Positions 1 through 64,000 of a stretch of DNA of 64,000 bases are shown piece by piece (the first letter of the stretch is position 1; each line of letters starts with the position of its first letter). This DNA is from Candidatus Eremiobacterota bacterium. Its GTDB lineage: Bacteria; Vulcanimicrobiota; Vulcanimicrobiia; Vulcanimicrobiales; Vulcanimicrobiaceae. The translations under genes were made by a program, and so were the position numbers. The stretch spans positions 62,001-126,000 of the forward strand of contig JAFAKB010000064.1 of the NCBI GenBank assembly GCA_019235885.1, written 5' to 3'. The notes below the pieces were generated by a model, which made no database searches, was not told the DNA's origin, and was given only the letters and a program-made list of their open reading frames with translations.

Positions 1-316
1 CGGCGGAGTTCATGCTGACCTTGTCGCAGCCGGCGCGCAGCAAGTCGTTCACGTCTTCCACCCCGCGCACGCCGCCGCCGACGGCGAACGGAATCGTCAG
101 CTCGCGCGCGACGGCGCGCACGACGTCCAGCGTTGCTCGGCGCCCTTCCACCGTCGCGGTGATGTCGAGAAAGACCAGCTCGTCCGCCCCTTCCGCCTCG
201 TAGCGGCGGGCGAGCGCGACCGGATCGCCGGCGTCGCTCAAATCGACGAAGCGCACGCCTTTGACGACTCGGCCGTCCTTGATGTCCAGACACGGGACGA
301 TCCGTCGAGCCAACAC
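1..316 (-). CDS. hisF: Imidazole glycerol phosphate synthase subunit HisF (5' part only)
   Basis: This is the cyclase subunit of IGP synthase (histidine biosynthesis), a cytoplasmic (beta/alpha)8 barrel that pairs with HisH. The translated N-terminal part contains [19 protein letters not shown], with the catalytic Asp of CLD, then [21 protein letters not shown] and DKVSMNSA, all signature HisF strands. The gene runs off the left edge, so only about 105 codons are present. A GTG at 316 is chosen as start; the next codon, TTG, is a possible alternative, and a weak AGG lies about 10 nt upstream. It follows the SpoIIE-type phosphatase on the same strand after 22 nt, so the two may be cotranscribed. 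No other his gene is visible in the window. Confidence 0.93.
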
Positions 317-338
317 GACCAGCTGCCTTTTCGCCGTG

Positions 339-1766
339 CTACGCCCGGGCGCTTTCACCGAGCGGCGAGAACCCGGTCGCGACGCTCTCGTCTTCCTGGA
401 CGACACGCAGCGCGAGGATCGCCAAGTCGTCCTGCACGCCGCCGCTGTAGGCGTCTGCCGAAGCGACCAGCAGGTCGCACATCGCCTGCGGGTCCGAGGG
501 CGCGTCGCGCAGGATGGTGACGACGCGGTCTTCGCCCAGCATCTCGCCCGCGTCGTTGCGCGCTTCGCCGAGGCCGTCGGTCGCGAGCAGCACGACGTCG
601 CCGAGCGCCAGCGGAACCGCTTCGGTCTCGTACGGCTCGTCGGGGTCGAGGCCGACGATCGAACCGGTCGGCGGGAGCGCTTCGATCAGCGTTCCGCGGC
701 GCACGTACGCCGTTCCGTGGCCGGCGCTCGCGTAGTGCAGCGTGCGCGTGCGCGCGTCGAACGCGCCGAGAAACAGCACCACGAACACCGACGGGTCGTC
801 GAACGTGTCGATGAACAAGCGGTTGAAGCGCCGCACGACGTCGGCCGGGTCGTCCGCGCCGGCGGCCAGTGCGCGGATCGCGTACTGCGCGAACGCCGCG
901 TGGCGCGCCGCTTCGATCCCTTTCCCGCTCGCGTCGGCGATCAGGAACCAGCCCAGGTCGTCCGATGCGCGCCAGGCGTCGAGCACGTCGCCGCCGATCA
1001 GCGCTTCGCGGGTCGCCGACGCGTACGCCGAGCCGATGTCGGTCGCGACAAGCCGCTGTCCGCGCACCCGCAAGGTGCGCTGCAGCGCGTCGACCAGCGC
1101 TTGGCCTTCGGCCAGCCGGGCGACGGCGTTCGCGCGGCTCGCCGCGTACCACAGCGCGACGATCGCGAAAAGCGTGATGAAGCCGGCGCTGATTGCGACG
1201 GTCGCATTGATGCGCCGCCGCAGCGCGATGTCGACCCGCTCGCTGGCCCGCGTGAGCACTTGGCGCAGCGCGGCGGCGTCGCTGCTCATCTGGTCGGTGA
1301 GGAACTTTCCTTCTGACTGCTTGGTGTAGGCACCGGGCGCGTCTGGGTTGCGCAACAGCGGGATCGCGACTTCCTGCTCCCACGTGCCATGCCGCGCGAG
1401 CATGTCGTCGACGGTGGGGATCCCTTCGGGGATCCCGGCTTCACCGAGCCGGGAGCGCAGCGTGCGGCCCTGTTGCTCGAAGAGCGGGTTCGGTGGCTTG
1501 TTCTCGTCGAGGAACGCCGGGTTGCGGGTCGAGAGGTAGCCGCGCAAGGACGTCTCTTCGGCGAGTTGCATGCGGAGCAGCGCGTCGAGGTCGGAGCGGG
1601 CGTTCGCCAGCCGAAACTGTGCCCCTGACGCAGCGTCCAGTTGCCGAACGCCGATCAGCGGGCCCGCGATCGCCGTCGCGAGGAAGGCGAGGACCAGTAG
1701 AACGATTGGAGGCGACGCCCAGAATCGAACTGGGGGTGGAGCTTTTGCAGAGCTCTGCCTTACCAC
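339..1766 (-). CDS. Membrane-anchored SpoIIE/PP2C-type serine phosphatase
   Basis: Predicted PPM-type phosphatase that would dephosphorylate a regulatory protein such as an anti-sigma antagonist. An N-terminal membrane helix ([15 protein letters not shown]) is followed by a CHASE3-like helical sensor region, a second membrane helix ([18 protein letters not shown]), and a C-terminal catalytic domain with [26 protein letters not shown] and QDDLAIL, which supply the metal-binding Asp residues. The start is uncertain: the furthest in-frame GTG (1766) lies inside the tRNA-Cys gene, and no ATG, GTG or TTG follows between the tRNA end and the first membrane helix. A rare start codon, or translation of unprocessed precursor RNA, must be considered. 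The frameshifted STAS-like gene near 11.8 kb is a conceivable former partner type, but this is inference. Confidence 0.82.
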
Positions 1767-1780
1767 TTGGCTACGTCGCC
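1707..1780 (-). tRNA. tRNA-Cys (GCA)
   Basis: On the minus strand a full cloverleaf can be drawn: acceptor GGCGACG/CGTCGCC, D-arm GCC...GGC, anticodon stem GAGCT/AGCTC with loop CTGCAAA (anticodon GCA), and T-arm CCCAG-TTCGATT-CTGGG. The discriminator base is U, as expected for Cys identity, and CCA is encoded. It lies 9 nt downstream of tRNA-Gly, so the two are probably one transcript. Confidence 0.95.
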
Positions 1781-1789
1781 CGGAGCGTT

Positions 1790-1863
1790 TGGAGCGGGTG
1801 GCGGGAATCGAACCCGCGCGTCGACCTTGGGAAGGTCACAGGCTACCATTACATCACACCCGC
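1790..1863 (-). tRNA. tRNA-Gly (CCC)
   Basis: On the minus strand: acceptor GCGGGTG/CACCCGC, anticodon stem TGACC/GGTCG with loop TTCCCAA (anticodon CCC), T-arm GCGGG-TTCGATT-CCCGC, discriminator U and encoded CCA. The D-stem is weak, with one mismatch (10-13 ATGT against 22-25 GCCT). It is the first gene of a tRNA-Gly/tRNA-Cys pair. Confidence 0.93.
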
Positions 1864-1977
1864 GCCGGGGCGGCTCGCACCGTTCCGCGCCCTCGGGCGC
1901 GAACCCTGGCGTCTCCCCGAACGTTCCCATGGGTACGACTGATCTCGGCAACGTGCCGGACGATCCCCGGAGGACCC

Positions 1978-2877
1978 ATGAAACGCCTGCTCGCCCTCAC
2001 CCTGAGCCTCGGCCTGGCCGCCCTGGGCAGCGCTGCCCCGGTGCTCGCGCAGACCAGCGACGAACAGCTCGAGATGCAGATCGGTCAGCAAGAGTACCAA
2101 GCGCTGCAACAAAAGGGCGAGATCATCTCCAACTCGCCGTACTACGCGATTCTGAACCCGATCGCCCAGCAGATCAAGCGCGTTGCCGACCCGCAATACT
2201 TCCATCCGTTCCAGTTCATTCTCGTGCACGAATCGGCGCCGAACGCGTTCGCCGTGCCGGGCGGGAACGTCTACGTCACCGACTCGCTGATGCGCTTCGT
2301 GCAGAACCGCGAAGAGCTCGCCGGCGTCCTCTGCCACGAGACCTCGCACGACATCCACCACGACGTGCTGCACCTCTACCAGAAGCAGCAGAAGACCGCG
2401 ACCGCCTACACGATCGGCGACATCTTGGCCAACATCGCGACCGGCGGCCGCGCGTCGCGCACGATCGACACCGTCGCGAACCTCGGTTTCACGCTGCAGT
2501 CGCAGAACTACTCGCGCGACGTCGAAAGTGCCGCCGACCACAAGGGTGCGATCACGTGCGCCGAAGCCGGCTCGAACCCGTGGGGCATGGTCTGGCTCTT
2601 CCAGCAGTTCGAAAAATCAGACACGGGCGGCCAGATGGAAATGCTTTCGGACCATCCCACCGACCAGCACCGCATCGACGACCTCAAGCGCGAGTTCGCC
2701 TCCGATCCGCAACTGTTCGGCCGCTTCCCCTCCAGCATAGCCTACGCGACGCCGCTCGGCCAGAACCCGCGCGCGACGACCTCGCAGGCCCGCTCGGCCA
2801 CGCGTAGCACGGCATACCGCCGCACGACCCGCAAACCAAAGGGCATGTTCCCGCCGGGCTCCGGCTACAAGTACTAA
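1978..2877 (+). CDS. Secreted M48-family zinc metallopeptidase
   Basis: A 299-residue periplasmic M48-like protease, probably of the BepA/LoiP kind used in envelope protein quality control. A signal peptide ends near residue 24 (PVLA-Q). The zinc site is HETSH at residues 120-124, with the third ligand in VESAADHKG (E183). The VPGGNVYVTDSLM segment just before the HExxH helix is typical of M48. The C-terminus is short and basic with no TPR repeats. The ATG at 1978 is preceded by GGAGG at about 5 nt. A hairpin 48 nt downstream probably ends the transcript before the next peptidase gene. Family assignment is firm; the substrate is unknown. Confidence 0.9.
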   Translation: MKRLLALTLSLGLAALGSAAPVLAQTSDEQLEMQIGQQEYQALQQKGEIISNSPYYAILNPIAQQIKRVADPQYFHPFQFILVHESAPNAFAVPGGNVYVTDSLMRFVQNREELAGVLCHETSHDIHHDVLHLYQKQQKTATAYTIGDILANIATGGRASRTIDTVANLGFTLQSQNYSRDVESAADHKGAITCAEAGSNPWGMVWLFQQFEKSDTGGQMEMLSDHPTDQHRIDDLKREFASDPQLFGRFPSSIAYATPLGQNPRATTSQARSATRSTAYRRTTRKPKGMFPPGSGYKY

Positions 2878-2924
2878 CCGGCCCAAGCGCGCGCCCGAAC
2901 GGAAGGCGCGCACCGCGACGACGT

Positions 2925-2950
2925 GAAAGCCCGGGATTCCTCGGGCTTTC
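2925..2950 (+). terminator. Hairpin terminator after the M48 peptidase
   Basis: A perfect 9-bp inverted repeat, GAAAGCCCG / CGGGCTTTC, with an 8-nt loop. No good U-tract follows, so efficiency is uncertain. It lies between the M48 and M13 genes, close to the ribosome site (CGGAG, 2961-2965) of the latter. Confidence 0.6.
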
Positions 2951-2971
2951 CTAGTTCCTACGGAGTTTTTC

Positions 2972-5053
2972 GTGCATCCGACTCACCTGCTTCGTCTCGC
3001 GGTTCGCGCGCTCGGCGCGACCGCTTTCCTCGCGCTGTTCGCAACCTCGCTCCCGAACCTCACCGCCGGCGCGCGCGCGGCGTCGCCGCCCGTCGCGAAC
3101 GCGCCGGCGATCGATCTGTCCAACATCGATCCGACCTGCAAAGCGTGCGACGACTTCTACCAGTTCGCCACCGGCGGCTGGACGAAGCGCACGACGCTGC
3201 CGCCCGGCCGCCCGCGCTGGGGCGGTTTCGACGAGCTCGCGCAGCGCAACCGCGACGTGCTCCACACCATCCTCGAAGACGACGCGAAGATCGCCAACGC
3301 GCCGGCCGGCAGCGATCAGCAGAAGCTGGGCGCGTTCTACGGCGCGTGCATGGACGAAGCGGCCGTCGAAAAAGCCGGCACCGCACCGATCGCGCCGCTG
3401 CTCGACCAGATCACCGCGATCCACGACGTTCCCTCGCTGACGACGACGATCGCCGCGCTGCAGCGCGACGGCGTCAGCGGCGGGTTGCCGCTGTACGCGA
3501 CCGCCGACACGAAAGACTCTTCGAAACAGATCGCCGCGCTCGCCTTCGGCGGCCTCGGCCTCCCCGACCGCGACTACTACTTCAACACCGGCGAGCGCGC
3601 CGACAAGATCCGCGCCGCCTACCACGACTACGTCGCCACGCAGCTCCAGAACCTGGGCGACGATCCCGCCAAAGCGCAGTCGGAAGCGACCGCGCTGATC
3701 GGGCTCGAGACGAAGCTCGCCGAAGCGACGCCGAAGCGCGCCGACTTACGCGATCCCTACAAGACGTACAACCCGACGCCGCTCGCGAAGCTCGCGAGCC
3801 TCGGCCCGCACATCCCGTGGAAATCGTTCTTCGCCGCGCACGACGCGCCCGCGTTCGACATGGTCGACGTCGCGGTTCCCGCGTACGTGACCGCGTACGA
3901 CAGCGCGCTCAGCACGGTGCCGCTCGACACGTGGAAGGCGTACCTGCGCTTTCACGTCGCCGACGGCTACGCGAACGCGCTGCCGAAGCGCTTCGACGAT
4001 GCCAGCTTCGCGTTCCACAGCGGCGTGCTGCTCGGGGTGAAGGACCAGCTTCCGCGCTGGCAGCGCTGCACGAGCGCGAGCGACGCCGCGCTGCGCGACC
4101 CGCTCGGCAAAGCGTACGTCGCCGCCGCGTTCCCGCCCTCGGCGAAGGCGCGCGCGCAGGCGCTCGTCGACAACCTGCAGGCGACGCTGCACGACGACAT
4201 CTCGACCCTCTCGTGGATGAGCGCGCAAACGAAGACGCGCGCCGAGGCGAAGCTCGCCGCGTTCACCAAAAAGATCGGCTATCCCGACAAGTGGGAAGAC
4301 TATTCCGGCCTGCAGATCGCGAGCGGCGCGCCGTACGCCGCCGACATTCTGGCGGTGCGGCGCTGGAACGACGCGCGCAACCTCAAGCGCATCGGCACGC
4401 CGACCGACCGCGCGCGCTGGGGCATGTCGCCGCCAACCGTCAACGCGTACTACAACCCCTCGAACAACGAGATCGTCTTCCCCGCCGGAATCCTCAGCCC
4501 GCCGTTCTTCAACGCGACCGCCGACGACGCGGTCAACTACGGCGCGATCGGCGCGGTGATCGGTCACGAGATGACGCACGGCTTCGACGACCAGGGCCGC
4601 CAGTTCGACGCGAAAGGCGACCTGACCGACTGGTGGACGCCCTCCGACGCGACCGCGTTCAACGCCAAGGCGCAGTGCATCGTGAACGAGTTCGACGCCT
4701 TCGAGCCGGCGCTGGGCGCGCACGAGAACGGCAAGCTCGTGGAAGGCGAAGCGATCGCCGACCTCGGCGGACTGACGATCGCCTACAAGGCGTTCGAAAA
4801 AACGCCGCAGGCGAAGGCGCACAAGAAAATCGACGGCTACACGCCGGAGCAGCGCTTCTTCCTGGCCTACGCGCAGGTGTGGCGCTCGATCGCGACCGAG
4901 GGCTACATCCGCCAGATCGCCGCGACGAACGAGCACCCCTGGGACAAGTACCGCGTTATCGGCACGCTCTCGAACATGCCCGAGTTCCAGTCGGCGTTCC
5001 AGTGCGCCGCGACCGACAAGATGGTGCGCAAGGACCGCTGCCAGATCTGGTAG
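2972..5053 (+). CDS. M13-family (neprilysin/PepO-like) secreted metallopeptidase
   Basis: A 693-residue oligopeptidase of the neprilysin family, about the usual family length. A signal peptide covers roughly the first 37 residues (ends GARAA-S). The N-terminal M13 motif (TCKACDDFYQFATGGW), HEMTHGFDDQGRQFD (zinc site H532-H536), GEAIADLGG (third ligand near E593) and the conserved CxxW-type C-terminus (CQIW) are all present, so the enzyme looks intact. The start is GTG at 2972 with GGAG 6-7 nt upstream. It is probably exported and degrades peptides in the periplasm or outside the cell. It sits beside M48 and S8 peptidases, forming a small cluster of exported proteases. Confidence 0.93.
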   Translation: MHPTHLLRLAVRALGATAFLALFATSLPNLTAGARAASPPVANAPAIDLSNIDPTCKACDDFYQFATGGWTKRTTLPPGRPRWGGFDELAQRNRDVLHTILEDDAKIANAPAGSDQQKLGAFYGACMDEAAVEKAGTAPIAPLLDQITAIHDVPSLTTTIAALQRDGVSGGLPLYATADTKDSSKQIAALAFGGLGLPDRDYYFNTGERADKIRAAYHDYVATQLQNLGDDPAKAQSEATALIGLETKLAEATPKRADLRDPYKTYNPTPLAKLASLGPHIPWKSFFAAHDAPAFDMVDVAVPAYVTAYDSALSTVPLDTWKAYLRFHVADGYANALPKRFDDASFAFHSGVLLGVKDQLPRWQRCTSASDAALRDPLGKAYVAAAFPPSAKARAQALVDNLQATLHDDISTLSWMSAQTKTRAEAKLAAFTKKIGYPDKWEDYSGLQIASGAPYAADILAVRRWNDARNLKRIGTPTDRARWGMSPPTVNAYYNPSNNEIVFPAGILSPPFFNATADDAVNYGAIGAVIGHEMTHGFDDQGRQFDAKGDLTDWWTPSDATAFNAKAQCIVNEFDAFEPALGAHENGKLVEGEAIADLGGLTIAYKAFEKTPQAKAHKKIDGYTPEQRFFLAYAQVWRSIATEGYIRQIAATNEHPWDKYRVIGTLSNMPEFQSAFQCAATDKMVRKDRCQIW

Positions 5054-5080
5054 CGGCCCTCCGCCCCGAACAACAGCGCG

Positions 5081-6571
5081 CTAGGGGTGCGCGGCGGCGA
5101 CGGCGTTGCCGGCGTTCAGCCGCCCCGCCCCTTGGCGCGTGTTGGAAATCCCCGCAATCGGATCGGCGGTCTGCTGCAGCAGCTGCATCACCGTCGCCGG
5201 CGAGAGCGAGCGCGGTCCGCCGTGAAAGGCTTCCATCAGCGCGACCGTTCCCGCGACTTGCGGCGAAGCTTGCGAGGTGCCGTTGAAGAGCACGATGCAG
5301 ACGCCGCCGGAGTTCGAGCAGCGGTCCTTCGCGAACGCTGCCGTCGTCGTCGAATATCCTTCGATCCAGTGCAGCAGATCGCTGTCGCCGGTGCCCGACG
5401 CATCGCCGCCCGGCGCGACCAGCGTCGGCCCGGAGTTGGAATACGACGCGACGGTCTCGGCGACGATCGAGGCGTACACGTTCGGCGTCGCGTCCTGCAC
5501 CGCCGACGCGCCGACCGCGATCACGCCCGGATACGCCGCCGGATAGTCCGGCTGGTTTCCGTCCGCGCCCGGGAAATCGTTCCCGGCCGCCGCGACGACG
5601 ACCACGCCCGATTGAATCGCGAACGCCACGGCGCCTTGCTCCGCCGCGTCGACGCCTGCGCTCTGCGGCGATCCGATGCTCAAGTTGATCACCGACGCGC
5701 CGTTCGCGACCGCGTCGCGAATCGCGATCGCTTCGTCGGCGCCGTCGGCGGTCTGACAGTCGCTCTGCGCCGTCGCCGGCGGAAAGATGCGATACGCCTG
5801 CACGTGCGTGGAGTAGCCGACGCCGGCGAAACCGTACGCGTCGTTGGCCGCGGCGACCGCGAGCCCGGCGACGTTGGTGCCGTGCCCGTTCGTGTCTTGC
5901 GCGGAGCCCGGTCCGGTCGTGCGCACCGAGTTGACGACCGACTCGCGCACGTCGAAGACGAAGTCCGGATTCGACTCGTCGACGCCCGTGTCGAGCACGG
6001 CGACCGAGACGCCGGCGCGCCCGTGCGTGAGCTGCCACGCGCCCGGATCGACGTTCGTCTTGTAGAGATACCATTGATCCACGTTGTCGAGCAGCGGATC
6101 GTTCGCGAACGGATCGGAGAGCGGAACCCGCAGGTGCACCGGCTGCACGTCGACGACGCCCGCGCTGCTGCGCAGCCGCGCCGCCGTCGCGGCGTCGTCG
6201 CTGCCGGGCGGCAGCGTGAGCACGCGATGCGTCACCCCGCCTTCAGTCCCCGCGTCGACCGCCCGCGTCACCCGCGCGACCGAATCAATGGTGCGCGCCG
6301 CGCCGGCCGTCGCCCCGGCGCGATAGCTGACGTACAGCCGGTTCGGCGCGATCCACGAGCTGGGCCGGCCGGCCGCGCGCGCGAGCCGTGCGTTGCCGGC
6401 CGCCGCGCTCCCCACGCTGGTGCAGTTCGACGGCGCAGGCGTGGGCGTGACGACCGGCACCGGCGGCGTCCCGCTGCTGCCGCTGCTGCCCCCGCCTCCG
6501 CACGCGGCAAGCATACCAGCCGACAGCACGGCAGCGGTTCTCTTGAGAAAGCCGGTGGCGCGAAGCGTCAT
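5081..6571 (-). CDS. S8 subtilisin-like lipoprotein peptidase
   Basis: A 496-residue subtilase. The N-terminus has a lipoprotein signal ending LAAC with the acylated Cys at residue 24, followed by a Gly/Ser/Pro-rich linker. Next comes a putative inhibitor-like prodomain, then the catalytic domain with VAVLDTGVD (Asp), DTNGHGTNVAG (His) and FNGTSQASPQVAG (Ser); the oxyanion Asn lies in VVAAAGNDFPG. The catalytic triad is complete. The ATG at 6571 is preferred over longer frames because it starts the lipoprotein signal exactly. It is divergent from the cyclophilin gene and convergent with the M13 gene. The likely location is the outer membrane or periplasm. Confidence 0.92.
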   Translation of the reverse strand: MTLRATGFLKRTAAVLSAGMLAACGGGGSSGSSGTPPVPVVTPTPAPSNCTSVGSAAAGNARLARAAGRPSSWIAPNRLYVSYRAGATAGAARTIDSVARVTRAVDAGTEGGVTHRVLTLPPGSDDAATAARLRSSAGVVDVQPVHLRVPLSDPFANDPLLDNVDQWYLYKTNVDPGAWQLTHGRAGVSVAVLDTGVDESNPDFVFDVRESVVNSVRTTGPGSAQDTNGHGTNVAGLAVAAANDAYGFAGVGYSTHVQAYRIFPPATAQSDCQTADGADEAIAIRDAVANGASVINLSIGSPQSAGVDAAEQGAVAFAIQSGVVVVAAAGNDFPGADGNQPDYPAAYPGVIAVGASAVQDATPNVYASIVAETVASYSNSGPTLVAPGGDASGTGDSDLLHWIEGYSTTTAAFAKDRCSNSGGVCIVLFNGTSQASPQVAGTVALMEAFHGGPRSLSPATVMQLLQQTADPIAGISNTRQGAGRLNAGNAVAAAHP

Positions 6572-6661
6572 CGCAGCAGCGTACCGCAAATTTCTGAGAC
6601 GGCAGTGAGGAGCGGCGCACAACCCAGGAGGACGCCTGCCGCCTCGCGGAACGAACGCCGC

Positions 6662-7243
6662 GTGACGATACTCCGCCCCGCAGCAATGCTCGCGTTCATC
6701 GCGCTCGCCGTTTCGCCGGCATCCGCTCGCGGCGCCGCGCCCGTCGACGTGGCGATTCAAACCAGCGCCGGAACGATCGTGGTGCGGCTCGATCCCGCGC
6801 GTGCGCCGATCACGGTGAAGAACTTCCTGCACTATGTCGACCTCGGAACGTACAACGGCGCGACGATCTACCGCACGCTGCGCCGCGCCACCGAGCCGCA
6901 GTCGCGCATCGAAGTGATCCAAGGCGGGCTCAACCCGCAAGCGGCGAACCCGATGATCAAGCCGATCCCGCTCGAGCCGACGTCGAAGACCGGCTTGCAC
7001 AACGCCGACGGCACGATCGCGATGGCGCGCACCGCCGACCCGAACTCCGCCACGACCGAGTTCTTCATCGACATCGGCGACGACCGCTTCCTCGACGCCG
7101 GCGGCCCGCTCGGCCCCGGCTACGCCGCCTTCGGCAAAGTGATCCGCGGCATGGACGTCGTCCGCAAGATCCATCGTGCTCCGGCCAGCGGTGAGTCGCT
7201 GACCCCGCCGATCCGCATCATCAAAGTCTCGCGCGTGCGATGA
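6662..7243 (+). CDS. Secreted cyclophilin-type peptidyl-prolyl cis-trans isomerase
   Basis: A 193-residue PpiA-like protein. A short signal peptide (…VSPASARGA) precedes a cyclophilin domain with VDVAIQTSAGTIVVRLDP, APITVKNFLHYVD, IQGG, MARTADPNSATTEFFI and FGKVIRGMDVV. The domain is small and the loop around the active site (RIEVIQGG) is slightly divergent, but the fold signatures are clear. GTG at 6662 gives a basic n-region; ATG at 6686 is a possible shorter start. It would assist folding of periplasmic proteins, which fits the neighbouring exported proteases. Confidence 0.9.
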   Translation: MTILRPAAMLAFIALAVSPASARGAAPVDVAIQTSAGTIVVRLDPARAPITVKNFLHYVDLGTYNGATIYRTLRRATEPQSRIEVIQGGLNPQAANPMIKPIPLEPTSKTGLHNADGTIAMARTADPNSATTEFFIDIGDDRFLDAGGPLGPGYAAFGKVIRGMDVVRKIHRAPASGESLTPPIRIIKVSRVR

Positions 7244-7266
7244 GGTACGATCGTTTGCCGCTGTTC

Positions 7267-7905
7267 CTAACTGGATGAATCGGGCTCATTGAGCTCCGGC
7301 CTGACAGAGCGAGCGCGCAAGTCCTTCCCCGCGGTGGTCAATATATCAATCGCCTTTTGTGCCGCGAAGCAAAGCGCATGAGCGGTAGACGCCGCCCCTG
7401 CAACTGGCCTGTAGACGCGCGCAAGCGGGTCGATCGCGAGGTCGAGACCTTGCGCGGCGAGCGATCCGGTCTCGAGCGCTTCCAGCCACACGTCATGCGC
7501 CGCGAACGCTTCGCTGAGGTCGTGTGCCGTCGTCGCGAAACCGTGTGCCGTCGCCGCGAAACCGATGAGAACGGCCATGGCATCTCCGTCGTCGGACGGT
7601 ACTTGCGACTCTTTATCGACGAAATCCCACAGCGTGGGCGCCATTTGATGGACGGCCTCCCACACCTCGGCCATTTCATCCGAGCTCGTGTGCGCGACGA
7701 AGTGCGGCACGATTTTGCCGAGTTGCGACTTCAGCCGTTCGGGATTCTCCAGATCCGAGCGCCGAAGTCCGATCGCAAGTCCGACAGGCTGCGGATCATC
7801 CGCCGACGGGGTGCGCGCGACCACCTCATGGACCTGACCTGGAGCCGCCGCGATCTGAGTCCATGGGTTCACAAGACGGCAATCGCTCGTCGTCCTTACC
7901 TGCAC
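7267..7905 (-). CDS. Hypothetical protein
   Basis: About 212 residues, not recognised. The protein is acidic to neutral and Ala-rich, with no signal peptide or membrane helix. It contains a short tandem duplication (GFAATAHGFATTAHDLS) that reflects a duplicated DNA stretch around 7520-7565. Base composition is a little less G/C-biased than in the neighbours, as in other accessory genes here. The start used is GTG at 7905 with no clear ribosome site. An overlapping frame on the opposite strand is also open (7357-7983) but gives an Arg-rich translation typical of a shadow. Treat as a probable, unassigned gene. Confidence 0.5.
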   Translation of the reverse strand: MQVRTTSDCRLVNPWTQIAAAPGQVHEVVARTPSADDPQPVGLAIGLRRSDLENPERLKSQLGKIVPHFVAHTSSDEMAEVWEAVHQMAPTLWDFVDKESQVPSDDGDAMAVLIGFAATAHGFATTAHDLSEAFAAHDVWLEALETGSLAAQGLDLAIDPLARVYRPVAGAASTAHALCFAAQKAIDILTTAGKDLRARSVRPELNEPDSSS

Positions 7906-8311
7906 CGGCTTCGCCCTTCGCTATGCCTAAAGTCGATGCGGGTTCCAACCAAACCGCCGGGAAAACTCATCGGCATGGGGTGAGTTACGCTTTCACCCAC
8001 GTCACGCCTCCGTGGAACGTCGAGACGATACGGTCTAGCTCGGTTAACGAGATGACGCCGTCATTAACCGCGCGCAGTTCGTGGGCGGTCTGCTCACTGC
8101 AACGATCACGTGCTCGCGATTCGCGACGAAGGAATCGCCTACGCAATGTTCTCCTTGCCTTCAGCGGGGCGGCCGGCGCCGAATTACGCGGCTGGCCTTT
8201 GGTGATCGCGCGCCTCTTGCCGTAAGCTTCCGGGAGACCGGCCCTCGCTCGGCCTGCCTATGGGGGGAGCATACCGCCTGGTCGTCGTATCGGAGACGAG
8301 GGAGGTGCCGC
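7906..8311. other. Gene-free stretch
   Basis: About 400 nt without a convincing gene. Short open frames exist on the plus strand, but their translations are unlike protein domains I know. The last 30 nt carry the GGAGG ribosome site of the following gene. No repeat, tRNA or clear promoter was recognised. Confidence 0.4.
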
Positions 8312-9733
8312 ATGACAGCACGTCGCTGGTTTGGGTCACTGGTCATCATCGCGTTGGCGACGCAACTGACCGTGCCTTCGAACGCACAAGACGATCTCGT
8401 ACAGAAAATTGTGCTGGAGCAGCTGACTTCGGGCGACCCGTCGTTCACGGTCGGTGCCTACTCGCAACTCGGCTTCGTCAAGGTACTGCGAAATACGATC
8501 AACGGGCCACAGCAGCGCATCTTGCATGCGTGCGTGGACGGCGACGACCGCGCGTGCGCGCCGAACACCGCAAATGAATTGATTCACGGCACGATCGTGC
8601 CGAAGATCAACGCGAAGAGGGAAATAGAGAGCGTTACGGTCCAGCTCCGCTCGTACACCTTAGCCGACGCACAGACCGGCTCGCTCGATGTCGCCGTCAC
8701 GCTCACGAACCCCCTGGCGCTGAGCGACCCGGCTCTCGATTCAAAGCTCGACAGCGACCTGGACACAGCCGCCGGCACGCTGACCGTCGCGGACCTCGCG
8801 GGCCTCACCGGGCTGCCGCAAATTCAGAGCGGGACGATTCGGCTGGTGATCGCGCCTGCGGTGTACCAGCAGTTCATTCAGCTGATCCCGGCCTCGAACG
8901 ACGACGCCCCGTACGCTGGAACGCTGATCGAGCTTTTGTCGCGCCGTCACGTCACCGCGCAGCTGTCGTCTTCGTTCGTCGGCGTCTCGACGGCGGGAAC
9001 CGCGTCGGCCGCGTCGTTCTGCGGACAGGGACAGCGATATCTGGTCTACCGTATCTCCTCGAAGACGGACGAGCGCCGCCTGATCGGTCATACGCGCCTC
9101 CAAATGACGGCCGCGGGTCAGTTCTTCGATTGCGTCGATCCGGGCGCGAATCCCTATACGGTCGGCGCGGTCGACGTCTTGTCGCTGCCGACGACTGGCT
9201 CGGCGTTGCCGAAGATGTTCAATCTGCTGAGCATTCTGTTCATCTCCAAGAGCAACTCGTGGACGAATGTAGGGAATGCCGGTTCGGCGCTCTCGACGCT
9301 TGTCGACGTGAGCCCGACTTCGAGCCCGGTTCTTGCCAACGCTACGGAACAGATCCTGCAGCAGCTCGTCGACAATCTCTGCACCGCGTTCAAGGGCAAG
9401 ACGAACCAGCAGCAGCCGGCCGCGAGAGGGCGAGCCGGCAACATCGCGGTGGACCTAACCAAAGGCAAGGCACAAGCTCGCGGGCTGGAAACACAGGGTT
9501 CACCAAACTCGGGAGGTGCGCCTGGGGCAGCTCCTCCGGCGGCCGGGACGCCAGTCAGCCCGCAGTTGCCCCCGATCGATTTCGGGAACTTCACCGGTCC
9601 GGTGCCGTATCCGTTGCATTGTACCGACGCTCACCTTCGTGTGCCGCCTGCGGGAGAGACAGACGACGTCCCGGTATTCGAACGCAACAAAGTTCGACCG
9701 ACGCCGATTCCAACCAACACGATTGAGCCATAA
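8312..9733 (+). CDS. Exported protein of unknown function
   Basis: A 473-residue protein with a clear signal peptide (MTARRWFGSLVIIALATQ…, cleavage near SNA-Q at residue 26). I do not recognise the mature domain: it is mostly beta-type sequence with repeated T/S/L-rich stretches and a few Cys residues (HACVDGDDRACAPN; FDCVDPG), then a Gly/Ala/Pro-rich linker near residues 395-420 and a short C-terminal segment. ATG at 8312 has GGGAGG about 7 nt upstream, a better ribosome site than most accessory genes in this window. It is convergent with rplL. Confidence 0.75.
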   Translation: MTARRWFGSLVIIALATQLTVPSNAQDDLVQKIVLEQLTSGDPSFTVGAYSQLGFVKVLRNTINGPQQRILHACVDGDDRACAPNTANELIHGTIVPKINAKREIESVTVQLRSYTLADAQTGSLDVAVTLTNPLALSDPALDSKLDSDLDTAAGTLTVADLAGLTGLPQIQSGTIRLVIAPAVYQQFIQLIPASNDDAPYAGTLIELLSRRHVTAQLSSSFVGVSTAGTASAASFCGQGQRYLVYRISSKTDERRLIGHTRLQMTAAGQFFDCVDPGANPYTVGAVDVLSLPTTGSALPKMFNLLSILFISKSNSWTNVGNAGSALSTLVDVSPTSSPVLANATEQILQQLVDNLCTAFKGKTNQQQPAARGRAGNIAVDLTKGKAQARGLETQGSPNSGGAPGAAPPAAGTPVSPQLPPIDFGNFTGPVPYPLHCTDAHLRVPPAGETDDVPVFERNKVRPTPIPTNTIEP

Positions 9734-9795
9734 AAGCCCACAGACCCGTAGCCTTACCGCGATGTTTCCGGGATTCTTCCGTTTCCATCGCGATC

Positions 9796-9834
9796 TGAAA
9801 AGCAAACGCCCCGCGTCGCAATGGACACGAGGCG
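9796..9834 (-). terminator. Rho-independent terminator of the rplJ-rplL operon
   Basis: Read on the minus strand, an 11-bp stem with two G-U wobbles (CGCCTCGTGTC / GACGCGGGGCG) is followed by TTTGCTTTTC. It starts 28 nt after the rplL stop codon, in the expected place for the end of this operon. Termination here means that rpoB and rpoC do not follow rplL in one transcript. Confidence 0.85.
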
Positions 9835-9861
9835 CTTCGCCTTCACAACGGGCTCCTTACT

Positions 9862-10230
9862 TCACTTGACGGTGACTTTTGCGCCGGCGTCTTGCAGCTT
9901 CTTGGCGACCGCGTCGGCTTCGTCTTTGGGGACGCCTTCCTTGACCGGCTTGGGCGCGCTTTCGACGAACGCCTTCGCTTCGGTGAGCCCGAGCGAGGTG
10001 ACTTCGCGGACGGCCTTGATGACCTTGATCTTCTCCGGTCCGGCCTCTTCCAGGATGACGTCGAAGTCGGTCTTCGCCTCGACGGGCGCGGCGGCGGCGG
10101 CAGGCGCGGCGGCGGCGGCGACCGGCGCCGCGGCGCTCACGCCGTACTTCTCTTCGAGCTGCTTGACGAGGTCCGCCAGCTCGAGGACGGTGAGTTTGTC
10201 GATCTGTTCGATAAGTTCGGCGAGTGCCAT
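9862..10230 (-). CDS. rplL: 50S ribosomal protein L7/L12
   Basis: A 122-residue stalk protein that recruits translation GTPases. The N-terminal dimerisation helices ([20 protein letters not shown]) are followed by an Ala/Pro hinge and the C-terminal domain with [35 protein letters not shown] and [13 protein letters not shown]. Length is normal. It starts at ATG 10230, 14 nt after the rplJ stop, with AGGAG about 10 nt upstream, so it is the second gene of a two-gene operon. Unlike the usual beta operon, no rpoB follows. Confidence 0.98.
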
Positions 10231-10244
10231 GACTGGTGGTGCTC

Positions 10245-10781
10245 CTAGGCGGCGGCGGGCTGATCCGCGCTCTTCTTCTCGCGGATCGCATTGAGGACGC
10301 GGACGAGTCCGCTCTGGTTGCCGCTGAGGACGTAGACGAGTCCGTACAGCGGGGCGCTGAGCGTACCGACGAGTTTCGCGTACAGCTCTTGCTTGGGGGG
10401 AAGCGCGGCGAGCGCGAGGACCTGCGCCTTGTCGACGAGCCGGCCGTCGATCCAAGCCGCCTTCACGTCGACGGGTTTGGTGTGGTCCGAGAACGTCTTG
10501 ATCGCTTTCGCCGGCGTGACGGGATCTTCGCCGGCGAAGACGACGCCGGTCGGGCCTGCGAGAATCGCATCGAGCTGCGAGGCGAGCTCGTCGCTCGCCG
10601 CGCGCTTGAAGAGCGTGTTCTTCACCACGCCGTAGGTGCTGCCGTCCTTGCGAAGCTCGTTGCGGAGCTTCGTGATCTGCTCGACGGACAGGCCCGTGTA
10701 GTTGGTGAAGAACAGGTGCTTCGCGCTTGCGATCTTCTCGCGAAGCTCTTCGATCGTCGCTTCTTTTTTCGCGGTCGGCAT
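10245..10781 (-). CDS. rplJ: 50S ribosomal protein L10
   Basis: A 178-residue L10 that anchors L7/L12 dimers on 23S rRNA. The N-terminal RNA-binding domain has [17 protein letters not shown] and [12 protein letters not shown]; the C-terminal part binds L12. ATG 10781 is chosen because it matches the family start ([17 protein letters not shown]) and has GGAG upstream; a longer frame to 10835 would run through the leader hairpin. The roughly 155-nt leader from a sigma70-type promoter contains an intrinsic-terminator-like hairpin (10804-10832), suggesting attenuation by L10-(L12). Confidence 0.98.
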
Positions 10782-10803
10782 CGGGTGCTCCGAGAGGGGA
10801 AAG

Positions 10804-10832
10804 AAAAACGCCTCCGCCGACGGGGCGAGGCG
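10804..10832 (-). promoter_or_regulatory. Terminator-like hairpin in the rplJ leader (candidate L10 autoregulation site)
   Basis: On the minus strand the leader has the stem CGCCTC (10832-10827) / GAGGCG (10814-10809) followed directly by TTTTT (10808-10804), ending 22 nt before the rplJ start. This looks like an intrinsic terminator placed before the gene. In several bacteria the L10-L12 complex binds the rplJ leader, and in Bacillus subtilis it causes termination. That this hairpin acts so here is inference. Confidence 0.6.
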
Positions 10833-10942
10833 CACGAAAAGAAGAGAGGTTCCTCGATTCGGCCGTCCTCGGCAGGCGTGCGTTCGCGGGAGCGCACATT
10901 ATCGACGCGGAGGTCGACCTGCGGTCATTGGAGCCAACGCAC

Positions 10943-10972
10943 GTTATATCACGCCCGGGAGCGCGAAGTCAA
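10943..10972 (-). promoter_or_regulatory. Sigma70-type promoter of rplJ-rplL
   Basis: Minus strand: -35 TTGACT (10972-10967), 18-nt spacer, -10 TATAAC (10948-10943). The predicted start is near 10936, leaving a leader of about 155 nt. The -35 box ends 3 nt before the divergent GNAT start codon (10975), so the two promoters or 5' ends overlap. Confidence 0.8.
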
Positions 10973-10974
10973 CG

Positions 10975-11733
10975 ATGAATGCCGACCGCGCCGAGGCGGC
11001 GTTCTGGGCCGCTTTCGTGCGCAACCGCAACGTCGACCTGGGGACCGCCGACGACGGCGCCGTCGCGGTCGCCGGCGGCTACGCGCTGGCGATCGCCGGG
11101 ACCTACAACCAAGTCGCCCTGGCGGTCGGCTCGACGCGCCCCTTGACCGCCACGGACCTCGACGTGCTCGACGCGTTCTACCGCCGCCGCAAGCTGCCGG
11201 TCCGCGTCGAGGTCCGCCAAGAGGTCCTCGACCGCGACCGCGCGCTGCTCGACGCCCACGGCTACGCGCTCGCGGAGATCCGCTTCGTCCTCTTCGAGTC
11301 GAGCGCCGTCCCGGAGGCGAGCGCCCCGGGCGTGGTCGTCCGTCCCGCCGCCGACCGCGCCGGGTGGGTGCGGCTGGTGACGCGCGCGTTCGCCGAGGCC
11401 GGCGCGCCCGACGCCGAGTCCCGCCGCTCGGCCGAGGTCACCGCGGCGGCGGCAAGCCGCCTGTTCCTCGCCGAGGCCGACGGCGTCCCGGCCGGCGGCG
11501 GCGCGGTCGCCATCGCGGGCGACGTCGCGTTCCTGTTCTCGGCCGCGGTGCTCCCGGCGTTTCGCGGCCGCGGCGTCCATCGCGCGCTGCTGAGCGCGCG
11601 GGCCGCGTTCGGCGCGGCCCACGGGGCGGCTCGGGCGGCGCTCAAGGCGGTCGACGACAGCGCCTCCGCGCGCGCTGCCGAGCGCGCCGGATTCGGCCGT
11701 GTGACGACCTTGCGCCGTTTGCGCCGCGAGTAG
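10975..11733 (+). CDS. GNAT-family N-acetyltransferase
   Basis: A 252-residue protein with a poorly conserved N-terminal half and a C-terminal GNAT domain. The acetyl-CoA loop is seen as VLPAFRGRGVHRALL (RGRGVH at residues 197-202), preceded by strand residues ADGVPAGGGAVAI and followed by SASARAAERAGFGRV, the typical GNAT motif B end. The substrate is unknown. ATG 10975 has no Shine-Dalgarno. It directly abuts the rplJ promoter on the other strand and is the first gene of the accessory segment that separates rplJL from rplKA. Composition is as GC-rich as the core genes. Confidence 0.85.
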   Translation: MNADRAEAAFWAAFVRNRNVDLGTADDGAVAVAGGYALAIAGTYNQVALAVGSTRPLTATDLDVLDAFYRRRKLPVRVEVRQEVLDRDRALLDAHGYALAEIRFVLFESSAVPEASAPGVVVRPAADRAGWVRLVTRAFAEAGAPDAESRRSAEVTAAAASRLFLAEADGVPAGGGAVAIAGDVAFLFSAAVLPAFRGRGVHRALLSARAAFGAAHGAARAALKAVDDSASARAAERAGFGRVTTLRRLRRE

Positions 11734-11792
11734 CGAGCGGGCGCGGGGATCGGACGCGCCGCGCCGAACCGCGCCTGACGAGGGGTGAGGTT

Positions 11793-12117
11793 GTGGGCGA
11801 ACGTGCGGATCCCGCGATCGTGCGGCTCGACGGAGAGCAAGTCGCTCTCACGCGCCACAACGTCCAGCTCGCGTTCCAGCGCGCTCGCGCGAGCCCGCGC
11901 GTGATTCGTCGACCTGACGCGCTTGCGGCACGACGAGTCGGTCGCCGACACCGTCATCGCCGAGCTACTGCGCGCGAAGTCGCGGCCCGCCGGCAAGCTC
12001 GTCATCGTAGCGCGCAACCAGCGCTGGATTCAGTCGCTCAGCATCGCCGGCCTCACCCGCGGCACGCCTATCGTCGCGACCCTCGACGACGCCCAGAATG
12101 CGATGCGCACGCAGTAA
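11793..12117 (+). pseudogene. Frameshifted STAS-like (anti-sigma antagonist-type) gene
   Basis: Two adjacent frames together give one plausible small STAS-type protein. The first frame, from GTG 11793 (TGAGG just upstream), reads ADPAIVRLDGEQVALTRHN up to SPRVI. After an apparent extra base near 11905-11912 the next frame continues VDLTRLRHDESVADTVIAE, then KLVIVARNQRWIQSLSIAG and TPIVATLDDAQNAM. The beta-strand/helix order (VRLDG..., VVDL...D.S, KLVIVA..., TPIVATLDDA) matches STAS antagonists. Only the downstream part from 11923 is open as it stands. The frameshift is real in this sequence, but could also be a sequencing error. The last codons (NAMRTQ-stop) lie inside the repeat that recurs next to rplA. 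Confidence 0.6.
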
Positions 12118-12139
12118 GCCCGCGCATCGCGCCGCGCGT
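12100..12139. repeat. Repeat A: copy of the sequence found downstream of rplA
   Basis: About 39 nt containing the 9-bp inverted repeat GCGATGCGC / GCGCATCGC, then GCCGCGCG and TTTTA. By eye about 36 of 39 positions match 16207-16244 beside rplA, including the codons NAMR-Q-stop of a STAS-like gene. It marks the left border of the segment 12.1-16.2 kb. Confidence 0.7.
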
Positions 12140-12235
12140 TTTAGGGTGGTGCTGGGCGGATCGAGCCAAACGCTTTACCTTTTGAGCGCCAAGCGGTATC
12201 GATCGCGGAGATGACCGCTTGGCGGCTTCCCACGT

Positions 12236-13276
12236 CTATTCGCCATTTTTCGCCGGCCTGCTAGAGGCGTGTCCGGGAAACGCAGCCGTGCCGAGATCGG
12301 CAGCCGGCGCCACTATCGCTTCCACCGATGTCTTTTCTCCGTTGCGTTCAGCGCGGGACGCAAGTCGCGGCCCAACTCGCTCGTTGTAGTAGGCGATTCC
12401 CGCATTCGTCAGACGATAGCTCTTATCCGAGAACTGTGGCGGAAATCCATCGTCTACCTTGACGGTCTCTACATAGCCGAGCGACACGAGATTACTCAGC
12501 GCTTCCAAGCGTTCATTCCGCGCATCGTAGGACGTTAGAGGTATATCGTACGACTTTAGCGCGGCTTCCGGATCCTTGCTTCGTAGCAGCGCAAGTGCGT
12601 GCAACGTCTCGACGCGGCCAGCGGAAAACTCCTTCCGTTCCGCCTCTTTCCGTTCCGCAGCATTGAGGCGATCCAGGTCTCGAACCAAATCGGAGAGCAG
12701 CGCCGTAATGCGGCCAACCATGTCACTCACCATCGACTCCTCCGCTGGAACGGGGGCGTGAAAGATACGGTCGCGCTGGCGCCAAAGCGCTCTGTCGCCG
12801 CCTTCCCTGACGAGGGAACGCATTTCTCGAATGGTACGCTCTGCATCCTTATGCGTCTGCATCACTAGGGAAACCGTGTATTCCGCGAACGCTGAACTGT
12901 TGCCGAGTCCCGTTACGCTCTTGAAGATCTCGCCTTCTTTAATCGGGAAACTCGCCGGCATAAAACGCTCTAGCCTCTCGACGAGTGCGGCGGTAAGCGG
13001 GATCACCAGTACGTTCCGGACGAAGCCGTCCAGTGCACGTCCTGCGTGGAACACTGCCTCTTCAAACTCGCATTCCGAGAGTCTCTTTTTCGCCTTATCG
13101 AGCGAGGCCGAGACGGACGGCCACCACTCGCGGTGCGCGACGAGAACCGCCGAGATCACCTCGCCGGTCGTGATCTCGTCGGTGATTTCGTCAGCGTGGT
13201 CCCGGTGGAACTCATCATACATACGCTCATAGAACGCCTCTTCGGCGGCGTCGTTCTCGTCGTAGCCCATATTCAC
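12236..13276 (-). CDS. Hypothetical protein, helical with C-terminal winged-helix-like region (second gene of a coupled pair)
   Basis: About 346 residues; family not recognised. The N-terminus is very acidic (YDENDAAEEAFYERMYDEF). The middle is helical with FEEAVFHAGRALDGFVRNVL, reminiscent of HEPN-like helical bundles. The C-terminal part (RNERLEALSNLVSLGYVETV … SYRLTNAGIAYYNERVG) resembles a winged helix ending in a 'TxxG' turn. The GTG start at 13276 overlaps the stop of the preceding gene by 4 nt (GTGA), so translation is coupled; ATG at 13270 is an alternative. Codon use is clearly less GC-rich than in neighbouring core genes, suggesting transfer. Together with the upstream gene it could be a defence-type module, but no enzymatic motif is certain. 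Confidence 0.7.
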   Translation of the reverse strand: MNMGYDENDAAEEAFYERMYDEFHRDHADEITDEITTGEVISAVLVAHREWWPSVSASLDKAKKRLSECEFEEAVFHAGRALDGFVRNVLVIPLTAALVERLERFMPASFPIKEGEIFKSVTGLGNSSAFAEYTVSLVMQTHKDAERTIREMRSLVREGGDRALWRQRDRIFHAPVPAEESMVSDMVGRITALLSDLVRDLDRLNAAERKEAERKEFSAGRVETLHALALLRSKDPEAALKSYDIPLTSYDARNERLEALSNLVSLGYVETVKVDDGFPPQFSDKSYRLTNAGIAYYNERVGPRLASRAERNGEKTSVEAIVAPAADLGTAAFPGHASSRPAKNGE

Positions 13277-13617
13277 GTCTCCGTTGTTTGACCTTGCGCG
13301 TCCGAGGCGTTACGTTGCGCGGGTAAGGCGACTATCATGTTCTTCGCGTAGTTGAACTCGTTGTGCCAGTCCATGGTAAACGAGTATGTGCCAAGCGACG
13401 GGTCCACTTCCATGTTCTTGATAAATGGGACGGTTTCAACCATGCGGAAATCTAAGTTCCTCCACCTTTCAACGAGATCACCCCCGTACACACCAGTCTC
13501 CCAATAACGTGTCTGCTCGACGAGCACGTCGCAGAAGCGCGATCCACAGAGGGACTGCATCACTTCGTCACCCAGGTCCAGCATTTCAAAGAGTGCGCGC
13601 CGCAGGTACGCGGCCGT
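13273..13617 (-). pseudogene. C-terminal part of the frameshifted HEPN-like gene
   Basis: This open segment continues the protein encoded by 13560-14513 in another frame: …KTAAYLRRALFEMLDLGDEV through EQTRYWETGVYGGDLVERW to a stop overlapping the next gene by 4 nt. The join is natural at the run of five A residues on the minus strand (13617-13621), where one more A would restore a single frame. Either the gene is broken here, or the base is missing from the assembly, or the ribosome slips. Confidence 0.6.
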
Positions 13618-14513
13618 TTTTCGTAGGCTTTGCGCGACAGGTTCCAGACGTCTTCGAGATCGGCGAACCCGTGCTCGATCCCGTCGCTGGCGTCTCGGGC
13701 GGCCTTGGCCGTCACGGCGTCGCCGCGGAAAATGTCGTGCAACCGGATCGCGTGGATGAGTGCGCTGTCCGGATACTTCTCGTTCTCGACGCCGTAGCGC
13801 TTGATTAGGTTCGCCTCGGTGACTCCTTGTCGGCGCTGGATGTTCCGGCTTACCGCCTTGCATACAGTCTCCACCCCGATATAGAGGTGCATCATTGCGA
13901 GCGGGATCTCGCCTTCGCGCCAATGGCTCAAGGCAATGCAATAGTGGTCCGCAGCCCGGTCCCACCGGTTGCGCTCGTTCGGAGGCAGACCGAATGACGC
14001 ATTGATGACTTTTCCCGCCAGAGGTCCGTCAGCGGCGCGGCCGTTGCGCGGCAGTCGCGGCACGTTGAACTCCGTCTGCCGAAAGAATGATCCCGGAAAG
14101 AAATCCTGCATCTCCTGGACGAGGGTCTCCTGAAGAATATCTGCGGCGGCGTTCACGGCGAGCTGCATGCCTTGATGAAAGCGGTGTGCTGTCCCATACA
14201 GGTAGTCGAAGGCAATCTCCATGTCGTCCGGCGCATGAGAGACCACAATATAGCGCAGTTCCCGGGGGACGCGAAACCCGTCCATGTCCTCGAAGCGCGT
14301 ACTCAGGCTTAGAAACATGCGCCCATGCTCTCCACCTCCCGCAAATGCCACGCACTCGCCTTCCGGTACGATGACACGTGAGTTGGCGCGATACACGCCT
14401 AGGAAGAGCGATGGCCTCGCTGCCCCGTCGTTGACGGGGGCCCCCGCACGCACGAGATCAAATGCGTCTCGAAGTCCGAAGTCGATGGCGACGGGGATAT
14501 CATCCTGTTGCAC
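13560..14513 (-). CDS. HEPN-like helical protein, 5' part of a frameshifted gene
   Basis: A 317-residue frame; with the downstream segment the intact product would be about 413 residues. The family is not recognised with certainty. The N-terminal half has beta-type sequence (AARPSLFLGVYRANSRVIVP). The C-terminal half is helical: HWREGEIPLAMMHLYIGVE, LIKRYGVENEKYPDSALIHA, ARDASDGIEHGFADLEDVW. Such helical tails with a conserved R…H pair (RDASDGIEH) occur in HEPN-type and abortive-infection proteins, but the spacing is not canonical. The last 11 codons before the stop (RPRTCGAHSLK…) are out of frame with the presumed ancestral protein. Less GC-rich than core genes. It is first of a two-gene unit. 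Confidence 0.65.
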   Translation of the reverse strand: MQQDDIPVAIDFGLRDAFDLVRAGAPVNDGAARPSLFLGVYRANSRVIVPEGECVAFAGGGEHGRMFLSLSTRFEDMDGFRVPRELRYIVVSHAPDDMEIAFDYLYGTAHRFHQGMQLAVNAAADILQETLVQEMQDFFPGSFFRQTEFNVPRLPRNGRAADGPLAGKVINASFGLPPNERNRWDRAADHYCIALSHWREGEIPLAMMHLYIGVETVCKAVSRNIQRRQGVTEANLIKRYGVENEKYPDSALIHAIRLHDIFRGDAVTAKAARDASDGIEHGFADLEDVWNLSRKAYEKRPRTCGAHSLKCWTWVTK

Positions 14514-14990
14514 GGCGTTTTATCTTCGTCTCGTGCGTGCGGTGAACCGTGCGGGCGCACAACCTTTTCAAACACCAAGGCGACCTTGGTCCGCCCAGCA
14601 AGAAATGTTTCACGTCTTCGGGCCGCGTTACGAAGGTCCACCATCTAAATTTGTGGCACCTGATTGCGGGTTGGAGGCCAGCCCGCTTCGCCGCACGCCC
14701 GTTGCGCCCAGGGGCCCGTCCGAACATCGGCGCGCCGTTCGGGCGTGACATCGAGCCGCTCGGCTTCCGTGCGAACCGAACGGGCGGCAAAAGCTCAGCG
14801 GATTGCGTGCAACGCGTGCACGCGTAGCAGCTTCACGAGGGCCTCAACGCGCCTAGAGTGCGACGCGATGCGTGCGCAACTCTCCGTCGATCTCGGCGGC
14901 GCGGGAAATCACGGCCGAGCAGGTCGCGTAGTCACCCGACCATGTTGCACCTATCGGATGCGGCGCCGGTGAAGCGCCGCGGCTGCGACC
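14514..14990. other. Mostly gene-free stretch with an endonuclease remnant
   Basis: About 480 nt without an intact gene, between the HEPN-like unit and the Uma2 gene. On the plus strand it contains a short fossil (14718-14795) similar to the PD-(D/E)xK protein at 24.1 kb. Nothing else recognisable. Confidence 0.5.
14718..14795 (+). pseudogene. Remnant of a PD-(D/E)xK endonuclease-like gene
   Basis: The plus-strand translation reads NIGAPFGRDIEPLGFRANR then TGGKS. It aligns with NVGAPFERDVAAAFEALGF and AAKRMGGEGEPD of the intact gene at 24100-25248, with about four codons missing (AAAF). The DNA is similar as well. It breaks down before the catalytic EPD/ECK motifs, so it is non-functional. 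Confidence 0.6.
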
Positions 14991-15566
14991 TTACGAGCGC
15001 TCGGTGCTCAACAGCCGGCCCGTTCCGGCGTACAACTGCACGACCGGGATGGTGATCCCGACCGTGTGGATGTCGACGGTTTCGTCGATGCCGTAGATGG
15101 CGTCGGTCCAAACGCCGCCCGGCATGCGCCGGTACACGCAGACCCAGACGCGGCGTGAATCGACGAGCACGTACTCCATGACGCTCGGGATGCTGCGGTA
15201 GGCGTCGAGCTTCTCGCTACGGTCGCGGGTCTTGCTTTCCGGCGAGATCACCTCGATGACGAGATCGGGCGCGACGATCGCCGTTGCGCTCGGGTCCAGA
15301 GTTTCGCACGTATGCGAGACGTCCGGAAACATGTAGCTTGCGCGGCTCTCGACGCGGACGGCGATGTCCGACGTGAACGTTTGGCAGGGCGGTTTGGTCG
15401 CCGCGTTCACGGCGGCGACCAAACGCGTGCACAGGATCCCGTGAGCGACCGAACCCCCGGCGAAGGCGAGCACTTCGCCTTCGAGGAGCTCGAGCTTGTC
15501 GGCGGACCGCTCCAGGAGACTCTCGAAATCGGTTACGCTCATCCGGCCGGGAGTGGGGTCTTGCAT
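14991..15566 (-). CDS. Uma2-family (DUF820) PD-(D/E)xK nuclease-like protein
   Basis: A 191-residue single-domain protein of the Uma2 family: MSVTDFESLLE, KLELLEGEVLAFAGGSVAHG, VAVR…PDVSH, PDLVIEVISPES with the downstream K and Y (RSEKLDAYRSI), and EYVLVDSRRVWVCVYRR. The acidic residues of PDLVIEV form the predicted nuclease site. Families of this type are abundant in cyanobacteria and other environmental bacteria, and their function is not settled. ATG 15566 is used; M9 is a possible internal start. It lies within the accessory island next to rplA. Confidence 0.9.
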   Translation of the reverse strand: MQDPTPGRMSVTDFESLLERSADKLELLEGEVLAFAGGSVAHGILCTRLVAAVNAATKPPCQTFTSDIAVRVESRASYMFPDVSHTCETLDPSATAIVAPDLVIEVISPESKTRDRSEKLDAYRSIPSVMEYVLVDSRRVWVCVYRRMPGGVWTDAIYGIDETVDIHTVGITIPVVQLYAGTGRLLSTERS

Positions 15567-15660
15567 GCTCGCCTCTCGCCCCTGACATTCGCCAAGGGCG
15601 GAAGAATCTCTCCGTGCAGACTGACGGGGCCGGGCGGCACTTGCTGCCGCCCCCCGATGC

Positions 15661-15750
15661 GCGTTTAGGCGGTGCTCGCCGTCGCCTTGATGGTCGCGTC
15701 GACCTTCACGCCGGGGCCATCGTCGACCTCAGCGTGATCGAATTCAAATA
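15661..15750. repeat. rplA: Repeat B: degenerate duplicate of the rplA 3' end
   Basis: About 90 nt nearly collinear with 16243-16337. The blocks TTAGGCGGT…CTCGCCGTCGCC, GTCGACCTTCACGCCGG and CAGCGTGATCGA recur with small indels. Read on the minus strand it encodes a damaged L1 tail (VKVDATIKATASTA-stop against VKVDPTRIKATASTA-stop). It is a partial gene copy, not expressed as L1, and forms a direct repeat with the genuine rplA end around the HicB gene. Confidence 0.8.
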
Positions 15751-15837
15751 CAATGGCTCGCGACAGTGACACCGGGCCGGCGAGGAGGGCATAGCAACGC
15801 CAGCGGACTCATAGCCGCCCCGGCGAAACCCCTCGTC

Positions 15838-16194
15838 ATGGAGACGCGCTCGTATGTGGTCGTGCTGGAGCCGGAACCCGAGGGAGGTTATTCCGCCCAT
15901 ATCCCGGCGTTTCGTGGCGCGCACACGCAGGGCAACACCATCGAGGAAACCCTGTCGAACGCCCGCGATGTGATAACCGGGTACGTCGAGATTCTCGCGG
16001 AGCGCGGCGAGCCGATTCCGCCTTCGGACCTCCGGGCACGCAACGCCAAATTACGCCACCTGCGAGCCGCGGTCGATGCGGGGATCGCAGACATCGAAGC
16101 GGGCCGGACGAAGCCGCTTACCGATGAATTGCTGCGTGCCATCGCCCAGCGCGGGCGACGCGTTTCGAAGGTGCGGCGTTCGGGACGCACCTGA
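15838..16194 (+). CDS. HicB-like antitoxin with C-terminal extension
   Basis: A 118-residue protein. Residues 1-65 form a HicB partial-RNase-H fold (TRSYVVVLEPEPEGGYSAHI, PAFRGAHTQGNTIEETLSNA, GYVEILAERGEPIPPSD). The C-terminal 45 residues (LRAAVDAGIADIEAGRTKPL…) resemble a ParD/CopG-type tail rather than the usual HicB HTH. No HicA toxin is found on either side, so the protein is an orphan or acts with another toxin. ATG 15838 is chosen because it begins the HicB fold. It lies exactly between two direct copies of the rplA 3' end, suggesting it arrived by an insertion there. Confidence 0.8.
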   Translation: METRSYVVVLEPEPEGGYSAHIPAFRGAHTQGNTIEETLSNARDVITGYVEILAERGEPIPPSDLRARNAKLRHLRAAVDAGIADIEAGRTKPLTDELLRAIAQRGRRVSKVRRSGRT

Positions 16195-16206
16195 GCACCC
16201 AAGAAC

Positions 16207-16244
16207 GCGATGCGCAAGCAATAAGCCGCGCATCGCGCCGCGCG
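16207..16244. repeat. Repeat C: hairpin downstream of rplA, matches repeat A
   Basis: Contains the inverted repeat CGCGATGCGC / GCGCATCGCG (10 bp, 12-nt loop), immediately after the rplA stop on the minus strand. On the plus strand it still carries the last codons (NAMRKQ-stop) of a STAS-like gene, as at 12100-12117. It may act as the rplA terminator, although no U-tract follows. Confidence 0.7.
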
Positions 16245-16245
16245 C

Positions 16246-16953
16246 TTAGGCGGTACTCGCCGTCGCCTTGATGCGGGTCGGGTCGACTTTCACGCCGGGC
16301 CCCATCGTCGAAGCCAGCGTGATCGACTTCAGGTACGTGCCCTTCGCGGCCGACGGCTTCGCGCGCACGATCGCGTCGAGCAGCACGCTCAGGTTCTCGG
16401 TGATCTGGTCCTCGGGGAAGGACGCCTTGCCGACGATCGTGTGCACGATCCCCGTCTTGTCGAGGCGGTACTCCACCTTGCCGGCCTTGATGTCGCGCAC
16501 CGCTTGCGCGATGTTCGGCGAGACGGTGCCGGCCTTGGGGTTCGGCATCTTCTGCGCCAGGATGCGCCCGAGCTCCTTACCGATCGAGGGCATCATGTCC
16601 GGCGTCGCCACCGCGACGTCGAACTCGGTGAAACCGCCCTTGACGCGCTCGATCAGATCGGCTTCGCCGACGACGTCCGCGCCCGCCGCCTGCGCGGCTT
16701 TCGCGGCGTCGCCCTTCGCGAACGCGATCACGCGCACGACGCGGCCGGTGCCGTGCGGCAGGTTCACCGTACCGCGCACGTTCTGGTCGGACTTCTTCGG
16801 GTCGACGCCCAGCTTGATGTGGATCTCGACCGTCTCGTCGAACTTCGCGTTCGCGTTGCGCTTGACGATCTGCGTCGCTTCCTGCGGGTCGTAGAGACGG
16901 TTGCGGTCGTACGCGCTCGCCAGCGTGCGGAAGCGCTTGCCGTGCGTGCGCAT
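16246..16953 (-). CDS. rplA: 50S ribosomal protein L1
   Basis: A 235-residue L1 of normal length, binding 23S rRNA at the E-site stalk and often autoregulating its operon. Motifs: [73 protein letters not shown], and the C-terminal TLASTMGPGVKVDP. The ATG at 16953 overlaps the rplK stop (TGATG), so translation is coupled. Downstream, instead of rplJ, comes an accessory island; the gene's 3' end is partly duplicated at 15661-15750. Confidence 0.98.
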   Translation of the reverse strand: MRTHGKRFRTLASAYDRNRLYDPQEATQIVKRNANAKFDETVEIHIKLGVDPKKSDQNVRGTVNLPHGTGRVVRVIAFAKGDAAKAAQAAGADVVGEADLIERVKGGFTEFDVAVATPDMMPSIGKELGRILAQKMPNPKAGTVSPNIAQAVRDIKAGKVEYRLDKTGIVHTIVGKASFPEDQITENLSVLLDAIVRAKPSAAKGTYLKSITLASTMGPGVKVDPTRIKATASTA

Positions 16954-17378
16954 CAGCTCGCGACCTCGACGCCCATCGAGCGCGCCGTGCCCGCGACGAT
17001 CTTCATCGCCGCTTCTTCGTCGTTCGCGTTGAGGTCGGGCATCTTCGCCTGCGCGATCTCGCGCACTTGAGCCCGAGTCAGCTTCCCGACCTTGTTGCGG
17101 TTCGGCTCTTTCGAGCCGGACTCGAGCCCGAGCGCGCGCTTGATCAGGAACGACGCCGGCGGCGTCTTGGTGATGAACGTGAAGGTGCGGTCTTCGAACA
17201 CCGTGATCTGGACCGGGATGATGAAGCCTTCTTGGGCCTTCGTCCGGTCGTTGTACTGCTTGCAGAAGTCCATGATGTTGAGCGAGTAGGGGCCCAACGC
17301 CGGACCGACGGGAGGCGCAGGGGTCGCCTTCCCGGCGGGAAGAGCGAGACCGATCTTCCCGACGACTTTCTTAGCCAC
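16953..17378 (-). CDS. rplK: 50S ribosomal protein L11
   Basis: A 141-residue L11. The Pro-rich N-terminal loop ([20 protein letters not shown]), [20 protein letters not shown] and [20 protein letters not shown] are diagnostic. The start is GTG at 17378 with AAAGGG about 10 nt upstream. The usual upstream neighbours nusG and secE are absent: the next minus-strand gene is a RES toxin more than 400 nt away. rplK-rplA thus forms an isolated two-gene operon. Confidence 0.98.
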
Positions 17379-17506
17379 TGAGTTGCCCTTTCGACTCGCC
17401 CGGCTGCCCGAGCGACCCTCCCCCGCTGGTGAACGCGCCGGCCGCCGGGGTAACGCGGGCCGTCCGCGGCCTGGGGACGCCCAGGCGCAACGCCCAAGTC
17501 TACCAC

Positions 17507-17785
17507 ATGCTCTTCATGGTCGTCGAGCGCTTCAAGGACGGCAGCACCCGCCTCGTCGGAGAGCGGTTCAAGCGGGAGGGCCGGATGCTGCCGGAGCGCG
17601 TCTCATACGTGGGCAGCTGGATGGACGCCGCCGGGAACCGCTGTTTCCAGCTCATGGAAGCGCCGAGCGCGGAAGCGCTCGCGCCGTGGACGCACCGTTG
17701 GGACGACCTCGTGGACTTCGAGATCGTGCCGGTAGTGACCGGAGCAGAGTTCTGGGCGTCGGCAACGTTCAAAGCAGGTACGTAA
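17507..17785 (+). CDS. DUF3303 family protein
   Basis: A small protein of 92 residues: [43 protein letters not shown] and [19 protein letters not shown] match the DUF3303 family closely. Function unknown; the fold is probably a dimeric alpha-beta barrel like other small 'MLFM' proteins. The frame is open from 17429, but the family starts at the ATG at 17507. No Shine-Dalgarno is evident. It is divergent from rplK, whose promoter must lie within or just before this gene. Confidence 0.88.
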
Positions 17786-17805
17786 CGGCCCGGGCTTCCG
17801 AACGG

Positions 17806-18357
17806 CTAGATCAGCCGAGAGATCGTCCGCGCCGCGCTGACGACCGTAGCGTCCGTGATCGAGAGAGGCCGGATGTCCACGACGGTCAGTGCCGCCATGT
17901 CCCACACGCCGTCGTTCGCCCAGGCCGGATTGTAGTAGGACCACCAGCGCAAACCGGAGACGGTGCCGCTCGTGAATATCCGCAGTGCGAGTGCTTGCGT
18001 GACGGAGTAATCGCGATTGACCACGTCGGACGGCCGAAGTTTCAGCGTTACTAAGTTCGCAGGGTCGTCAAGGTCGTAGAGCGCTGCGGTGTCGTCCAAT
18101 CCGTACGTCGCAAGAGCGTGGACGCTTCGGGGGAGCGACGGAATACCGTTCAGCATCGACGCCGTCCATAGCGGATGCCGGCCAAAGGCTTCTGCGATCG
18201 CTGCTTCCGGTGATTCCGCCACGTAGAAGATCTCGTACTGCGCCGGATTGTCGAATCGGCCGGCTCCTTGCGGCGGAACAAAAAGAGCGCCGCCCGGATC
18301 CGTCTCGGCGGCGCCCCGCAGCCACGGGAAAACGCGATAAACGCTACGAGTAGGCAC
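17806..18357 (-). CDS. RES-domain toxin (RES-Xre module 1)
   Basis: A 183-residue RES-family protein. Known RES toxins degrade or modify NAD+ and arrest growth. Core segments: VYRVFPWLRGAAETDPGGAL, RFDNPAQYEIFYVAESPEAA, IAEAFGRHPLWTAS, LRWWSYYNPAWANDGVWD. The same pattern occurs in module 2 (26929-27471), so the two are paralogous. GTG 18357 is chosen because it gives the same N-terminus as module 2 and overlaps the antitoxin gene by 14 nt; the frame is open further upstream. Transcribed from the autoregulated promoter before the antitoxin. Confidence 0.85.
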   Translation of the reverse strand: MPTRSVYRVFPWLRGAAETDPGGALFVPPQGAGRFDNPAQYEIFYVAESPEAAIAEAFGRHPLWTASMLNGIPSLPRSVHALATYGLDDTAALYDLDDPANLVTLKLRPSDVVNRDYSVTQALALRIFTSGTVSGLRWWSYYNPAWANDGVWDMAALTVVDIRPLSITDATVVSAARTISRLI

Positions 18358-18739
18358 CCTGCGCGATACCGTCCAGCGCGCGCACGACGGGCGCGGAGCC
18401 CTGGAGGGCCAACACGTCGATCGGCCGCGCACCCCCCAACAGCGGTTCCGACCCGAACAGCCATCGCGCAGCCACGTCGTGAGCGAACAAACGAAGCATT
18501 CGCGTCAGCACCGCGTGCAGGTCGAGGACGCGGCGGCCCATCTCCGCGCTTATCGGGCCCCCTCCCCTCCAGCGCGAAACTTGTGCCGGGTCGACGCCCA
18601 GCAATCGTGCAGTCGCATTGGCGCCGATGGCCGCGACGATGAGCTCGACGAGCGGCCTCAGATCGACGAGCCGATCGGCATCGGGCTTGAACTCGATTTC
18701 CACGGTCACAGGCTGCCATCCACGGCCCACCGACGCCAT
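18344..18739 (-). CDS. Xre/ParS-type antitoxin (RES-Xre module 1)
   Basis: A 131-residue antitoxin: N-terminal HTH (ANATARLLGVDPAQVSRWRG) and a C-terminal toxin-binding region (DLHAVLTRMLRLF … ARWLFGSEPLLGGARPIDVL). Strongly similar to the module 2 protein at 26546. The start codon 18739 lies 6 nt after a perfect TATAAT, so the mRNA is predicted to be leaderless. A 7-bp palindrome between -35 and -10 is a likely operator for the toxin-antitoxin complex. Confidence 0.87.
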   Translation of the reverse strand: MASVGRGWQPVTVEIEFKPDADRLVDLRPLVELIVAAIGANATARLLGVDPAQVSRWRGGGPISAEMGRRVLDLHAVLTRMLRLFAHDVAARWLFGSEPLLGGARPIDVLALQGSAPVVRALDGIAQGAYS

Positions 18740-18745
18740 ACCTCA

Positions 18746-18774
18746 ATTATAGCTCAACGAATTCTGTTGAGCAA
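18746..18774 (-). promoter_or_regulatory. Promoter/operator of RES-Xre module 1
   Basis: Minus strand: -35 TTGCTC (18774-18769), 17-nt spacer, -10 TATAAT (18751-18746). The inverted repeat GCTCAAC / GTTGAGC (18752-18758 and 18766-18772) fills the spacer. The start codon begins 6 nt after the -10 box, so transcription would start at or next to the ATG. Confidence 0.8.
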
Positions 18775-18812
18775 ACGCCTCGCGCACGCCAACGCCACCC
18801 TGCTGGCCGCCC

Positions 18813-18841
18813 TTGACGTCCCGGGCCAATCGCCGTAAAGT
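18813..18841 (+). promoter_or_regulatory. Promoter of RES-Xre module 3
   Basis: -35 TTGACG (18813-18818), 17-nt spacer, -10 TAAAGT (18836-18841), start codon at 18850, 8 nt later. The palindrome GTGCC-AAAT-GGCAC (18844-18857) spans the predicted start of transcription and the ATG, a plausible operator. Confidence 0.7.
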
Positions 18842-18849
18842 AGTGCCAA

Positions 18850-19284
18850 ATGGCACCTCAGTCAATGCCGAACGGCGGAACCTACCGCGACCTCCTGGCG
18901 GGCACCTCGAACGGTATGACGGTCCGAATGAAGGTCGTTCAAGGCGGCGTCACGGGCCAGGTCCTGCGCGCGCTGCGCGAGCGGCTGGGTCTCACGATCG
19001 CCGAGGTCGCGCGCATCCTCGGTGCCGGCGAGCGGACGATCATCCGCAAGGAGCAGCAGCGAGCCGCGCTCTCCGCCACCGAAGCCGACCGCGCCTACCG
19101 CCTGGCGCGGGTCGCCGATCTGGCGACCGAACTCATCGGCGACGAGGGCAAAGCTAAGTCCTGGCTGCGCACGCCTAGCACGTATCTCGGCGGAGAGACC
19201 CCGGTCGGCATGCTCGACACCGAAATCGGAACGGAACTCGTCCTCGAATCGCTCTACGCGATCGGCTACGGCGGCGTAGCCTAG
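18850..19284 (+). CDS. Xre/MbcA/ParS-type antitoxin (RES-Xre module 3)
   Basis: A 144-residue antitoxin of the classical ParS kind: TYRDLLAG motif near the N-terminus, HTH (LTIAEVARILGAGERTIIRK), then RAYRLARVADLATELIGDEG and the C-terminal toxin-binding segment (WLRTPSTYLGGETPVGMLDT). It differs from modules 1 and 2. The toxin gene follows with no gap. ATG 18850 sits 8 nt after a -10 box, suggesting a leaderless mRNA; ATG 18865 is an alternative start. Confidence 0.9.
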   Translation: MAPQSMPNGGTYRDLLAGTSNGMTVRMKVVQGGVTGQVLRALRERLGLTIAEVARILGAGERTIIRKEQQRAALSATEADRAYRLARVADLATELIGDEGKAKSWLRTPSTYLGGETPVGMLDTEIGTELVLESLYAIGYGGVA

Positions 19285-19755
19285 GTGCGGCTCTGGCGCC
19301 TGACGCGGGCGCCGTTCGCAGCAGCCGCCTTCGACGGCACGGGCGCGGCTCGCGGCGGCGCGCGCTGGAACAGCCGCGGCGTGCACGTCGCGTACGGGTC
19401 GTCGTCGCGCGCGCTCGCGATCCTCGAAGTACTGGTGCACGTTACGCGCGAGAACGCACCGGGGGACTACGTCTTCATCGAAGCCGAAGTCCCCGACGAC
19501 GCGATCGATCGGCTCGACGCCGCGCAACTGCCCGCCGGCTGGCGCACCGAGCCGCCGCCGCCCTCGCTCCGCGCGGTCGGCGACGAGTGGGTGCGCACGA
19601 ACCGCTCGCTCGCGCTGCGCGTGCCCTCCGCGGTGGTTCCGGAAGAATGCAACGTCCTTGTCAATCCTCGCCACGCGCGGTTCGCGGAGCTGCGCATCCA
19701 AGGATCACCTCAGCCCATGATCCTCGACCCGCGCCTGCTCGAGCGGATCGGTTAG
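19285..19755 (+). CDS. RES-domain toxin (RES-Xre module 3)
   Basis: A 156-residue RES toxin of the classical type: LWRLTRAPFAAAAFDGTGAA, RGGARWNSRGVHVAYGSSSR, ALAILEVLVHV, then DEWVRTNRSLALRVPSAVVP and NVLVNPRHARF. The R, E and S residues that name the family are in WRL, AILEVLVH and VPSAV. Predicted NAD+-consuming activity comes from characterised relatives. GTG 19285 directly follows the antitoxin TAG. It ends 19 nt before the convergent TonB receptor gene. Confidence 0.92.
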   Translation: MRLWRLTRAPFAAAAFDGTGAARGGARWNSRGVHVAYGSSSRALAILEVLVHVTRENAPGDYVFIEAEVPDDAIDRLDAAQLPAGWRTEPPPPSLRAVGDEWVRTNRSLALRVPSAVVPEECNVLVNPRHARFAELRIQGSPQPMILDPRLLERIG

Positions 19756-19774
19756 CGCGTCGGACACAGCTCCG

Positions 19775-22072
19775 TCAGCGCAACGTCAAAATCAACCGAA
19801 CCGCGGCCGGCTCCAGCACCAGCGCGTCGCGCGGCTGCAGCCCGAGCGGGGTGGGATACGGCGTGCCGAGGCCGATTCGCGTGAACGAACCGCTCACCGC
19901 GTTCGTCAGGTTCGTGCCGGCGAGCGTGACGTCCGCGCGTCCCCAGGTGCGGCCGAGCGCGGCGTCGAGCGTGGCGAAGCGGCCCTGCGCGAGCTCGTTG
20001 TTCGCGCTCTTGCCGGCGAACGCGAGCGCGCCGTGCGTTCTGCCGCGCGCGTAGCGCACGCTGACCGCATACTGCTGCAGCGGGATCCCGGCGAACTGCT
20101 GTCCCGGCACCAGCGATGATCCGGACGTCGGATTCGCCGCGCTCACGAAATCGGGCAAGCTGGTGGGGTACGCGGCATTCACGCCGTACTCCGCGCTCGC
20201 CGTCCAGTACCCCGGGCCGAACACGTGCGCGAGCCGCAGCGCGCCGCCGCGGTAGACGACGTTCCCCACGTTGACCGGAAACGACTGCGCTTCAACCCGC
20301 GAGACGCCCGGCGGATTGCACGTCGCGCCGAACGGATAGAAGTTCTCGATCGGATCGCGCAGGTTCGTGCGGTACAGCGTGAGGTCGGCCGTCGTCGCGC
20401 CGAAGCGCCGTCCGTAGCCGAGCTCGTACTCCGTCGCGTGCTCCGCGCGCTCGTTCGCGTTGCCGTTGGCGCCGACGCAGTTCGCATCCGGCACGAGCGC
20501 CGCCAGCGGAAACACGAACTTCTCCGCCAGCAGCGGCGCGCGAAACCCGGTCCCCACGGCGAAGCGCAGCGTTCCGCCGGCGACGCCGTCGAGCGCGATT
20601 CCGGCGCGTCCGTCGAGGCTGGCCGGGAACGTCGACCACGCCGAGTCGACGAGGCTCGCGGCCAGCCGCACGCGCGGCGTGAGCTGCGTCCCGGCGCGCA
20701 CCCACAGCTGCGAAGCGAACTCGTGCAGCGCCCCGGCGCCGAACTGATCCGGCGAGAGCAGCGTCTCCGCGCGCGTCTGCGCGCCGAGCGCGACCGACGA
20801 GGTCTCCGTCGCGTGCGTCCACTCGAGCGTCATCGAGCCCAGCTTGTCGATCAGCGAGGGATCGTACGGCGTCGTTCCCTCGCCCGTGTCGATGCTGCGC
20901 GCCACCGCGCGCGTCGAGCTGGAGAACGCGCCGCTCGCGACGAGCGTCCCCGCGCCGAGCGGCACGCTGAGGCTCGCGAGCGTCGCGCGCAAGCTGTGCG
21001 AGGCCAACTCCGGCCCGCTCCCGACGAAGAGCGCACCGGGCGCGCCGTTCGCCGGATCGGCGGGCGCCGTCTGCGAGGCGCTCTCGTCGCGCACGTCGTC
21101 AACCGTCAGCGTGCGCAGCCGCAGCGTCGAGCGCGGCGAAAAATCGTAGGTCAGGTTGGCGAGCGCGCTGCGCGCGGAGAACGCCGAGCCGAGAATCGTC
21201 GTCACCGTCTGTGGGTTGCCGTTCGCGTCCGTCACCTGCATCGAGACGGGATAGTCGTGCACGAAGCCGCGCCGCTGCTCGTCGCCGAGCGCGACCGCGT
21301 ACCCGAACCGCCCGTGCCGTCCCGTCGCGTTGAGCTCCGCGCTCGACGCGCCGTACGAGCCCAGACTGAGCCGCACCGTGCGCATCGGCTGCGCGGTCGG
21401 CCGCAGCGAGACGAGGTTCACCTCGCCGCCGATCGTGTCGCTGCCGCGCGCGTCTTCCGCGCCGAGCCCTTCGCTCACGTCGATCGCTGACAGCGCGGTC
21501 GTCGGAAACGTGGCCAAGTCGAAATCACCGGTGTTCGTGTCGTTGAGCGGCTGCCCGTCGAGCGCGATGCGCGTCTCCGACGGATCCGGGCCGCGCAGCG
21601 AGACGACCGTCGTCGCGCCGGTCGCGCCGCCGTCCGGCCGGGTGAGCGTCAGCGAGGGAACTTGCGCCAGCGCTTGCACGACGCGATCGAATCCTTGCGC
21701 ATCCATCTCGGCGCGCGTGATCGTGCGCGTCGGGACCGTGCCGTGCGGAACGGCGAGCCGCCCGTCGACGGTGACCCGGCCGATTTGCCGCAGCCGCCCG
21801 CCGCCGGCCGAGTCGAGCAGCACGTCGATCCGGTTGCTCCCGGTCGCATCGACGTCGACGTCGGACGACGCGTAGCCGCGCGCGGAGACGGTGATCCGAA
21901 CGCGCCCGCACGGCAGCTCGAGCGAGAAGCGGCCCTGCGCGTCGGCATCGGTCGCGCGCGTCGCCGGGCCGGCGGCGACGACGTGGGCGCGCACCGGTGC
22001 GCCGTCGTCGCCGTGCACGGTTCCTGAGAGCGCGCAAGCGGCGGCAGCCGCGATCACATCTGGCAGGGCCAT
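19775..22072 (-). CDS. TonB-dependent outer-membrane receptor
   Basis: A 765-residue receptor. After a short hydrophobic N-terminus comes a carboxypeptidase-regulatory-like domain (about residues 15-80: SGTVHGDDGAPVRAHVVAAG, GRFSLELPCGRVRITVSARG), then a plug (about 95-215: TITRAEMDAQGFDRVVQALA, VVSLRGPDPSETRIALDGQP, DTIGGEVNLVS), then a beta-barrel of alternating strands. It would import a siderophore, vitamin or other large nutrient using TonB-ExbBD, none of which is in the window. ATG 22072 is used; the longer open frame would cross the divergent MFS promoter. Its presence indicates an outer membrane. Confidence 0.92.
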   Translation of the reverse strand: MALPDVIAAAAACALSGTVHGDDGAPVRAHVVAAGPATRATDADAQGRFSLELPCGRVRITVSARGYASSDVDVDATGSNRIDVLLDSAGGGRLRQIGRVTVDGRLAVPHGTVPTRTITRAEMDAQGFDRVVQALAQVPSLTLTRPDGGATGATTVVSLRGPDPSETRIALDGQPLNDTNTGDFDLATFPTTALSAIDVSEGLGAEDARGSDTIGGEVNLVSLRPTAQPMRTVRLSLGSYGASSAELNATGRHGRFGYAVALGDEQRRGFVHDYPVSMQVTDANGNPQTVTTILGSAFSARSALANLTYDFSPRSTLRLRTLTVDDVRDESASQTAPADPANGAPGALFVGSGPELASHSLRATLASLSVPLGAGTLVASGAFSSSTRAVARSIDTGEGTTPYDPSLIDKLGSMTLEWTHATETSSVALGAQTRAETLLSPDQFGAGALHEFASQLWVRAGTQLTPRVRLAASLVDSAWSTFPASLDGRAGIALDGVAGGTLRFAVGTGFRAPLLAEKFVFPLAALVPDANCVGANGNANERAEHATEYELGYGRRFGATTADLTLYRTNLRDPIENFYPFGATCNPPGVSRVEAQSFPVNVGNVVYRGGALRLAHVFGPGYWTASAEYGVNAAYPTSLPDFVSAANPTSGSSLVPGQQFAGIPLQQYAVSVRYARGRTHGALAFAGKSANNELAQGRFATLDAALGRTWGRADVTLAGTNLTNAVSGSFTRIGLGTPYPTPLGLQPRDALVLEPAAVRLILTLR

Positions 22073-22139
22073 GCGCGTCTCTTCTCCCGCCCGCGGCCCG
22101 ATCCCGGCCGGTGCAAGCGCGCGCGCGATATCGGATTTC

Positions 22140-22168
22140 TTGATATTTCGAACGGGACGCGTTACACT
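22140..22168 (+). promoter_or_regulatory. Promoter of the MFS transporter gene
   Basis: -35 TTGATA (22140-22145), 17-nt spacer, -10 TACACT (22163-22168), followed after 7 nt by GTG at 22176. The geometry predicts a leaderless transcript. Confidence 0.7.
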
Positions 22169-22175
22169 CCGCGAC

Positions 22176-23375
22176 GTGCGCGTGATGCCGCGCGACTCTT
22201 CCGCGCTTGCCGTCACGGTCGCGGCGCTCGCGATCGCCGCCGACATCGGTTTGGCCCGCGTCGGCTACGGCTTGGTGCTGCCGGCGATCCGGCGCGACCT
22301 CGGTGGAAACTACGCGATCTACGGCCTGATCGCCGCGGTCCATCTCGGCGGCTATCTCGCCGGGACGATCGCCGCGCCGGCGCTGTTGCGCGACCGCGCG
22401 CGCCTCCCGCGCATCACCATGCAAACCCACGCGCTGGTCGCGCTGTTCGTGATCGCGTCGGCCTGCGCGCCGAACGTCCTCGTGCTCGCGCTGGCGCGGC
22501 TGGCGATCGGTCTCGCGAGCGGCGTCGGCATCGCGAGCGCGGTCACCGACGCCCTTGAGCGCGTCGCGCCGGAACGACGCGGCTTCGCGAGCGCGCTCGC
22601 CTGGAGCTCGATCGGCGTCGCGCTGCTCGCTTCATCGCCCGCGGGCGCCTGGACGCTCGGCGAAGCCGTTCGGTGGCGCGTTGCAACAGCGTTGTGGGCG
22701 CTGCCCGCGCTGGCAGTCGTCGTTTTCGCGTGGCGTCTGCCATCGCAGCCGCACCGCGAGGAGGCGCCGCTCGACGTGCCGTTCCGCTGGAGCGACTTGC
22801 TGCGCGCGAACAACGTCTTCTTCGTCGCCGCCTACGCCGGCTTCGGCAGCGCCTACATCGCGTTCGTCACCTTCGCCATCGCCGCGTTCGCCGCGCGCGG
22901 CATCGCACCGAACGCGGTGGCGCTGATTTGGGCCGCGTGCGGGATCGCCGTGGTGTGCGGCTCGCTCGGCGTCGGCGTCGTGCTCGGCAGCCGCGCGCAC
23001 CACTGGTCGCTCGCGATCCCGCTCGCCTGCGGTGGAGCGGGCAGCCTGCTCGCGAACCTCCCCGGCGTCGCGGGCGCAATGGTCGGCACGATCTGCGTCG
23101 GCCTGGGCCTCGCGGCGACGGCCGCCGTCGCCAGCGCCTTCTCGCGCGAACGGAGCGACAACGCCACCGCGGCGCGCGCCTTCGCCGCGGTCACCGCGAT
23201 CTTCGGCTGCGGCCAGCTCATCGGCCCGCTGATCGCCGGTACCATCGCCGACCGCTTCGGTCTTGCCGCGGTCCCCGTCTTCTCGGGCGGCATCTTCTTC
23301 GCCGGCGCACTCGCCGCCGCAGTGGATGCAATCCTCCGCACCCGAGGCACACCGCGTCTCGCTCGAGCTCGGTGA
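22176..23375 (+). CDS. MFS transporter, YbfB/YjiJ-like
   Basis: A 399-residue major facilitator with about 12 hydrophobic helices. The N-terminal region (GLARVGYGLVLPAIRRDLGG, HLGGYLAGTIAAP) resembles YbfB/YjiJ-family transporters, and the repeat-type motif GLASGVGIASAVTDALERVA and the C-terminal CGQLIGPLIAGTIADRFG fit MFS. The substrate is unknown. GTG 22176 is preferred because a promoter -10 box ends 7 nt upstream (leaderless); ATG 22185 is the alternative. Divergent from the TonB receptor, but no shared function is evident. Confidence 0.9.
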   Translation: MRVMPRDSSALAVTVAALAIAADIGLARVGYGLVLPAIRRDLGGNYAIYGLIAAVHLGGYLAGTIAAPALLRDRARLPRITMQTHALVALFVIASACAPNVLVLALARLAIGLASGVGIASAVTDALERVAPERRGFASALAWSSIGVALLASSPAGAWTLGEAVRWRVATALWALPALAVVVFAWRLPSQPHREEAPLDVPFRWSDLLRANNVFFVAAYAGFGSAYIAFVTFAIAAFAARGIAPNAVALIWAACGIAVVCGSLGVGVVLGSRAHHWSLAIPLACGGAGSLLANLPGVAGAMVGTICVGLGLAATAAVASAFSRERSDNATAARAFAAVTAIFGCGQLIGPLIAGTIADRFGLAAVPVFSGGIFFAGALAAAVDAILRTRGTPRLARAR

Positions 23376-23393
23376 CCGAGCGGGCTTACTGCT

Positions 23394-23807
23394 TTATCGC
23401 GCCGGTCGAACCCAGCTCGTGCCGTCGGCGAAGTGGACGTAGTCGACGAAGCAGTCGTTCTGATCGGAACGGTACGCGAATAGCCCGCCGTTCACCGTGC
23501 GCCGCAAGTGACGACTAACGTCCACACCGGGCGGGAAGCTGCCTTTCACGTCGAACGTGGCGCGCTTCTCGTGCCGCCCGTACCGCGCGCTCAACCGAAC
23601 CTCGTCGGCCGCAACGGAACTCCGGTTCCGAAACGTGACGTCGTACGAAGCGATCTCGACGAACTCGACGCTGCTGATCCCGCCGCTGCAAACGGAAATC
23701 GTCACCGGCGCACCGGCATTCGCCCGGTTGTCCGCGGCGCTTGCCGTGCCAGCCGCGGCAGCGGGCGCAAGCGCCGCGAGAAGACCTGCCAGGAGCATCG
23801 ATCGCAT
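23394..23807 (-). CDS. Small exported hypothetical protein
   Basis: 137 residues with a clear signal peptide (MRSMLLAGLLAALAPAAAA…, cleavage near SAA-D). The mature part is beta-rich with two Cys (ISVCSGGISSVEF and QNDCFVDYVHFADG), which may form a disulfide. It resembles short Ig-like exported proteins, but I do not recognise the family. Convergent with the MFS gene. Confidence 0.7.
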   Translation of the reverse strand: MRSMLLAGLLAALAPAAAAGTASAADNRANAGAPVTISVCSGGISSVEFVEIASYDVTFRNRSSVAADEVRLSARYGRHEKRATFDVKGSFPPGVDVSRHLRRTVNGGLFAYRSDQNDCFVDYVHFADGTSWVRPAR

Positions 23808-23858
23808 GCCCCGCGATTAGGCGCTAGCATCACCGCTCCTGTTGCCGAAACACCCGGG

Positions 23859-24062
23859 ATGCCCGAACATCGTGTTGTCGTCAGATCGCCCGCGGCGGAG
23901 CTCGGCAGCGTGGACGCGGTCTACGAGGTCTACGCCGACGGCGAAAAGTTCGGCGAGCTGCGCATCAGCCGCGGCGGCGTCGACTGGTGGCCCCGCGACG
24001 CCAAACGCCACGGCGAGCTCCTGACCTGGGAACAATTCGCCGCGCGAATGGAAGGCTCGTAG
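23859..24062 (+). CDS. Small hypothetical protein
   Basis: 67 residues: MPEHRVVVRSPAAELGSVDA, VYADGEKFGELRISRGGVDW, WPRDAKRHGELLTWEQFAAR. A compact beta-type protein with no signal peptide; family unknown to me. ATG 23859 begins the conserved-looking part, and no Shine-Dalgarno is seen. It lies 37 nt before the HARE-HTH/endonuclease-like gene on the same strand and may be cotranscribed. Confidence 0.65.
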   Translation: MPEHRVVVRSPAAELGSVDAVYEVYADGEKFGELRISRGGVDWWPRDAKRHGELLTWEQFAARMEGS

Positions 24063-24099
24063 GCTGCGTTGAGATGTTGGCCCGGACGATAGACCAGCA

Positions 24100-25248
24100 A
24101 TGAAGCTCCTGAGGACCACGGTGCGAGGCGGCGGGCACGGCGCCGTGCTCGCAGCAATCCGGACGCTGCTCGCGGACGGCAAGGCGTATTCCGCCGAAGA
24201 GCTGTGCGCGCTGGGCATCGAGCACAAGCTGCTCGCCGCGGAAACGATCCCGAACTACGTGCGCAACGCGATCAAGACGCTGCTGGACCGCCAGCGCGAC
24301 CGCGGCGAGAAACCGGAGTTTTTGCTGCTGCGCGACGGCCGCTACCGGCTCGACATGCCGGTCGACGCCTTCGCCGGCCACGACGATCCCGAGCCGAGCA
24401 ATGCGGCGACCGAGGCCCTCATCGCACGCCTCGAGGCCAGCGTACACCGTCTCACGCCGCCCGAGCCCGGCGACGGTCCGAACGTCGGCGCGCCGTTCGA
24501 GCGCGACGTCGCGGCGGCGTTCGAAGCCCTCGGCTTCGCGGCGAAACGCATGGGCGGCGAAGGCGAGCCGGACGTCGTCGCGACGGCGCCGCTCGGCGAC
24601 CGAGCGTACACGGTGGTCGTTGAGTGCAAGACGGTCGCGACCGACGACAACCAGGTTCGCAACCCCGCCGCGCAGGAAGCGGGCCGGCTGCGTGATCTCG
24701 TCGGTGGCGACTACGCCGTGCTGCTCGGCGCCGATTTCCCGCGTGCCGCCGAGCTGGACGGCGAGCTGAAGACGCATCGCGTCGCCCTGTGGACCACCGA
24801 GGATCTCGTGAAGCTGCTGCGCGCGCACGCGGTGCACGCGATTCGCTGGTCCCGGCTCGTGCCGCTGTTCGCGCCCGGTCGCGCCTCGGACGCGATCGCG
24901 GAGTTCGCGCTGCTGCACGTGCACGGCGACCGAAAGCGCGCGCACGTGGCCTACCGCTATGTCCTGGAGGAAGGCCTCGCATACCAAGAGCTCCTGGCGA
25001 ACGCCGACCCGCAAGTACAGCGCACCTCGGCGCCGCTCACCGTCGAGGCGCTCGCCGTCCTCGTGAACGAGCGCCTCGCGCGCGAGTCACAACTCGGCCG
25101 CGTCTCGCTCGACGACATCCGCCGAGCCGTCGCCTACGGCGTGCACCCGCTCGTCGACACGATGTCCCTCGACGGCTTCCGCGTAACGATCGAAGCCCGC
25201 TGGGTCGAGGATCCTTCACCGAAGGCTGACGCAGAAAAAACCGTCTAA
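24100..25248 (+). CDS. HARE-HTH-like / PD-(D/E)xK endonuclease-like protein
   Basis: 382 residues. Residues 1-85 look like a HARE-type HTH (AVLAAIRTLLADGKAYSAEE … EFLLLRDGRYRL), a module found on restriction enzymes and chromatin proteins. Residues 128-235 form a restriction-endonuclease-like fold: FERDVAAAFEALGFAAKRMG, GEPDVVA (Asp158) and YTVVVECKT (E175-x-K177), the PD-(D/E)xK site, complete. The remaining 145 residues are helical and unknown. No methylase is near, so a type-IV-like nuclease acting on modified or foreign DNA is possible, but this is inference. A broken relative lies at 14718-14795. Confidence 0.78.
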   Translation: MKLLRTTVRGGGHGAVLAAIRTLLADGKAYSAEELCALGIEHKLLAAETIPNYVRNAIKTLLDRQRDRGEKPEFLLLRDGRYRLDMPVDAFAGHDDPEPSNAATEALIARLEASVHRLTPPEPGDGPNVGAPFERDVAAAFEALGFAAKRMGGEGEPDVVATAPLGDRAYTVVVECKTVATDDNQVRNPAAQEAGRLRDLVGGDYAVLLGADFPRAAELDGELKTHRVALWTTEDLVKLLRAHAVHAIRWSRLVPLFAPGRASDAIAEFALLHVHGDRKRAHVAYRYVLEEGLAYQELLANADPQVQRTSAPLTVEALAVLVNERLARESQLGRVSLDDIRRAVAYGVHPLVDTMSLDGFRVTIEARWVEDPSPKADAEKTV

Positions 25249-25254
25249 GGGCTA

Positions 25255-25283
25255 TTGTCAGGCGTGCCCGTTTTTGGTAAGGC
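25255..25283 (+). promoter_or_regulatory. Promoter of the Xre regulator gene
   Basis: -35 TTGTCA (25255-25260), 17-nt spacer, -10 TAAGGC (25278-25283), and ATG 6 nt later at 25290. Another predicted leaderless start; the -10 box is a moderate match. Confidence 0.55.
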
Positions 25284-25289
25284 GATCGC

Positions 25290-25601
25290 ATGGGCAAGTC
25301 CGCGGCCGCCGCCTCCCCGATCGGGTCCGAGCATCGCGCGAGCGCAGCGAAACGTGCACGAGGGCGCGCTTACCGGCAGGCTCGCGTGCGGACCGAGTTC
25401 GCTGAGGCCGTCGCCCAATTCCTGATCCGTTATCGCAAGCGACACAACCTGACTCAGCGCGGGCTTGCGAAGCTCCTCGGTATGCAAGAGTCGGTAATCA
25501 GACGTCTCGAGAACGGCGACCAAACGCCAAACCCGGCGGCCCTGGAGCGGATCGTGGAATTCCTCAACGCTCACTTCAACTTCGTCCTCGAAGAGCGATA
25601 A
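25290..25601 (+). CDS. Xre-family HTH regulator
   Basis: 103 residues: a basic N-terminus and a Cro/C1-type HTH (FLIRYRKRHNLTQRGLAKLL, GMQESVIRRLENGDQTPNPA, ALERIVEFL). It resembles HigA-type antitoxins, but no HigB-like toxin is adjacent. It may act alone or regulate the neighbouring endonuclease-like gene, whose stop lies 41 nt upstream. Confidence 0.88.
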   Translation: MGKSAAAASPIGSEHRASAAKRARGRAYRQARVRTEFAEAVAQFLIRYRKRHNLTQRGLAKLLGMQESVIRRLENGDQTPNPAALERIVEFLNAHFNFVLEER

Positions 25602-25736
25602 ATTCAGTCGGTGGAACCCTGTGTCTGGTCAGGAAGCGACAACTTAGGTATGTCCTCCGCGCAGCATTTCTGCTAATATAGTCGTGCGCTCGAATGCACA
25701 CCGCAAAACGTGCGATTCTCGCCCAACAACAAAGCG

Positions 25737-25769
25737 GCCCGATCGGTGCTACAACACCGACCGAGCCCG
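25737..25769 (+). promoter_or_regulatory. Long imperfect hairpin in the leader of a small-gene pair
   Basis: The core TCGGTG-CTACAA-CACCGA is extended outward by further complementary bases with mismatches. It lies 26 nt upstream of the gene at 25795 and downstream of a possible -10 box TAATAT near 25674. Probably a leader structure; the role is unknown. Confidence 0.4.
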
Positions 25770-25794
25770 TCACCCCGATGAAAAGGCCATCGAA

Positions 25795-26073
25795 ATGACA
25801 ACTTGCATATTCGGCGCTACGGCACCGATCACCCCGTCCACGTCCTGCTCGCAGGAGACGGACAACCTCCGCATCGCGCGAGGCGCGTGGCTCGTCGCAC
25901 GGCTCGTCCGCCAAGAACCCGTCCGCCGCAAGGACTTTCAGGAACGCTTCGGCCGCCTGGGACGTGGATTCTGCTGCGAAGTCGCCGCGCTGCGCGCCGC
26001 CGGCATCTACCGCGGGAGCGATCTGCTCCACTCACCAACCCGGAAGCGCCAGCGCGAGGGCGCAGCAAGATGA
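25795..26073 (+). CDS. Small hypothetical protein (first of a coupled pair)
   Basis: 92 residues from ATG 25795; not recognised. The central part (ARGAWLVARLVRQEPVRRKD, FQERFGRLGRGFCCEVAALR, AAGIYRGSDLL) looks like a small winged-helix or HTH. Codon use is less GC-rich than in core genes. Its stop overlaps the next start by 4 nt (ATGA). The open frame extends to 25684 but would then run through the leader hairpin. Confidence 0.55.
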   Translation: MTTCIFGATAPITPSTSCSQETDNLRIARGAWLVARLVRQEPVRRKDFQERFGRLGRGFCCEVAALRAAGIYRGSDLLHSPTRKRQREGAAR

Positions 26074-26390
26074 AAAACGTCGTACCGTTCAAAGCGCCCG
26101 ATACGTTCGCTCGCCTCGGCATCGATTGGACCAACCCCGCCATGACCGAACGCGAGCGTCTCGTGCGCGAAGCCTTTCTCACGCAAGAGACCTCCGCCGG
26201 CATGAGCGGGCTCGTCTCGCTGCTTCTGCTCGCCGCCGTATCGCGACGCCAAGGAGCAGTCGCCCAAGATTTGCAAGCCGCAGCCGACTTCGCCGAGGTC
26301 ATCTTAGCGATGCAGCTCCGCAAACACCAAGACGACACCCTCGCCCTCGCCCAATCGTACGTCGACGCCAATGGCGCGCTTTGGTCGTAA
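26070..26390 (+). CDS. Small hypothetical protein (second of a coupled pair)
   Basis: 106 residues; unknown. Predicted all-helical: DTFARLGIDWTNPAMTERER, LVSLLLLAAVSRRQGAVAQD, ILAMQLRKHQDDTLALAQSY. There is no signal peptide; the central LVSLLLLAAV stretch is too short for a membrane helix. Translation is coupled to the previous gene through ATGA. The pair sits just before RES-Xre module 2 and may belong to the same mobile accessory set. Confidence 0.55.
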   Translation: MKNVVPFKAPDTFARLGIDWTNPAMTERERLVREAFLTQETSAGMSGLVSLLLLAAVSRRQGAVAQDLQAAADFAEVILAMQLRKHQDDTLALAQSYVDANGALWS

Positions 26391-26509
26391 CGGCCTACCG
26401 CGACGCGGATTGCTAACCCCGAACCTCTCATTGGAGAAACTCCAGCGTGCTCGAACGCACTGTGAACCTTGACTCAGGCCGAGGGCCAGCCGACGAACCG
26501 GCAAACGGT

Positions 26510-26538
26510 TTGCGTTTTCTGCAACCGCGAGATATAAT
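26510..26538 (+). promoter_or_regulatory. Promoter/operator of RES-Xre module 2
   Basis: -35 TTGCGT (26510-26515), 17-nt spacer, -10 TATAAT (26533-26538), ATG 7 nt later at 26546. An imperfect palindrome CGGTTTGC…GCAACCG spans the -35 and spacer, in the place of the perfect palindrome of module 1. Confidence 0.75.
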
Positions 26539-26545
26539 CAGGGCG

Positions 26546-26932
26546 ATGCCGACGTGGACCGTCCCCGTACTCCAAATCGATCCCCCGAAGAATCCCCGGG
26601 CGCTGGCCGACGTCATACCGCTGTTGGAACGCCTCGTCTCCGCCTTCGGGACGCGCCCGCTCGCTCGTCTCCTTGACGTAGAGCCGGGGACTGTGACTAA
26701 CTGGAAAACGCGTCGGCGCAATCTAAGCGAAGACTCGGCGAAGCGGATCATGGATCTTCACGACGTTCTGACGCGCGCGCTCCAGGTGTTTCAGCCGCGC
26801 ACTGCGATGGACTGGCTCGTCGGTAACGAGCCATTTCTTGACCATGCCAGGCCGATCGACGTGCTCGTTGCGCGTGGCTCCGCTCCGCTCCTCGAGGCAC
26901 TTCGCGGCATTGACTCCGGTGGGTACGCATGA
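26546..26932 (+). CDS. Xre/ParS-type antitoxin (RES-Xre module 2)
   Basis: 128 residues. HTH region RPLARLLDVEPGTVTNWKTR, then DLHDVLTRALQVFQP and the toxin-binding part MDWLVGNEPFLDHARPIDVL. Clearly paralogous to the antitoxin at 18344-18739. ATG 26546 is chosen over the longer frame from 26447 because the promoter -10 box ends 7 nt upstream and the alignment with module 1 begins there. Its stop overlaps the toxin start (ATGA). Confidence 0.88.
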   Translation: MPTWTVPVLQIDPPKNPRALADVIPLLERLVSAFGTRPLARLLDVEPGTVTNWKTRRRNLSEDSAKRIMDLHDVLTRALQVFQPRTAMDWLVGNEPFLDHARPIDVLVARGSAPLLEALRGIDSGGYA

Positions 26933-27471
26933 GATTATACCGCGTAATCCCGTACGACACCGGCGCCGCTCCTACCGAAAGGGGCGGCGTTCTTTTCGTT
27001 CCACCCGGCGGCGGTAATCGAATCGACAACATCGACCTCTACGACGTGCTTTACCTGGCCGCGACGCGGGAAGGTGCGATCGCCGAAGCGTTCGGCCGCA
27101 TCCCACTCTGGACGCCGGACACATTCGTCCACGGGAGTGGTCGAGCATTCGCGCTCGTGGACTACGAAGTTCCGGACGGCATTGCGCTGTTCCAACTCGA
27201 CGATGTCGAGGCGCTTAAATCCATCGAAATCAAGAAACCAAGTACCGTCGTTACGCGTGATCGGACGAAGACGCACGCCTGGGCGCGCACGATTTTCGAA
27301 ACTGGACGCTACGTCGGCGTAAGCTGGTGGAGCTACTACGGCCCTGACTGGACCATCGTTGGTCTGTGGGACCGGCGTGAACTCACAAACGTCGGAACGC
27401 CGATGATACTCAGCGCAGCCACTCCGATCGTGAAGGAGACGGCGGCCGTGATCGTTCGTCAGATCGCTTGA
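26929..27471 (+). CDS. RES-domain toxin (RES-Xre module 2)
   Basis: 180 residues: RLYRVIPYDTGAAPTERGGV, NRIDNIDLYDVLYLAATREG, AIAEAFGRIPLWTPDTFVHG, VSWWSYYGPDWTIVGLWDRR. Paralogous to the toxin at 17806-18357, with the same spacing of conserved residues. Presumed NAD+-directed toxin by family. It is translationally coupled to its antitoxin by a 4-nt overlap. Confidence 0.87.
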   Translation: MRLYRVIPYDTGAAPTERGGVLFVPPGGGNRIDNIDLYDVLYLAATREGAIAEAFGRIPLWTPDTFVHGSGRAFALVDYEVPDGIALFQLDDVEALKSIEIKKPSTVVTRDRTKTHAWARTIFETGRYVGVSWWSYYGPDWTIVGLWDRRELTNVGTPMILSAATPIVKETAAVIVRQIA

Positions 27472-27522
27472 GATCGCTGTCGGCTCTGGTCCTGACGGCG
27501 CTTACGGCGTTCGGCGACCGCT

Positions 27523-27752
27523 TCAGGAAAATTCCTCGGCCAGCGCGACGATGATTCCCGCAGGGCCTCGCATGTAACAGAGCCGGTACGTGTCCTCGCA
27601 TTGGACGACCTCGCCGATCGGCTCGGCGCCGTGGGCACGCAGGCGAGCGACGCTGTCGTCAAGGTCTTCGACAGCCGATCACGGCGTCTGAGCTGATCGC
27701 GCAGCCGTTCGTTCGCGCGCGCGTCGTAGCCGTGCACGTACGCGTCGTTCAC
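27523..27752 (-). pseudogene. Chimeric remnant: methyltransferase N-terminus joined to VOC/glyoxalase C-terminus
   Basis: On the minus strand, GTG 27752 begins VNDAYVHGYDARANERLRDQ, typical of the start of class I SAM methyltransferases. After about 20 codons the homology stops. From 27666 another frame reads DLDDSVARLRAHGAEPIGEV, YRLCYMRGPAGIIVALAEEF and a stop, the C-terminal end of a VOC (glyoxalase-like) protein. Two unrelated gene ends are joined with everything between them lost, so neither is functional. Confidence 0.7.
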
Positions 27753-27764
27753 GACCGCGCCCGG

Positions 27765-28349
27765 CTACGGCGAGTGCGACGGCGCCGGCGAGGGCGAAGC
27801 CGAGGCTTGCCGGCGTGGGGTCGCGTCGAGCTTCACCAGCTCGTCGTCCGCCGCGGCCAGGACGGCTTTCGCTTCAGCCTGATAGCGCGAGCCGTCGCGA
27901 TCGGTGGAGCGAGTGGCGCTGTTGCCGACATGGACGTTGCTCGACTGGATGTACGTCTGCGACATCGGCAGCCAAGTCACGACCTGTTGCGCGAGATCGT
28001 GCGCGTCTTCGAGCACCGCGACTGCGCTCTTCGTGTCGCCCCTCAACGCCAGCACGCGCCCCTCGACGACAAGGAACTGCGCCGCACGCGTGCGGTCATA
28101 GTTCATGTACGGCTCTTCGTAGGTGCGCGTCTTCGCCTCGGAGAGACAAGTCAGGTACGCATCCGCCGCCTCGCGCACCGCGGGGAGGATCTTCGCCAGG
28201 TCCTTCGTCGCCGAGGCGTCGTGAAAGGCGACCAGCTTCGGCACCGCGCGCGGACAGACGAGGTCGGCGGGCGCGTCGGCAGCCGCGGCCGGCACGGCAG
28301 CCGAGCAGACGAAGAGTGCTGCAGCGAACCCGATCCCCAACGAGCGCAT
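27765..28349 (-). CDS. Exported protein, paralogue of the 32.8-kb gene
   Basis: 194 residues with a signal peptide (MRSLGIGFAAALFVCSAAVP…, ending AAA-D). The mature part is helical and starts DAPADLVCPRAVPKLVAFHD, with a second Cys in AYLTCLSEA; NYDRTRAAQFLVVEGRVLAL and DTKSAVAVLEDAHDLAQQVV suggest a TPR-like helical repeat. The C-terminus is a Pro/Ser-rich tail. It aligns end to end with the protein at 32787-33359 (same CPRAVP, NYDR, SQFLVV and GSRY blocks). Function unknown; periplasmic. Confidence 0.8.
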   Translation of the reverse strand: MRSLGIGFAAALFVCSAAVPAAAADAPADLVCPRAVPKLVAFHDASATKDLAKILPAVREAADAYLTCLSEAKTRTYEEPYMNYDRTRAAQFLVVEGRVLALRGDTKSAVAVLEDAHDLAQQVVTWLPMSQTYIQSSNVHVGNSATRSTDRDGSRYQAEAKAVLAAADDELVKLDATPRRQASASPSPAPSHSP

Positions 28350-28448
28350 GCAGAAAATGTTCGCGGCTTGCCGGGATCAGCCTTCGGCGGCTTGCACCTG
28401 CAGCTTGTCGCGCAGCGCTGACTCTTTGGCGCTACCAACTGATGCTAA

Positions 28449-28850
28449 TCACGTCTTCGCTTTGGCGGCGCCCGGATCGACGACGCGCGCCGACCACTTA
28501 CAGGGCGAGACGATGTCGAGCCAGATCGGCTCGGCGAACGGCGGCGCGGCCGTCCCGCTCCCGCGCTTTCCGGCTTCGTTCACGATGCCGATGACTTGTC
28601 GCTCGTTGGCCGTGCGGACCACGTTCACGACGAAGAAATCCGACCCGCCGCGCACGTTGGAGCAGTCGAACGACCAGTCCAGCCTCCAATGCGAAGACGC
28701 GCGGAACACCTTCGAGCGCAAATACCCCACCCCCTGAAGCGCCACCACCGTAGCAGCGGGCTTGTCCGCCGCCCGCGGCTGCGCGCCGGCAAGCGCGGTC
28801 CCCCCGAACACGCACACAAAGCCGACGAACAAAGCAACGAGCCGTCTCAT
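28449..28850 (-). CDS. Exported hypothetical protein
   Basis: 133 residues. Signal peptide MRRLVALFVGFVCVFGGTAL…, cleavage near AGA-Q. The mature part is beta-rich with two Cys (WSFDCSNVRGGSDFFV and DIVSPCKWSARVVD) that may pair. ATG 28850 gives the signal peptide; the frame extends further upstream without a credible start. Similar in size and Cys pattern to other small exported proteins here, such as 23394-23807, but the family is not recognised. Confidence 0.7.
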   Translation of the reverse strand: MRRLVALFVGFVCVFGGTALAGAQPRAADKPAATVVALQGVGYLRSKVFRASSHWRLDWSFDCSNVRGGSDFFVVNVVRTANERQVIGIVNEAGKRGSGTAAPPFAEPIWLDIVSPCKWSARVVDPGAAKAKT

Positions 28851-29043
28851 CAAGCGCTCGTTCGTGCCGGCCGGGGTCGAACCTTGCAAGCGAAAGCACC
28901 GCTTGCACGACGCCGGCCGCCGCCACGCGCGGCTCTTTCGCTTCAATACGTTCCCTGAACATACACGTCGCCAAGCGTTTGGGCCGCCAATATTGGTGAC
29001 GCCGATCAACACCCCCAATCGTGGTGCTAAAGTGCGATGAACG

Positions 29044-29508
29044 TTACGGCGGCGTGACATTGATGACGACCGGCGGCGTGACCAGGAAAAAGAAATGGCC
29101 GGTATGGGGGTCCAAGAACGCACGTCGCAGCTTCAGTGTGTATGTTCCAATAGCATGAGCGACGCAGCCCCATTTAGCGAGTGGCCGAAACCCGGTTCTG
29201 GGCGCGATCAACTCCTTTCCGGGTTCAATGCGTGGATACATCGCACTGATCGACAGCAGCTCGCCGTTGTCCGGACGCCTGCAGGTACGAGTGGAACCGT
29301 CCGGTTGGGTCAAGAGCACTTCCGACTGCCACTCGGGGCCATTCGGCGCAATATCCGACACCGACGTCGGAACACCGGCGACATTCGTAATAACGACCTT
29401 CAGACCTACACTCTCTCCGCGCACATAGACCGCCTTGTCGGTCTCGAGGCGCATGGTGACAGGCGCCGGCGTCGCGAGTGCCGGGGGAGGCGACGCGGTC
29501 ATCAACAT
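29044..29508 (-). CDS. Probable exported beta-sandwich protein, unknown
   Basis: 154 residues. The sequence MRLETDKAVYVRGESVGLKV, VITNVAGVPTSVSDIAPNG and PGKELIAPRTGFRPL has the pattern of an Ig-like/BsuPI-type beta-sandwich used in secreted proteins. The N-terminus (MLMTASPPPALATPAP) is too short for a full signal peptide. An in-frame stop lies just upstream, so either the protein is cytoplasmic or its 5' end is damaged. Neighbouring genes encode exported proteins. Confidence 0.6.
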   Translation of the reverse strand: MLMTASPPPALATPAPVTMRLETDKAVYVRGESVGLKVVITNVAGVPTSVSDIAPNGPEWQSEVLLTQPDGSTRTCRRPDNGELLSISAMYPRIEPGKELIAPRTGFRPLAKWGCVAHAIGTYTLKLRRAFLDPHTGHFFFLVTPPVVINVTPP

Positions 29509-29539
29509 GGCTGCAAGCCGCTACGGAATGGGGTTTGCA

Positions 29540-30106
29540 TCAGGGCGTCACCTGCAGGGTCGTGAACGGAATATGGCGGGGTGACCCTGAAACGCTCATG
29601 GTAGCGCGACCGTTAGCGCGGGTGGCGTCGCCGGCGCTCGCAAGCACGGCGGTCCACTGCGGCAACTCGTGTACTGCAGTGTCGCCACGAGGATTGGCCG
29701 GGAACGGCGGCGACGCCGCACTTACGACCCAGCGACCGCGCCTAGCAACGGCGGTGCCGCTCCAGGACCAAGCAAGCCGTCCGGCGGTGACCCAGATGCT
29801 ATCGGCGCCGTTCGGGCGATAGACGAGGTACGTGCGGAATGCGTCGCTCTTGGAGATCGATACGTACGGACTCCGTAAGGCAATCGCCGGAGAGTCGGAG
29901 AACTGAAACTGGTCGGCTAGAGTGACCGGAGTGCCCGCCGCTGCATTGACCGTGGTGTTGTTGTACAGTAGCTGCGAGTCGAGCCAGTATTGACCGTTCG
30001 TCGACTGCGTCGTGTTGCGCGCGCCCTGTGCATTCACTGTCGAATCTTGGCTGTAAATCAGCTGGCGCACGGCTATCGCACCGTTACCGTTTGCAGGAGC
30101 CGTCAA
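29540..30106 (-). CDS. Hypothetical protein, likely the 3' part of the lipoprotein gene upstream
   Basis: 188 residues, no signal peptide: VRQLIYSQDSTVNAQGARNT, QYWLDSQLLYNNTTVNAAAG, GADSIWVTAGRLAWSWSGTA. Its ATG overlaps the stop of the previous gene (ATGA). The codons upstream of the ATG in the same frame (GIDFSHFGLTAPANGNG) read as a smooth continuation of that protein (…GLPIENQQG), so the two frames are probably one gene split by a missing G near 30130. Alternatively it is a true coupled gene. Confidence 0.55.
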   Translation of the reverse strand: MTAPANGNGAIAVRQLIYSQDSTVNAQGARNTTQSTNGQYWLDSQLLYNNTTVNAAAGTPVTLADQFQFSDSPAIALRSPYVSISKSDAFRTYLVYRPNGADSIWVTAGRLAWSWSGTAVARRGRWVVSAASPPFPANPRGDTAVHELPQWTAVLASAGDATRANGRATMSVSGSPRHIPFTTLQVTP

Positions 30107-31362
30107 ACCGAAGTGGGAGAAATCAATCCCTGCTGATTCTCGATCGGTAAGCCGAGGCTGAGCGTCCAGTCTTTCGGAATCGCCTGATACTCTCCGAAGG
30201 AGGTCTGGACGTTTCTCGTGGTCGTCGGCATCGTTACCGCCGTTGGCGCCAATACGGAGAACTTCTTTGTTGCGGAAACGGCCGTCCCGTTGATCGTTGC
30301 CGAAACGGTCACGGATACGCTCTGTGAGCCTTCGATCCAGTAAAAGCTGGTCGATGCGGAAGACAAAGACGTCAGTGGCACCGGCGCGGCGCTGTTCTGG
30401 GTGGGCTGATAGTCAGCCACGGTGTTCCCCGGTATGGACCACGCGATAGGACTCATGGTGGCACCGGCCGGCGACGGTACGGCTTTGAGCATGACGTGCT
30501 GACCAACGATTTTGGTATCGGATGGATTTGTCGTGCTCGCATCCACGATTGAGATGCTCGGCGCCGTCGAGCACGTGGGGGCCGGCGTCGGCGTTGCCGG
30601 CGGTGGTGACCCGCCACCCGCGACGATGCCCGACTGCTTCGTGCGATATTGCGGCGATCGGATGATAGAAAGCCCGCACGTCGAGCCGCCGCCTCCGCCC
30701 GGATTCGCAGACGGCGTCGGTTGCGGCGTCGGCGGAGCCGACGTTGGCGCCGGGCTCGGCGTCGGTAGCGCGATCATTCCCAGCCGGCCTTCCGCAGTCG
30801 AGAACGTTCCGCACGGATTGACCGGAAGATCGAAGCACACCAGGTATTTGCCGCTTGCGCCTTTGTAGTCGTAGCTCCACGGAACGGAAGGCGCGGAAAC
30901 CGTAAGCGTATAGCTCGCCGTGCCGCACGAATAGCCTGCGCTGCGAACCCCGCGCATTGCGTTCGTCGATCGTCTCTCCGATGCAGGTGCGTAACGGTCG
31001 ATCGTGCGCTCGCTCCAGGTTACGCCGTAGCATCTTACAGGCGGCAGAGGCAACGGGCCCAGATCGACGTCGAACGTCAGCGTCGCCGACGACCCTGGCG
31101 GCCCGGTGCAAACGAACGCGAAGATCGGGTTGATGCAGTTGACGCCCGGGCTACCGGACACCGTTCCGCCGGTCGACGGACCTGCAGGCGAGATCGCCTG
31201 GATTGATCGCATCGCGGCTGCGGTTTGATCGCTCGCCGCGATCGTCGGCGAGGGCGCTGGCTGCGGCGCGACCGCCGTCGAGCTGCCGGACCCGCCGCAA
31301 GACGCGACGGAAAGCGCGATGACAAACGCCATCGCGAGTGATGGAACAAAACGAACTCGCAC
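30103..31362 (-). CDS. Lipoprotein with Ser/Thr/Pro-rich linkers, unknown
   Basis: 419 residues from GTG 31362 (GGAGG 9 nt upstream). Lipoprotein signal: FVPSLAMAFVIALSVASC, with Cys in VASC followed by GGSG. The mature part contains FDVDLGPLPLPPVRCYGVTW, a linker of repeated PTPSP units, then beta-rich segments (SIVDASTTNPSDTKIVGQHV, SVSVTVSATINGTAVSATKK) like Ig-type domains. Probably surface- or periplasm-anchored. The stop near 30103 may come from a frameshift, and the following gene may be its continuation. Confidence 0.7.
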   Translation of the reverse strand: MRVRFVPSLAMAFVIALSVASCGGSGSSTAVAPQPAPSPTIAASDQTAAAMRSIQAISPAGPSTGGTVSGSPGVNCINPIFAFVCTGPPGSSATLTFDVDLGPLPLPPVRCYGVTWSERTIDRYAPASERRSTNAMRGVRSAGYSCGTASYTLTVSAPSVPWSYDYKGASGKYLVCFDLPVNPCGTFSTAEGRLGMIALPTPSPAPTSAPPTPQPTPSANPGGGGGSTCGLSIIRSPQYRTKQSGIVAGGGSPPPATPTPAPTCSTAPSISIVDASTTNPSDTKIVGQHVMLKAVPSPAGATMSPIAWSIPGNTVADYQPTQNSAAPVPLTSLSSASTSFYWIEGSQSVSVTVSATINGTAVSATKKFSVLAPTAVTMPTTTRNVQTSFGEYQAIPKDWTLSLGLPIENQQGLISPTSV

Positions 31363-31564
31363 CCGCGCGAACCTCCGTGGTGAATGGCTTCCTGGCGCAG
31401 GTGATTGCCTGTTGCCGCCCGCTATCCTGCCCACCGAGCAAGCATCGGCTACGGAAACTGAGCGCTATGAGACTATTTCATCGACCCGCCGCACGTAGCG
31501 GAGCCCGATGGACCATCATTCTCCGCGCTCCACTATGTCGACCCTTCGCCGGTTGCGACGGGTG

Positions 31565-32716
31565 CTACCCCAGCACGTTCCAGTTGGAGATGGTTGCCGT
31601 CGTGCCGTTGCTGTAGGTGATGGTGCCGTTGCCGGCCGCGTCGGTGGTGAACGTTGCCAGCGTCGTTCCCGTGTCGGTCTGCTTCACCGTGCCGTTCACC
31701 GTCACCGGGTTTCCGCCGGCGCTGAGCGTCACCGTGCCGTCGTCGGCGGCGTCGGTCAGCGTGATCGCCATGGCGACAAGGTTGCCGCTCGTCGTGAACG
31801 TCAGCGTTCCGCTGAACGTCGCCGTGTCGACGGTGCTGCCGCCGCCGATCACCCAGTTCGGGAACTGGCCCGCGCTCAGCGAGAGCGCCTGAAGGCCGCC
31901 CGTGTACGACGACCCCGAGCCGTTGACCGACACCGGAACCGTCCCCCCGGAAACCGCGCCCTGCGTCGCGTTGAACGACATCGTGGTGCCGAGATCCTGC
32001 GACGCCGCCGCTTCGTGGACGACGCCGCCGACTCCGCAGCCGACGGTGCCGGTGGCGAGGTTGCACGCCACGCCGACGGCCGCGGTCTGCGCCGCGGTCG
32101 GGCTCGGTGCATCCGTCGCTTGCACGCTGATCGTGCCGGAGGTCGAGCTCGTCAGCGTGATGGCGAGCGCGAGCGTGGTGTAGTCGTACACCACTCCGCC
32201 GCTCGTGTAATAGGTGTCGGTTCCGCTCGCCGAAGCCGCGGTCTGCGACGTCGCGACCACGTCGAGGAAGATGTCTTGATACAGCTTCGTGCACGCGTTG
32301 TCGTAGAAGACGCGCTCGTACGCCTGAACCTCGGTCTGCGAGATCGTGTTGCTCGCGCTTTCGACGCCGTTCGAGCAGGCGGAATACGTCACGCCGGCGA
32401 CCCGGCGCAGCCCTTGCGGCGAGGCCGAGCGCGACGCGCCCGCGCGCCGGCGTGAAGCGACTTGCCGCGCCGTGCCCAGCACGTGTCGCGCGACGTCGGC
32501 GCCGGTGAGGCCGCCGAACGTGAACGCCGCCCCGGCGGCCGACGGTATCGCCAGCGCCTGGTTCGCGACCGCGCGCTGCACGCTCGCGCTTTGAATCGCG
32601 TGCGTTCCGTTCGGCGGCGGAACCGGGGGCGGCGCACTGTTCCCGCCGCCTCCTCCACCGCCGCCGCACGCCGACAACAGCAGCGCCGCGGCTGCTACAA
32701 AGACAACCCGCATCAT
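31565..32716 (-). CDS. Lipoprotein, unknown
   Basis: 383 residues. Lipobox LLLSAC (Cys17) followed by a poly-Gly run and PPPVPPPNG linker. The mature domain is Ser/Thr/Gly-rich beta sequence with repeated hydrophobic-polar alternation (TTLALAITLTSSTSGTISVQ; VTVNGTVKQTDTGTTLATFT), typical of surface adhesins or beta-sandwich proteins. Family not recognised. It is one of several exported proteins in a row on this strand, each with its own spacing. Confidence 0.75.
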   Translation of the reverse strand: MMRVVFVAAAALLLSACGGGGGGGGNSAPPPVPPPNGTHAIQSASVQRAVANQALAIPSAAGAAFTFGGLTGADVARHVLGTARQVASRRRAGASRSASPQGLRRVAGVTYSACSNGVESASNTISQTEVQAYERVFYDNACTKLYQDIFLDVVATSQTAASASGTDTYYTSGGVVYDYTTLALAITLTSSTSGTISVQATDAPSPTAAQTAAVGVACNLATGTVGCGVGGVVHEAAASQDLGTTMSFNATQGAVSGGTVPVSVNGSGSSYTGGLQALSLSAGQFPNWVIGGGSTVDTATFSGTLTFTTSGNLVAMAITLTDAADDGTVTLSAGGNPVTVNGTVKQTDTGTTLATFTTDAAGNGTITYSNGTTATISNWNVLG

Positions 32717-32786
32717 GCGCTGCCGCTTAGCGAGAAGCGGTCAGGCTCCTGTGCTCGGGCTGCGGCCCTTTCGAAGCCTTGACGAA

Positions 32787-33359
32787 CTACGGCTTCGTCG
32801 TCGCTTGCGCTTGCGGGTGCGCGTTCAGCTTCGTCAACTCCGTGTCGGCTGCGGCGACGATCTGCGTGGCCGCTTCACGGTAGCGCGAGCCGGTGTGATC
32901 GGGCGTGCCGCGCGAGGCGCTGTAGCCGCTGCCGCTGTTCGACTGCGAGAAGTCTTGCGCCGAGGGCTCCCACTTCGCGACGAAGTCGGCGAGCGTGCGC
33001 GCGTCCTTCAACGCCTGCAGCGCGCCTTTCGTATCGCCCGTCGCCGCGAGCGCCCGGCCTTGCACGACGAGGAACTGCGAGGCGCGCACGCGGTCGTAGT
33101 TGATCCGCGGCTCGTCGACGACGCGCGTGGTCGCTTCGCCGATGCAGAGCTGGTACTCGTGCGCCGCGGCGCCGGCGACGGTCGCGACCTTCGCCATGTC
33201 TTTGCCGCCCGCAGCGGTGAGCTCGTTGAAGGCGACCAGCTGCGGCACGGCCCGCGGGCAGAACGTGTCGGCCGGCGCGTCGGCGGCGCGAACGGCGGGA
33301 GGGGCGCCGGCCAAGCAAGCGACCAACGCCAATGATAACGCGAGATGATAAGAACGCAT
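32787..33359 (-). CDS. Exported protein, paralogue of the 27.8-kb gene
   Basis: 190 residues, signal peptide MRSYHLALSLALVACLAGAP…RAA-D. The mature part, DTFCPRAVPQLVAFNELTAA … EYQLCIGEA … INYDRVRASQFLVVQGRALA … GSRYREAATQIVAAADTEL, matches the protein at 27765-28349 along its length. Both lie on the same strand 4.4 kb apart, pointing to gene duplication with diversification. The two conserved Cys suggest a disulfide in the periplasm. Function unknown. Confidence 0.8.
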   Translation of the reverse strand: MRSYHLALSLALVACLAGAPPAVRAADAPADTFCPRAVPQLVAFNELTAAGGKDMAKVATVAGAAAHEYQLCIGEATTRVVDEPRINYDRVRASQFLVVQGRALAATGDTKGALQALKDARTLADFVAKWEPSAQDFSQSNSGSGYSASRGTPDHTGSRYREAATQIVAAADTELTKLNAHPQAQATTKP

Positions 33360-33445
33360 GTCCGGTGATTCAAGAGCGCCCGGGGCCTGCGCCTGCGGCG
33401 ACTGACCGAAACCGGCTATTTCGCGCGAAACGCTAACATACGGCG

Positions 33446-33817
33446 CTAATGCGCGGAGGCGGCAGCCGACTCGCAGGCTGCTACGGCGTCGTGAGCGGCC
33501 TGGCGCAACGCCGGTTCTCGTTCTTCTTCACACGCCTTGCGCAGGATCGGCAAGCACCACGGTGCGCGCACGAGCGCGAGATCGTTGATCATCCGCAGCC
33601 GCGCCGCGTCGTCGAGGTCCTTCGACTCGGGCGCGAAGAGCGCCGGCCAGGTGATCTCCGGTTCGCGCTCGATCATTCGGGCTTCACCGTCGTCGTCGAA
33701 CGGCGCATGCGCGGAGTCGGTAGCCACGGCGACGGCGTCACCCTCGCGCGCGCGCGACATCACGAAGACGATGACGGCGCCCACGACGACCACGATGGCG
33801 ATGACGAGAATCAGCAT
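33446..33817 (-). CDS. Small membrane-anchored HEAT-like protein
   Basis: 123 residues: one N-terminal membrane helix (MLILVIAIVVVVGAVIVFVM), a charged linker, and a cytoplasmic or periplasmic helical part (LDDAARLRMINDLALVRAPW, CLPILRKACEEEREPALRQA, AHDAVAACESA) resembling one or two HEAT/armadillo helices. It starts 7 nt after the stop of the large DUF11-repeat gene and is surely in one operon with it, so it may anchor or modulate that protein. Confidence 0.75.
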   Translation of the reverse strand: MLILVIAIVVVVGAVIVFVMSRAREGDAVAVATDSAHAPFDDDGEARMIEREPEITWPALFAPESKDLDDAARLRMINDLALVRAPWCLPILRKACEEEREPALRQAAHDAVAACESAAASAH

Positions 33818-33824
33818 CGGCGTC

Positions 33825-36800
33825 TTACGCCGTCACCCGGCGCTGCTCGGCGAGCGCGCGCAGCACCGTCTCGCGCTCGACCTCCAAGTCCACGTCGCCC
33901 GGCTCGTGCAGCGCCGCCTCGAACTCGGTCGGCGAGAGGTTGCGCATCCCGTCGAACGCGCGCAGCAGCGCGTCGCGATACGCCGCGAAGTCCGCGACCT
34001 CGGTTCCGTCGCGCTGTAGCGAGGTGCCGAGCAGCAGCGCCGCCGCGCGCCACGGCGCCGCGGTCACCAGCCGCTCGCGCTCGAGCGAGCGCGCCGCGGC
34101 GGCCAGCTCCTCGGGCTCGACCACGCCGACCAATCGCAGCCCGGCCTGCGGGGTCGACACGTCGGCGGAGCTCGCGCGGCGCAGCGCCGCGAGCAGCGCC
34201 TTCAGCGATTTGCGCGTCGCCGCGGTTTCGAGATCCGCCGGCTGCAGCTCGACGCCGGGCATTCGCAGCTTTACGAAGAGCCGGTCGATCAATTCGCTCA
34301 GCACCGCCGCGTGGCGGCGCACTTCCGGTGTCGCGCCGTCCGCGCTCGCACCGTCCGGGAACAGCGCGCGCACCAGCATCAAGTGCGCGATCAACCCGCC
34401 GAAGCGCGCCTCTTCGAGATACTGCACCGTCCACGCCAAGCGGTCTTCGGGCAGCTCCAGCGACACGAACGCCGGCGCGCCGGCGATCTCTTCCGCTTCG
34501 CCCTTCGACAAGCTCAGCGTGACATCGGGCAAGGCGTTGCGCACCGGGACCGCGGGCGGAAGCTCCATGAGCTCTTCGCCGGGCGGAAGCGCGCGGCGGC
34601 CGTTGCGGTAGCCGGGCGCGGCGGCGGCGTCGATCACCGAGAACGGCAGCAGCGGGTCGACGATCGGCAGCGCCGGCGCGGAGCGCACGCGCAGCGGCTC
34701 GGCGCGCACGATCATCTCCGGCATCTCGTCCCACGTCACGTACGCGCGCGTCTCGATGTAGCTGTCGGCGGGAAGCGGCGTGTTCACGATCATTCGCAAG
34801 CGCGCGATCACCTCGACCCCGGCGCCCACGTCGCCCAGCGTCAAGCCGCTCATCGCGAGCAGCGGCGAGGTCCCGGCGAAGTCGAGCAGCGGCACGTCGT
34901 TCACCGTCGTGCTGCCGGGCGCGTAGACGGCGTTGCTCGGCGGGTCGAGCCGCAGGCTGAGCCGCTTCGCGACGCCGTCGCCCGAGTTGCGCACCGCCAG
35001 CGCGTACGCAATCTCCTCGCCCGCGTCGACCGCGTCGCTCGGCAGCGAGCTGAGCGTCGCGCCTTCGCCGAACGTCGGCTCGGCGTGCGTCGCGAGCCGC
35101 ATCGGCTCGAGCGCGAACGGCACCACGTTCGTTCCGCCGACGCGCGCGCCGACCTCGAGCACGTCGCCGAACCCGACCGCGCCCATCAGCCGCAGATGCA
35201 CCGCCGCCTCGCGCGTCTCGTGCGCCGCGACCTCGCCGAACACGACGCTCTCGCCGTCGCGCGAAGCGCCGTCGACGCTCTCCAGCCGCAACTCTTCGGG
35301 CAGCTGCAAGCGCACGCGCACGTCGCGCCCGCGATCGGTCCCTTCGTTGCGCACGGTGAGCCGGAACGCGGTGGTGCGGTTCGGCCGCAGCACTTCGTTG
35401 CTCTCCGGCGCGAGGCGCGAGGTTTCGGCGGAGAAGCGCGGCCGCGAGGCGACCACGTGCGCGACCGAGCCGAGATCGACCGGCGGCAGCTGCGCGGTCT
35501 CGAGCGTCGCGCGCACGCGCAGCTGGCGCTGGTCTTCGAGCGCTTCGGCGAGCCGCGCGTCGATGCGCAGCGTGCGCGGCACGTTCGGCTCGAGCGTGTC
35601 GAGGTGCACTTCGCCGTCGTCGCCGAGCACGAGCTCCGAGTCGCGCTCGGTCACGCGCAGGTGCTCGAGCTCCGCATCCGCCTCGATCCGCAGCCGCGCG
35701 TCGCTCGCGGCGTCCGCGCCCATGTTCTGCAGGCGCACGGTGAACGCCGCCGAATCGCCGGGCGCGAGCAGCCGCGGCGTCTCGCGCTCGAGCGCGTTGA
35801 ACGCGGCCGGAAAGGCCGGCTGCGAGCGCGCCGTCAGCGTCCGCTCGAACGCGCGCTCGCCCTTCGACCAGTGGACGCGCGCCGCCAGCGGCAGCTCCAA
35901 CCCGTTCGCGACCGGCGAGCGCACCACGCCCGCGAGGCCGACTTCGATCGAGCGCCCCGGCTCCACGTCGCCCAGCTCGAAGACGCCCGGATCGCGGTCG
36001 CGGTCGACCGCCGGCGCGCCGTCGATGCTGCGCGAGCCCGCGCTGTACGCGATGCCTTCCGGCAGCGTCACGCGCACGCGCACGCCCTTCGCGCGCGCGG
36101 TCCCGCCGTTGCGCAGCCGCACCGCGCACCGCACGCGCTGCCCGGCCACGACGTCGTCCTCGCACTCGACGCGGAAGCTCGTCTCCTCGCCGGCGAACGA
36201 GGGCGCCGAGGGAATCTTCAGCGTCACCGGCGCGAGCGCGAACTCGGCCAGCTCCTGCGTGCACACCGACGCGTGCGCCGCGATCGGCGTGCCGTCGGCG
36301 AGCGTCGGATCGATCCGCACGCGGTAGCCCACGTCGATCGTCGCGCCCGGCCCGAGCGTCGGCGCGACGACCGTCGGCCGCGTCAACCCGAACGGCTCGG
36401 TTTCGGAAAGATCTTCGGGCGGGCGGCCGTCGATGCGCGCGCTCTGCGGCACGTAGCTCGCGTTCGCCGGCACCGGGATCAGCGCAACGACGTCGTGCGC
36501 GCTGCTCTGCCCCGAGTTGTGGATCTGCGCGCGCATCTGCAATTCCGCGCCCGGCACCAGCTCGCGCACCGCCGAGAGCGAGAGCTTCGTCGCCGGACCT
36601 TGCAGCACGGGCCGGCTGCGCACCACGAGCCGCACCACGTTCGAGCCGATCACCGGAACTTCGAACGAGGAGATCGCCGCCTGCAGCGAGATCGGCGTGC
36701 CGTTCTCGATCGTCGTCGCGACGCTGTACGCCAGCGAGATCCTGCGCTCGCCGCCGGGCGGCACGTCGCCGATCTGCGCGCCCGCGCCTTGCAGCAGCGA

Positions 36801-37052
36801 GGTGAGCCCGCCTTGCTCGTCGATCGGCGCGTCGTCGATGCGGGCCGTCCCGACCAAGTACGTCAGCCCTTCGGGGAGCCGGAAGCGCACGCGGAACCCG
36901 GTCGCGGTCCCGCCGCCCAAGTTGCGGAAGGTGAAGTTGGCGTGGACCGTCATCCCCGGCTCGACGACGCGCCCCGGCGAGACGTGCAGCGTGCGCAGCC
37001 CTTCCGGCAGCGGCGGGGTACCGGCAGCGAAGACGTCGGTCAGGGTGCGCAT
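33825..37052 (-). CDS. Large DUF11/CARDB-like repeat protein without signal peptide
   Basis: 1075 residues. At least six tandem Ig-like DUF11-type repeats of about 120 residues (roughly 20-130, 155-285, 290-410, 430-545, 555-660, 680-790) share the pattern 'PG..v.....v.N.G...A..v.v...LP.g..y..gs..idg.p', e.g. RNLGGGTATGFRVRFRLPEG and RLRNGGTARAKGVRVRVTLP. A helical C-terminal domain of about 250 residues follows. DUF11 proteins are normally exported, but here MRTLTDVFAAGTPPLPEGLR has no hydrophobic signal, so the location is unclear. A stretch TLSLSKGE near residue 845 is encoded by a dispersed repeat (34501-34523). Operon with the small membrane protein downstream. Confidence 0.8.
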   Translation of the reverse strand: MRTLTDVFAAGTPPLPEGLRTLHVSPGRVVEPGMTVHANFTFRNLGGGTATGFRVRFRLPEGLTYLVGTARIDDAPIDEQGGLTSLLQGAGAQIGDVPPGGERRISLAYSVATTIENGTPISLQAAISSFEVPVIGSNVVRLVVRSRPVLQGPATKLSLSAVRELVPGAELQMRAQIHNSGQSSAHDVVALIPVPANASYVPQSARIDGRPPEDLSETEPFGLTRPTVVAPTLGPGATIDVGYRVRIDPTLADGTPIAAHASVCTQELAEFALAPVTLKIPSAPSFAGEETSFRVECEDDVVAGQRVRCAVRLRNGGTARAKGVRVRVTLPEGIAYSAGSRSIDGAPAVDRDRDPGVFELGDVEPGRSIEVGLAGVVRSPVANGLELPLAARVHWSKGERAFERTLTARSQPAFPAAFNALERETPRLLAPGDSAAFTVRLQNMGADAASDARLRIEADAELEHLRVTERDSELVLGDDGEVHLDTLEPNVPRTLRIDARLAEALEDQRQLRVRATLETAQLPPVDLGSVAHVVASRPRFSAETSRLAPESNEVLRPNRTTAFRLTVRNEGTDRGRDVRVRLQLPEELRLESVDGASRDGESVVFGEVAAHETREAAVHLRLMGAVGFGDVLEVGARVGGTNVVPFALEPMRLATHAEPTFGEGATLSSLPSDAVDAGEEIAYALAVRNSGDGVAKRLSLRLDPPSNAVYAPGSTTVNDVPLLDFAGTSPLLAMSGLTLGDVGAGVEVIARLRMIVNTPLPADSYIETRAYVTWDEMPEMIVRAEPLRVRSAPALPIVDPLLPFSVIDAAAAPGYRNGRRALPPGEELMELPPAVPVRNALPDVTLSLSKGEAEEIAGAPAFVSLELPEDRLAWTVQYLEEARFGGLIAHLMLVRALFPDGASADGATPEVRRHAAVLSELIDRLFVKLRMPGVELQPADLETAATRKSLKALLAALRRASSADVSTPQAGLRLVGVVEPEELAAAARSLERERLVTAAPWRAAALLLGTSLQRDGTEVADFAAYRDALLRAFDGMRNLSPTEFEAALHEPGDVDLEVERETVLRALAEQRRVTA
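34501..34523. repeat. Dispersed repeat copy a (inside a coding region)
   Basis: CCCTTCGACAAGCTCAGCGT plus GAC: one arm of a short palindromic repeat family also seen at 41280, 47756 and 49171. On the minus strand it encodes VTLSLSKGE in the DUF11-repeat protein. Confidence 0.65.
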
Positions 37053-37168
37053 CGTGCCGTAACCGTGCGGAGCGCGGCCCTGCCGAACCTGCCGCGCGCG
37101 CTCACGTTAAGAGTCGTCCAGACCGACTGGCTGCTCTTCAGCCCAGCCGGGGGCGGGCCGATAGCAGG

Positions 37169-39094
37169 ATGGTGAGCCGGCGCCAGGACGGCGAGTTCTC
37201 GCAGTGGCGGCAGCGGAACGCGACCACCTCGATTCTCATCTACAGCGGGCTGATCGCCGTCTTTTTGCCGGCGTTCCACTTCGTGTTGAGCTCGCTCCCC
37301 GGCGTGCCGGCGGGCTCGGACTCGATGCCGCTGCGCTGTATCCCGGCCACCTTCTCCACCCTGCTGGCTGCGGCCATCGTGCTGTGCAAGCCGCTGCGCC
37401 GCTACGCGGTCACGCTGCAGTTCGTCAACGTCCTGGTCGTGCTGCTCGCCGTCGTCGTGCTGGTGGTGAACAGCGGCAACCACTACGCGTACATCGCCGC
37501 GGGCTTGCTGGTGATCGTCGGCGCGCAGCAAGCGTTTTACCGCGTCGGCGATCTGGCCGCGACGTTCATCATCGGCTTCTCCTTCCATCTGCTCTACTCC
37601 GCGTGGCACGGCGTGCTCTGGACGCCGATGAATTTCGCCGCGATCGGCACATTCGGCAGCGGCTATTTGATCGGGTTCATCCCGGCGGTGCTGCGCATCA
37701 AGATTCAGAACAGCGAGATCCTCAACCGGCTCGCAGCGCAGCGCATGAAGGAAGAGCTGCTCGACGTGCTCGCCGCCCGCAAGCGCGCCGAAGAAGCGCT
37801 GACGCAGCTGGCGCGCTACGACGCGCTGACCGGTTTGCCGAACCGCGCCACCGTTCAGGAGCTGCTCGCCGAAGAGCTCGCGCGCGCGGCGAAGGACGGC
37901 TCGCGCTGCGCCGTCGCGTTCCTGGACCTCGACCGCTTCAAGGATGTCAACGACACGCTCGGCCACGACGTCGGCGACCGCGTGCTGCAGGAGCTCAGCC
38001 GCCGCGTCAGCGTGGAGCTCGGCCCGGCGGGCGTGCTCGGCCGCTGGGGCGGTGATGAGTTCGTGGCGATCGTGCCGGTCGTGCGCGACCGGGCGGCGCT
38101 GGAGGAGCTCGCGGCGCGTTTGATTCTCGCGATCGCGGCGCCCTTCTCGGTTGACGGCCTCGACCTCGCCGTGACCGCCAGCGTCGGGATCGCGATCTCG
38201 CCGCGCGACGGCGCCGAAGCCGGCGTCGTGATCCGCAACGCCGACACTGCGATGTACCAGGCGAAGCACGAGCTCGGCAGCGGGTTCGCCTTCTTCAGCG
38301 ACGCGCTGCACGAGAAAGCCTCACGCCGGCACTACGTGCAGAACGAGCTGCGCCGCGCGCTCGGCGAAGGCGGCCTGGAGCTGCACTTCCAGCCGATCGT
38401 CACCGCGCGCAGCGGGCGCGTCGTCGCGGCGGAAGCGCTGGTGCGCTGGACCGACGCGGAGGGCGGGGTGCACCTGCCGCCCGACTTCATCGGGATCGCC
38501 GAGGACAGCCGCATCATCTTCGCGCTCGGCGCCTGGGTGATGAACGCGGCCTGCGCGCAAGCCGCGCGCTGGCAGCAGCGCGGCTTCGACGTTCGCATCG
38601 CGGTCAACGTCTCACCGCGGCAGTTCGCGCACCCCGACTTCGTGGGCACGCTGGCGGACGCATTGAAGCAGAGCGGCGCTGCGCCGGAGATGCTCGAGAT
38701 CGAGATCACGGAAGCCGCGATCATGTCGAACGTCGAGCCCGTGCTGGCGACGCTGCAAGCGGTGCACCGCATGGGGATCGGCGTCGCGATCGACGATTTC
38801 GGGACCGGCTACAGCAGCTTCGCCTATCTCAAGCGCTTCGAGGTCGACTCGCTCAAGATCGACCGCACCTTCGTCGAAAGCATCGAGCGCGACGAGAACC
38901 TCGCGATCGCGCGCGCGATCGTCAGCGTCGCGCACGCGCTCGGCCTGCCGGTCACCGCGGAAGGCGTCGAGACGGCGCAGCAGGCGCGCATCCTGGCCGA
39001 CCTCGGCTGCGACCGCCTGCAGGGCTTCTACTTCGGCCGCCCCGCGCCGGCGGCGGTCTTCGAAGCCGCCCGCGCCGAGCCGGTCCCGACGTAG
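37169..39094 (+). CDS. Membrane GGDEF-EAL protein (c-di-GMP turnover)
   Basis: 641 residues. The N-terminal 190 residues hold several membrane helices (ILIYSGLIAVFLPAFHFVLS, VNVLVVLLAVVVLVV), then a short coiled linker, a GGDEF domain (about 220-380) with intact GGDEF at 294-298, and an EAL domain (about 390-640) with EAL at 422-424, IDDFGTGYSS and TAEGVET. Both active sites look complete, so it could make and degrade cyclic di-GMP; which activity dominates cannot be told. ATG 37169 is used; it is divergent from the DUF11 gene. The HD-GYP protein at 59.8 kb is a second c-di-GMP enzyme in the window. Confidence 0.93.
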   Translation: MVSRRQDGEFSQWRQRNATTSILIYSGLIAVFLPAFHFVLSSLPGVPAGSDSMPLRCIPATFSTLLAAAIVLCKPLRRYAVTLQFVNVLVVLLAVVVLVVNSGNHYAYIAAGLLVIVGAQQAFYRVGDLAATFIIGFSFHLLYSAWHGVLWTPMNFAAIGTFGSGYLIGFIPAVLRIKIQNSEILNRLAAQRMKEELLDVLAARKRAEEALTQLARYDALTGLPNRATVQELLAEELARAAKDGSRCAVAFLDLDRFKDVNDTLGHDVGDRVLQELSRRVSVELGPAGVLGRWGGDEFVAIVPVVRDRAALEELAARLILAIAAPFSVDGLDLAVTASVGIAISPRDGAEAGVVIRNADTAMYQAKHELGSGFAFFSDALHEKASRRHYVQNELRRALGEGGLELHFQPIVTARSGRVVAAEALVRWTDAEGGVHLPPDFIGIAEDSRIIFALGAWVMNAACAQAARWQQRGFDVRIAVNVSPRQFAHPDFVGTLADALKQSGAAPEMLEIEITEAAIMSNVEPVLATLQAVHRMGIGVAIDDFGTGYSSFAYLKRFEVDSLKIDRTFVESIERDENLAIARAIVSVAHALGLPVTAEGVETAQQARILADLGCDRLQGFYFGRPAPAAVFEAARAEPVPT

Positions 39095-39111
39095 CGCGGC
39101 GCCGCCGGGTG

Positions 39112-39987
39112 CTAGTGGAACAGGCGCGCGTGGAACAGGCCGCGGAACAGCGTCTTTGCGATCGGGAAGCTGGCGCCGAACTCGGCGAGCGCGATGAATC
39201 CGAGCGCGCTCATCAGCGCCGGTTCACGCCGAAACGCGCGGTGCACGTGCAGCAGCAGCGGCCGGAAGGCGTCAGCGAAGCGCAGCACCAGCACCGCCAC
39301 GGCGGTCCCCAACAGCGCGCCGGCCGCGATGTCGCTCGGCCAGTGGAACCCCGCCGCGACCCGAAACAGCGCGCCCCAAATGCCGATCGCGAGGACGACG
39401 AAGCCGGCCGGCCGGCTCACCGCGAACGCGACGACCGCCGCGATCGCGTACAGTGCGGCGTGATCGCTCGGCAGCGAGCCGAAGTGGGTGAAGCTGGCGC
39501 GGACCTCGTCGACCACGCCGGCGTTGACGAACGGGATCAACTGCACCTCGAGCAGCGGCCGCGGGCGATCGACGAAGTGCTGGACGACGCGCGAGACGAC
39601 GTACGTGATGACGCATGCCGACAGCGCCAGTAGCGTCAGATCGCGCGACCATTTGCGGTCGGCACGGCGGTTCCACAGCATCATCGCGCCGGCGGCGAGC
39701 AGCAGCTGCGGGATCTCATTGTCGTTGAGCTGCCACTGCAGGTTGTGCAGCGGAATCCTGGCGGCGAAGCGGTTCAGCGCGAGCAGAACGCCGGTGTCGA
39801 GCGAGCCGCGGTGCGGCAGGGGGACGATCAGGAGCGCGAGGACCAGCGCGCTCGCGGCACACGCGATCGCGCCGCCGCGCACGGCAACAGCAACGTCGGG
39901 CCGGCCGCGTGCCGGAACGTGCGGCACCGGCGGAGCGACGCGGTAATGCGGTGAGAATACGTCCGTCACGTCGAACCGGTGAGCCAC
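39112..39987 (-). CDS. PAP2-family membrane phosphatase
   Basis: 291 residues with about five to six membrane helices. PAP2 motifs: FVDRPRP (KxxxxxxRP-type motif 1, with the Lys position not conserved), LPSDHAALYA (PSGH-type motif 2) and FRVAAGFHWPSDIAAG (motif 3 with catalytic His and Asp). Related enzymes dephosphorylate undecaprenyl diphosphate or phosphatidic acid and related lipids at the outer face of the membrane. Convergent with the GGDEF-EAL gene, with only 17 nt between them. Confidence 0.9.
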   Translation of the reverse strand: MAHRFDVTDVFSPHYRVAPPVPHVPARGRPDVAVAVRGGAIACAASALVLALLIVPLPHRGSLDTGVLLALNRFAARIPLHNLQWQLNDNEIPQLLLAAGAMMLWNRRADRKWSRDLTLLALSACVITYVVSRVVQHFVDRPRPLLEVQLIPFVNAGVVDEVRASFTHFGSLPSDHAALYAIAAVVAFAVSRPAGFVVLAIGIWGALFRVAAGFHWPSDIAAGALLGTAVAVLVLRFADAFRPLLLHVHRAFRREPALMSALGFIALAEFGASFPIAKTLFRGLFHARLFH

Positions 39988-40081
39988 GCGACGACCTCCG
40001 CCCGGCTGCTTCCACGCCGGGCGGCGCCGTCACTCTACCGCGCGCCGGTTCGACATCACCTCGGGTCGGCGGGAACGCCCA

Positions 40082-40567
40082 CTAGTACGAGAGCGGCACC
40101 GTCTTTCGCTCGCCGGGCGCAAAGAAGTACGTCGACGGCGCCAACACGGTGAACCGCAGCGCGACGCTCCGCGCGCTCGCGCTGCCGCGTGCGCTCCCGA
40201 CGCCCGCCGTGGCGAGACCAGCGCCCGAAAAATCAGCCGGCGTGACGCGCGCGCTCGCAACGAGCGCCGGCCGCAGCCGGAGCCACACCGCGCTCTGCGC
40301 CGGCACGCTGATCGCGTACCGGCACGCGCCGTCCGCACCGGTCTCCGGCCGCGTCCGCCCGATCAAATGACTGTCGAGCGCATCCCGCGCCTCAACGACG
40401 AGCTCCCCGCACGCCGGCGCCCGCTGCCCCGCCGCCGGCGCAGAGATCGCAACCGTCCCCTCCGCAATCGCAAGCTCCCCCGCCACCGCGCGAAGCGGAA
40501 TCAAGGCAATCATCAAGGCGACAACCACAGCCGACGCTACGACAATCCGAGACGACCCCAGCGGCAT
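40082..40567 (-). CDS. Exported hypothetical protein
   Basis: 161 residues with an N-terminal hydrophobic segment (RIVVASAVVVALMIALIPLR) that may be a signal peptide or anchor. The mature part is beta-rich with two Cys (RAPACGELVVEA and GADGACRYAISV), resembling a carboxypeptidase-regulatory or Ig-like domain, ending TYFFAPGERKTVPLSY. Family not recognised. No operon partner. Confidence 0.65.
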   Translation of the reverse strand: MPLGSSRIVVASAVVVALMIALIPLRAVAGELAIAEGTVAISAPAAGQRAPACGELVVEARDALDSHLIGRTRPETGADGACRYAISVPAQSAVWLRLRPALVASARVTPADFSGAGLATAGVGSARGSASARSVALRFTVLAPSTYFFAPGERKTVPLSY

Positions 40568-40671
40568 CCGGCAAACCTCCGTTCACCGAAACTACCCCAA
40601 CGAAAGAGCCCGCTCTCGCAAGCAGGCACTTTCTACCAAACCGGAGAGGTCGTACGCCCTATGTCCGGGGG

Positions 40672-40989
40672 CTATTCAACGAAAACGTCGCGCAGCGTAT
40701 GGAGTGTTGCCGTGACAATCTTCGGCGGAGCCTTCCCCAAACGTTTCACCAGACGACTCTTGTCCAGGGTCCGCATCTGGTCGAGAATGATGAGGCCGCG
40801 CTTGCCTCCGAAAGAGATCGGGATCCGATACGGCGCGGGACGGCTTCCCGTCGTCATAGGGGCGACGATCACGGTCCGGAGGTGGTCGTGCATCTCCGGC
40901 GGCGACACGATGATGCAAGGCCGAGTCTTTCGAATCTCACTCCCAACGGTAGGATCGAGCGCCGCCAGCCAAATCCCGCCTCGGTTCAC
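40672..40989 (-). CDS. mazF: MazF/PemK-type endoribonuclease toxin
   Basis: About 105 residues: RGGIWLAALDPTVGSEIRKT, RPCIIVSPPEMHD, RTVIVAPMTTGSRPAPYRIP, GLIILDQMRTLDKSRLVKRL. The start-region strand and GSEIRKTRP loop are standard for MazF ribonucleases that cleave mRNA. Start GTG 40989 overlaps the antitoxin stop by 4 nt (GTGA); GTG 40992 is equally possible. Forms a toxin-antitoxin pair with the AbrB-type gene upstream. Confidence 0.9.
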   Translation of the reverse strand: MNRGGIWLAALDPTVGSEIRKTRPCIIVSPPEMHDHLRTVIVAPMTTGSRPAPYRIPISFGGKRGLIILDQMRTLDKSRLVKRLGKAPPKIVTATLHTLRDVFVE

Positions 40990-41234
40990 CACGCGAGTTT
41001 CGCGTCGTCCTCGTTTCCGAACTCCGGCCACACGAGCGCGTCGTCACCTGTGGCCGAAAGGGAACGGCTCGCCTCAGCCCATCCCTCGCGCGGGTGGCGC
41101 TTCGGTTTCCGAATGACCACGGCGTCGTCTTCGACATCGATCTCAACTTCGCGTTCGAAGCCGACTTGCGCCAGAATGGGCTTGGGGATTATGACGCCCT
41201 GCGAGTTTCCGACGCGCTGAAGACTTGCCCTCAT
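40986..41234 (-). CDS. mazE: MazE/AbrB-type antitoxin
   Basis: 82 residues. The N-terminal swapped-hairpin DNA-binding domain is clear: ASLQRVGNSQGVIIPKPILA, QVGFEREVEIDVEDDAVVIR, then a toxin-neutralising tail. ATG 41234 lies 9 nt after a -10 box, so the leader is only a few nucleotides. The DNA-binding domain probably represses the operon with MazF. Confidence 0.92.
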   Translation of the reverse strand: MRASLQRVGNSQGVIIPKPILAQVGFEREVEIDVEDDAVVIRKPKRHPREGWAEASRSLSATGDDALVWPEFGNEDDAKLAW

Positions 41235-41243
41235 GTTAGAACA

Positions 41244-41272
41244 ATGATATTACAGGAAGGTCGGCTCGTCAA
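41244..41272 (-). promoter_or_regulatory. Promoter of mazEF
   Basis: Minus strand: -35 TTGACG (41272-41267), 17-nt spacer, -10 TATCAT (41249-41244), then 9 nt to the mazE ATG. Transcription would start 2-3 nt before the start codon. Confidence 0.7.
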
Positions 41273-41279
41273 TCATAGA

Positions 41280-41306
41280 CTGTCATCCTGAGCCTGTCGA
41301 AGGATG
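41280..41306. repeat. Dispersed repeat copy b
   Basis: TGTCATCCTGAGCCTGTCGA followed by AGGATGA: the best-conserved copy of a short interspersed repeat common in many bacterial genomes. It lies between mazEF and the rpoC terminator. Confidence 0.75.
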
Positions 41307-41336
41307 AGCCAGCATCGTGCCGACGTCCCGCGACGA

Positions 41337-41365
41337 TGGAAAAGGCCCGCTCTTTCGAACGGGCC
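41337..41365 (-). terminator. Rho-independent terminator of rpoC
   Basis: Minus strand: AGGCCCG / CGGGCCT (7 bp, 10-nt loop) followed by TTTTCC, beginning 25 nt after the rpoC stop. Confidence 0.85.
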
Positions 41366-41389
41366 TCTCCATTCCGCATGACGTGACGC

Positions 41390-45190
<3,801 letters not shown>

Positions 45191-45347
45191 GTTTTTCCTT
45201 TGCTCAGCGCGTCGGCGAGACAGAGGCGGCCGAGGTGACGTCGTAAGTCCGGGGTGGCTGGGTTCCGCTTGAAAAGGCGAACAGACCCAGGAGACGCCGG
45301 CTCGACGTTCCTTGGGTCCGCTTATCGGCCGAAGGGCATAGGCGCGA

Positions 45348-45376
45348 ATCGTATCACGGATCCGCAAGAAATTCAA
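45348..45376 (-). promoter_or_regulatory. Sigma70-type promoter of rpoC
   Basis: Minus strand: -35 TTGAAT (45376-45371), 17-nt spacer, -10 TACGAT (45353-45348). The leader to the TTG start is about 150 nt, similar in length to that of rplJ. It lies in the 235-nt gap shared with the divergent acylase gene. Confidence 0.8.
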
Positions 45377-45425
45377 GGCGCGCCGGCCGGGCCGCCTGCG
45401 AGGGAAGCAGGCGTGGGCGTCCTAT

Positions 45426-47765
45426 GTGTGGGCCGTGGCCCTTCGCTGGATTGTCCGTTCGCTGCTTACCCTCGCAGGGCTCGCAGCCCTGGTTCTGCTG
45501 CTGGCGCTCGCCTACGTGCTGTGGGTCCTCTACGCCACGAAGGCCGGGGTAGCGCGAACCGAGGGCACCGAGACGGGACTGCCGCTCGACGGCCCGGTGA
45601 CGATCGCCCGCGACGCGCGCGGCGTCCCGCACATCCGGGCCGGCTCGGCCCACGACTTCTTCGTCGCCGAAGGCTACGCGATGGCGAGCGACCGGCTCTT
45701 CCAGATGGACCTCACGCGGCGCTACGTCGAGGGCCGGCTCGCCGAAGTCCTCGGCAGCCCGCTGGTCCGGGTCGACCGCCGGATGCGCCGCTTCGGGATC
45801 CGCGACCTCGCCGCGCGCTCGTACGCCGCGGCCGCGCCGGAGGAGCGCGCCATGCTGGCCGCCTTCGCCGACGGGATCAACGCGGCGGCGGCCCGCCAGC
45901 CCGTCCCGCCCGAGTACCGGGCGCTCTTCTTCGGCTTCGAGCGCTGGCAGCCGCAGGACGCGCTGGCCGTCGGCTTCGCGACCGTGCTGGACCTCGACGA
46001 CAAGCCCGACGACGTGATCGTCCGCGACTTCGTCCGCGACGCGCTCGGCCCGGCCGGCACCGACGCCCTCTACCCGCTGACCGACCCGAAGTACGACGTT
46101 CCGACCAACGGCCGCCCGCCCGGCCCGATCGCCGCGCTGCCGGCATTGCCGGGAGTCCGTCAAGGGGATTACGCGACCGCGCTCCGTCACCGCGATGAAC
46201 GGCCGCCGGTCGGGAGCAACGGCTGGGTGGTCGGCGCGGATCGGACGACGACCGGCAAAGCGGTGCTCGCGAACGACCCGCACCTCGACATCGCGATCCC
46301 CGGCATCTGGTATCTGGTCGAAGGGAGCGCGCCCGGCTTGCACGTCGCCGGCGCCGCGCTCGCCGGGACGCCGGGCGTGACGCTCGGCCACAACGAGCAC
46401 CTCGCCTGGGGCGTCACGGCCGGCGAGACCGCCGCGATGCACGTCGTGCGCGAACCGCTGCGCGGCGCCGACGAGCTGTTCGAAGGCGACGGTTGGGTTC
46501 ACGCGCGCCACCGGCACGAGATCGTCGGCGTGCGCTTCGGCGGCAGCGTCGACGTCGATCTGCTGGAAACCGACCGCGGCGTCGTCATGTACAGCGGCAA
46601 CGGCGTCGCCTATCTGATGGACTGGCGGCTGCGGCGCAAGCCCGTCTCGACGCTGGCGCCGTTCTTCGGCTTGCTGCGCGCGCGCACCGCGGCCGACGGC
46701 GTCGCCTCGATGCGCGCGCTGCCGGAACCCGCGCTCAACGTGATCTTCGCCGACGACACCGGCCGCGTCGCGTACCACTTCGCCGGCGGCGTCCCGCTCG
46801 AACCTTCGTGGGGCCGCTGGGCCGCAGCGGACAACGCACCGGAACCGGTTTATTTGACCTACGCCGACGCGCCGCACGTCGACCCCTCGCGCAGCGCGCT
46901 CGTCGTCACCGCGAACAACCGCGCCGCGGGCGACGGCTCACCGCGGCTCGCGCCGTTCTGGCCGCCGCCGTACCGCGCGTTCGAGATCCGCCGCGCGCTC
47001 GCCGCGGCCGCGGACGCACACCATCGTCTGTCGCCCGAAACGATCGCCGCCGAGCAGCGCGATGCAACCTCGCCCGCCGAGCGCGAGTTCGCCGATCTCG
47101 TCCTCGCCGCCGCGGCGCGCAAGCACGCCGACGGAGATCGGACGCTCGCGCCGCTGCTGAGCGCGCTGCGCTCGTTCGACGGCACGCTGATCCCCGCGTC
47201 GCGCGGCGCCACCGCCGTCGTCGCGCTGCGGCGCGACATGCTGAGCACGCTCGCCGCGCAGCATCTGCCGGCGTGGCTCGCGCCCTCGTATCCGTCGACG
47301 AGCCCCGGCTTCGAGGTCGTGCTGCGCGCGCTGCGCGAGCGCCCGCGCGGCTGGGTCGCGCGCGACGACTACGATCTCTTCGTCACCGGCGCGATCAAGC
47401 GCGTCGCGACGCAGCTCGGCGCAGACGTTCCGCCGTTCGGGACGTACGCCGCGCAGCCGCTCAAGCACGCGCTCGCGCCGTTCGGCTTCGCGCTGTGGAA
47501 CGGTCCGACGATGCCGGGCCGCGGGGGCAGCTTCGCGCCGGCAGTGCAGTGGAACGGTCACGCGCAGTCGTTCCGCGCGGTGTGGATCGCGGGCGACTGG
47601 GACCACGGCACGATCGACGTCGACGCCGGCGAGTCCGGCGAGCCCGGCTCACCGCACTACGCCGACCAAACCGCCGGCTGGGTGAACTTCACCCGCACAC
47701 CGCTCCCGTTCTCCGACACCGCCGTCCGCGCCGCGACGACGTCAACGTTAACCCTGTCACGGTGA
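45426..47765 (+). CDS. Penicillin acylase family Ntn-hydrolase (membrane-anchored or exported)
   Basis: 779 residues. An N-terminal hydrophobic helix (LLTLAGLAALVLLLALAYVL) serves as signal or anchor. The alpha part has GVPHIRAGSAHDFFVAEGYA. The autocatalytic cleavage site is VGSNGW, with the nucleophile Ser at residue 264, then LANDPHLDIAIPGIWYLVEG and GVTLGHNEHLAWGVT; the late LPSYPSTSP/TMPGRGGSF region fits the family. Such enzymes cleave amide bonds, e.g. penicillins or acyl-homoserine lactones; the substrate here is unknown. GTG 45426 is used. The stop codon is supplied by a dispersed repeat. Confidence 0.92.
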   Translation: MWAVALRWIVRSLLTLAGLAALVLLLALAYVLWVLYATKAGVARTEGTETGLPLDGPVTIARDARGVPHIRAGSAHDFFVAEGYAMASDRLFQMDLTRRYVEGRLAEVLGSPLVRVDRRMRRFGIRDLAARSYAAAAPEERAMLAAFADGINAAAARQPVPPEYRALFFGFERWQPQDALAVGFATVLDLDDKPDDVIVRDFVRDALGPAGTDALYPLTDPKYDVPTNGRPPGPIAALPALPGVRQGDYATALRHRDERPPVGSNGWVVGADRTTTGKAVLANDPHLDIAIPGIWYLVEGSAPGLHVAGAALAGTPGVTLGHNEHLAWGVTAGETAAMHVVREPLRGADELFEGDGWVHARHRHEIVGVRFGGSVDVDLLETDRGVVMYSGNGVAYLMDWRLRRKPVSTLAPFFGLLRARTAADGVASMRALPEPALNVIFADDTGRVAYHFAGGVPLEPSWGRWAAADNAPEPVYLTYADAPHVDPSRSALVVTANNRAAGDGSPRLAPFWPPPYRAFEIRRALAAAADAHHRLSPETIAAEQRDATSPAEREFADLVLAAAARKHADGDRTLAPLLSALRSFDGTLIPASRGATAVVALRRDMLSTLAAQHLPAWLAPSYPSTSPGFEVVLRALRERPRGWVARDDYDLFVTGAIKRVATQLGADVPPFGTYAAQPLKHALAPFGFALWNGPTMPGRGGSFAPAVQWNGHAQSFRAVWIAGDWDHGTIDVDAGESGEPGSPHYADQTAGWVNFTRTPLPFSDTAVRAATTSTLTLSR

Positions 47766-47807
47766 GCTTCAGGACTATTTCGGCCCCTTCAGCAGGCTCG
47801 GGGTGAC
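47756..47807. repeat. Dispersed repeat copy c, palindromic, at the acylase stop
   Basis: Left arm GTCACGGTGAGCTTCAGGA and right arm CCCCTTCAGCAGGCTCGGGG-TGAC can pair into a long imperfect hairpin. The acylase TGA stop is within the left arm. Probably also works as a transcript end. Confidence 0.65.
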
Positions 47808-47836
47808 GGCGCTCTCGAAGCTCACGGCGACGCGTT

Positions 47837-49153
47837 ATGTCGAGCCAAACGCTCATCTTTGTCGGCTGCGTCGTCGCTATCGCGCTCGGCGTCTTGGCGC
47901 TCGCTGCGACGTTCATGGACCGCAGGGAGGACCAGCAGATCGCGAAGATGCTGCGGGCGAATACCGCTGCGCGCAAGGCCGGGCCGGTCGCGGTGGAGGG
48001 CACGGCCAAGGCGACGCGCGTCGTCACGGCACCCGGCGCCGGCATCGACTGTATCTTCGCGTACGAACGATGCGAGGTGTGGACGCCGAACGACAAGGGC
48101 GGGTCGTGGTACGACATGGGCAGTCTCTGCTGGCCGCCGATCCCGCTGTTCCGTGTCGAAGACCAGACCGGATCGGTTCTCGTCCAGGCCACTTACGCCG
48201 ACGTCGAACTCGACGAGACGAAATATCCGGGCAAGACCCATCGCGTCAGTGATGAGTTCGCCGAGGTCTTTCCGATGTTCGGCCTGCCGATCGGTGAAGG
48301 TTGCCTGGTGAACGTCTACGAGCGCGTGCTAGCGCCGAACGCGCACGTCTCGGTGTACGGCACCGCCATGCCCGCGTCGCAAATCGGTCCGCTGGGTGCC
48401 GCAGGCGTCAAACCGGACGAGCTCGTCATTCGAGCGTCGCCCGGAAGCCCGTTCATCATCACGGGACAATCGCGGAATGACTTCGAAATAAACCTTCGGT
48501 CGTGGTTTGGCTTTGAGTTCGTCGCCGGGCTGGTGCTGGCGCTCGGCGGCATCGTAGGAATGCTGTGGGCGTTGTTCCTGCGCGGACCGGAGCCCGGCAT
48601 CGATAGTTCGACCTGGAAAGCGGCCATCGTGACGGCCGCGCTGATCATCGTCGGTGCGATGTTCTTCGGCATCCAAGCCCTGGTTATGCCGTATGTTCGG
48701 ATGAAGCAGACTCGTGGCGACGTCGACCGCCGATCGGCGGCTCTCGATGCGTTGCTCAAACAGCGCCACGATGCGCTCGGGAACGTTCTTGCGGCCTGGG
48801 GGACGCCACACGAAGAGGAGAGCGGTCCCTTGGCGCAGATCGTGCAGCTGCAACCGCTGACCGGAGTCGGACCGCTGAGTCGCGATCGCGTCGACGCCGA
48901 GTGCCGGCTCTCGGCGTCCGTCGAGCAATTCTGCGCGGCGGCCGGCAGCCGCGCCGAGCTGCACGCGCATCCGGAACGTGCAAAGCTGTTGAAAGCACTG
49001 AGAGCGCTGCAGAGGAGCGTCACACAGAGCTGCGATCTCTACAACGCCTCGGTTTTCTTGAGCAATCAGCGGTTGGAGGGGTGGCCCAACCGGTCGTATG
49101 CGCGGCGCATGGGCCTGGTCCCGCACGAGTTCTTCGGCGCATCAGCGCTCTAA
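47837..49153 (+). CDS. GIDE-LemA fusion membrane protein
   Basis: 438 residues. Membrane helix 5-27; then a GIDE (BAM) domain about 48-215 (GPVAVEGTAKATRV, GIDCIFAYERCEVW, PLFRVEDQTGSVLVQATYAD, NVYERVLAPNAHVSVYGTA, GSPFIITGQSRNDFE) as in the E3 ligase MUL1/GIDE and archaeal relatives, without a RING. Two membrane helices follow (228-248, 263-285), then a C-terminal LemA-type helical domain (ALDALLKQRHDALGNVLAAW … YNASVFLSNQRLEGWPNRSY). Function unknown; LemA and GIDE domains are both linked to membrane stress in the literature. ATG 47837 is used, without a clear Shine-Dalgarno. Confidence 0.82.
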   Translation: MSSQTLIFVGCVVAIALGVLALAATFMDRREDQQIAKMLRANTAARKAGPVAVEGTAKATRVVTAPGAGIDCIFAYERCEVWTPNDKGGSWYDMGSLCWPPIPLFRVEDQTGSVLVQATYADVELDETKYPGKTHRVSDEFAEVFPMFGLPIGEGCLVNVYERVLAPNAHVSVYGTAMPASQIGPLGAAGVKPDELVIRASPGSPFIITGQSRNDFEINLRSWFGFEFVAGLVLALGGIVGMLWALFLRGPEPGIDSSTWKAAIVTAALIIVGAMFFGIQALVMPYVRMKQTRGDVDRRSAALDALLKQRHDALGNVLAAWGTPHEEESGPLAQIVQLQPLTGVGPLSRDRVDAECRLSASVEQFCAAAGSRAELHAHPERAKLLKALRALQRSVTQSCDLYNASVFLSNQRLEGWPNRSYARRMGLVPHEFFGASAL

Positions 49154-49170
49154 AAATCGGGATTCTATCG

Positions 49171-49193
49171 GCCCCCTTCGTCGGGCTCAGGGA
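49171..49193. repeat. Dispersed repeat copy d
   Basis: GCCCCCTTCGTCGGGCTCAG then GGA, a diverged copy. It supplies the stop codon (49187-49189, minus strand) of the neighbouring exported protein, as copy c does for the acylase. Confidence 0.55.
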
Positions 49194-50335
49194 AACTGGG
49201 CGAGTCGTGCCCAGAAGCCCCACCCGCCGGTGATGTTGGACACCGCGAACACGATCTCGTTCGCGCCTTTGTGCAACGGCAAGAAGACGCCGTCGCCGAC
49301 CGGGTTCATGATCCCGCCGCCGACGTCCGCGCCGAAGTACAGCGGCGTTCCGTTGCAATAGATGACGAGGCCGTTCACGTAGCCGAACAGGATCCGTCTC
49401 AGTTGATCGCGGTCGGACTGGATCACGGTGCGCGCGAAGACGATCTTTTCGCCAGCGACCTGGTTGTTCATGATTCGGTCGACGAGCGGCTCACCGGTCG
49501 CGGGATCGGACGGAAAGCTGAGCTGCGGCGAGCGGCGATAGCGGTTGATCAGCACCACGCCCGTCGTCTCCGGACGTACATTTTGCCAGCGCACGCCGCT
49601 CAGGTTCGGCATCGCGCCCGGCGGATACGCGGTCGCGTCGAGGGCGTCGGAAATTTGCCAATCGGCGAGCGTGCCGGGCGGAAGCGGCGGTTGCGGTGCG
49701 GGCGGCGCCGTCGGGTGCGCGGTGTAGCGGACGTTCGAGAAGTATGCGCCCCGGCCGAACGCGCCGGTCCAGACGCCGACTGACGCGCCGTCGACGCCCG
49801 CCAGCGCGGGCACGGTCAGCGTCGGCTTCGCTTCGCCGTTGAGATAGAGGTTCGCGACCGAACCGGTCACGTCGATCTTCACGTGTACCCAGGCGCCGAA
49901 CGGCAGCGTCGCGACCGCGTTGGCACCGTCACCGTGATAGATTTTCCACGCGCCGCCGACGCTGTTGAGCGCCGGCGCGTACTGCACCGCTTCAGGCGTT
50001 CCGCTCGCGCGCGGGCGCAGCCAGATCACTTCGGAGTTGTCGGTGGACGCCGCGTGAAACACCGCGCCCATGAAGTTACCGCCCTCCGGCATCGCCATGT
50101 CGAGCTCGAGCGTTCCGTCGCGCAGCGACGTGCCGCGCGCGAGCGCGACGCCTTTGTCGATGTAGAGGCTGGGCCGGCCGAGATACGTTTCGAACTTGAT
50201 CGTGTTCGTCGCCGTCCAGCGGTCGGCCGTCAGCGGAATCGTCGTCTCGGCGGCCGCAGCGCGCGCGAGGCCGGCGGCCAGGACCGCCGCCATTGCCGGT
50301 ATCGCGAGCGCTCGGAAGGTCGTGCTCTGCGTCAT
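49187..50335 (-). CDS. Exported concanavalin-like (LamG/DUF1080-type) protein
   Basis: 382 residues. Signal peptide MTQSTTFRALAIPAMAAVLA…, cleavage near AAA-E at residue 29. The N-terminal half has the pattern of a laminin-G/DUF1080 jelly-roll (TIKFETYLGRPSLYIDKGVA, TLELDMAMPEGGNFMGAVFH, WVHVKIDVTGSVANLYLNGE, VGVWTGAFGRGAYFSNVRY). A Pro-rich linker follows near residue 228, then a second unknown domain of about 150 residues ending GGWGFWARLAQFP. Probably binds or processes carbohydrate, by fold only. ATG 50335 is used; the long frame upstream is antisense to isocitrate lyase. Confidence 0.8.
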   Translation of the reverse strand: MTQSTTFRALAIPAMAAVLAAGLARAAAAETTIPLTADRWTATNTIKFETYLGRPSLYIDKGVALARGTSLRDGTLELDMAMPEGGNFMGAVFHAASTDNSEVIWLRPRASGTPEAVQYAPALNSVGGAWKIYHGDGANAVATLPFGAWVHVKIDVTGSVANLYLNGEAKPTLTVPALAGVDGASVGVWTGAFGRGAYFSNVRYTAHPTAPPAPQPPLPPGTLADWQISDALDATAYPPGAMPNLSGVRWQNVRPETTGVVLINRYRRSPQLSFPSDPATGEPLVDRIMNNQVAGEKIVFARTVIQSDRDQLRRILFGYVNGLVIYCNGTPLYFGADVGGGIMNPVGDGVFLPLHKGANEIVFAVSNITGGWGFWARLAQFP

Positions 50336-50497
50336 CGGGACGCCTCTTCGAAACGCGCGCGCGGCGCCCCATCTCGGGGCGGAAAATCGGCATTCTGCGC
50401 GCCCGAAACCACGCTTTGCGGCCGATTCGGGCCGTCTGCGGCCCCGCCCGGCTATACTCTCGGGGATCGCTAGCTGCCTACGAGGAGAGTTATTCCG

Positions 50498-51838
50498 GTG
50501 CAGTTCCCCGCGCCCTCGCCCAACGGCCACCCGAACGGCAAACCGTCCAACGGCAAAGCGCCTCGCGGCAAAGCGGCCAACGGCAAAGCCGCCGCTTCCG
50601 CCGACGTCGCGCGCCCGTACACGGCCGACGACGTCGCGCGCCTGCGCGGCAGCGTTCACATCGAGCACACGCTCGCGCGACGCGGCGCCGAGAAGCTGCG
50701 GGCGCTGCTCGCGCGAGACGAACCGGTCGCGGCGCTGGGATGCATGACGGGCGGTCAGGCCGTGCAGGCGGTGAAGGCCGGTCTCAAAGCGATCTATCTC
50801 TCGGGCTGGCAAGTCGCCGCCGACGCGAACACCGCCGGCCAGATCTATCCGGATCAATCGCTGTACCCGTACGACTCGGTGCCGAAGGTCGTCGAGCGGA
50901 TCAACAACGCGTTTGTGCGCGCCGACCAGATCGACGTGCTCGAAGGACGCGCCGGCGAGAAAGACTGGTTCGCGCCGATCGTCGCCGACATGGAAGCCGG
51001 GTTCGGCGGGCCGCTGAACGTCTTCGAGCTGGCGAAGTCGATGATCGCCGCCGGCGCGGCCGGCGTTCACCTCGAAGACCAGCTCGCCTCGGAGAAGAAG
51101 TGCGGACATCTGGGCGGCAAGGTGCTGATCCCGACCTCGCAGGCCGTCCGCAACCTGGTCGCGGCGCGGCTCGCGATGGACGTCTGCGACGTGCCGACCG
51201 TCCTCGTCGCGCGCACCGACGCGGACGCGGCGAACCTGCTGCTCAGCGACATCGACGAACGCGATCGCCCGTTCCTCACCGGCGAGCGCACGCTGGAGGG
51301 TTTCTTCCGCGTGAAGCCCGGGATCGATCAAGCGATCGCGCGCGGCCTCGCCTACGCGCCGTACGCCGACCTGATCTGGTGCGAAACCTCGCATCCCTCG
51401 CTCGAAGAAGCCGAGGCGTTCGCGCGCGGGATTCACGCGCAGTTCCCCGGCAAGATGCTGGCCTACAACTGCTCGCCCTCGTTCAACTGGAAGCTCAAGC
51501 TCGACGACGCGACGATCGCGCGCTTCCGCGCAGCGCTGTTCGAGTACGGCTACCGCTTCCAGTTCATCACGCTGGCCGGCTGGCACGCGCTGAACCACTC
51601 GATGTTCGAGCTCGCGCACGACTACGCCGAGCGCGGGATGTCCGCGTACGCCGAGTTCCAGCAGCGCGAGCTCGCGAGCGAGCTGGCGGGCTACACCGCC
51701 ACGCGCCACCAGCGCGAAGTCGGCACCGGTTACTTCGACGAGGTCGCCAAAGTCGTCGGCGGCGGCTCCTCCTCGACCACCGCACTCACCGGCTCTACCG
51801 AAGAAGCCCAGTTCACCGCGACGACTGCTGCCGCGTAG
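50498..51838 (+). CDS. aceA: Isocitrate lyase
   Basis: 446 residues. Converts isocitrate to glyoxylate and succinate (glyoxylate shunt). The catalytic KKCGH motif is at 200-204 with Cys202; [45 protein letters not shown] and [11 protein letters not shown] are diagnostic. The N-terminal 35 residues are an unusual low-complexity extension with repeated NGK units (DNA AACGGCAAA repeats), absent from typical enzymes. GTG 50498 has GAGGAGAG upstream; a -10-like TATACT lies at 50453-50458. Malate synthase is not in the window. Its 3' end overlaps the convergent peptidase gene by 26 nt. Confidence 0.96.
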
Positions 51839-54461
51839 CGGTCACGTAGGCGTCGGCGGCGGGGACGAGGCGGTCGCGGAGCGCGAGCGAGAAGCGCGCG
51901 CGCTCCATCGCGCGGTTGACGTACAGCGCCGGCGCGTTTCGCTCGCGCGCTTGCACGAAGGCGGCGAGCTCGGTGAGCGGCGCCGCGTTCCAGAACTCGC
52001 TCGGCGCGTTCGCGACCGCGAGCGCGCGCTCGAACTCGGACCGCGACGCGTTCAGCTCGTCGACGTGGGCCTGATAGAACCGCCACACGAGCTGCGGATT
52101 GTTCGGTGCGGCGGCCGCGATCAGCCGGCCGCGCACGCCGGCTGCCTGCGGCGGAAGCTCCGATGACATGACGATCTCGAGCGCCTGCTGCGCGAGCTTC
52201 GGATCGGCCGCGGAGACCAGCGCGCCGTAGTAGCGCCGCGCCTCGGTCTCGTTCTGCGCCGACTTCGCGATCGCGTGCAGCTGGTCGAACGTCGCCTGGT
52301 CGGCGTACCGCGCAACGACCGGCAGCACGACGTCCTGCTGCTCGGCATCGAGCGACGAGCGGTCGGCGACGAACCTCGCGAAACGGCGCCGCGCTTCTTG
52401 AACCACCGCGGGATCGTCCCACTCGCCCAAGTGCGCGATCAGCGAGCGCCGCACGAGCTGCGTCGTCGGCGCTTCGTGCGGTTGCGGATCCCAGCCGGTG
52501 AGGGCGAACGCGGGACGCGCCACCGAGCGCGCGAACGCGGCGAACGCGCCGTGGCCGGCGGTGCCGCGCTCGTCGCGCTCGATCGTCGTCAGCGCGTCGA
52601 GCACCTGCTCCCAAGCGCGCTGGTCGAGATCGGTCCGCAGCGCGGACGCGAGGGCGAGATACGATCCGAGCGGCGCTTTGTTCGCCTCTGCCAGCGCCCA
52701 CTGGTCGTCGAGCAGCGCGATCTTGTCACCGTCGGGCAACGCGGCGAACGCGCGCCGGTTCGCGTTCAGCGTGGCGTCGTCGTACGCGACGCGGTAGAAG
52801 CCCACCGTGCCGGCGTTCGCGCTCAGCGGCTCGCCGCAGCGGCCGGCGGCGACGTGTTGGCCGTCGCGGCTGAAGAGCACGCGCTGCACGGCGCCGCGCG
52901 CGCCTGAGCGCACGCCGAGCGGAACGTTCCAGCGCGATTGCGCCGGATCGCTCCCGCTCAGCAGAAACCGCTGCTGCGTCAGCACGAGCGTGCGGGCTCC
53001 CGACACCGCGCACGTCGCGCGCACGCTCACCAGCGGAAAGCCGGGCTGGGTCGTCCAGCCCGCGGCGAGCTGCTCAACGTCGCGCCCGCTCGCCGCGGAG
53101 AGCGCCTGCCACAGATCGCCGCTCGTCGCGTTCGAGTACGCGCGCGCCTTGACGTACCGCCGGATCCCCGCGCGGAACGTGTCCGCGCCGACATACGCCT
53201 CGAGCATCCGCAGGAACGCTTGGCCTTTGTTGTAGGTGATCGCGGAGTCGAACGAGGCTTCGGCTTCCATCTCGTTCGTCACGTGCTGCTCGATCGGGTG
53301 CGAGTTGATCCGCGCATCGGCGCCCATCGCGACCTCTTTGGAGGCGTCCTGGCGCTCCCACCAGGCCCAGCTCGGATTGCGAAGCGCCGTCTCTTTCGCC
53401 GCCATCCACGACGCGAAGCTCTCGTTCAGCCAGATGTCGTCCCACCAGCTCATCGTGACGAGGTCGCCGTTCCACTGGTGCGCCATCTCGTGCGCCTGGA
53501 TGCTGAACACGCGCTGCCGCTGATCGAGTGTCGCGTTCGGCCGAACCAGCAGCGCCTGATCGTTGTACGTGATCGCGCCCCAGTTCTCCATCGCGCCCTG
53601 AAAACCGCCGGGGACCGCGATCGAGTCGAGCTTCGGCAGCGGGTACGGATAGTCGAAGTACGCGTCGTAGTCGGCCAGGATCTGCTGCGCGTTGGCGAGC
53701 GCCGTCGCGCCGAACCGTTCCTGCCCGCGCACCGCGACGACGCCGAAGCCGCGTCCGCGCGCCGTCGCCGCGAGCCGGCCGAGTTCGCCGGCCGAGAACT
53801 CCATCAGGTACGTGGGCATCTTCGGCGAGCGCATGAACGTCGTGGTCGCGTTCGCGCCGTTCACCACCCGGCGCTCGACCGGCATATTCGAGAAGACGCT
53901 CCATCCGGCCGGCACGGTCGCGCTGAGCTGGAACGTCGCGCGGAACACCGGCTCGTCCCAGCACGGAAACATCCGGCGCGCATCCGTCGCCTCGAACTGC
54001 GTCGACAGCATCGTCCCCGCGGTACCGCCCGTGCGGTACGGCTGCACGAACAGCCCCTGCGGCGCGCTCTCGAGCTTGCCCGTGTACGCGAACGAAAGCG
54101 TGTGACGCCCGCTCGCCAGCGGGCTTGCGAGGGTGAGCGTGGTGAGCTGCTGCGCGTCGTCGCTCTGCACGCTCGCGACCGCCGCGCCGTCGAGCTTCAC
54201 CTCGCTCAGCCGCTCGTTCAGCGAGTTGAACGCGATCGAGCGCACCGGCTTGCGCACCTCGAGCACGACCGTCTCGGTCCCCGCCAGCGTCTTCGCCGCG
54301 ACGTCGGGGACGATCGCGACGCGGTAGTCCACCGGCACGACGTCTTTGGACAAGCGCCCCGGCGTGGCGTCGAAGTTGAACGGCGGCCTGGCGGACGCCG
54401 CCGCACCGAGCGACAACAAGAAAACGGCCGCCAGCGCGGACCGCACGAACGACGAATGCAT
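51813..54461 (-). CDS. Exported M1-family (aminopeptidase N-like) zinc peptidase
   Basis: 882 residues from ATG 54461 (an ATG at 54497 would add 12 residues). Signal peptide [20 protein letters not shown]…, ending ASA-R. Exopeptidase motif GAMENWG at about 289-295; zinc site HEMAHQW at about 324-330 with the second Glu in WLNESFA (about 347). The C-terminal half is the usual helical ERAP1-like domain. All catalytic residues are present. It ends in a 26-nt tail-to-tail overlap with aceA. A third exported metallopeptidase in this window. Confidence 0.94.
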
Positions 54462-54535
54462 CGCGCGGCAGTTTCCGCGCAGTTTTCGCGATGTCATGCC
54501 TTGCGGCCGCCCTGCGCGGTCTGCGGGTGCGGTCT

Positions 54536-55153
54536 TCAGTCGCGGGCGCGGTGCTGCCGGAAGGTCACGTTGAGCCGCGGCTCGGTGACGTGCGGATCGC
54601 GCGGGACGCAGTGCTCCCAGTAGAGCTGCGTGTCGCCGGCCATCACGATCAAGTCGCCGTGCGCCACGTCGACCGAGATCGGCTCGTAGTGCAGCCTGCT
54701 CTCTTTCTTCGGCCGCAGCCGAAAGGTGCGCGTCGCGCCGAGCGAGAGCGAGGCGACGACGAGCCGCGCGTCGCGCGTCCCGTCGCGGTCGCCGTGCCAG
54801 GCGACGGCGTCGTTGCCGTCGCGGTAGCGGTTGAGGAAGCAGTAGTCGAACGCCGTGCCGGTGTGGCGCTCGGCCATCGCGCGCACGAGCGAAAGCGCCG
54901 GCGTCCAGGGCTGCGCCATCTTCTCGCCGCGCCCGGCGGTCTCGCGCGGAACGAGCACGCGCCTGCCGTACATCAGCCGCGAGTCGGCGCGCCAGCGCGT
55001 GTCCGCGTTCAGCTCGCGCACCAGCGCGTCGGCCAGCGCGCGGTCGATGAACTCCGGAACGTAGGTGACGTCGCCGCGGTCGCCGACGAGGCGCAGCGGG
55101 CTCGCGGCGGAGGCGAAGAGGGCGAGTTGGCGGGACATGAGCAGGCCGAACAT
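54536..55153 (-). CDS. alkB: AlkB-family 2-oxoglutarate/Fe(II) dioxygenase
   Basis: 205 residues. Repairs alkylated bases (1-methyladenine, 3-methylcytosine) by oxidative demethylation in characterised relatives. The iron triad is H120-x-D122 (AWHGDRD) and H181 (YWEHCVPRD); 2-oxoglutarate is bound by R193 and R199 (RLNVTFRQ). The order FDYCFLNRYRDGNDAVAWHG is that of ALKBH2/3-like members. Start ATG 55153; ATG at the sixth codon is an alternative. No other repair gene is nearby. Confidence 0.93.
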   Translation of the reverse strand: MFGLLMSRQLALFASAASPLRLVGDRGDVTYVPEFIDRALADALVRELNADTRWRADSRLMYGRRVLVPRETAGRGEKMAQPWTPALSLVRAMAERHTGTAFDYCFLNRYRDGNDAVAWHGDRDGTRDARLVVASLSLGATRTFRLRPKKESRLHYEPISVDVAHGDLIVMAGDTQLYWEHCVPRDPHVTEPRLNVTFRQHRARD

Positions 55154-55184
55154 ACGTTCGCCCTGCGGCGCTCAGCCCCTCTCG

Positions 55185-55616
55185 CTAGCGCTTCTTCGCT
55201 CGCGCCGCGCGGTCGGCGCGCTTGTTCGCCTTCTCGATCTCCGCGGCGATCTCGGGCTTGGTCAAATGCGTCGAGACGTGCATCCCGAGCCGGCGCGCTT
55301 CATCGAGGAGCTGCTCTTTGGTCTTGCCTTCGACGTCGACACCGCCATAGGAAGGCCCCGACGCGTTCGGGCCGCGTTCCGCGGCGCGCGGGTCGGAGGG
55401 GCCACGGTGGTCCTTGGCCTCCCAGTGGTCGCCGACTTTCTCGAACGAGTGCTTGACCGCCGCCCAGGCTACGCGGTGCGCGCGCTCTTCGTCGCCGCCG
55501 TACTCTTGCTCCGCGTTCTCGAGGGTCTTCTCGTACGTGTCTTGGGCCTTCTTCGGCGAGCGCTCGAGCGTCGAGGGCAACTCGGCGTACTCGCCTTTCT
55601 TCCCCTTTGCTGGCAT
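55185..55616 (-). CDS. ChaB-family protein with Rho-N/SAP-like tail
   Basis: 143 residues. The N-terminal ChaB region (ELPSTLERSPKKAQDTYEKT, LENAEQEYGGDEERAHRVAW, AAVKHSFEKVGDHWEAK) is clear. A linker leads to a C-terminal SAP/Rho-N-like helical hairpin (TKEQLLDEARRLGMHVSTHL, TKPEIAAEIEKA), which often binds nucleic acid. Function unknown. ATG 55616 lies 6 nt after a -10-like TACGAT. Divergent from the small acidic protein gene. Confidence 0.9.
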   Translation of the reverse strand: MPAKGKKGEYAELPSTLERSPKKAQDTYEKTLENAEQEYGGDEERAHRVAWAAVKHSFEKVGDHWEAKDHRGPSDPRAAERGPNASGPSYGGVDVEGKTKEQLLDEARRLGMHVSTHLTKPEIAAEIEKANKRADRAARAKKR

Positions 55617-55622
55617 GACGGG

Positions 55623-55644
55623 ATCGTACCCGCGCGGGTAGAGA
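55623..55644. promoter_or_regulatory. Compact bidirectional promoter
   Basis: In a 34-nt gap between two divergent start codons, TACGAT (55628-55623, minus) and TAGAGA (55639-55644, plus) each end exactly 6 nt before their start codon, on either side of the palindrome CCCGCGCGGG (55629-55638). Both transcripts would be leaderless. The -35 boxes would lie in or near the opposite gene and are weak. Confidence 0.5.
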
Positions 55645-55650
55645 TGCCTC

Positions 55651-55872
55651 ATGGAAGACGACCGCTCGAACCCTGGTAAAGATGAACTACTGACTCCCAC
55701 CGGCGACGACGCCTCCGGTGACGAACCCGCCGCGGACGAGGGGCTCGACCGGTACGACGAGCCGGTGCTCGCCGCCGACGCGACCGGGATGCTGGCGGGC
55801 GAAAAGCTCATCACCGACGCGGAGATCGAAGAAGGCCTGGACGGAAACGACCGGCTCGCAGGTGACGTGTAA
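55651..55872 (+). CDS. Small acidic hypothetical protein
   Basis: 73 residues, strongly acidic (MEDDRSNPGKDELLTPTGDD, GDEPAADEGLDRYDEPVLAA, ITDAEIEEGLDGNDRLAGDV), probably disordered at the N-terminus. Family unknown. ATG 55651 is placed 6 nt after a -10-like box. Divergent from the ChaB gene, with which it may share regulation. Confidence 0.65.
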   Translation: MEDDRSNPGKDELLTPTGDDASGDEPAADEGLDRYDEPVLAADATGMLAGEKLITDAEIEEGLDGNDRLAGDV

Positions 55873-55939
55873 CCCGTGACGTAACCGAGTCGTCGTGAAC
55901 GGAACCCGCAGCGCGCGCGCCAATCTTTGGGAGAAGGCG

Positions 55940-56521
55940 ATGAGCCTACCCATGGCGCGCGACGAAGACTTTTTCGGCCCCAACCGGCGGCCGGTCGGAA
56001 TCGACCCGAAGTATCTGCGCGTCATCAACGATACCGCTTTGCGGTCCCGGCTAATAATGGCTGGTATCGCGGAGGGGTTACAGTCACCCAAAGGCCCGCA
56101 GCGCATCAAGTCGATCATCCGCCTCTATCCCGATTTCGACGCGCCGCGGCCGGGCAACAAACCCCGGCCGGTTCGCTCCGCCGCCGCCGCGCCCGCGAGC
56201 CCGCCGGCGCGCGCGGCGTTCGGATTGCCGACGGTCGAGGAGCTCAACGCGCTGCTCGCGCGCATCCTGCAAACGGAGCGCGCGGTCAGCATCGAGATGC
56301 AAGGCCGGCTCGGCTCGGACATCGACCGGCTCAAGAAGCAGATCGCCACGCTCGACGGCGACGACTTCGAGCGCGCGTTCCGCGAGCTCGAGAACGCGAT
56401 GCGCCAGCGGCGCGAGATCGCCGTGCAGATTCGCGAGGAAGCGTTCCGCCGGATCGACGCCGACAACTCGTTCGAGCCGCGGCGCTACTTGCGGTTGATC
56501 GCGCGGGAGCGCGGCGGCTAG
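55940..56521 (+). CDS. Hypothetical protein with coiled-coil region
   Basis: 193 residues from ATG 55940, which has GGGAGAAGG just upstream (an in-frame start at 55895 lacks one). The N-terminus DEDFFGPNRRPVGIDPKYLR is followed by a helical part (LIMAGIAEGLQSPKGPQRIK), an Ala/Pro linker and a charged coiled coil (DIDRLKKQIATLDGDDFERA, FRELENAMRQRREIAVQIRE). No enzymatic motif; function unknown. Confidence 0.7.
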   Translation: MSLPMARDEDFFGPNRRPVGIDPKYLRVINDTALRSRLIMAGIAEGLQSPKGPQRIKSIIRLYPDFDAPRPGNKPRPVRSAAAAPASPPARAAFGLPTVEELNALLARILQTERAVSIEMQGRLGSDIDRLKKQIATLDGDDFERAFRELENAMRQRREIAVQIREEAFRRIDADNSFEPRRYLRLIARERGG

Positions 56522-56522
56522 C

Positions 56523-56744
56523 TCACATCATCGGCGGGATCCCGGTGTCGGCGACCTGCTGGCACTGCGGATGCCCGCACTGACAGCCGCCGTCGCCGAG
56601 CGGGCCGGTGGCTTCTTGCTCGCCGCAGCGCCGGCTGCAGTACTCGCCGTTCGGATCGATCGGCGCGGTGCTCTGCGCTTGCGCTTGCTTCGGATAGGGT
56701 CGCGTGCAGAGGCAGGCGTGGTGCTCGCACGTCGGGGTCGTCAT
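56523..56744 (-). CDS. Bacterial metallothionein-like protein
   Basis: 73 residues with eight Cys (6, 11, 13, 36, 40, 54, 56, 61) and nearby His (8, 9, 58): TCEHHACLC, GEYCSRRCGE and GGCQCGHPQCQ. This spacing matches SmtA/BmtA-type metallothioneins that store or detoxify Zn, Cd or Cu. ATG 56744 begins the Cys-containing part; the frame is open further upstream without Cys. Convergent with the coiled-coil protein gene, 1 nt apart. No metal-responsive regulator is adjacent. Confidence 0.88.
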   Translation of the reverse strand: MTTPTCEHHACLCTRPYPKQAQAQSTAPIDPNGEYCSRRCGEQEATGPLGDGGCQCGHPQCQQVADTGIPPMM

Positions 56745-57023
56745 GCGAAGGCTCGTACCCGCACCATTCGGCCAGAAACGGCGTGAACGCGGCAGCGCGC
56801 GCTCGCATGCCGAACCGCGTGCCGAAGCCGGCGTTCGTGTCGAATCCGCTACGCGAACACTACGCCCGCTTACGTCTTTCCGGGGTCCGACCGCGGGTTG
56901 CGACCTGCGTCGCAGCGCGACGGGGGGAGGTCGCGAACGCCGAGAACCTAGCCGATACCCCGGTAGAGACACCGGCCCGGGGATCAGGGGTGTCCTCTGA
57001 ACGAGGAGTAGGGTCTAGCAGCA

Positions 57024-59636
57024 GTGATCCGAAGCATCGCCGCCAACGGGCGTCCTGATCTCGGCGGAGTTTTCCGTCCGATCGATCGGCCGCGCGTGCT
57101 CGAGCGCCTGGCGACTGCGGCGCAGTACCGGATCGCGACCATCATCGCGCCGGCGGGCTTCGGGAAATCGGTCGCGGTGAGGCAGTACTTGGCGACCGTC
57201 GCCTCGTCGGTCGTCTACGACGTGCCGCCCGACGCCGCGACGCTGCTGCCGTTCGTGCGCGGTTTCGCCGACGCGCTCGAAGGAGTCGTCCCGGCGCTGC
57301 GCCGTTCGCTGGCGACGGCGCTCGACGGCGCGCGGAACTCGGCGACCCCGGGCCGCGACCTTGCGACCTGGGTCGCGACCCACATTCGCACGCTCGACAC
57401 GCTGGTCGTCATCGATGACCTGCACCACGGCGAGGCCGATCAGGAGATCTCGCGGTTCATCGCCGCGCTGGTCGACCGCACCAAGGACGGCCCGCGCTGG
57501 CTGTTCTCCTCGCGCAGCCCGCTGCAGCTCCCGGTCGCCTCGTGGCTCGCCTACGGCGAGTCCGATCTGGTCGTCGACGCCGTCGACCTGCGCTTCAGCA
57601 TCGACGAAGCGAAGCAGAGCGCCCGCGCGACCCGGGTCGCCGTGCGCGACGAAGAGCTGGAGCAGATCCTCGGCTTGATCGACGGCTGGCCGGCGGCGCT
57701 GACCTTCGCGCTGCGCACGTCCACCCGCGCCAGCGATCTGCGCGCGGTCTCGGCCGGAACGCGCGAGATGGTCTACCGCTATCTCGCCGAGCAGGTGTGG
57801 CATTCGCTGGACGACCGCATCCGCGGCTTCTTGCGCACCGCCGCGTTTCTTCCGCGCTTGGAGACGCGTCTTGCCGTGGCCGCCGGTTTCGACGACGCCG
57901 CGGCGATCATCGAGTCGCTGCGCGAGCGCGTCGCCTTCATCACCGTTCTCGACTCCGGCGTCTACAAGCTGCACGACCTCTTCCGCGACTTCGTTCAGCG
58001 CCAGATCGCGCTCGAAGGCGACGAAGCGCTGCGCGCCGCCCAAGTCACCGCGGGCAGCATCCTCGAGAAGGTCGGGCTCCCCGAGGCGGCATTGCAGCGC
58101 TACATCGAAGCCCGCGCGACCGACCACATCGTCCGCGTCATCACGACCTACAACTTCACCCTCCTCGACAACGGCCACTTGGACACGGTGGAACGGGCGA
58201 TCCGCACGCTGCCGAGCGGCAAGGTGCTGCAGCTGCCCGGTGTGCTCGCCGTGCGAGCCGCAATCGAGGACGCGCACGGGCGCGTCGAGCAAGCGGAGAA
58301 GTGGTACGCATCGGTCTTAGCGCAACCGGGCGGCGACGACTCCACGTTCGCGACAGCCGTCGCTTGGCGCTACGGGCTCCTGCTGTTCAACCAAGGACGC
58401 CTGGACGCGCTTCCCGTGCTGCAAACGTTTAGCGCTCGAGGCGACCTGAATCCAAGCGACCGCGCGCAAATCCTCGGCACGCTCGCGACAACCTACGCGC
58501 TGGCGAACGATCTCGACAAAGCAAAAGAAACGCTCTCCGAAGCATTGGAGCTCGCCGAGTTCGCCGACGACGACACGCGCACGCGAACCTACGGGCGCGC
58601 CGCCACGGTGGCGTTCTATGCGGGCGACGCCGCATCGGTCGAACAGTACACGCGTGAGGCGACGCGGCTCGCGATCGAGTGCGGGGCGTTCGGGCTTGCC
58701 GCGCGTCTCTTTTCGGCGCTCGCGTCGCAGAACTGGTTCGCGGGCCGGATCCCGGTTGCGGCCTGGTACGCGACGCAGGTGGCGACGAACGCCGAGAAGG
58801 CCGGAAATCCCCAGATGCGCGCGGTCGGGCTGCGGACGCTGATGGACATCGAGGGCGAACGCGGGAACGCGGAACGCGTCGCCGAGCTGGAACACGAGTT
58901 GGGTCAGCTTTCGTATCGCGGGCCTGCCGGCATCATGGGCTGGCTCGTCGGACGCGCCATGGCGTTGACATGGCGCAAGCAGTTCGCCGAAGCGCAAGCG
59001 CTGCTCACGACCGCGTCGGACAACGAGCTCACGCCGTACCAGCAACGGCTGCGCTACGCCCTTCTCGCAGTCGTGTCCGCCGCCGCGGCAAACAAGCGCG
59101 CGTCGAGCGACGCGCTGGCGGGCTACGAGCGCGCCGTCGAGCGTGACACCGATCCGCGGCCGGTCTTCGCGCGTTCGCGGGCGCTCGCCGAGCGGCTCGC
59201 TGCGCTCGCGAATCTTCTCGTCGGGCGCAACGCCGTCGCGCAACGCATCCTACGCGCAATCCGCGGCAAGCGCGAGGACCTGGCTGCGTTCGACGCGGTA
59301 CTCGGGAGCGTGCTGCTCCGCGAGCCGGACGGCATTGCCACGGGACTGCGCGAGATGCGCCTTGCCGGGCAAAGCGGCTATGCCAAGCTGATCGAGATCG
59401 TGACCGCGGCGATCCTCGAACCCCAGGACCAGACCGACCAGAACGAAGCGCTGACCTCCGCCGAGACCGACGTCCTGCGCGCGATGGCGCGGGGACTCTC
59501 GAACCAAGCGATCGCGGACGAACAGGGACGGACGATCAATACGGTCCGCTCGCACGTCTCGTCCATCCTGCGAAAGCTCCAGGCCTCCAGCCGGGGTGAG
59601 GCCGTGGCAGCCGCCCGCCGGCGGGAACTCGTCTAG
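57024..59636 (+). CDS. MalT/LAL-type LuxR transcriptional regulator
   Basis: 870 residues. N-terminal STAND NTPase: Walker A in APAGFGKSVAV (about 43-50), Walker B LVVIDDLHH (about 130-138). The middle 450 residues are TPR-like helices that would sense a ligand (YIEARATDHIVRVITTYNFT, ILGTLATTYALANDLDKAKE). The C-terminal LuxR HTH (about 805-870) is LTSAETDVLRAMARGLSNQA, TVRSHVSSILRKLQASSRGE. Such regulators activate transcription after binding an inducer. GTG 57024 is used; no strong ribosome site. It is followed by a hairpin, a candidate small peptide and an HD-GYP gene. Confidence 0.92.
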   Translation: MIRSIAANGRPDLGGVFRPIDRPRVLERLATAAQYRIATIIAPAGFGKSVAVRQYLATVASSVVYDVPPDAATLLPFVRGFADALEGVVPALRRSLATALDGARNSATPGRDLATWVATHIRTLDTLVVIDDLHHGEADQEISRFIAALVDRTKDGPRWLFSSRSPLQLPVASWLAYGESDLVVDAVDLRFSIDEAKQSARATRVAVRDEELEQILGLIDGWPAALTFALRTSTRASDLRAVSAGTREMVYRYLAEQVWHSLDDRIRGFLRTAAFLPRLETRLAVAAGFDDAAAIIESLRERVAFITVLDSGVYKLHDLFRDFVQRQIALEGDEALRAAQVTAGSILEKVGLPEAALQRYIEARATDHIVRVITTYNFTLLDNGHLDTVERAIRTLPSGKVLQLPGVLAVRAAIEDAHGRVEQAEKWYASVLAQPGGDDSTFATAVAWRYGLLLFNQGRLDALPVLQTFSARGDLNPSDRAQILGTLATTYALANDLDKAKETLSEALELAEFADDDTRTRTYGRAATVAFYAGDAASVEQYTREATRLAIECGAFGLAARLFSALASQNWFAGRIPVAAWYATQVATNAEKAGNPQMRAVGLRTLMDIEGERGNAERVAELEHELGQLSYRGPAGIMGWLVGRAMALTWRKQFAEAQALLTTASDNELTPYQQRLRYALLAVVSAAAANKRASSDALAGYERAVERDTDPRPVFARSRALAERLAALANLLVGRNAVAQRILRAIRGKREDLAAFDAVLGSVLLREPDGIATGLREMRLAGQSGYAKLIEIVTAAILEPQDQTDQNEALTSAETDVLRAMARGLSNQAIADEQGRTINTVRSHVSSILRKLQASSRGEAVAAARRRELV

Positions 59637-59648
59637 CGACGAAACGGC

Positions 59649-59666
59649 CTCGTCCTTTCGGACGAG
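59649..59666 (+). terminator. Hairpin after the LuxR regulator gene
   Basis: Perfect 7-bp stem CTCGTCC-TTTC-GGACGAG starting 12 nt after the stop, followed by TGTTG. A plausible but weak intrinsic terminator. Confidence 0.55.
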
Positions 59667-59727
59667 TGTTGCCATCTCGGCTCCTTGATACGGTGAGGGC
59701 GTCCCCCGCATCGCTAAGGAGTTGTCT

Positions 59728-59799
59728 GTGCTGGAAGCTGTTCTCGGAATCGTCGGCGTCGTTACCGTGGTTTGCAATACCCCGCCGATGAGTTGCTGA
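59728..59799 (+). CDS. Candidate 23-residue hydrophobic peptide
   Basis: A short frame GTG…TGA with one of the best ribosome sites in the window (TAAGGAG, 6-7 nt before GTG). The peptide has an acidic N-terminus (MLEAV), a hydrophobic core (LGIVGVVTVVC) and the tail CNTPPMSC, with two Cys. It lies between the LuxR regulator and the HD-GYP gene, 26 nt before the latter. It could be a signalling peptide, a leader peptide or a small membrane protein. No homologue is known to me. Evidence is the ribosome site and composition only. Confidence 0.45.
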   Translation: MLEAVLGIVGVVTVVCNTPPMSC

Positions 59800-59825
59800 C
59801 ACGTGATGACAGGGGTGCTTTAAAA

Positions 59826-60794
59826 ATGGAAGGTCGGGCCGCGTTGGCGCGGCAGCTCGGTGAGACGAGGACGGACGCCGTCGAGGCGATCCTCGGTCGG
59901 CTTGGGCCCCGCTCGGCGGGGCAGGCTTCGGTCCTCGTGGTGCGGTCGCTGGTGTCCGCGCTTGCGACGGCGATCGAAGCGGCCAGTCCGGATGCCGTCG
60001 TCTCGTGGGGTCGGATCGCGCACGCCAAGTTGGCGCTGCCGGTGATCCACGACCTGGTATCGGCCGGGTGCGACGTCGCGGCGGCTGCGGGTGAGCCGCT
60101 CGACGTCGACTTTCCGGCTCTGCTCGTCTTCCTCGAGATCGTCAAGGCGCACGTCGCCGAAGCGTTCCCGCTCGCGCCGGGACAGCGGTTCGAAGACCCG
60201 CAGCGCACGACGAACGGCGTGATCGAAGGCGTCCTGGCGATGCTGAAGGCGCGCGACGAAGCGACCTGCGCACACTCGCACGCGACCGGCGCGTGGTGCC
60301 GCCGCCTCTCCGAAGCGATGGGGCTGCCCGCCGGCACGACCGACATCATCGTCAAGGCGGGCGTCCTGCACGACATCGGCAAGATCGCCACTCCCGACGA
60401 GATCCTGTTCAAGACCGGTCCGCTGACCGAAGCCGAGTGGGTCGTGATGCAGCAGCACGCCGAGTTCGGCGCGCAGATCCTCAGCGAGCTGCCGACTCTC
60501 GCCGCGTACGCGCCGATCGTGCGCGCACACCACGAGCGCTGGGACGGCACCGGCTATCCCTACGGGCTCAAAGGCGAGCAGATCCCGTTCGAAGCGCGCG
60601 TCGTCGCGGTCGCCGACGCCTTCCACGCGATGATCAGCGCTCGGCCGTACCGTCCCGCGATCGCGCAGCGCGAGGCGATGGAGATTCTGCGCGAAGGCCG
60701 CGGCACGCAATGGGACGCGGAAGTCGTCGACGCGATGATAGCAATGTTGGACGCGCCACGCTCGGTCGGGCGTCGGGAAGTGGCACTCGGGTAG
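59826..60794 (+). CDS. HD-GYP domain c-di-GMP phosphodiesterase
   Basis: 322 residues. The N-terminal 140 residues are helical and unknown. The C-terminal HD-GYP domain has CAHSHATGAWCRRLSEAMGL, AGVLHDIGKIATPDEILFK (HD), HAEFGAQILSELP, AHHERWDGTGYPYGLKGEQI (GYP intact) and VAVADAFHAMISARPYR. Predicted to hydrolyse cyclic di-GMP. ATG 59826 is used; a TTG at 59772 would extend the frame over the candidate peptide. No separate promoter is clear, so it may be cotranscribed with the peptide. Confidence 0.92.
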   Translation: MEGRAALARQLGETRTDAVEAILGRLGPRSAGQASVLVVRSLVSALATAIEAASPDAVVSWGRIAHAKLALPVIHDLVSAGCDVAAAAGEPLDVDFPALLVFLEIVKAHVAEAFPLAPGQRFEDPQRTTNGVIEGVLAMLKARDEATCAHSHATGAWCRRLSEAMGLPAGTTDIIVKAGVLHDIGKIATPDEILFKTGPLTEAEWVVMQQHAEFGAQILSELPTLAAYAPIVRAHHERWDGTGYPYGLKGEQIPFEARVVAVADAFHAMISARPYRPAIAQREAMEILREGRGTQWDAEVVDAMIAMLDAPRSVGRREVALG

Positions 60795-60940
60795 GCCCCT
60801 ATCGGGTGTGGGCCGGAGGAGGATCGCGCTGCGGGTGTAGGCGCGGTCCTCTTCCGCATTTCCGGGTGAATGGGATTTTGGCGGGCGTGGTGGGTCAGGA
60901 TAGTGTGTGGCAACACCATCGCACCCCCGCCCAACTCCAA

Positions 60941-60981
60941 TCAAAAATGAAAAAGACCCGAGCTCGCTGAGCCCGGGTCTT
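60941..60981 (-). terminator. Rho-independent terminator of rpoB
   Basis: Minus strand: AAGACCCG / CGGGTCTT (8 bp, extended by an inner GCTC/GAGC pairing) followed by TTTCATTTTTG, starting 19 nt after the rpoB stop. A textbook terminator which ends rpoB transcription before any rpoC. Confidence 0.92.
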
Positions 60982-61000
60982 CCTCTAGCCCGACACCTTC

Positions 61001-64000
<3,000 letters not shown>

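Follow-up and report, generated by a model that had tools for sequence, protein, structure and literature searches.

The stretch of Candidatus Eremiobacterota DNA analysed here (64,000 nucleotides, referred to as the window) raises the question of what a very short frame encodes that lies between a LuxR-type regulator gene (57024–59636, 870 aa) and an HD-GYP gene (59826–60794, 322 aa, ATG at 59826). The original prediction had described a frame of 23 codons behind a strong Shine-Dalgarno sequence at this place, and this is what the DNA contains. TAAGGAG at 59715–59721 precedes a GTG start codon at 59728, the TGA stop codon is found at 59797–59799, and the frame (59728–59799) specifies MLEAVLGIVGVVTVVCNTPPMSC. 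All of these features are on the forward strand. The start codon lies 91 nt past the stop codon of the LuxR gene, and 26 nt separate the peptide stop codon from the ATG of the HD-GYP gene. The region delimited in the original prediction began at 59649, which is the first base of an 18-bp palindrome that it left unmentioned.

Coding capacity and distribution of the short frame

Conservation of the frame in close relatives had been named beforehand as decisive, and each of the eight orthologous loci (L003-L008, L010, L013) keeps an intact frame; their LuxR proteins are 61–70% identical. The orthologous frames begin about 90–92 nt past the LuxR stop codon, mostly behind AAGGAG, and encode the peptides MINAVLASLAVVGTIVCSFVPPMGA, MIDVIVSAGIVAAAIAVCAYIPPQGS, MIDALLIIATVACLVPPMGG, MTDALLIIAAIICTVPPMAG, MLTAAVAVALVVVVCGTTLPIGN, MITLITVAVIAALEAIAFTVIPPIG, MIAAIVATIAVFAAVAVCYVPPMGG and MNSTTFATVTVIVSAAVFYIPPMGG, the start codon being ambiguous for MITLITVAVIAALEAIAFTVIPPIG (L008). 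For nine independent pairs drawn from the wider family, a codon test yielded a pN/pS of 0.43, and none of 2000 randomisations came out as low. On their own, the two pairs that belong to the clade of the window gave a weak signal (0.20/0.29 and 0.25/0.30). As a chance control, we applied an objective filter that asks for a Shine-Dalgarno sequence, a length of 18–50 aa, at most one K or R, hydrophobicity and a P within the last eight residues. Downstream of LuxR genes, 50 of 88 regions were positive, compared to none on the reverse strand and a mean of 0.52 (maximum 3) in dinucleotide shuffles. Conservation, codon test and control scan together support, computationally, that the frame is conserved coding sequence of the translated type.

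Since an alignment of the peptides alone is too short for a profile search, in which true matches sink into the noise past the close relatives, we read the DNA downstream of LuxR genes instead. A search of relatives for the same kind of peptide after LAL-type LuxR genes had been suggested, and it recovered similar peptides at 60 loci, which are spread over 52 genomes from 22 genera, all within the same family of Candidatus Eremiobacterota. This list was compiled by hand; its unbiased counterpart is the filter scan of the 88 regions. A further LuxR-peptide locus is L119, and another three belong to a second family within the order. The single-type forms measure 10–46 aa (median 25, most of them 20–36 aa). 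The peptides are hydrophobic, with a hydrophobic stretch of 12–17 residues in most members, and 53 of the 60 are entirely devoid of K and R. Their conserved part is a short proline-containing C-terminal tail: P occurs within the last ten residues of 57 of the 58 single-type forms, 46 of them have PP shortly before the stop codon, and tails without PP exist as well (LPIGN, QPIGC, SPTYS). The shortest form, MAPTLPPIHM in L090, has 10 residues and lacks a hydrophobic segment. In the window, the tail reads CNTPPMSC (codons at 59773–59796, forward strand). It is a putative source of a mature signal, as it corresponds to the conserved part and to the unit that is repeated in tandem in L126 (see below). 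The Cys-x6-Cys pattern that had been singled out in this tail did not hold up. In relatives the second Cys is A, S, G or N or is absent, the first is absent in two of nine loci, and the proline tail is kept instead. A functional disulphide was rejected because the pattern is not conserved.

A scan of the collection with the LuxR protein returned six loci, exclusively from Candidatus Eremiobacterota/WPS-2 metagenome-assembled genomes, and in the relatives plus the class, matches at an E-value of 1e-30 were confined to two families (f1 and f2). The genome of the window itself holds a second, paralogous unit (L081, G000:C56:27500-33500) with the order regulator, peptide, MYQLA protein, HD-GYP. 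Its peptide MADALSIAFFSVLNAVVGIAHVCATAPAIPPITN has 34 aa and ends in PAIPPITN, the MYQLA protein (122 aa) has no confident Pfam match, and the regulator of about 492 aa consists of TPR-like repeats and GerE without an ATPase; we call such regulators class II. A class II sister unit with MMTRFASPSIDVLFFTQPIGC (L084) is present in genome G006, which putatively belongs to Vulcanimicrobium alpinum. LuxR and palindrome searches of this genome found neither the window-type LuxR nor the window palindrome. V. alpinum WC8-2 (DSM 115291) is a cultured, Gram-negative-staining member of the phylum (PMC9758169).

The regulator and its putative operator

The regulator had been assigned to the MalT type, and this assignment is borne out by AAA_22 and GerE matches above the Pfam cut-off and by a match to MalT (8bob, E 9.1e-26). 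Its architecture is that of LAL/MalT-type proteins of about 900 aa, with an N-terminal AAA ATPase, a TPR superhelix and a C-terminal GerE domain; the Pfam TPR_12 match scores 22 bits, below the cut-off of 30.1. No Pfam match to an autoinducer-binding domain was detected in the LuxR protein up to an E-value of 1. AF2 models of the window LuxR and of the L081 regulator (pLDDT 84.9 and 85.5) display a long TPR superhelix. Foldseek relates them to PH0952, a STAND protein with a TPR sensor, and to MalT, and the TPR part to LGN, with modest TM-scores, as expected for flexible superhelices. LGN binds linear peptides in its groove; TPR similarity alone is no proof of a peptide ligand. Helical repeats and GerE are what both regulator classes have in common, and the repeats are thus the likely peptide sensor.

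The 18-bp palindrome CTCGTCC-TTTC-GGACGAG (CTCGTCCTTTCGGACGAG, 59649–59666) is located directly after the LuxR stop codon and before the peptide gene, and is identical in nine of nine loci. Among 60 relatives, nine genomes hold the window-type LuxR, and each of these has the palindrome in a single exact copy, which the other genomes lack; the sole further match, with one mismatch, is in a distant genome. A regulon search of the own genome recovered one exact operator and none at one or two mismatches; hence no remote targets were found in this genome. A -10-like TANNNT box, TACGGT (59689–59694, forward strand), follows 22 nt past the palindrome and would place the transcription start site at about 59700; upstream of it no -35 consensus was recognisable. 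This arrangement is found throughout the family: in 46 of 60 loci, a 7+4+7 palindrome with five or more of seven pairs is followed at 21–23 nt by a TANNNT box (shuffle mean 2.3), and stricter pairing leaves 37 of 60 with at least six pairs (shuffles 0.3) and 21 of 60 with seven (shuffles 0.0). Provided that the TANNNT box serves as the -10 box, the centre of the palindrome falls near -43, the position known from class II activation by LuxR proteins. The half-sites differ by lineage (CTCGTCC, CTAGTGA, CTACTTA, CTACCCA, ATGAGGC and others) and co-vary with the GerE recognition helix, which in the window is RTINTVRSHVSSILRKL (residues 836–852, codons at 59529–59579, forward strand). The Mantel correlation over 51 loci is 0.77, uncorrected for relatedness, and was reached in none of 2000 permutations. 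The single copy per LuxR-holding genome, the geometry and the co-variation with the recognition helix are thus good evidence, of a computational kind, that the neighbouring LuxR binds the palindrome and controls mainly its own unit.

We also considered the palindrome as a transcription terminator and rejected this, since it has no T-run, is kept identical in sequence and stands at operator distance from the -10-like box. Nor does the palindrome correspond to an RNA element listed in Rfam, where no match exceeded the gathering score.

Operator-like palindromes were also seen in other settings. In L111 (G000:C70), L113 and L115 the LuxR gene is followed by such a palindrome (CTACCTAATCTTGGGTAG and similar) and by no recognised peptide; these are perhaps receptors with the same wiring and another ligand. 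The closest diverged LuxR (L101, G009:C265, 48% identical) keeps the palindrome in a variant form, CTCATCCTTTTGGACGAG, together with a TATGCT box. The fetched DNA of L101 contains neither peptide nor HD-GYP, which looks like decay.

Neighbouring genes and precursor forms

A unit of peptide, LuxR and HD-GYP, as originally proposed, exists and is widespread, but HD-GYP turned out to be a frequent, optional output that does not define it. In the genus g44, seven loci (L142, L144, L147, L148, L149, L151, L152) combine LuxR with a peptide, e.g. MLSLAIALILALAITPPDPL, and no HD-GYP motif was found in the downstream DNA fetched for them (the L147 stretch is short). Because this genus keeps the LuxR-peptide pair without HD-GYP, the peptide goes with LuxR and not with HD-GYP. 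LuxR-HD-GYP pairs without a peptide occur in L105, L107, L109-L112, L114 and L116, and the two genes overlap in L105, L107, L109, L110, L112, L114 and L116. The HD-GYP protein of the window shows the defining combination of an HD_5 domain (137.7 bits), the HD motif and HHExxDGxGYP (here HHERWDGTGYP), and is predicted to be a c-di-GMP phosphodiesterase and the putative output of the unit.

In g44 (L142-L153) we also noticed a conserved ORF starting MDEYFIGAGALLTAGP, which follows the peptide, or the LuxR gene where the peptide is missing. Its L148 member has no Pfam match and is succeeded by a response-regulator-like gene.

Beside the single-copy forms, the family includes precursors of other types. 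In L126 (MYASRISSISVVPVGGAVSVVPVGGAMSVVPVGGA) the tail is present in triplicate (VVPVGGA x3), and L108 carries five copies of ADSAGGYVK behind a hydrophobic start. In L119, MRKFLAILGLGASLIALSACTGN is followed by six heptads ending in IPSS, and L155 has a lipoprotein-type start and then five heptads of the SIQPFPV type. Starts of the lipoprotein type, judged by eye, are found in L102 (with a LAAC lipobox), L119, L155 and L167-L169; as for the short forms, the majority do without a basic n-region. The precursors of L167-L169, from the second family of the same order, end in GG[LM]PPN[LH], e.g. MTRVLAALALGASILGLAACSGGASSITPPTQSVTQQGQHPDSGGLPPNL, and they also sit behind a LuxR gene and an operator-like palindrome. 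The repeat length of 7–10 residues agrees with the size proposed for the mature peptide, and the lipoprotein-type and tandem-repeat precursors point to a signal that would be exported and processed. Counted against this reading are the 10-residue L090 form and the fact that, in most peptides, the basic residues that open a classical export signal are missing. The LuxR-HD-GYP pairs that have no peptide likewise weigh against the circuit proposed below. OppA-type (SBP_bac_5) proteins, of which the own genome has 19 matches, are widespread and therefore not specific.

In L167 the gene after the precursor (L167:772-1767) encodes an HD_5 protein (42 bits) whose HD motif is seemingly lost.

A proposed signalling circuit and its alternatives

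We consider it probable that the 23-aa gene encodes an exported propeptide and the LuxR gene its receptor, and that both form a self-inducing peptide signalling circuit with an HD-GYP output. Coding frame, LuxR-peptide pairing, the geometry of operator and -10 box, the co-variation of operator and helix, and the receptor architecture are supported computationally. According to this model, the propeptide would be exported and cut, releasing a C-terminal fragment of about 7–10 residues from within CNTPPMSC. The fragment would re-enter the cytoplasm, for instance via an Opp-type importer, and bind to the TPR superhelix of the LAL-type LuxR. The activated LuxR would then bind to 59649–59666, centred about 43 bp upstream of the predicted start site, and activate a promoter that lacks a -35 box. 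As a consequence, the peptide would rise by positive feedback, and HD-GYP would rise with it and lower c-di-GMP. Export, processing, re-import and binding are inferred, as are activation as opposed to repression and the direction of the c-di-GMP change.

The original prediction had left open whether the peptide is a signal or a leader. The signal is the part we favour, and three other explanations have to be weighed against it. Translation of the short frame, perhaps with pausing at prolines, might set the expression of HD-GYP in cis by attenuation or translational coupling. Ribosomes can pause at PP motifs, and two features would suit such a leader: 46 of the 58 single-type peptides have PP close to their end, and in the window a mere 26 nt lead up to the HD-GYP ATG. 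However, an attenuator would need a terminator or competing hairpins ahead of the gene it regulates, and no terminator-like site was detected; the RNA folds more weakly than all 200 shuffles (z +2.31). Moreover, the peptide persists in g44, where the fetched downstream DNA shows no HD-GYP motif, PP is not universal, and lipoprotein-type and tandem-repeat precursors would be unexpected in a leader, which we thus regard as unlikely.

It is improbable, too, that the product is a resident small membrane protein, the hydrophobic segment of which would stay in the membrane while the tail anchors LuxR or HD-GYP there or modulates them and no signal passes between cells. Small membrane proteins often regulate their neighbours, and the 12–17-residue hydrophobic stretch and the missing basic n-region are compatible with this role; the L090 form without a hydrophobic segment, the tandem repeats of the tail and the lipoprotein-type precursors are not what it predicts. 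The lipoprotein-type precursors of L102, L119, L155 and L167-L169 also speak against an intracellular co-effector, that is, an autoregulatory ligand which would bind to the TPR domain of LuxR straight after translation and never leave the cell. Pairing with LuxR and a feedback operator fit this explanation equally well, and no clear export signal is present in the short forms; all in all, we give it little credence, though it may hold for the short forms. The exported propeptide remains our preferred reading.

For the family as a whole, we lean towards a new type of peptide quorum sensing. Regulators that combine GerE and a TPR sensor, some of them also a STAND ATPase, would sense the peptide of the adjacent gene and drive that gene via a private operator. 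The family would span an order of a Gram-negative-staining phylum, use single-copy, lipoprotein-type and tandem-repeat precursors, give a cell two or more private channels and frequently act on c-di-GMP. No LuxR-plus-peptide system of such kind was found in the open-access literature (subscription papers and preprints lay outside the scope), nor was any quorum-sensing work on Eremiobacterota found there. LuxR-family signalling is known mainly from the sensing of acyl-homoserine lactones, and cytoplasmic transcription factors that directly bind small peptides are known mainly from the RRNPP systems of Firmicutes. If correct, these two modes would come together in a LuxR-family receptor whose peptide the cell encodes itself; such a system would link peptide signals to c-di-GMP and provide a testable means of communication for the mostly uncultured Eremiobacterota.

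With LuxR/LuxI, the proposed circuit would share the GerE domain, a palindromic operator near -42 and positive feedback on the signal gene, but there is neither an autoinducer-binding domain nor a LuxI, and the signal would be made by ribosomes. LAL/MalT-type regulators have the same N-terminal STAND-type ATPase, helical-repeat sensor and C-terminal GerE. The inducer of MalT is maltotriose, whereas here the neighbouring peptide gene is the proposed source of the ligand, and the class II members lack the ATPase. If this holds, it would suggest a type of ligand for orphan LAL/MalT-like regulators. Enterococcal sex pheromones, cut from lipoprotein signal sequences, are a parallel to the proposed signal in that a small precursor of the lipoprotein type yields a short hydrophobic peptide; in contrast to them, it is the C-terminal tail and not the signal sequence that is conserved and repeated here.

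By analogy, the nearest functional counterpart would be the RRNPP systems, and the circuit would work like SHP/Rgg, with a small propeptide beside a TPR transcription factor and feedback wiring. RRNPP systems have been delimited by a propeptide of 10–100 aa adjacent to a TPR transcription factor, a mature signal in its last 4–10 residues, a receptor of 250–500 aa with an N-terminal XRE-type HTH (PF01381) before the TPRs, and export by Sec, or by PptAB for SHP (PMC10075063). The propeptide size, the adjacency (at 60 loci) and the TPR sensor conform to this description. The receptor length in the window (870 aa, against about 492 aa in the paralogous class II regulator of L081) and the HTH, which is a C-terminal GerE (PF00196) and not of the XRE type, do not, and we therefore do not file the system under RRNPP. 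It also differs in the ATPase of the class I receptor, in the order of repeats and HTH, in a propeptide without a basic N-terminal region, and in a host phylum with a Gram-negative-staining cultured member. Since that survey was directed at Firmicutes and viruses and dropped clusters whose repeats are N-terminal (PMC10075063), the LuxR-peptide family would not have been reported there.

Finally, other LAL-LuxR genes of the relatives have neighbourhoods of their own. In L157 (G102:C44:10200-21136) four of them stand in tandem with almost no intergenic space. Another clade (L158, L160, L120) adjoins secreted lipoproteins that, by eye, resemble S53 (sedolisin) peptidases, some of which have GLPG-rich repeats near the N-terminus; these neighbours are possibly a related sensing or processing module.
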